Positions 1 through 12,229 of a stretch of DNA of 12,229 nt are shown here, in pieces; the first letter of the stretch is position 1, and each line of letters starts with the position of its first letter. A model generated the notes under the pieces. The model saw nothing but the letters and a program-made list of their open reading frames with translations, did not search any database and was not told the DNA's origin. A program made the position numbers and the translations under genes. The stretch lies in NCBI GenBank assembly GCA_937968035.1, contig CALBTS010000764.1:1-12229 (forward strand), in the 5' to 3' direction. Source of the stretch: an uncultured Methanomethylovorans sp. GTDB taxonomy: Archaea; Halobacteriota; Methanosarcinia; Methanosarcinales; Methanosarcinaceae.

Positions 1-45
1 CCACCGAGATCTACACTCTTTCCCTACACGACGCTCTTCCGATCT
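1..45 (+). other. Illumina TruSeq read-1 adapter (left end artefact)
   Basis: The first 45 bases match the 3' part of the universal Illumina P5/TruSeq read-1 adapter, ending in the diagnostic CTCTTCCGATCT. It is not biological sequence. Authentic sequence begins at about 46, so the contig is untrimmed and whatever lay upstream of the first gene is missing. Confidence 0.98.
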
Positions 46-48
46 AAC

Positions 49-456
49 ATGCGCAAAGAATGGACACTCCGGCTGATCGAGGTGATGTTTCATCATCTCC
101 TCGTCAGCCTATTCAAACAATATCCGGACCCGGTCAAAGTATATCGGTTCCTGGAATCCTGTTGCACTCTGTTTGATCAGGATCGAATTGAATTCGAACA
201 ACTGCTGGTCAAAGAGATGCAGGCGGATTATAATAATACCAGGCTCCTGAATGAGCTGCTGTATCTACAAAAGCAGGCCGGTGTATCTGAATCCCGACTG
301 ATGGAAATCAGCGGATTAAACCGATCCACTTTGAACTGGCGACTGAATCAATTCAAACATAACGGTATCGTTTATCCGATCCGGCACACGCAGGAAGAAC
401 TGGAAATCATGCGCAAGTTCATTCAGAAGTACACCACACTGGGGAGGATCTTATGA
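49..456 (+). CDS. Helix-turn-helix protein, possibly 5'-truncated
   Basis: This protein of 135 residues as read is not assigned to a named family. Residues about 78-108 (from GVSESRLMEI to FKHNGIVYP) read as a helix-turn-helix: a short helix, a turn at SGLN, then a recognition-like helix NRSTLNWRLNQF. The N-terminal 75 residues look all-helical. A role in DNA binding, either regulation or a terminase/replication accessory function, is inference. The frame is open through the adapter and the first ATG lies only 3 nt inside real sequence, with no ribosome-binding site visible, so the true start may be further upstream and lost. The stop overlaps the next start as ATGA (453-456), which suggests translational coupling and a shared operon. 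Confidence 0.8.
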   Translation: MRKEWTLRLIEVMFHHLLVSLFKQYPDPVKVYRFLESCCTLFDQDRIEFEQLLVKEMQADYNNTRLLNELLYLQKQAGVSESRLMEISGLNRSTLNWRLNQFKHNGIVYPIRHTQEELEIMRKFIQKYTTLGRIL

Positions 457-860
457 TTGATTTGCCAAACGCTCCCGCATCCATACAAAAAATGCGGGAC
501 ATTTATGAAACACTGGAACCCGATGTGTTCTACAAAAACCATTGGCAGTTGGCAGCCATGACCAACATCCCGGCATCGGAATGGAAACAGTTCTTGCTGC
601 TGCCTGCCGTGGCTGAATACATTTCTCAGGAATTGAACCTGCTGATTGAAACCCAGCGACGCACTATTCTGAAAGACCTGGATAAAAACCAGCGGTCTGT
701 CGGTACCGCACAGATTCTCAATGCCCTGGATAAAGTTATCGCCGGAGATGGTACGCGGTCAGGTCCGGTTTTTATTTATACTTATGTTCCGCTGAATGAA
801 CAGGAAGTCAACGCACCCAACGTTACAGAGCTGACAAAAGATCCATTCCGCGTAGAATAG
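453..860 (+). CDS. Small phage protein, putative HTH / terminase-small-like
   Basis: A 135-residue protein starting at ATG 453, 5 nt after the strong site GGGGAGG (441-447) and overlapping the upstream stop by 4 nt. Residues about 28-50 (KNHWQLAAMTNIPASEWKQF) have the spacing of a helix-turn-helix. Residues 51-80 look like a long amphipathic helix, and residues 81-97 fit a short helix. The C-terminal part (GPVFIYTYVPLNEQEV) is strand-like. The overall plan, an N-terminal HTH, a helical oligomerisation region and a beta tail, resembles small phage DNA-binding proteins such as terminase small subunits of Gram-positive phages. No terminase large subunit is present here to support that reading. 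Function is unproven; that it is a real gene is well supported by its start, spacing and codon use. Confidence 0.8.
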   Translation: MIDLPNAPASIQKMRDIYETLEPDVFYKNHWQLAAMTNIPASEWKQFLLLPAVAEYISQELNLLIETQRRTILKDLDKNQRSVGTAQILNALDKVIAGDGTRSGPVFIYTYVPLNEQEVNAPNVTELTKDPFRVE

Positions 861-868
861 GAGGCCCC

Positions 869-2263
869 ATGTTTGAAGACCTGCGTCCCTATCAAATAGA
901 GGACGCTTCTTTTCTGTCTGCCCGCAACAGCGCAGCGCTCTTCAATGAACAACGCACAGGTAAGACTCCCACTGTTCTTTATGCGCTGCATCTTAAACAT
1001 TCAAAACGGATAGTTATAGTCTGTCCAGCTTCTGCTCTGTTCCAATGGCGGGATGAATATGAACGCTGGACAGGACGACCAGCAATCGTTATCTCAGGCA
1101 CAGCTGCCCGACGTAAGTTCCTGTTTGATGCAGTCCTTACCAGTTGGAATGAAAATTATGCTGTCGGGCTGATCATCAATTATGACTTGCTTCGCCGAAG
1201 CGGCACCGACCTGGAAGAACTGATCCTAACTCAACCAGATGCCATCGTGCTTGATGAAGCACATCGCATACGCAATCCCAAAACAGCTACAGCCAAGGCG
1301 ATGTTCAAACTAATCAATATCCCGGTCCGTTATTGCTTGACTGGTACGCCTACTATGAACCATACCCATGAAATCTGGAGCATCCTGCACTTCCTGTATC
1401 CGCATACTTTCAGATCTTATTGGAACTTCATCAATGAATATTTTTATACGACTCGACAAACAAATCCCCGAGGCCAAACTTATATGGAAATAGGCAAGAT
1501 AAACTTTAAGGGGATTTTAATGTTGGACTCTATGCTGCCCCGCATCAGCATCGTGCGCAAACGCAAGGATGTTATGCAGTGGCTGCCGGATAAGGAATAC
1601 ATTCCCATCAAATTGGACCCCACACCCAAACAGAAGAAGTACCTTGACGAACTGGCCGAGGTATGGGAAACTGAGGACATCGTCACCATTGGCGAACTGG
1701 ATCGCCTGATCCGTTACCGCCAAATCTGTCTCGACCCTGGTATTCTGAATTTGGAAGGGGGCTCACCAAAAACAGAATGGTTACTTCAGTATCTCAAGGA
1801 CTATCCCGACCAGCCAACACTGGTGTTTTCCAAATTCACCCAGTATCTGAACCGACTTTCCCAACAGCTGACGGTTCCGCATGCGTTAATAATTGGCGCT
1901 ACTGCGGTGCAGCGCCGAAGGGAATACTGTCAGGCTTTTCAGAATGGAGAACTCAATCTGCTGCTGCTCAATATCGACGCCGGCAAGGAAGCCCTGACTT
2001 TGGACAGGGCCGAGGCTGTTGTTTTTATGGATCGGTATCCGCCGGTCGGAGACATTGACCAGGCTGAGGACCGCTTCGTTGCCACGACTGAAGACAAGGC
2101 AGACAAAGCGCACCTCATCTATCAGTTGTGCCTTGCAGGCACCTATGATGAGGACATCAACACAATGATTGCGGCCCGCTATCGTGAGACCGAAGTCATA
2201 AACAACTGGAGATCCTATATGGAAAGGAGAAAGAAACATGGCAATCGTACCCACAATCCGTAA
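869..2263 (+). CDS. SNF2-family DNA helicase/translocase
   Basis: A 464-residue superfamily 2 ATPase that should use ATP to translocate on DNA in phage replication or recombination. Motifs appear in order: motif I with RTGKT (29-33, in place of the usual GLGKT), motif Ia VCPASALFQW (51-60), motif II DEAH (129-132), motif III LTGTP (157-161), motif IV with TLVFSKFTQYL (317-327), motif V NIDAGKEALTLDRA (368-381) and motif VI QAEDR (398-402). It is compact for the family and has no accessory domains. In motif VI the second arginine of the usual QxxxRxxR pattern is missing (FVAT follows QAEDR). The start is ATG 869, 4 nt after AGGAGG (859-864). Its 3' end overlaps the next gene by 26 nt. Third-position base use is more AT-tolerant than in the GC-rich gene that follows, which could mean a separate origin. 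Confidence 0.93.
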   Translation: MFEDLRPYQIEDASFLSARNSAALFNEQRTGKTPTVLYALHLKHSKRIVIVCPASALFQWRDEYERWTGRPAIVISGTAARRKFLFDAVLTSWNENYAVGLIINYDLLRRSGTDLEELILTQPDAIVLDEAHRIRNPKTATAKAMFKLINIPVRYCLTGTPTMNHTHEIWSILHFLYPHTFRSYWNFINEYFYTTRQTNPRGQTYMEIGKINFKGILMLDSMLPRISIVRKRKDVMQWLPDKEYIPIKLDPTPKQKKYLDELAEVWETEDIVTIGELDRLIRYRQICLDPGILNLEGGSPKTEWLLQYLKDYPDQPTLVFSKFTQYLNRLSQQLTVPHALIIGATAVQRRREYCQAFQNGELNLLLLNIDAGKEALTLDRAEAVVFMDRYPPVGDIDQAEDRFVATTEDKADKAHLIYQLCLAGTYDEDINTMIAARYRETEVINNWRSYMERRKKHGNRTHNP

Positions 2264-3191
2264 GGCACAGCGCAAGCAGTGCAAAGCCAGCATCCTCCTG
2301 GAGGGGCTGTCCGGACGAGGCAAGTCGGGCCTGGCTCTGGCCTTGGCCTATGGCCTGGTCAAGGACTGGAGCAAGGTCTGCGCCGTGGATACCGAAAACA
2401 GATCCCTGGATTTGTATGTCGGTGCCAGGCTGCATACCGGCGACGTGGTCGGTGAGTTCCTGGTCGGTGACCTGACTGCGGACGACGGCTACAAGCCCAG
2501 CCACTACGAAGCGTACCGCGATGCGGCCATCAAGATGGGCATGGAAGCGCTGATCTGTGATTCCATTTCCCACATGTGGCAGTACAAGGGCTCTGTCCTG
2601 GACATGGTCACCCAGGCGCAGCGCAATGATCCCAAGCTGAACAAGTACACAGCCTGGGGTCTGCCGGAAATTGTCGCCGAAAAGAATCTCATCATGTCCC
2701 TGATCCGCCACCCGCAACTGCATGTCATCAACACCGTGCGAGTCAAGGAAAAAATGGAGTTCATCACCGGCGACGACGGCAAAACTGCGCTCAAGTCCCT
2801 GGGCGAGCAGGAAATCATGATGCCGGACCTGAAGTATGAGCCTGACCTGGTTCTCAGCATGGTCCAGCAAGGCACATCCTCAGGCCGGGCGCCCCGTGTC
2901 CTGGTCGTCAAGTCCCGGTACGCTCCGTTCATGGTCGATGAAGTCTATGACCTTACCGCCAACATGGTGGAACAGTTGCGCCTCTTCCTTGAAGAGGGAA
3001 CCAGTCCGGAAGACCTGCTGGAAATGCAGCGCAAGGACTACATCAAAGCCACGGTCGAGTACCTCGACAACAATCCCAACGTCCGTCCCATCTGGGACAT
3101 CCTAAAGGAACGTGCCGGTGTCAAAGAGATCAAGATATCGGAACTTCCTTTGGAAAAACTGAAGCTGCTGTTTGGGCAGCTTGTCAGCTAA
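2238..3191 (+). CDS. Sak4-like RecA-fold ATPase (AAA_24 type), single-strand annealing/recombination
   Basis: A 317-residue P-loop ATPase. Walker A is GLSGRGKS (23-30), and a Walker B-like strand ending in an acidic residue is ALICDS (104-109). DTENRSLDL (51-59) follows the second core strand, as in phage RecA-like ATPases of the Sak4/AAA_24 group. Sak4-like proteins assist homologous recombination and annealing, often together with a phage SSB; both an SSB-like gene and a YqaJ nuclease are encoded downstream. ATG 2238 follows GGAAAGGAGA (2221-2230) and lies inside the 3' end of the helicase gene. Codon use is strongly GC-ending (CTG, GTC, GGC). The C-terminal 80 residues are helical and not recognised. 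The exact subfamily (Sak4 versus another RecA-like phage ATPase) would need a profile search. Confidence 0.8.
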   Translation: MAIVPTIRKAQRKQCKASILLEGLSGRGKSGLALALAYGLVKDWSKVCAVDTENRSLDLYVGARLHTGDVVGEFLVGDLTADDGYKPSHYEAYRDAAIKMGMEALICDSISHMWQYKGSVLDMVTQAQRNDPKLNKYTAWGLPEIVAEKNLIMSLIRHPQLHVINTVRVKEKMEFITGDDGKTALKSLGEQEIMMPDLKYEPDLVLSMVQQGTSSGRAPRVLVVKSRYAPFMVDEVYDLTANMVEQLRLFLEEGTSPEDLLEMQRKDYIKATVEYLDNNPNVRPIWDILKERAGVKEIKISELPLEKLKLLFGQLVS

Positions 3192-3196
3192 GGAGG
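3191..3196 (+). promoter_or_regulatory. Ribosome-binding site AGGAGG fixing the start at 3202
   Basis: A perfect AGGAGG lies 5 nt before ATG 3202. It decides between this start and an in-frame ATG at 3172, which lies inside the preceding gene and has no such site. Confidence 0.85.
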
Positions 3197-3201
3197 CATA
3201 T

Positions 3202-3453
3202 ATGGTACCAGACATGCAAGCCCCCACTGTCAATCCATCCACCGTAGCCGCGGTCCCGAAAACAGCAGAGGAACTGGTTCAGGAACTCCATGCCCTTCGG
3301 GAACATCTGCAGCACAGAACAGAAGAAGTTATGCAGCTTCGTGCCAAGCACGATCAGCAGCATCAATACTATCAGCAGGTGCTCTTGACCATTGTGGAAA
3401 ACCTCAAGATCATGATGCGCACAATCGCAATACTTGCGGGAAAGGCTGAATGA
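3202..3453 (+). CDS. Small coiled-coil protein, unknown function
   Basis: An 83-residue protein. The first 20 residues are rich in Pro, Thr, Val and Ala and look unstructured. Residues about 22-60 (AEELVQELHALREHLQHRTE onward) show heptad spacing of Leu and Val with many Glu and Gln, predicting a coiled coil. The C-terminal segment (LLTIVENLKIMMRTIAILAG) is hydrophobic and amphipathic rather than a clear membrane span. The gene sits between the Sak4-like ATPase and the SSB-like gene, with its stop one base before the next start, so a role as a small adaptor of the recombination/replication proteins is plausible. No family is recognised. Confidence 0.8.
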   Translation: MVPDMQAPTVNPSTVAAVPKTAEELVQELHALREHLQHRTEEVMQLRAKHDQQHQYYQQVLLTIVENLKIMMRTIAILAGKAE

Positions 3454-3454
3454 T

Positions 3455-4024
3455 ATGGCCATCAACTTCAAAAAGCTGCCCTCCGATACACCCTATGCCG
3501 TACCAAAACCAGGTTTCTATCTGGCCAAGATCACCAAGGCGGAAATGAAAACAGGCAAGGACCCGGAGAAGCCGCCGTACTTGAACCTGACTTACAAGCT
3601 GACCGATGGCAGCGGCAAAAGCGCCGGCAATCTGTTCGACGGACAGTATGAGTCTGAAGCAGCAGTCATGCAGTTCAAACTGCAGCGCTTCCTGACCGCA
3701 CTCAAGCTGACGGGCCTGACTGTTTTCGAACTGAAAGATCTCATCAAGCTGGTGCAGGATCAGGAACTGGTTGTCGAAGTGGAGAACACCGTGGACAACC
3801 GGGACAAGGACCTGCCTCCGGAAAAGCAGCGTCTGCGGGCACAAGCCAAACTGTTCGGCTCGGACATCTACTGGCACAAGTCAGAGTTCCAGGCCCTGCT
3901 CAAAGAAAGCGGACAACAGGAAGCACCTGCTGCCGCACCGGACGACGGCGAAGTTCCCTTTGATTTCGATGCTGCCGATGGGGAAGTTCCGCCAGCGCCA
4001 GCAGAAACCCATAACGAATACTGA
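3455..4024 (+). CDS. Probable single-stranded DNA-binding protein (DUF669-like), acidic tail
   Basis: The 189-residue protein begins MAINFKKLPSDTPYAVPKPG and continues FYLAKITKAEMKTGKDPEKP with PYLNLTYKLTDGSGKSAG, the pattern 'PxPGxYxxxIxxAExKxxK...YLxLxxxLxDG' seen in the DUF669/phage SSB-like group, likely an OB-type beta barrel. The last 35 residues are acidic and disordered-looking and contain DDGEVPFDFDAADGEVPP, with DGEVP twice. Acidic tails are the partner-docking element of phage and bacterial SSBs. It would coat ssDNA for the primase-helicase and polymerase encoded immediately downstream, and may partner the Sak4-like ATPase. ATG 3455 is preferred to an upstream in-frame ATG at 3434 because it sits one base after the previous stop. 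It overlaps the next ATG by one base (4024). Confidence 0.68.
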   Translation: MAINFKKLPSDTPYAVPKPGFYLAKITKAEMKTGKDPEKPPYLNLTYKLTDGSGKSAGNLFDGQYESEAAVMQFKLQRFLTALKLTGLTVFELKDLIKLVQDQELVVEVENTVDNRDKDLPPEKQRLRAQAKLFGSDIYWHKSEFQALLKESGQQEAPAAAPDDGEVPFDFDAADGEVPPAPAETHNEY

Positions 4025-6798
4025 TGAGCTTCTTTCAGTATTACTTCGGAATAGAGATTGGGCGGAAGGAGACAGCCGTGTGCTGTCCCTTCCCCCACTC
4101 AACTCCGGGGGGACATGTGCAGTATTACGAGCAGCATCCGTCTGCTCATGTAAACCTGGAAGAAGGAGTATTCCATTGCAAGGTATGCCAGCAAGGGCAT
4201 TCCGAATTGTCGTTCATCAGTGCAATCCTGGGCTGCTCCTATGGTACTGCCATGAAGCTGGCCGTAATTTATCGCAACCCGGAAGACCGGATGCAGTGGG
4301 ACAATGTCCCGCTTACTACTGAAAGCATCACCTTGCTGCAGCAATTCAAAATCAGCATGGCTGTCATTGAAGAACTGCATGTTCGGGATGCTATTGACGG
4401 ACGAATTGCTTTTCCGGTATTGATGTATGATAAGCTGATAGATATCAGGATGTATAAACCAGGAGCCACACCCAAGGTCAAGTCCCGTGCCGGGGCAACT
4501 ATGGGCTTTGTCATTCCCTTTGACAACTGGCGCACGGAACGGGCCAAGACCACGATCATCTGCGCCGGTGAAAAGGATATGGCCGTAGCACGGTCATTCG
4601 GATTCAACGCCATCACCATTACCGGAGGAGAAAGCATCCTGCCTGCATGCACTGCCGAGTTCCGAGACCGCAAGGTGGTCATCTGTTATGACAACGATGG
4701 CCCGGGCAAGCGCGGCGCAATCCGGCTGGCCAATTATTTGAAACCAATCTGCGCATCCGTCAGGGTCTGCACCCAGTTCCATGAAGTGTGCAGCGAAGAC
4801 GGTGAAGACATCACTGATTTTTTTAACAAATATAATAAAACCCGGGAAGATCTGATCCGCTATCTGGATCAGGCAGTCGAACACGTCGTCGTGGATCTGG
4901 ACGGCGACGCGGTATATCCGGTTGTCGATCTGCATACGGCATCCAAACCACAGTACATCGGTAAGATGATGCGGTCCAACATTCAGATCGTTGCTACATC
5001 CGAAGCTACGTTCACGGTTCCTTCCGTACTGATCGGAGAAAAGTATCGGGACAGCGAACAGGGTGAGAACACCATGCACCGGAACGATATCCGGGAATGG
5101 ATTCTGAATGAAGACACAGCCCAGGATATTCTGCATATGATGGATAATAATTTTACTGAATCAGATCTTCAGAAGAACTACCGTTCCGTGCTCAGGATTC
5201 CTCAGAAAGAAACTTATATCAAATTCAAGTTGCCTTTTAAGGAAACAATTTATAAAGCCTACGTTTCCGATATGTTTGAAACGCAGGCCGGAGATGTAGT
5301 ACCCATGGAATATGTAGCCTACACCATAGGCTGCAAACTGGAATCCGGCAAGAAATATCTCGCAACCTATAAACTGGCGCCACACCCCTACAAGGGACAG
5401 CAGCTGACCATGCTGATTACCGGCATTGTCCAGGCCAACGATTCGGTCAGCAATTTTCAGGTTACACCGGAAGTCATTGAACATCTGCGTGTGTTTCAAC
5501 AGCTGCCGGGCACAGTCGCCCAGAAAGTTGAACATATTACAGAACGGTTCAAGGCTATCCTGGGGTATAACGGTAACAACACGCTCATCCAAACGATGGA
5601 CTTTGCCTACCATACAGTGCTGGAATTCAACTTCGGCAATCAGAAGAATGTCCGGGGCTACCTGGATACGCTGGTTGTCAGCGAATCCCGGGTGGGCAAA
5701 TCCTCAACTGCAGAAGCAATGCGCAGCACCTACGCCCTTGGGGCGCTGGTCTCGCTGGCAGGGAATGCGGCAACCATTCCCGGCCTGGTAGGAGGGAGTA
5801 ATAAAATTGGAGGAACCTATCAAACTCGCGCTGGAATTATCCCGCAAAATCACCGAGGACTTATCATCTTTGAAGAGCTTGGAAAGTCAAATGCAAATAT
5901 TATCAAAGAACTCACAGACATACGAAGCTCAAATGAAGTCCGTATTACCCGAGTGTCTGGAACCCTTAATCTCCCAGCAACTGTCCGAATGCTCGCCCTC
6001 ACAAATGTTCGCTCAGTTGACGGAAGCATTAAGTCGATTGCAAGTTATCCTAACGGAATCAGCATTCTTGCTGAACTCGTTGGCACTGCAGAAGATATTG
6101 CAAGATACGACCTCATCTGCGTCCTGGGAGACAGAGGAAATCAGCGCCTTGATCCCTTTTGGGAACCTGTCCCCGCCTTTGGAACTGATCTCTACCGTAC
6201 CCGCATACGGTGGATCTGGTCAAGGAGCGCTGCCGAGGTTGCAATCTCAGCTGACGTTGGACGATATCTTATCGAACAAGCCAACGCCCTGAACGAAACA
6301 TATGGCTGCCATATAAAAATATTCGGAACAGAGGCATGGAAGAAACTGGCTCGGCTGGCTATTGCAATAGCGGGCTATGTAGTTTCAACAGATGATACCT
6401 ATCATAATATTGTCGTATTGCGTGAACATGTGGACTACGCGGTCCAGTTCATGGTTGCCCTGTATGACAACCCGACCTTCAAACTGAAGGAATATGTCCA
6501 ATACGAGCGGATGTATGCTGAGATAGATGATGCCGGGGTCGAGCTGCTGCAGGAAATTTATCTCAAGCAGCCGGCCCTGCTCATCCATCTGGAACGTATG
6601 ACCTCTACCAGCAAGAACGCCCTGCAGGCAGCGACCGGCATGTCCAACGATGAGTATTCCCTGCAAATGTCCAAGCTGGTGGCGGGTATGTTCGTGCGTT
6701 TCAATAAGTATGACATCCTGCCGACCGAACGATTCCGTCTGGGCATGGCCCGCATTAACCGGAATACCCGGGTCCTGAGAGTGGGTGAGCATGAATGA
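4024..6798 (+). CDS. Primase-helicase: zinc finger + TOPRIM + MCM-like AAA+ motor
   Basis: A 924-residue replicative primase-helicase. The N-terminus has a probable zinc site (C20, C21, H25 and H51, C52, C55) in a CHC2-like setting (VFHCKVCQQGHSELSFI). TOPRIM spans about 176-250, with the acidic E183 in AGEKD and D223/D225 in YDNDGPG. The C-terminal motor is not DnaB- or T7 gp4-like. It has P-loop SESRVGKSS (553-561), Walker B GLIIFEE (612-618), a sensor-1 Asn in LALTN (657-661), RYDL (694-697) at the place of the MCM arginine finger, and a sensor-2-like helix WKKLARLAIAIAGY (772-785). This is the order found in MCM/superfamily 6 helicases, and a C-terminal winged helix is likely (about 830-915). 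It would unwind DNA and make primers for the adjacent polymerase. Residues about 595-756 are encoded with strikingly different codons, coinciding with an embedded +1 frame. The gene overlaps the polymerase by ATGA. Confidence 0.88.
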   Translation: MSFFQYYFGIEIGRKETAVCCPFPHSTPGGHVQYYEQHPSAHVNLEEGVFHCKVCQQGHSELSFISAILGCSYGTAMKLAVIYRNPEDRMQWDNVPLTTESITLLQQFKISMAVIEELHVRDAIDGRIAFPVLMYDKLIDIRMYKPGATPKVKSRAGATMGFVIPFDNWRTERAKTTIICAGEKDMAVARSFGFNAITITGGESILPACTAEFRDRKVVICYDNDGPGKRGAIRLANYLKPICASVRVCTQFHEVCSEDGEDITDFFNKYNKTREDLIRYLDQAVEHVVVDLDGDAVYPVVDLHTASKPQYIGKMMRSNIQIVATSEATFTVPSVLIGEKYRDSEQGENTMHRNDIREWILNEDTAQDILHMMDNNFTESDLQKNYRSVLRIPQKETYIKFKLPFKETIYKAYVSDMFETQAGDVVPMEYVAYTIGCKLESGKKYLATYKLAPHPYKGQQLTMLITGIVQANDSVSNFQVTPEVIEHLRVFQQLPGTVAQKVEHITERFKAILGYNGNNTLIQTMDFAYHTVLEFNFGNQKNVRGYLDTLVVSESRVGKSSTAEAMRSTYALGALVSLAGNAATIPGLVGGSNKIGGTYQTRAGIIPQNHRGLIIFEELGKSNANIIKELTDIRSSNEVRITRVSGTLNLPATVRMLALTNVRSVDGSIKSIASYPNGISILAELVGTAEDIARYDLICVLGDRGNQRLDPFWEPVPAFGTDLYRTRIRWIWSRSAAEVAISADVGRYLIEQANALNETYGCHIKIFGTEAWKKLARLAIAIAGYVVSTDDTYHNIVVLREHVDYAVQFMVALYDNPTFKLKEYVQYERMYAEIDDAGVELLQEIYLKQPALLIHLERMTSTSKNALQAATGMSNDEYSLQMSKLVAGMFVRFNKYDILPTERFRLGMARINRNTRVLRVGEHE
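5791..5798 (+). promoter_or_regulatory. Shine-Dalgarno-like site before embedded ORF at 5807
   Basis: GGAGGGAG lies 8 nt (counting from its end) before TTG 5807. It is made by glycine-glycine-serine codons of the primase-helicase gene, and is the strongest purine-rich site in that stretch. Confidence 0.5.
5807..6292 (+). CDS. Candidate overprinted gene inside primase-helicase (+1 frame)
   Basis: A 161-codon frame in the +1 phase inside the primase-helicase gene, starting at TTG 5807 and ending with TGA at 6290-6292. The predicted protein is 17% Leu and 15% Ser (my counts 28 and 24), with only 3 Arg, 2 Cys and 1 Trp. It looks helical over residues 1-100 (EPIKLALELSRKITEDLSSL and on), then more open (WETEEISALIPFGN), then a short amphipathic end (LTLDDILSN). 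Other chance +1 frames in this gene are rich in Arg, Trp and Ser. In the parent frame the same stretch uses CTG for 2 of 15 Leu and GGA for 12 of 13 Gly, and normal usage returns at both edges. No family or function is recognised and no membrane segment is clear. The alternative is a chance open frame allowed by locally imported codon use. Confidence 0.55.
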   Translation: MEEPIKLALELSRKITEDLSSLKSLESQMQILSKNSQTYEAQMKSVLPECLEPLISQQLSECSPSQMFAQLTEALSRLQVILTESAFLLNSLALQKILQDTTSSASWETEEISALIPFGNLSPPLELISTVPAYGGSGQGALPRLQSQLTLDDILSNKPTP

Positions 6799-8981
6799 AA
6801 TATCAGTGGCATAAGGAACACATCACCACCAATGCTCAGGCCAAGTGGATGGCATACCGGTATCTGGAAGAACATGGAACGGAAACCCTGCTGGACACAG
6901 AGACGACTGGCCTGCATATCATGCGGGACAAACCGTTCCTGGTTCAGTGGGGTTACTTCAATCATCTCAAAAAACAAGGCTATGCTTATTGCGTAGACAT
7001 TGAAAAGCAGCCTAAGCTGGCTGACCAGGTCATTAAGTTCTGGCTGAAGATGTCTGCCCAGGCAGAGTGCCTGGTTATCCACAATGCCAAATTTGATCTG
7101 CATATGCTGCGGAACGGCGGCTACGAATACCGGACAGAGAATGTTACAGATACCATGTTCTATATCCGGCATGCGTCAGATGCTATTCCGGAACGGTTCG
7201 GCGGTGTGCCGTTAGGACTGAAGCCCTATGCTGCCAGGTATATCGACCCTCGTGCCCGGCAACATGAAGCTGCGCTGAATGCAGAAAAGACAGCGATGGC
7301 TTCTAATTTTAATCGGGAACTTCTAAAGGTATACCTCAAGGGCCGCAAGATGAAGGAACTTAAACCTTTCTTTGACGACATTCTCAACGAGCCGGAAGAC
7401 CTGCCGGAAGCAGACCGCATCGCTTATTTCAAATGGCGGGAATGGCTGCCCCGCTGGTTGGACGGACGCTTCGACGTGCTGGTGGAAGCAGACAGCATCC
7501 CGTATAACCAGCTTCTCCGTGATCTGGTTGTCCGTTATGCGCTGGATGACATCGTCTGGATGGGCGAAGTGCTGCTGGCTACCCGTCCAATCATTGACGT
7601 GCGTAAAACACAAAATGCTATTGACCTGGAGAACCGCATGATCCTGCCCTTCCTGGATATGGAGACTGTAGGATTTGCAGCAGACAAGGAGTATTTGAAT
7701 TATGCAAAGACCACACTTAAAAAATATATCCGAAGCCGCCGGCTGGATCTTGTCACCCTTGCCGGAACGCCAGTCCGGTGTAACCAAAACGCAGAGATTC
7801 TCAGATTACTCCGGGATCATTTCGGTATCCCTTGCCAAAGCACAGAAGCTGAAGAGCTTTCTCGTCTGGCGGGTACTCTCAAACATTCAGGAGAAAATCC
7901 TGCTGGAGCAAATTTTATCGACACTCTACAAGAACTGCGCACATTGGAGAAATGGTACAGTACATATCTTCTTCGATTCATCCGAAGTCTTTCTGGTGAG
8001 GATCGACTGTATACCCAGATCAATCAAGTGGGTACGGTATCTGGACGAGTTACGTCAGACTTCCAGCAATTTCCCAAAGACGCGATTGTATCGGCTGACG
8101 GACGGGAGCTCTTCCATCCTCGTCGGCTGGTACGAGTAAGCGGAGGAGAGTATGACGCATTGGTCTATCTGGATTACAGTCAGATTGAACTTCGGTTGCA
8201 GGCACTTTACACACTGCTGGTAGGTGAGGGTGATCTCAACCTTTGCCGGGCGTACATGCCATTCAAGTGTTATGATTCGCATGCCGTCAAGTTCAATCCT
8301 GAAAATCCGGAACATGTGGCCCGTTGGCAAGAGCCGTGGTATCTTGAAGAAGACCCGGCTAAACGCTGGGAACCGGTTGATGTCCACGGTGCCACAGCTC
8401 AGATTGCTTTTGATACCACCCCGGAAGCTGCAGATTATAAACATCTGCGTTCCCTGGGCAAGCGCATCAACTTCGCCAAGAACTACGGGGCCCAGTTTGG
8501 ACGTATCAAGGCCATGTTTCCGGAATTCACCGACGAACAGATCCGCAAGATCGACCAGGCATATTACCGTGCGTTTCCAGGTGTGCGTGATTATCACCGT
8601 TACTGTGAGAAAATCGCCATGCTGGAGCCTTGCGCTGAAAATCTGTTCGGGATAAAATATTATAATGTAAGCGGACATAACCTGATCAACATGCTGATCC
8701 AGGGTTCCGGCGCGTTCCTGCTCAAGCTGAAGATCCGGGAGATGTGGGAATACGCCCGGGATCACAAAATCAAGTCTCGGATGCAGATGACCATCCACGA
8801 TGAGAACAGCTGGGAAAAACACAAGGACGATCCTATGGAACTGTTCTACAAATACAAGAAGATTATGGAAACCTGGCCGGACACACTGGTCCCCATCGTA
8901 GCAGAAATGGAAATGACCATCACTTGCTGGGCAGAGAAGAAAGCAATCAAGAATCCTGAAGGAGGCGAAGCACATGGCTAA
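6795..8981 (+). CDS. Family A DNA polymerase with 3'-5' exonuclease
   Basis: A 728-residue replicative polymerase. The proofreading domain has Exo I LLDTETTGL (D34, E36), Exo II VIHNAKFDLHML (D101) and Exo III YALDD (Y248, D252). The polymerase domain has the TxxGR-type motif QVGTVSGRVTSDFQQFP (411-427), motif A LDYSQIELR (D460), motif B RSLGKRINFAKNYG (552-565) and motif C HDE (668-670). All catalytic acids are present, so it should be active. There is no 5'-nuclease domain, as usual for phage enzymes. The gap between Exo II and Exo III (about 150 residues) is long and contains a charged helical insert (about 150-235). The start overlaps the primase-helicase stop as ATGA, giving coupled production of replisome parts. 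Residues about 303-448 (thumb and the TVSGR motif) are encoded with atypical codons that match an embedded +1 frame. Confidence 0.96.
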   Translation: MKYQWHKEHITTNAQAKWMAYRYLEEHGTETLLDTETTGLHIMRDKPFLVQWGYFNHLKKQGYAYCVDIEKQPKLADQVIKFWLKMSAQAECLVIHNAKFDLHMLRNGGYEYRTENVTDTMFYIRHASDAIPERFGGVPLGLKPYAARYIDPRARQHEAALNAEKTAMASNFNRELLKVYLKGRKMKELKPFFDDILNEPEDLPEADRIAYFKWREWLPRWLDGRFDVLVEADSIPYNQLLRDLVVRYALDDIVWMGEVLLATRPIIDVRKTQNAIDLENRMILPFLDMETVGFAADKEYLNYAKTTLKKYIRSRRLDLVTLAGTPVRCNQNAEILRLLRDHFGIPCQSTEAEELSRLAGTLKHSGENPAGANFIDTLQELRTLEKWYSTYLLRFIRSLSGEDRLYTQINQVGTVSGRVTSDFQQFPKDAIVSADGRELFHPRRLVRVSGGEYDALVYLDYSQIELRLQALYTLLVGEGDLNLCRAYMPFKCYDSHAVKFNPENPEHVARWQEPWYLEEDPAKRWEPVDVHGATAQIAFDTTPEAADYKHLRSLGKRINFAKNYGAQFGRIKAMFPEFTDEQIRKIDQAYYRAFPGVRDYHRYCEKIAMLEPCAENLFGIKYYNVSGHNLINMLIQGSGAFLLKLKIREMWEYARDHKIKSRMQMTIHDENSWEKHKDDPMELFYKYKKIMETWPDTLVPIVAEMEMTITCWAEKKAIKNPEGGEAHG
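7686..7691 (+). promoter_or_regulatory. Shine-Dalgarno-like AAGGAG before embedded ORF at 7702
   Basis: AAGGAG lies 10 nt before ATG 7702. The spacing is slightly long but workable. It is formed by Lys-Glu codons of the polymerase gene. Confidence 0.45.
7702..8139 (+). CDS. Candidate overprinted gene inside DNA polymerase (+1 frame)
   Basis: A 145-codon frame in the +1 phase within the polymerase gene, from ATG 7702 to TAA 8137-8139. The product would be basic. It has a mixed alpha/beta look after residue 33: FSDYSGIISVSLAKAQKLKS, then a hydrophobic amphipathic helix (FLVWRVLSNIQEKILLEQIL), then strand-like TVHIFFDSSEVFLVRIDC and a C-terminal SSSILVGWYE. In the polymerase frame the same stretch uses CTG for only 5 of 19 Leu, against about 22 of 32 in the 300 codons before it (hand counts), and none of those five is followed by A, which would make TGA in the embedded frame. 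No family is recognised. It is weaker than the frame inside the primase-helicase, because its composition is closer to a chance frame (more Arg and Trp). Confidence 0.42.
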   Translation: MQRPHLKNISEAAGWILSPLPERQSGVTKTQRFSDYSGIISVSLAKAQKLKSFLVWRVLSNIQEKILLEQILSTLYKNCAHWRNGTVHIFFDSSEVFLVRIDCIPRSIKWVRYLDELRQTSSNFPKTRLYRLTDGSSSILVGWYE

Positions 8982-9201
8982 AGAAAAGATTCGTAAAAAG
9001 GTTCTGCATGTGTACATGACTGACGAAGAGTATGCTTTTCTTCAGCTGTGCGCAACCAAGTTGGGCTGCAGCATCGCTCAGACTATGCTGCACCTGGCTG
9101 ATTTTGAAAACCGCATGCAGGAATATCAAACCAATCAAAACACCCAGGTACTGGGCGGAATCAATTTCGCTCAGATGCCCGACAAGGAGGAGCCGTATTG
9201 A
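8974..9201 (+). CDS. Small ribbon-helix-helix-like protein
   Basis: A 75-residue protein starting at ATG 8974, 8 nt after GGAGG (8961-8965) and overlapping the polymerase 3' end by 8 nt. The basic start (MAKEKIRKK), a short strand (VLHVYMT), then two helices (DEEYAFLQLCATKLGCSI and AQTMLHLADFENRMQEYQ) fit the ribbon-helix-helix plan of small phage DNA-binding proteins. The last 20 residues look unstructured. It could regulate the operon or assist the neighbouring resolvase; neither can be shown here. The stop overlaps the next start (TTGA). Confidence 0.75.
   Translation: MAKEKIRKKVLHVYMTDEEYAFLQLCATKLGCSIAQTMLHLADFENRMQEYQTNQNTQVLGGINFAQMPDKEEPY
9184..9190 (+). promoter_or_regulatory. Ribosome-binding site AAGGAGG supporting a TTG start
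   Basis: AAGGAGG ends 7 nt before TTG 9198. This makes the TTG, which overlaps the previous stop, the best start for the resolvase. It retains the first beta strand with the catalytic Asp. Confidence 0.8.
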
Positions 9202-9716
9202 AATACAATTACATTCTCGGCCTCGATCCTTCCGGTGCGTTTGAAGAAGGCAAAGGCACCTCAGGATGGGTGCTGCTTAATGCACTGGAAAATAAAGTTG
9301 TTCATAAGAATTCAATTCACGCCACAGAATATCCCTGTGACACCGCCTACTGGGGCAGCCACGTTCGGCTGCTGGAGTCGCTGAACCAAAAGTATGGTAT
9401 GCACGGCATGAGCATCGTCATGGAAGATTATCTGCTTTATGCCGACAAGGCGCAGTCTCAGGTCAATTCTCGCTTTGAAACCAGCCAGCTGATTGGCATC
9501 CTCAAGATGACCTGCGACAAGTATGAGCTGCCGTTGTTCATCCAAACCGCCAGCGAAGTCAAGCGGCGCTGGGATAACAAAGTGCTTCTGAAAAAAGGTA
9601 TCATCCGCCCGCATGGACGGGGGTTCGCCCTGGTCGATCCGTTCATGCCGATCAACCGTCATGAGCTGGATGCGCTTCGCCATGCGCTGCATCTCAGCTA
9701 CTTCTACAACAAGTGA
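9198..9716 (+). CDS. RuvC-like Holliday-junction resolvase (phage type)
   Basis: A 172-residue RNase H-fold nuclease. Strand 1 carries LGLDPSG (D10), the middle acid sits in IVMEDY (E76), and the C-terminal acidic motif is NRHELDALRHALHLSYF (E156, D158). This arrangement matches RuvC-family resolvases, including phage versions. It would cut four-way junctions made by replication or recombination, clearing branched DNA before packaging. The insert SSxxG-type loop (residues 80-100, AQSQVNSRFETSQLIG) resembles the region after the second acid in RuvC. It begins with TTG overlapping the preceding stop, and its own stop precedes the nuclease gene by 7 nt. Confidence 0.85.
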   Translation: MKYNYILGLDPSGAFEEGKGTSGWVLLNALENKVVHKNSIHATEYPCDTAYWGSHVRLLESLNQKYGMHGMSIVMEDYLLYADKAQSQVNSRFETSQLIGILKMTCDKYELPLFIQTASEVKRRWDNKVLLKKGIIRPHGRGFALVDPFMPINRHELDALRHALHLSYFYNK

Positions 9717-9723
9717 GGTTATC

Positions 9724-10467
9724 ATGCAAGTATTAGAACTCGAAGATCTATTCAAGAAACAGATTCTCAAAACCTGCGACGCAGATCAGGAAGACACCAT
9801 GACCCTGACTCCCGAGCAGTTTGCCATGATGCGGCGCAATGGCTTAGGCGCTTCCGACATGTCGGCAGTGCTGGGCACAATGGATAAGTTCCGCACCCGT
9901 GACGACGTGCTGCAAAACAAACTGCAGACCACCTGGACCCAGGAAGAACAGGACATCGGTGAAAAAGTTAATGTCCGCAAAGGTGTTGACCTGGAACCGC
10001 TGATCCTGCGCAAGGCCAGTGAACAACTGAAGTTGGAAATTATTAAGCCGACCACCATGTATCGGCATAAAGATTTCCCCTGGCTGACCGTCAACTTCGA
10101 CGGCATTGCCCAGGTGAACGGCGTTTGTATTCCCATCGAAGCCAAGTTCACTTCGACCTACGCAGACAAGTATTGGAACTATGCTCCGGATAAAGGGCCG
10201 TGGATCAGGCCGCCCCATCAGGATATCCTGGACTACATCAAGTCCTCGGCCACCTGTTATGGCGTTCCGCCCTACTACCTGGTGCAAATCCAGGTGCAGA
10301 TGCTGGCACTGAACGCACCCTTCGGACATCTCGTTTCTCTCAGGGACAAAGACTGGACAGCGTATACTTTCAAAATCGACAAGGACCAGCGGATTCAGGA
10401 TCAGATTCTGATGGAAGGCCACAAGCTGTGGCAGCAGATCGAGAAGCTGCGGGGCCTGATCAGGTGA
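9724..10467 (+). CDS. YqaJ-like/lambda-exonuclease-type recombination nuclease
   Basis: A 247-residue PD-(D/E)xK nuclease. Seen motifs are the N-terminal RRNGLGASDMSAVLG (37-51), an acidic GVDLEP (87-92), the catalytic Asp in WLTVNFDGI (D126), ExK as PIEAKF (E139, K141), and YYLVQIQVQMLAL, the Q-rich helix typical of YqaJ and lambda exonuclease. Family members resect one strand of linear dsDNA to leave ssDNA for an annealing protein; the Sak4-like ATPase and SSB-like protein upstream are the natural partners. ATG 9724 follows a weak TGAGG site (9714-9718). A longer in-frame reading from 9613 lies inside the resolvase gene and is not likely. The stop overlaps the next GTG (GTGA). Confidence 0.88.
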   Translation: MQVLELEDLFKKQILKTCDADQEDTMTLTPEQFAMMRRNGLGASDMSAVLGTMDKFRTRDDVLQNKLQTTWTQEEQDIGEKVNVRKGVDLEPLILRKASEQLKLEIIKPTTMYRHKDFPWLTVNFDGIAQVNGVCIPIEAKFTSTYADKYWNYAPDKGPWIRPPHQDILDYIKSSATCYGVPPYYLVQIQVQMLALNAPFGHLVSLRDKDWTAYTFKIDKDQRIQDQILMEGHKLWQQIEKLRGLIR

Positions 10468-10700
10468 AAGCCGTACTGCAGAAATTGTGCGGCAAGATCG
10501 TCAAGATCTATCTGCGCAACGAACAGAACTTCTCAGCCAGGATCATGAATGTCGCTGAAGATGTGGTCTATGTCCAGTCCCAATGGGCCGATATCTACAT
10601 CCGGATTGATGAAATCATCGCTGTGTCTTTGTCCATAGATACGCCGCTTGCAAACGCTCCTACGAAGAACATGTACCATCCCAAGAACAAGCACTGCTAA
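10464..10700 (+). CDS. Sm/LSm-fold-like small protein, unknown function
   Basis: A 78-residue protein starting at GTG 10464 in a GTGA overlap with the nuclease gene. Residues 9-56 read CGKIVKIYLRNEQNFSARIM, then NVAEDVVYVQSQWADIYIRI and DEIIAVSL. That is a run of five short strands with a Gly at strand 1, 'I.L.N...F.A.I..V' and a final 'IYIRIDEIIAV' that resembles the Sm1/Sm2 pattern of LSm and Hfq-type proteins. The C-terminal 20 residues look disordered and end in a basic HPKNKHC. An RNA-binding or ring-forming role would be inference; another small beta barrel is equally possible. The last gene of the + strand block, its TAA overlaps the stop of the convergent - strand gene. Confidence 0.7.
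   Translation: MKAVLQKLCGKIVKIYLRNEQNFSARIMNVAEDVVYVQSQWADIYIRIDEIIAVSLSIDTPLANAPTKNMYHPKNKHC
10697..10700. other. Convergent stop-codon overlap
   Basis: The four bases CTAA hold the + strand TAA (10698-10700) and the - strand TAG (complement of 10697-10699). No hairpin followed by a T-run is visible on either strand nearby, so there is no room for a terminator between the two transcription units. Confidence 0.9.
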
Positions 10701-12178
10701 CGCAGGTTGCTCCAACTGGATTTCAGCTTGGTGGCCAGATTCGCTGCGGTGACCGGGATCAACCGGTTGTTGAAACGGATCTGGCCGCTGCCTGTATAGA
10801 GCCTGCGCACCAGCGCCGGTTTAACCGAAGTCATGATCCGGTTAGCGGTCGGCATACGGAATTGCGTATTCCTGACCGAAGCCAGTATCCGGGCTCCTGC
10901 ATAGAGATCCATACGCGGCGGATACATTGACCGGGCATAAGCCTTGGAGACGTAAAGTTTCCTGGGCTTTTTTTGGTAAGTACGTTTCGGTTTCTTCGGG
11001 GCGTAGTACCGCTGTGCATAGAGCTTACGCGGTTTGGAACTGTATACCTGACGCAGATATACTTCTGCCTGGTACTGTAGTTTTCCTTCGACAGCAAATG
11101 CACCCTTACCTAAATGCTCCTGATATTTCTCCCGGCCATGCGTCATGTACACCATATCGCTTCCGGGATAGGCAAAGTAATAATTGCGCTGGACCGCACC
11201 GAACATGGACGGCAGCGACATCGGCAGATACTTGCCGGTACGCTCATAGATCTGCTGGATGGAGCCGTAATCCCACGGTTCATCTTCCGGTGCCCACCAG
11301 CCTTTCTGAATCATCGGCCCGAGCAGCGGCAGATTGGTGGCCAGGGTCTTTGCCCAGTTGATTCCATGTGCGTCTTTCTCCATGATCCCTGCCATCTTGA
11401 GCAGTTCTTCGCCAGGTATGCGGACATAAGGCGTAACCCGGGTATAGAATTCGTTCGGGTCAACCAGAGCACGGATAGCATCCAGCGCAGAAGGGTTCAG
11501 TTTCAATGTGAGGTTGTCGTTAAAGACCACGTTGCCCGCCAGGATGTTGTACTGCAGGCTGCGGTTCTCATTGATTTCCCGATGCGAGTATTCGTCCCGG
11601 TTCCAGATCGGGCGTGCCATGTCCGCCATGATTCCAGCAACCCAGGGCTGACGATCCAGAACATCAATCCAGTAGGCGGTATTGTTGACAAAGAACGAAG
11701 CAAATGGAATGACATACTCTGCGTACATCATCCATTTTGGTTTCATGCTGTAGTCAAAATGTGTGCGCAGGATTTTGTCCATTGCTTCATCGACTGTCGA
11801 ACCGTTCATCAGCTCCCAGGTATAAGCGGACAGACGGACAGTCTGCTCGATGAAACTGTTCGCATCCATGATATATTTGAACGGCATGAACTTGGCTGCT
11901 TTGCCCTGTAGGAGCTCGTGCATTAGATCAAACTCCTTAGGCAGCTTGAGCAGTTCCCGGTAATGCTTGTTTTTTGCCAGCATGGTCTGCACCTGCGCTG
12001 TAGTCAGGCCGGCTGACGGGCCATGCTCCAGGAAATTGTGAATCAACTGGAATACTTCCTTGGAGATGGGCCGGTTTGGTTTTGTGATATACATCCGGTC
12101 CAGTGTGCGCAGAGAAAAGAAATCAGATTTCTCTTTGACAACGTCGTCAGTATAGTTCAGCATTTCCTTATAGATTTC
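10697..12178 (-). CDS. Large phage protein, 3' part (polyvalent/internal virion-like), truncated by contig end
   Basis: About 494 codons on the - strand. The frame is open into the right-hand adapter, and the first ATG (12163) has 5 in-frame codons before it in real sequence, so the gene is probably 5'-truncated. Numbering from that ATG, residues 133-170 (RTHFDYSMKPKWMMYAEYVI then PFASFFVNNTAYWID) resemble the conserved core of large phage 'polyvalent' proteins (LPD38-like: FDY..., a PF-aromatic stretch and an N-rich turn). This is family recall, not a search. The C-terminus (about 375-455) is basic and Tyr-rich, with KPRKLY occurring twice (377-382 and 399-404). Such proteins are often carried in the capsid and ejected with DNA. 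It runs opposite to the replication block, which fits a separate late structural unit. Several hydrophobic stretches look amphipathic rather than membrane spanning. Confidence 0.75.
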   Translation of the reverse strand, partial: EIYKEMLNYTDDVVKEKSDFFSLRTLDRMYITKPNRPISKEVFQLIHNFLEHGPSAGLTTAQVQTMLAKNKHYRELLKLPKEFDLMHELLQGKAAKFMPFKYIMDANSFIEQTVRLSAYTWELMNGSTVDEAMDKILRTHFDYSMKPKWMMYAEYVIPFASFFVNNTAYWIDVLDRQPWVAGIMADMARPIWNRDEYSHREINENRSLQYNILAGNVVFNDNLTLKLNPSALDAIRALVDPNEFYTRVTPYVRIPGEELLKMAGIMEKDAHGINWAKTLATNLPLLGPMIQKGWWAPEDEPWDYGSIQQIYERTGKYLPMSLPSMFGAVQRNYYFAYPGSDMVYMTHGREKYQEHLGKGAFAVEGKLQYQAEVYLRQVYSSKPRKLYAQRYYAPKKPKRTYQKKPRKLYVSKAYARSMYPPRMDLYAGARILASVRNTQFRMPTANRIMTSVKPALVRRLYTGSGQIRFNNRLIPVTAANLATKLKSSWSNLR

Positions 12179-12229
12179 AGATCGGAAGAGCGTCGTGTAG
12201 GGAAAGAGTGTAGATTTCGGTGGTAGCCG
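12179..12229 (-). other. Illumina TruSeq read-1 adapter (right end artefact)
   Basis: Starting with AGATCGGAAGAGCGTCG, this is the reverse complement of the left-end adapter, extended a few bases further into P5 and with two apparent mismatches (T for C at 12214, A for C near 12224). Together with the left end it forms an artificial terminal inverted repeat. Confidence 0.97.

Follow-up and report, generated by a model that had tools for sequence, protein, structure and literature searches.

A probable overprinted gene in the +1 frame nested within the AAA+ part of a phage primase-helicase gene

The closest described likeness to the locus analysed here is found in phage T7, in which genes 4.1 and 4.2 are annotated as out-of-frame ORFs overlapping the primase/helicase gene 4; their starts, 11635 and 12988 in the record, follow position 11565 by 70 and 1423 nt, respectively, so that by arithmetic both are in the +1 frame. 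Because these ORFs overlap a primase/helicase gene in this frame, overprinting is already a known kind of arrangement. According to PMC8227390, most frames that arise de novo are +1 (75% in one study), and more so for internal overlaps, young de novo genes have odd codon use, evolve fast and are under weak purifying or positive selection, +1 products are rich in hydrophobic residues and poor in acidic residues, and distribution is restricted. PMC6195259 reports that Arg is enriched in overprinted products, and a high Ser content is also a published trend. The sets in these two texts come mainly from small eukaryotic viruses, whereas the genome considered here is that of a dsDNA phage and, unlike in those sets, it is the ancestral frame that bears a codon-use footprint. 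Finally, in PMC8903798, +1 is the commonest shift among same-strand overlaps in viruses once overlaps of 1 and 4 nt are excluded, and the median +1 overlap is 14 nt, compared with 486 nt here.

The window, i.e. the whole stretch of 12,229 nucleotides that was analysed, is a phage contig of metagenomic origin in which ORF, Pfam and PHROG scans show a replication module (Table 1). The parent gene matches Pfam MCM (7.1e-06), and curated cut-offs were reached by MCM and Mg_chelatase only; Zn_ribbon_DnaG and Toprim_4 fell under them, and the PHROG matches were to DNA primase and primase/helicase. Among 7998 scored proteins, 1698 were homologues of the parent protein. Named phages had no DNA match to the window; protein matches occurred in 50 of their records, all below 60% identity, and the highest among the 40 listed was 34.9%. 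The initial annotation placed Walker B, sensor 1 and the arginine finger within 5807-6292, which agrees with what we take to be the motifs of MCM proteins.

Table 1. Features of the window considered in this work.
Feature	Position	Strand	Remarks
Replication module			SNF2-type helicase, AAA ATPase, DUF669 protein, primase-helicase, family A DNA polymerase, YqaJ-type recombinase
Parent gene, phage primase-helicase, 924 aa	4024..6798	+	CHC2-type (DnaG-type) zinc ribbon, Toprim, MCM-like AAA+ motor
Upstream +1 frame of 121 codons, regarded as a chance frame	5426..5791	+	No counterpart in the relative; outside the codon shift
Leader and start region conserved at silent sites	5758..5820	+	1 of 13 fourfold sites differs from the relative; flanks 63%
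In-frame TAG closing the +1 frame just 5' of the ORF	5789..5791	+	Common to both phages
Shine-Dalgarno-like AGGAGGGAG	5790..5798	+	Same letters in the relative
Codon-shift segment	5797..6279	+	Change-point search without reference to the ORF
Proposed overprinted gene: embedded ORF of 161 codons in the +1 frame, from TTG to TGA	5807..6292	+	Nested in the AAA+ part of the parent
TGA stop of the embedded ORF, made by parent CTG-A	6290..6292	+	Counterpart in the relative 5270-5272
Candidate embedded +1 ORF, ATG start, AAGGAG at 7686-7691	7702..8139	+	Inside DNA polymerase gene 6795-8981

The 161-codon +1 ORF is present as initially annotated, from TTG 5807 to the TGA, with GGAGGGAG at 5791-5798, 8 nt upstream of the TTG. 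Compared with T7 by frame and position only, this ORF is wholly nested in the AAA+ motor of a parent of other make-up; by contrast, gene 4.1 is short and lies near the start of gene 4A, and gene 4.2 runs over the 3' end of gene 4. What is new here is a long, fully nested ORF with a clear footprint. Our search of the open literature turned up no description of a gene nested within a member of this primase-helicase family, which is not proof of absence.

As explained below, we consider it highly probable that 5807-6292 is an overprinted protein-coding gene that would be made by an internal start. On this reading, ribosomes would initiate internally on the same replication mRNA at TTG 5807 behind AGGAGGGAG, giving a product of 161 residues (144 in the closest relative) that is Leu/Ser/Glu-rich and probably helical. 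The gene would have originated in the common lineage of the window phage and its closest relative, and selection for the second protein would have pushed the synonymous codons of the parent off third-base G. The TTG start, the earlier TAG in the relative, the absence of a homologue of the product among predicted proteins and the weak fold prediction were counted against overprinting. So were the number of genomes (two), the comparison of +1 residues with a control frame, the unreduced synonymous divergence and two other stretches of the window that slightly exceeded their nulls, all described below.

Codon use in the parent gene changes at the ORF. Within 5807-6292, CTG encodes 2 of 15 Leu (1 of 14 without the stop-forming codon) compared with 42 of 56 elsewhere in the parent, and GGA encodes 12 of 13 Gly compared with 13 of 48 elsewhere, confirming the counts and the CTG-rich flanks in the initial annotation. 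The remaining Leu codons are CTC or CTT, TTA and TTG being absent, and third-base G falls from 28% outside the segment to 9% inside. The change-point search, which was blind to the ORF, placed the start of the shift at 5797 (95% 5788-5815) and the end at 6279 (6207-6288) with a logBF of 21.2 (no higher than 8.3 in 60 shuffled genes, for which the grid was coarser), in agreement with the proposed placing of the frame where codon choice changes. The loss of CTG had been attributed to avoidance of TGA in the +1 frame. Because 6 of the 14 internal Leu codons precede a codon starting with A, this holds as a partial reason; it does not hold as the full cause. Rather, G is avoided in general at the third base of the parent, i.e. 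the second base of the +1 codon.

The openness of the frame follows largely from this shift. In 2000 whole-gene synonymous shuffles for each phage, 5807-6292 and its counterpart were never open (mean of 6.8 stops in the segment of the window after shuffling), and the longest +1 run of the window, 166 codons, was reached in 0.55% of shuffles (P 0.0055; 0.005 in the relative); the +1 frame is, therefore, longer than the codon use of the parent predicts. When codons were shuffled inside the segment only, the frame stayed open in 8% (window) and 10% (relative) of shuffles. Thus, openness is mostly carried by the codon shift, and the two are not independent evidence.

The closest relative for which DNA was found is IMGVR_UViG_3300022664_000292, to which the loci L003, L062 and L088 all belong and which has a parent protein 73% identical to that of the window. 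It has a TTG at the matching place behind GTAGGAGGGAG; the gap from AGGAGG to TTG is 11 nt in either phage. Its +1 frame is open for 144 codons (ORF 4787-5221). CTG encodes 2 of 14 Leu in the segment compared with 51 of 68 elsewhere, and third-base GC is 0.41 in the segment compared with 0.65 in the gene. By the change-point search, the segment spans 4765-5256 (median; 95% limits 4729-4810 for the start and 5175-5274 for the end), with a best logBF of 30.0, whereas 60 shuffles gave no more than 12.9. The limits placed by this blind search match those of the ORF in the window and, roughly, in the relative. The open frame, the start signals and the codon shift with its limits are, thus, present in two diverged phages, in support of the embedded-gene reading. 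The frame of the relative is ended by a TAG at 5219, 17 codons before the TGA common to both phages. This TAG may be a recent truncation because the limit of the shifted segment lies nearer the shared TGA at 5270-5272. Recoding of the stop codon was rejected as TAG terminates 5 of the 12 ORFs examined on that contig. This comparison rests on two genomes, the window and its relative.

Among eight genes shared by both phages, only the primase-helicase has a clearly shifted segment, and the seven others have no comparable shift; at the edge of the null (12 shuffles each) were the polymerase in both phages and a RuvC-like gene in the window, and the RuvC-like and polymerase stretches of the window slightly exceeded the maximum of the null shuffles (8.2 compared with 7.9, and 7.8 compared with 7.2). 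The upstream +1 frame had been annotated as a chance frame and we reject it as a gene, as the relative has no matching +1 ORF of at least 60 codons. An antisense gene was also rejected, as each antisense frame has 5-14 stops in the window and 2-20 in the relative. When the + strand was scanned between 5400 and 6500 with a sigma-70 consensus, nothing resembling a promoter was found, and folds 5' of the Shine-Dalgarno-like sequence were not clearly better than shuffles in either phage.

The sharp limits of the shift, and the fact that replication genes of phages recombine, would also fit a piece recombined from a relative with other codon use and acquired by the common ancestor, with the open frame as a by-product. 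Fourfold sites differ between the two phages by 0.54 in the segment and 0.63 in the flanks, i.e. they are near saturation. We simulated the segment of each phage from the codons of the other using a substitution pattern based on 2111 same-residue codon pairs from the flanks and eight other shared genes (one more shared gene, with 34% identity, was excluded). Third-base G was expected 25.6 times (sd 3.9) and observed 9 times and, in the reverse direction, expected 23.3 times (sd 3.8) and observed 8 times; third-base A or T was expected 40.5 times and observed 70 times, and in reverse expected 49.8 times and observed 69 times. None of 5000 simulations reached the observed values in any of these comparisons. 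Because silent sites are near saturation and no simulation reproduced the shift, an inherited foreign segment should have faded; the shift is actively maintained and not merely inherited. Moreover, the shift does not resemble an AT-rich donor, Leu being encoded by CTC or CTT, and its limits coincide with the Shine-Dalgarno-like sequence, the start and the stop. Codon use of the fetched homologues did not clearly beat a uniform model of the segment of the window (best log-likelihood -196 compared with -199), whereas that of the segment of the relative did explain it (-170). The initial annotation had named a segment recombined from a relative with such codon use throughout its gene as an outcome against an embedded gene; no fetched relative uses the codons of the segment gene-wide and no donor was found. 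Recombination is, thus, strongly disfavoured, and we regard it as very unlikely.

The maintained shift also has the form of a coding signature. The second and third bases of a parent codon are the first and second bases of a +1 codon. In the segment, with both phages pooled, third-base A compared with C and T was 4:73 after second-base T and 30:15 after second-base G (p 2.7e-13 for the effect of second-base class; p 0.09 in the flanks). In the +1 frame, A after second-base T gives TAN (Tyr or stop) and A after G gives GAN (Asp or Glu). Of 70 genes, those of the two phages have the lowest log odds ratios (-3.6 and -2.8), compared with a mean of 0.6 (sd 0.9) for the rest. Because third-base choice depends on class, it is unlike a plain composition shift, which would move all classes alike. 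Together, the maintained shift and the class-dependent third base indicate selection at synonymous sites of the parent.

Synonymous divergence was not reduced over the segment (0.50 compared with 0.48 of codons outside), and a rate-based test of synonymous constraint would, therefore, see mainly the start region. The absence of a rate reduction fits, without proving, a young and fast-evolving overprinted gene as described in PMC8227390. The two +1 products are 50% identical. Under a null in which changed codons were redrawn from the codon use of the segment itself, similarity of +1 residues had p 0.017 compared with 0.04 for the +2 control frame, and for identical residues the control was better (0.009 compared with 0.15). 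Because the +1 frame does not beat the control, we do not claim purifying selection at the residue level.

This outcome for the +1 residues would also fit a codon choice kept for a reason at the RNA or DNA level, such as translation speed during folding of the AAA+ part, mRNA structure or protein binding, the +1 frame being incidental. In line with this, the segment is less stably folded than the flanks in both phages (in kcal/mol per 120 nt, -26.9 compared with -33.6 for the window and -25.8 compared with -34.6 for the relative); however, folding is not weaker than in synonymous shuffles of the segment itself (z -1.7 and -0.6), and reduced mRNA structure beyond composition is not supported. 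Rfam gave no match. Moreover, 64 other full-length genes of the family have no comparable shift. In the segment of L030, a homologue that uses CTG, 9 of 11 Leu are encoded by this codon; the shift is, therefore, not a requirement of the AAA+ fold itself. Such a reason also fails to predict a Shine-Dalgarno-like sequence with a start or a third base split by second base. We consider it very unlikely.

A variant of overprinting is that ribosomes enter the +1 frame through programmed frameshifting, yielding a fusion to the primase domains and not a separate protein. The Shine-Dalgarno-like sequence inside the gene adjoins A-rich codons and the codon shift starts at about the same place, both of which this variant would accommodate; however, inspection by eye revealed no slippery heptamer at the site, and the TTG follows AGGAGG by 11 nt in both phages. 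A fusion is possible but less economical than internal initiation, and we rate it as highly improbable.

We next consider the distribution of the embedded gene that we favour. Stops were counted in 70 genes (the window and 69 loci); L001, L002 and L062-L072 were excluded as contig copies and L050, L057, L061, L079 and L087 because their matches were weak or partial, L089 and L090 were obtained after the count, and L005-L007, L035 and L049, L039 and L056, and L082 and L083 look near-identical by counts. Apart from the window and its relative, each of the 68 loci counted has 5-27 stops in the +1 frame within the segment. Among the 66 genes of at least 850 codons, window included, the codon shift is clear in only two, those of the window (z 7.9) and its relative (z 8.5), followed by L016 (3.1), L056 (2.8) and L037 (2.7). 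The more distant relatives (at most 63% identity by tblastn), thus, have stops and no comparable shift, as expected for a young, lineage-restricted gene. The initial annotation had proposed this very comparison as a check, and the closest relative stays open. A count of Shine-Dalgarno-like sequences flagged 4 of the 70 genes, of which L036 was an indexing artefact and L053 was taken for chance, leaving the window and its relative. When the 246 long ORFs of the loci were searched, 29 long shifted-frame runs qualified for scoring, and the highest codon-shift z values were those of the two primase-helicase runs (9.6 and 8.1; next 5.7 and 4.7).

At the protein level, a Met with I, M, T, N or K as the next residue forces a TGA in the +1 frame. 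Such a pair occurs in the segment in 95 of 120 proteins (the window and 119 homologues) and is absent from the window and its 12 nearest relatives. These were the best 120 of the 1698 homologues; DNA was matched for P0001 (the window) and P0003 (L062), and was not found in the collections scanned for P0002 (88% identical) and P0004-P0012. The embedded frame lies wholly inside an older, conserved gene, is narrower in distribution than that gene, and is kept with its start and ribosome-binding site in a diverged relative, with the stop 17 codons earlier. From these sequences, we conclude that the putative overprinted gene is restricted to the lineage of the window phage and its closest relative.

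The predicted 161-residue product contains 15% Ser, 12% Glu and Asp, and 2% Arg. The Ser content agrees with the published trend; the acidic residues and Arg go against the depletion and enrichment reported in PMC8227390 and PMC6195259, respectively. Among predicted proteins, 763 candidates included no homologue at E 10 or better, and a six-frame search of IMG/VR returned only the contig of the known relative. The product of the window was assigned to no family in the PHROG scan, PADLOC gave no result, a sequence search of the PDB gave keratin at E 0.27, and Foldseek on viral models gave 403 matches at E 10 and none at 0.001. A match to Pfam GCFC (20.1 bits compared with a cut-off of 28.1) was rejected as the chance match of a helical protein because it lies below the cut-off and is absent from the product of the relative. 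AlphaFold2 with two sequences predicted long helices at 3-56 and 64-115 (mean pLDDT 61), and with the product of the relative alone helices at 8-55, 69-91 and 95-108 (pLDDT 42), which weakly suggests a helical product; heptad periodicity was not above shuffles (P 0.17 and 0.53). The family, structure and defence libraries searched gave no lead to function. By analogy, the product might be a small accessory or host-interaction factor co-produced with the replisome, a doubtful guess at a broad class.

Gene callers usually reject nested same-strand ORFs and, therefore, nested genes in large phages are probably under-counted. Our analysis suggests that nested genes can be exposed even where no deep alignment is available, by combining a change-point in codon use, the dependence of the third base on the second, and a single diverged relative. 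It also suggests that de novo phage proteins may be born beneath the most conserved enzyme cores, masked by the protein sequence of the parent.

A second, weaker candidate lies in the adjacent DNA polymerase gene (Table 1). Together with the ORF in the primase-helicase motor, it raises the tentative idea, to which we give less than even weight, that this phage group repeatedly overprints its replisome, with nested +1 genes that each have their own Shine-Dalgarno sequence and start and would form a de novo pair made in step with the replication enzymes. The polymerase candidate merits less weight because it was discovered by looking. Its codon-shift z values (3.5 and 2.9) are not unique (L037 6.3, L059 3.5), its starts differ between the two phages, the best change-point in the polymerase gene of the relative is elsewhere, the longest-run test was not significant (P 0.125 and 0.175) and a homologue search with the product found none. 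The frame is open in both phages to the same stop (4580-4966 on the minus strand of L088) and stayed open in 4 and 9 of 2000 shuffles, and 63 of the 65 polymerase genes, i.e. all others, have at least three stops in the region. CTG encodes 5 of 19 Leu compared with 35 of 54 in the window, and 3 of 16 compared with 26 of 50 in the relative. Third-base G is below simulation in both (15 compared with 25.9, P 0.001; 14 compared with 22.9, P 0.004). Finally, third-base choice depends on second-base class with an odds ratio of 0.14 (p 2e-4), compared with 0.43 (p 0.01) in the flank.

A second candidate overprinted ORF is nested in the DNA polymerase gene of the window phage and of its closest relative with DNA (L088), and ends at the same stop in both. 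The codon shift is likewise present in both phages, but is weaker. In two more distant phages (L059 and L037), a +1 open run overlaps a shift in codon use in the same region of the polymerase. Because the shift in L037 runs toward TTA, it may be the result of recombination.

In the primase-helicase genes of the homologous loci L073 and L027, the +1 runs are longer than expected; both begin just 5' of the segment that holds the main proposed overprinted gene, and extend into it. Moreover, the primase-helicase gene of L088 contains an open +2 frame; the longest +2 run in the window gene is 98 codons and lies at a different place.

Features in the window and in homologous phage loci
Feature	Position	Strand	Details
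Candidate overprinted ORF no. 2, window	7702-8139		inside the DNA polymerase gene (6795-8981), frame +1
Its counterpart, L088	4580-4966	minus	
L059 polymerase, long +1 open run	about codons 292-418		window-polymerase numbering
L037 polymerase, long +1 open run	about codons 327-463		window-polymerase numbering
L073 primase-helicase, +1 run	starts at codon 515		134 codons; codon-shift z 1.8
L027 primase-helicase, +1 run	starts at codon 512		91 codons; codon-shift z 5.7
L088 primase-helicase, open +2 frame	8315-8968	minus	217 codons; codon-shift z 4.2
L088 ORF	13954-14961	minus	335 residues; YADD motif

Positions 1-45 at the contig start of the window are presumably Illumina adapter sequence, and the region upstream of the first ORF is therefore not genomic. 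Finally, judged by eye, the product of the 335-residue ORF with the YADD motif in L088 looks like a reverse transcriptase.
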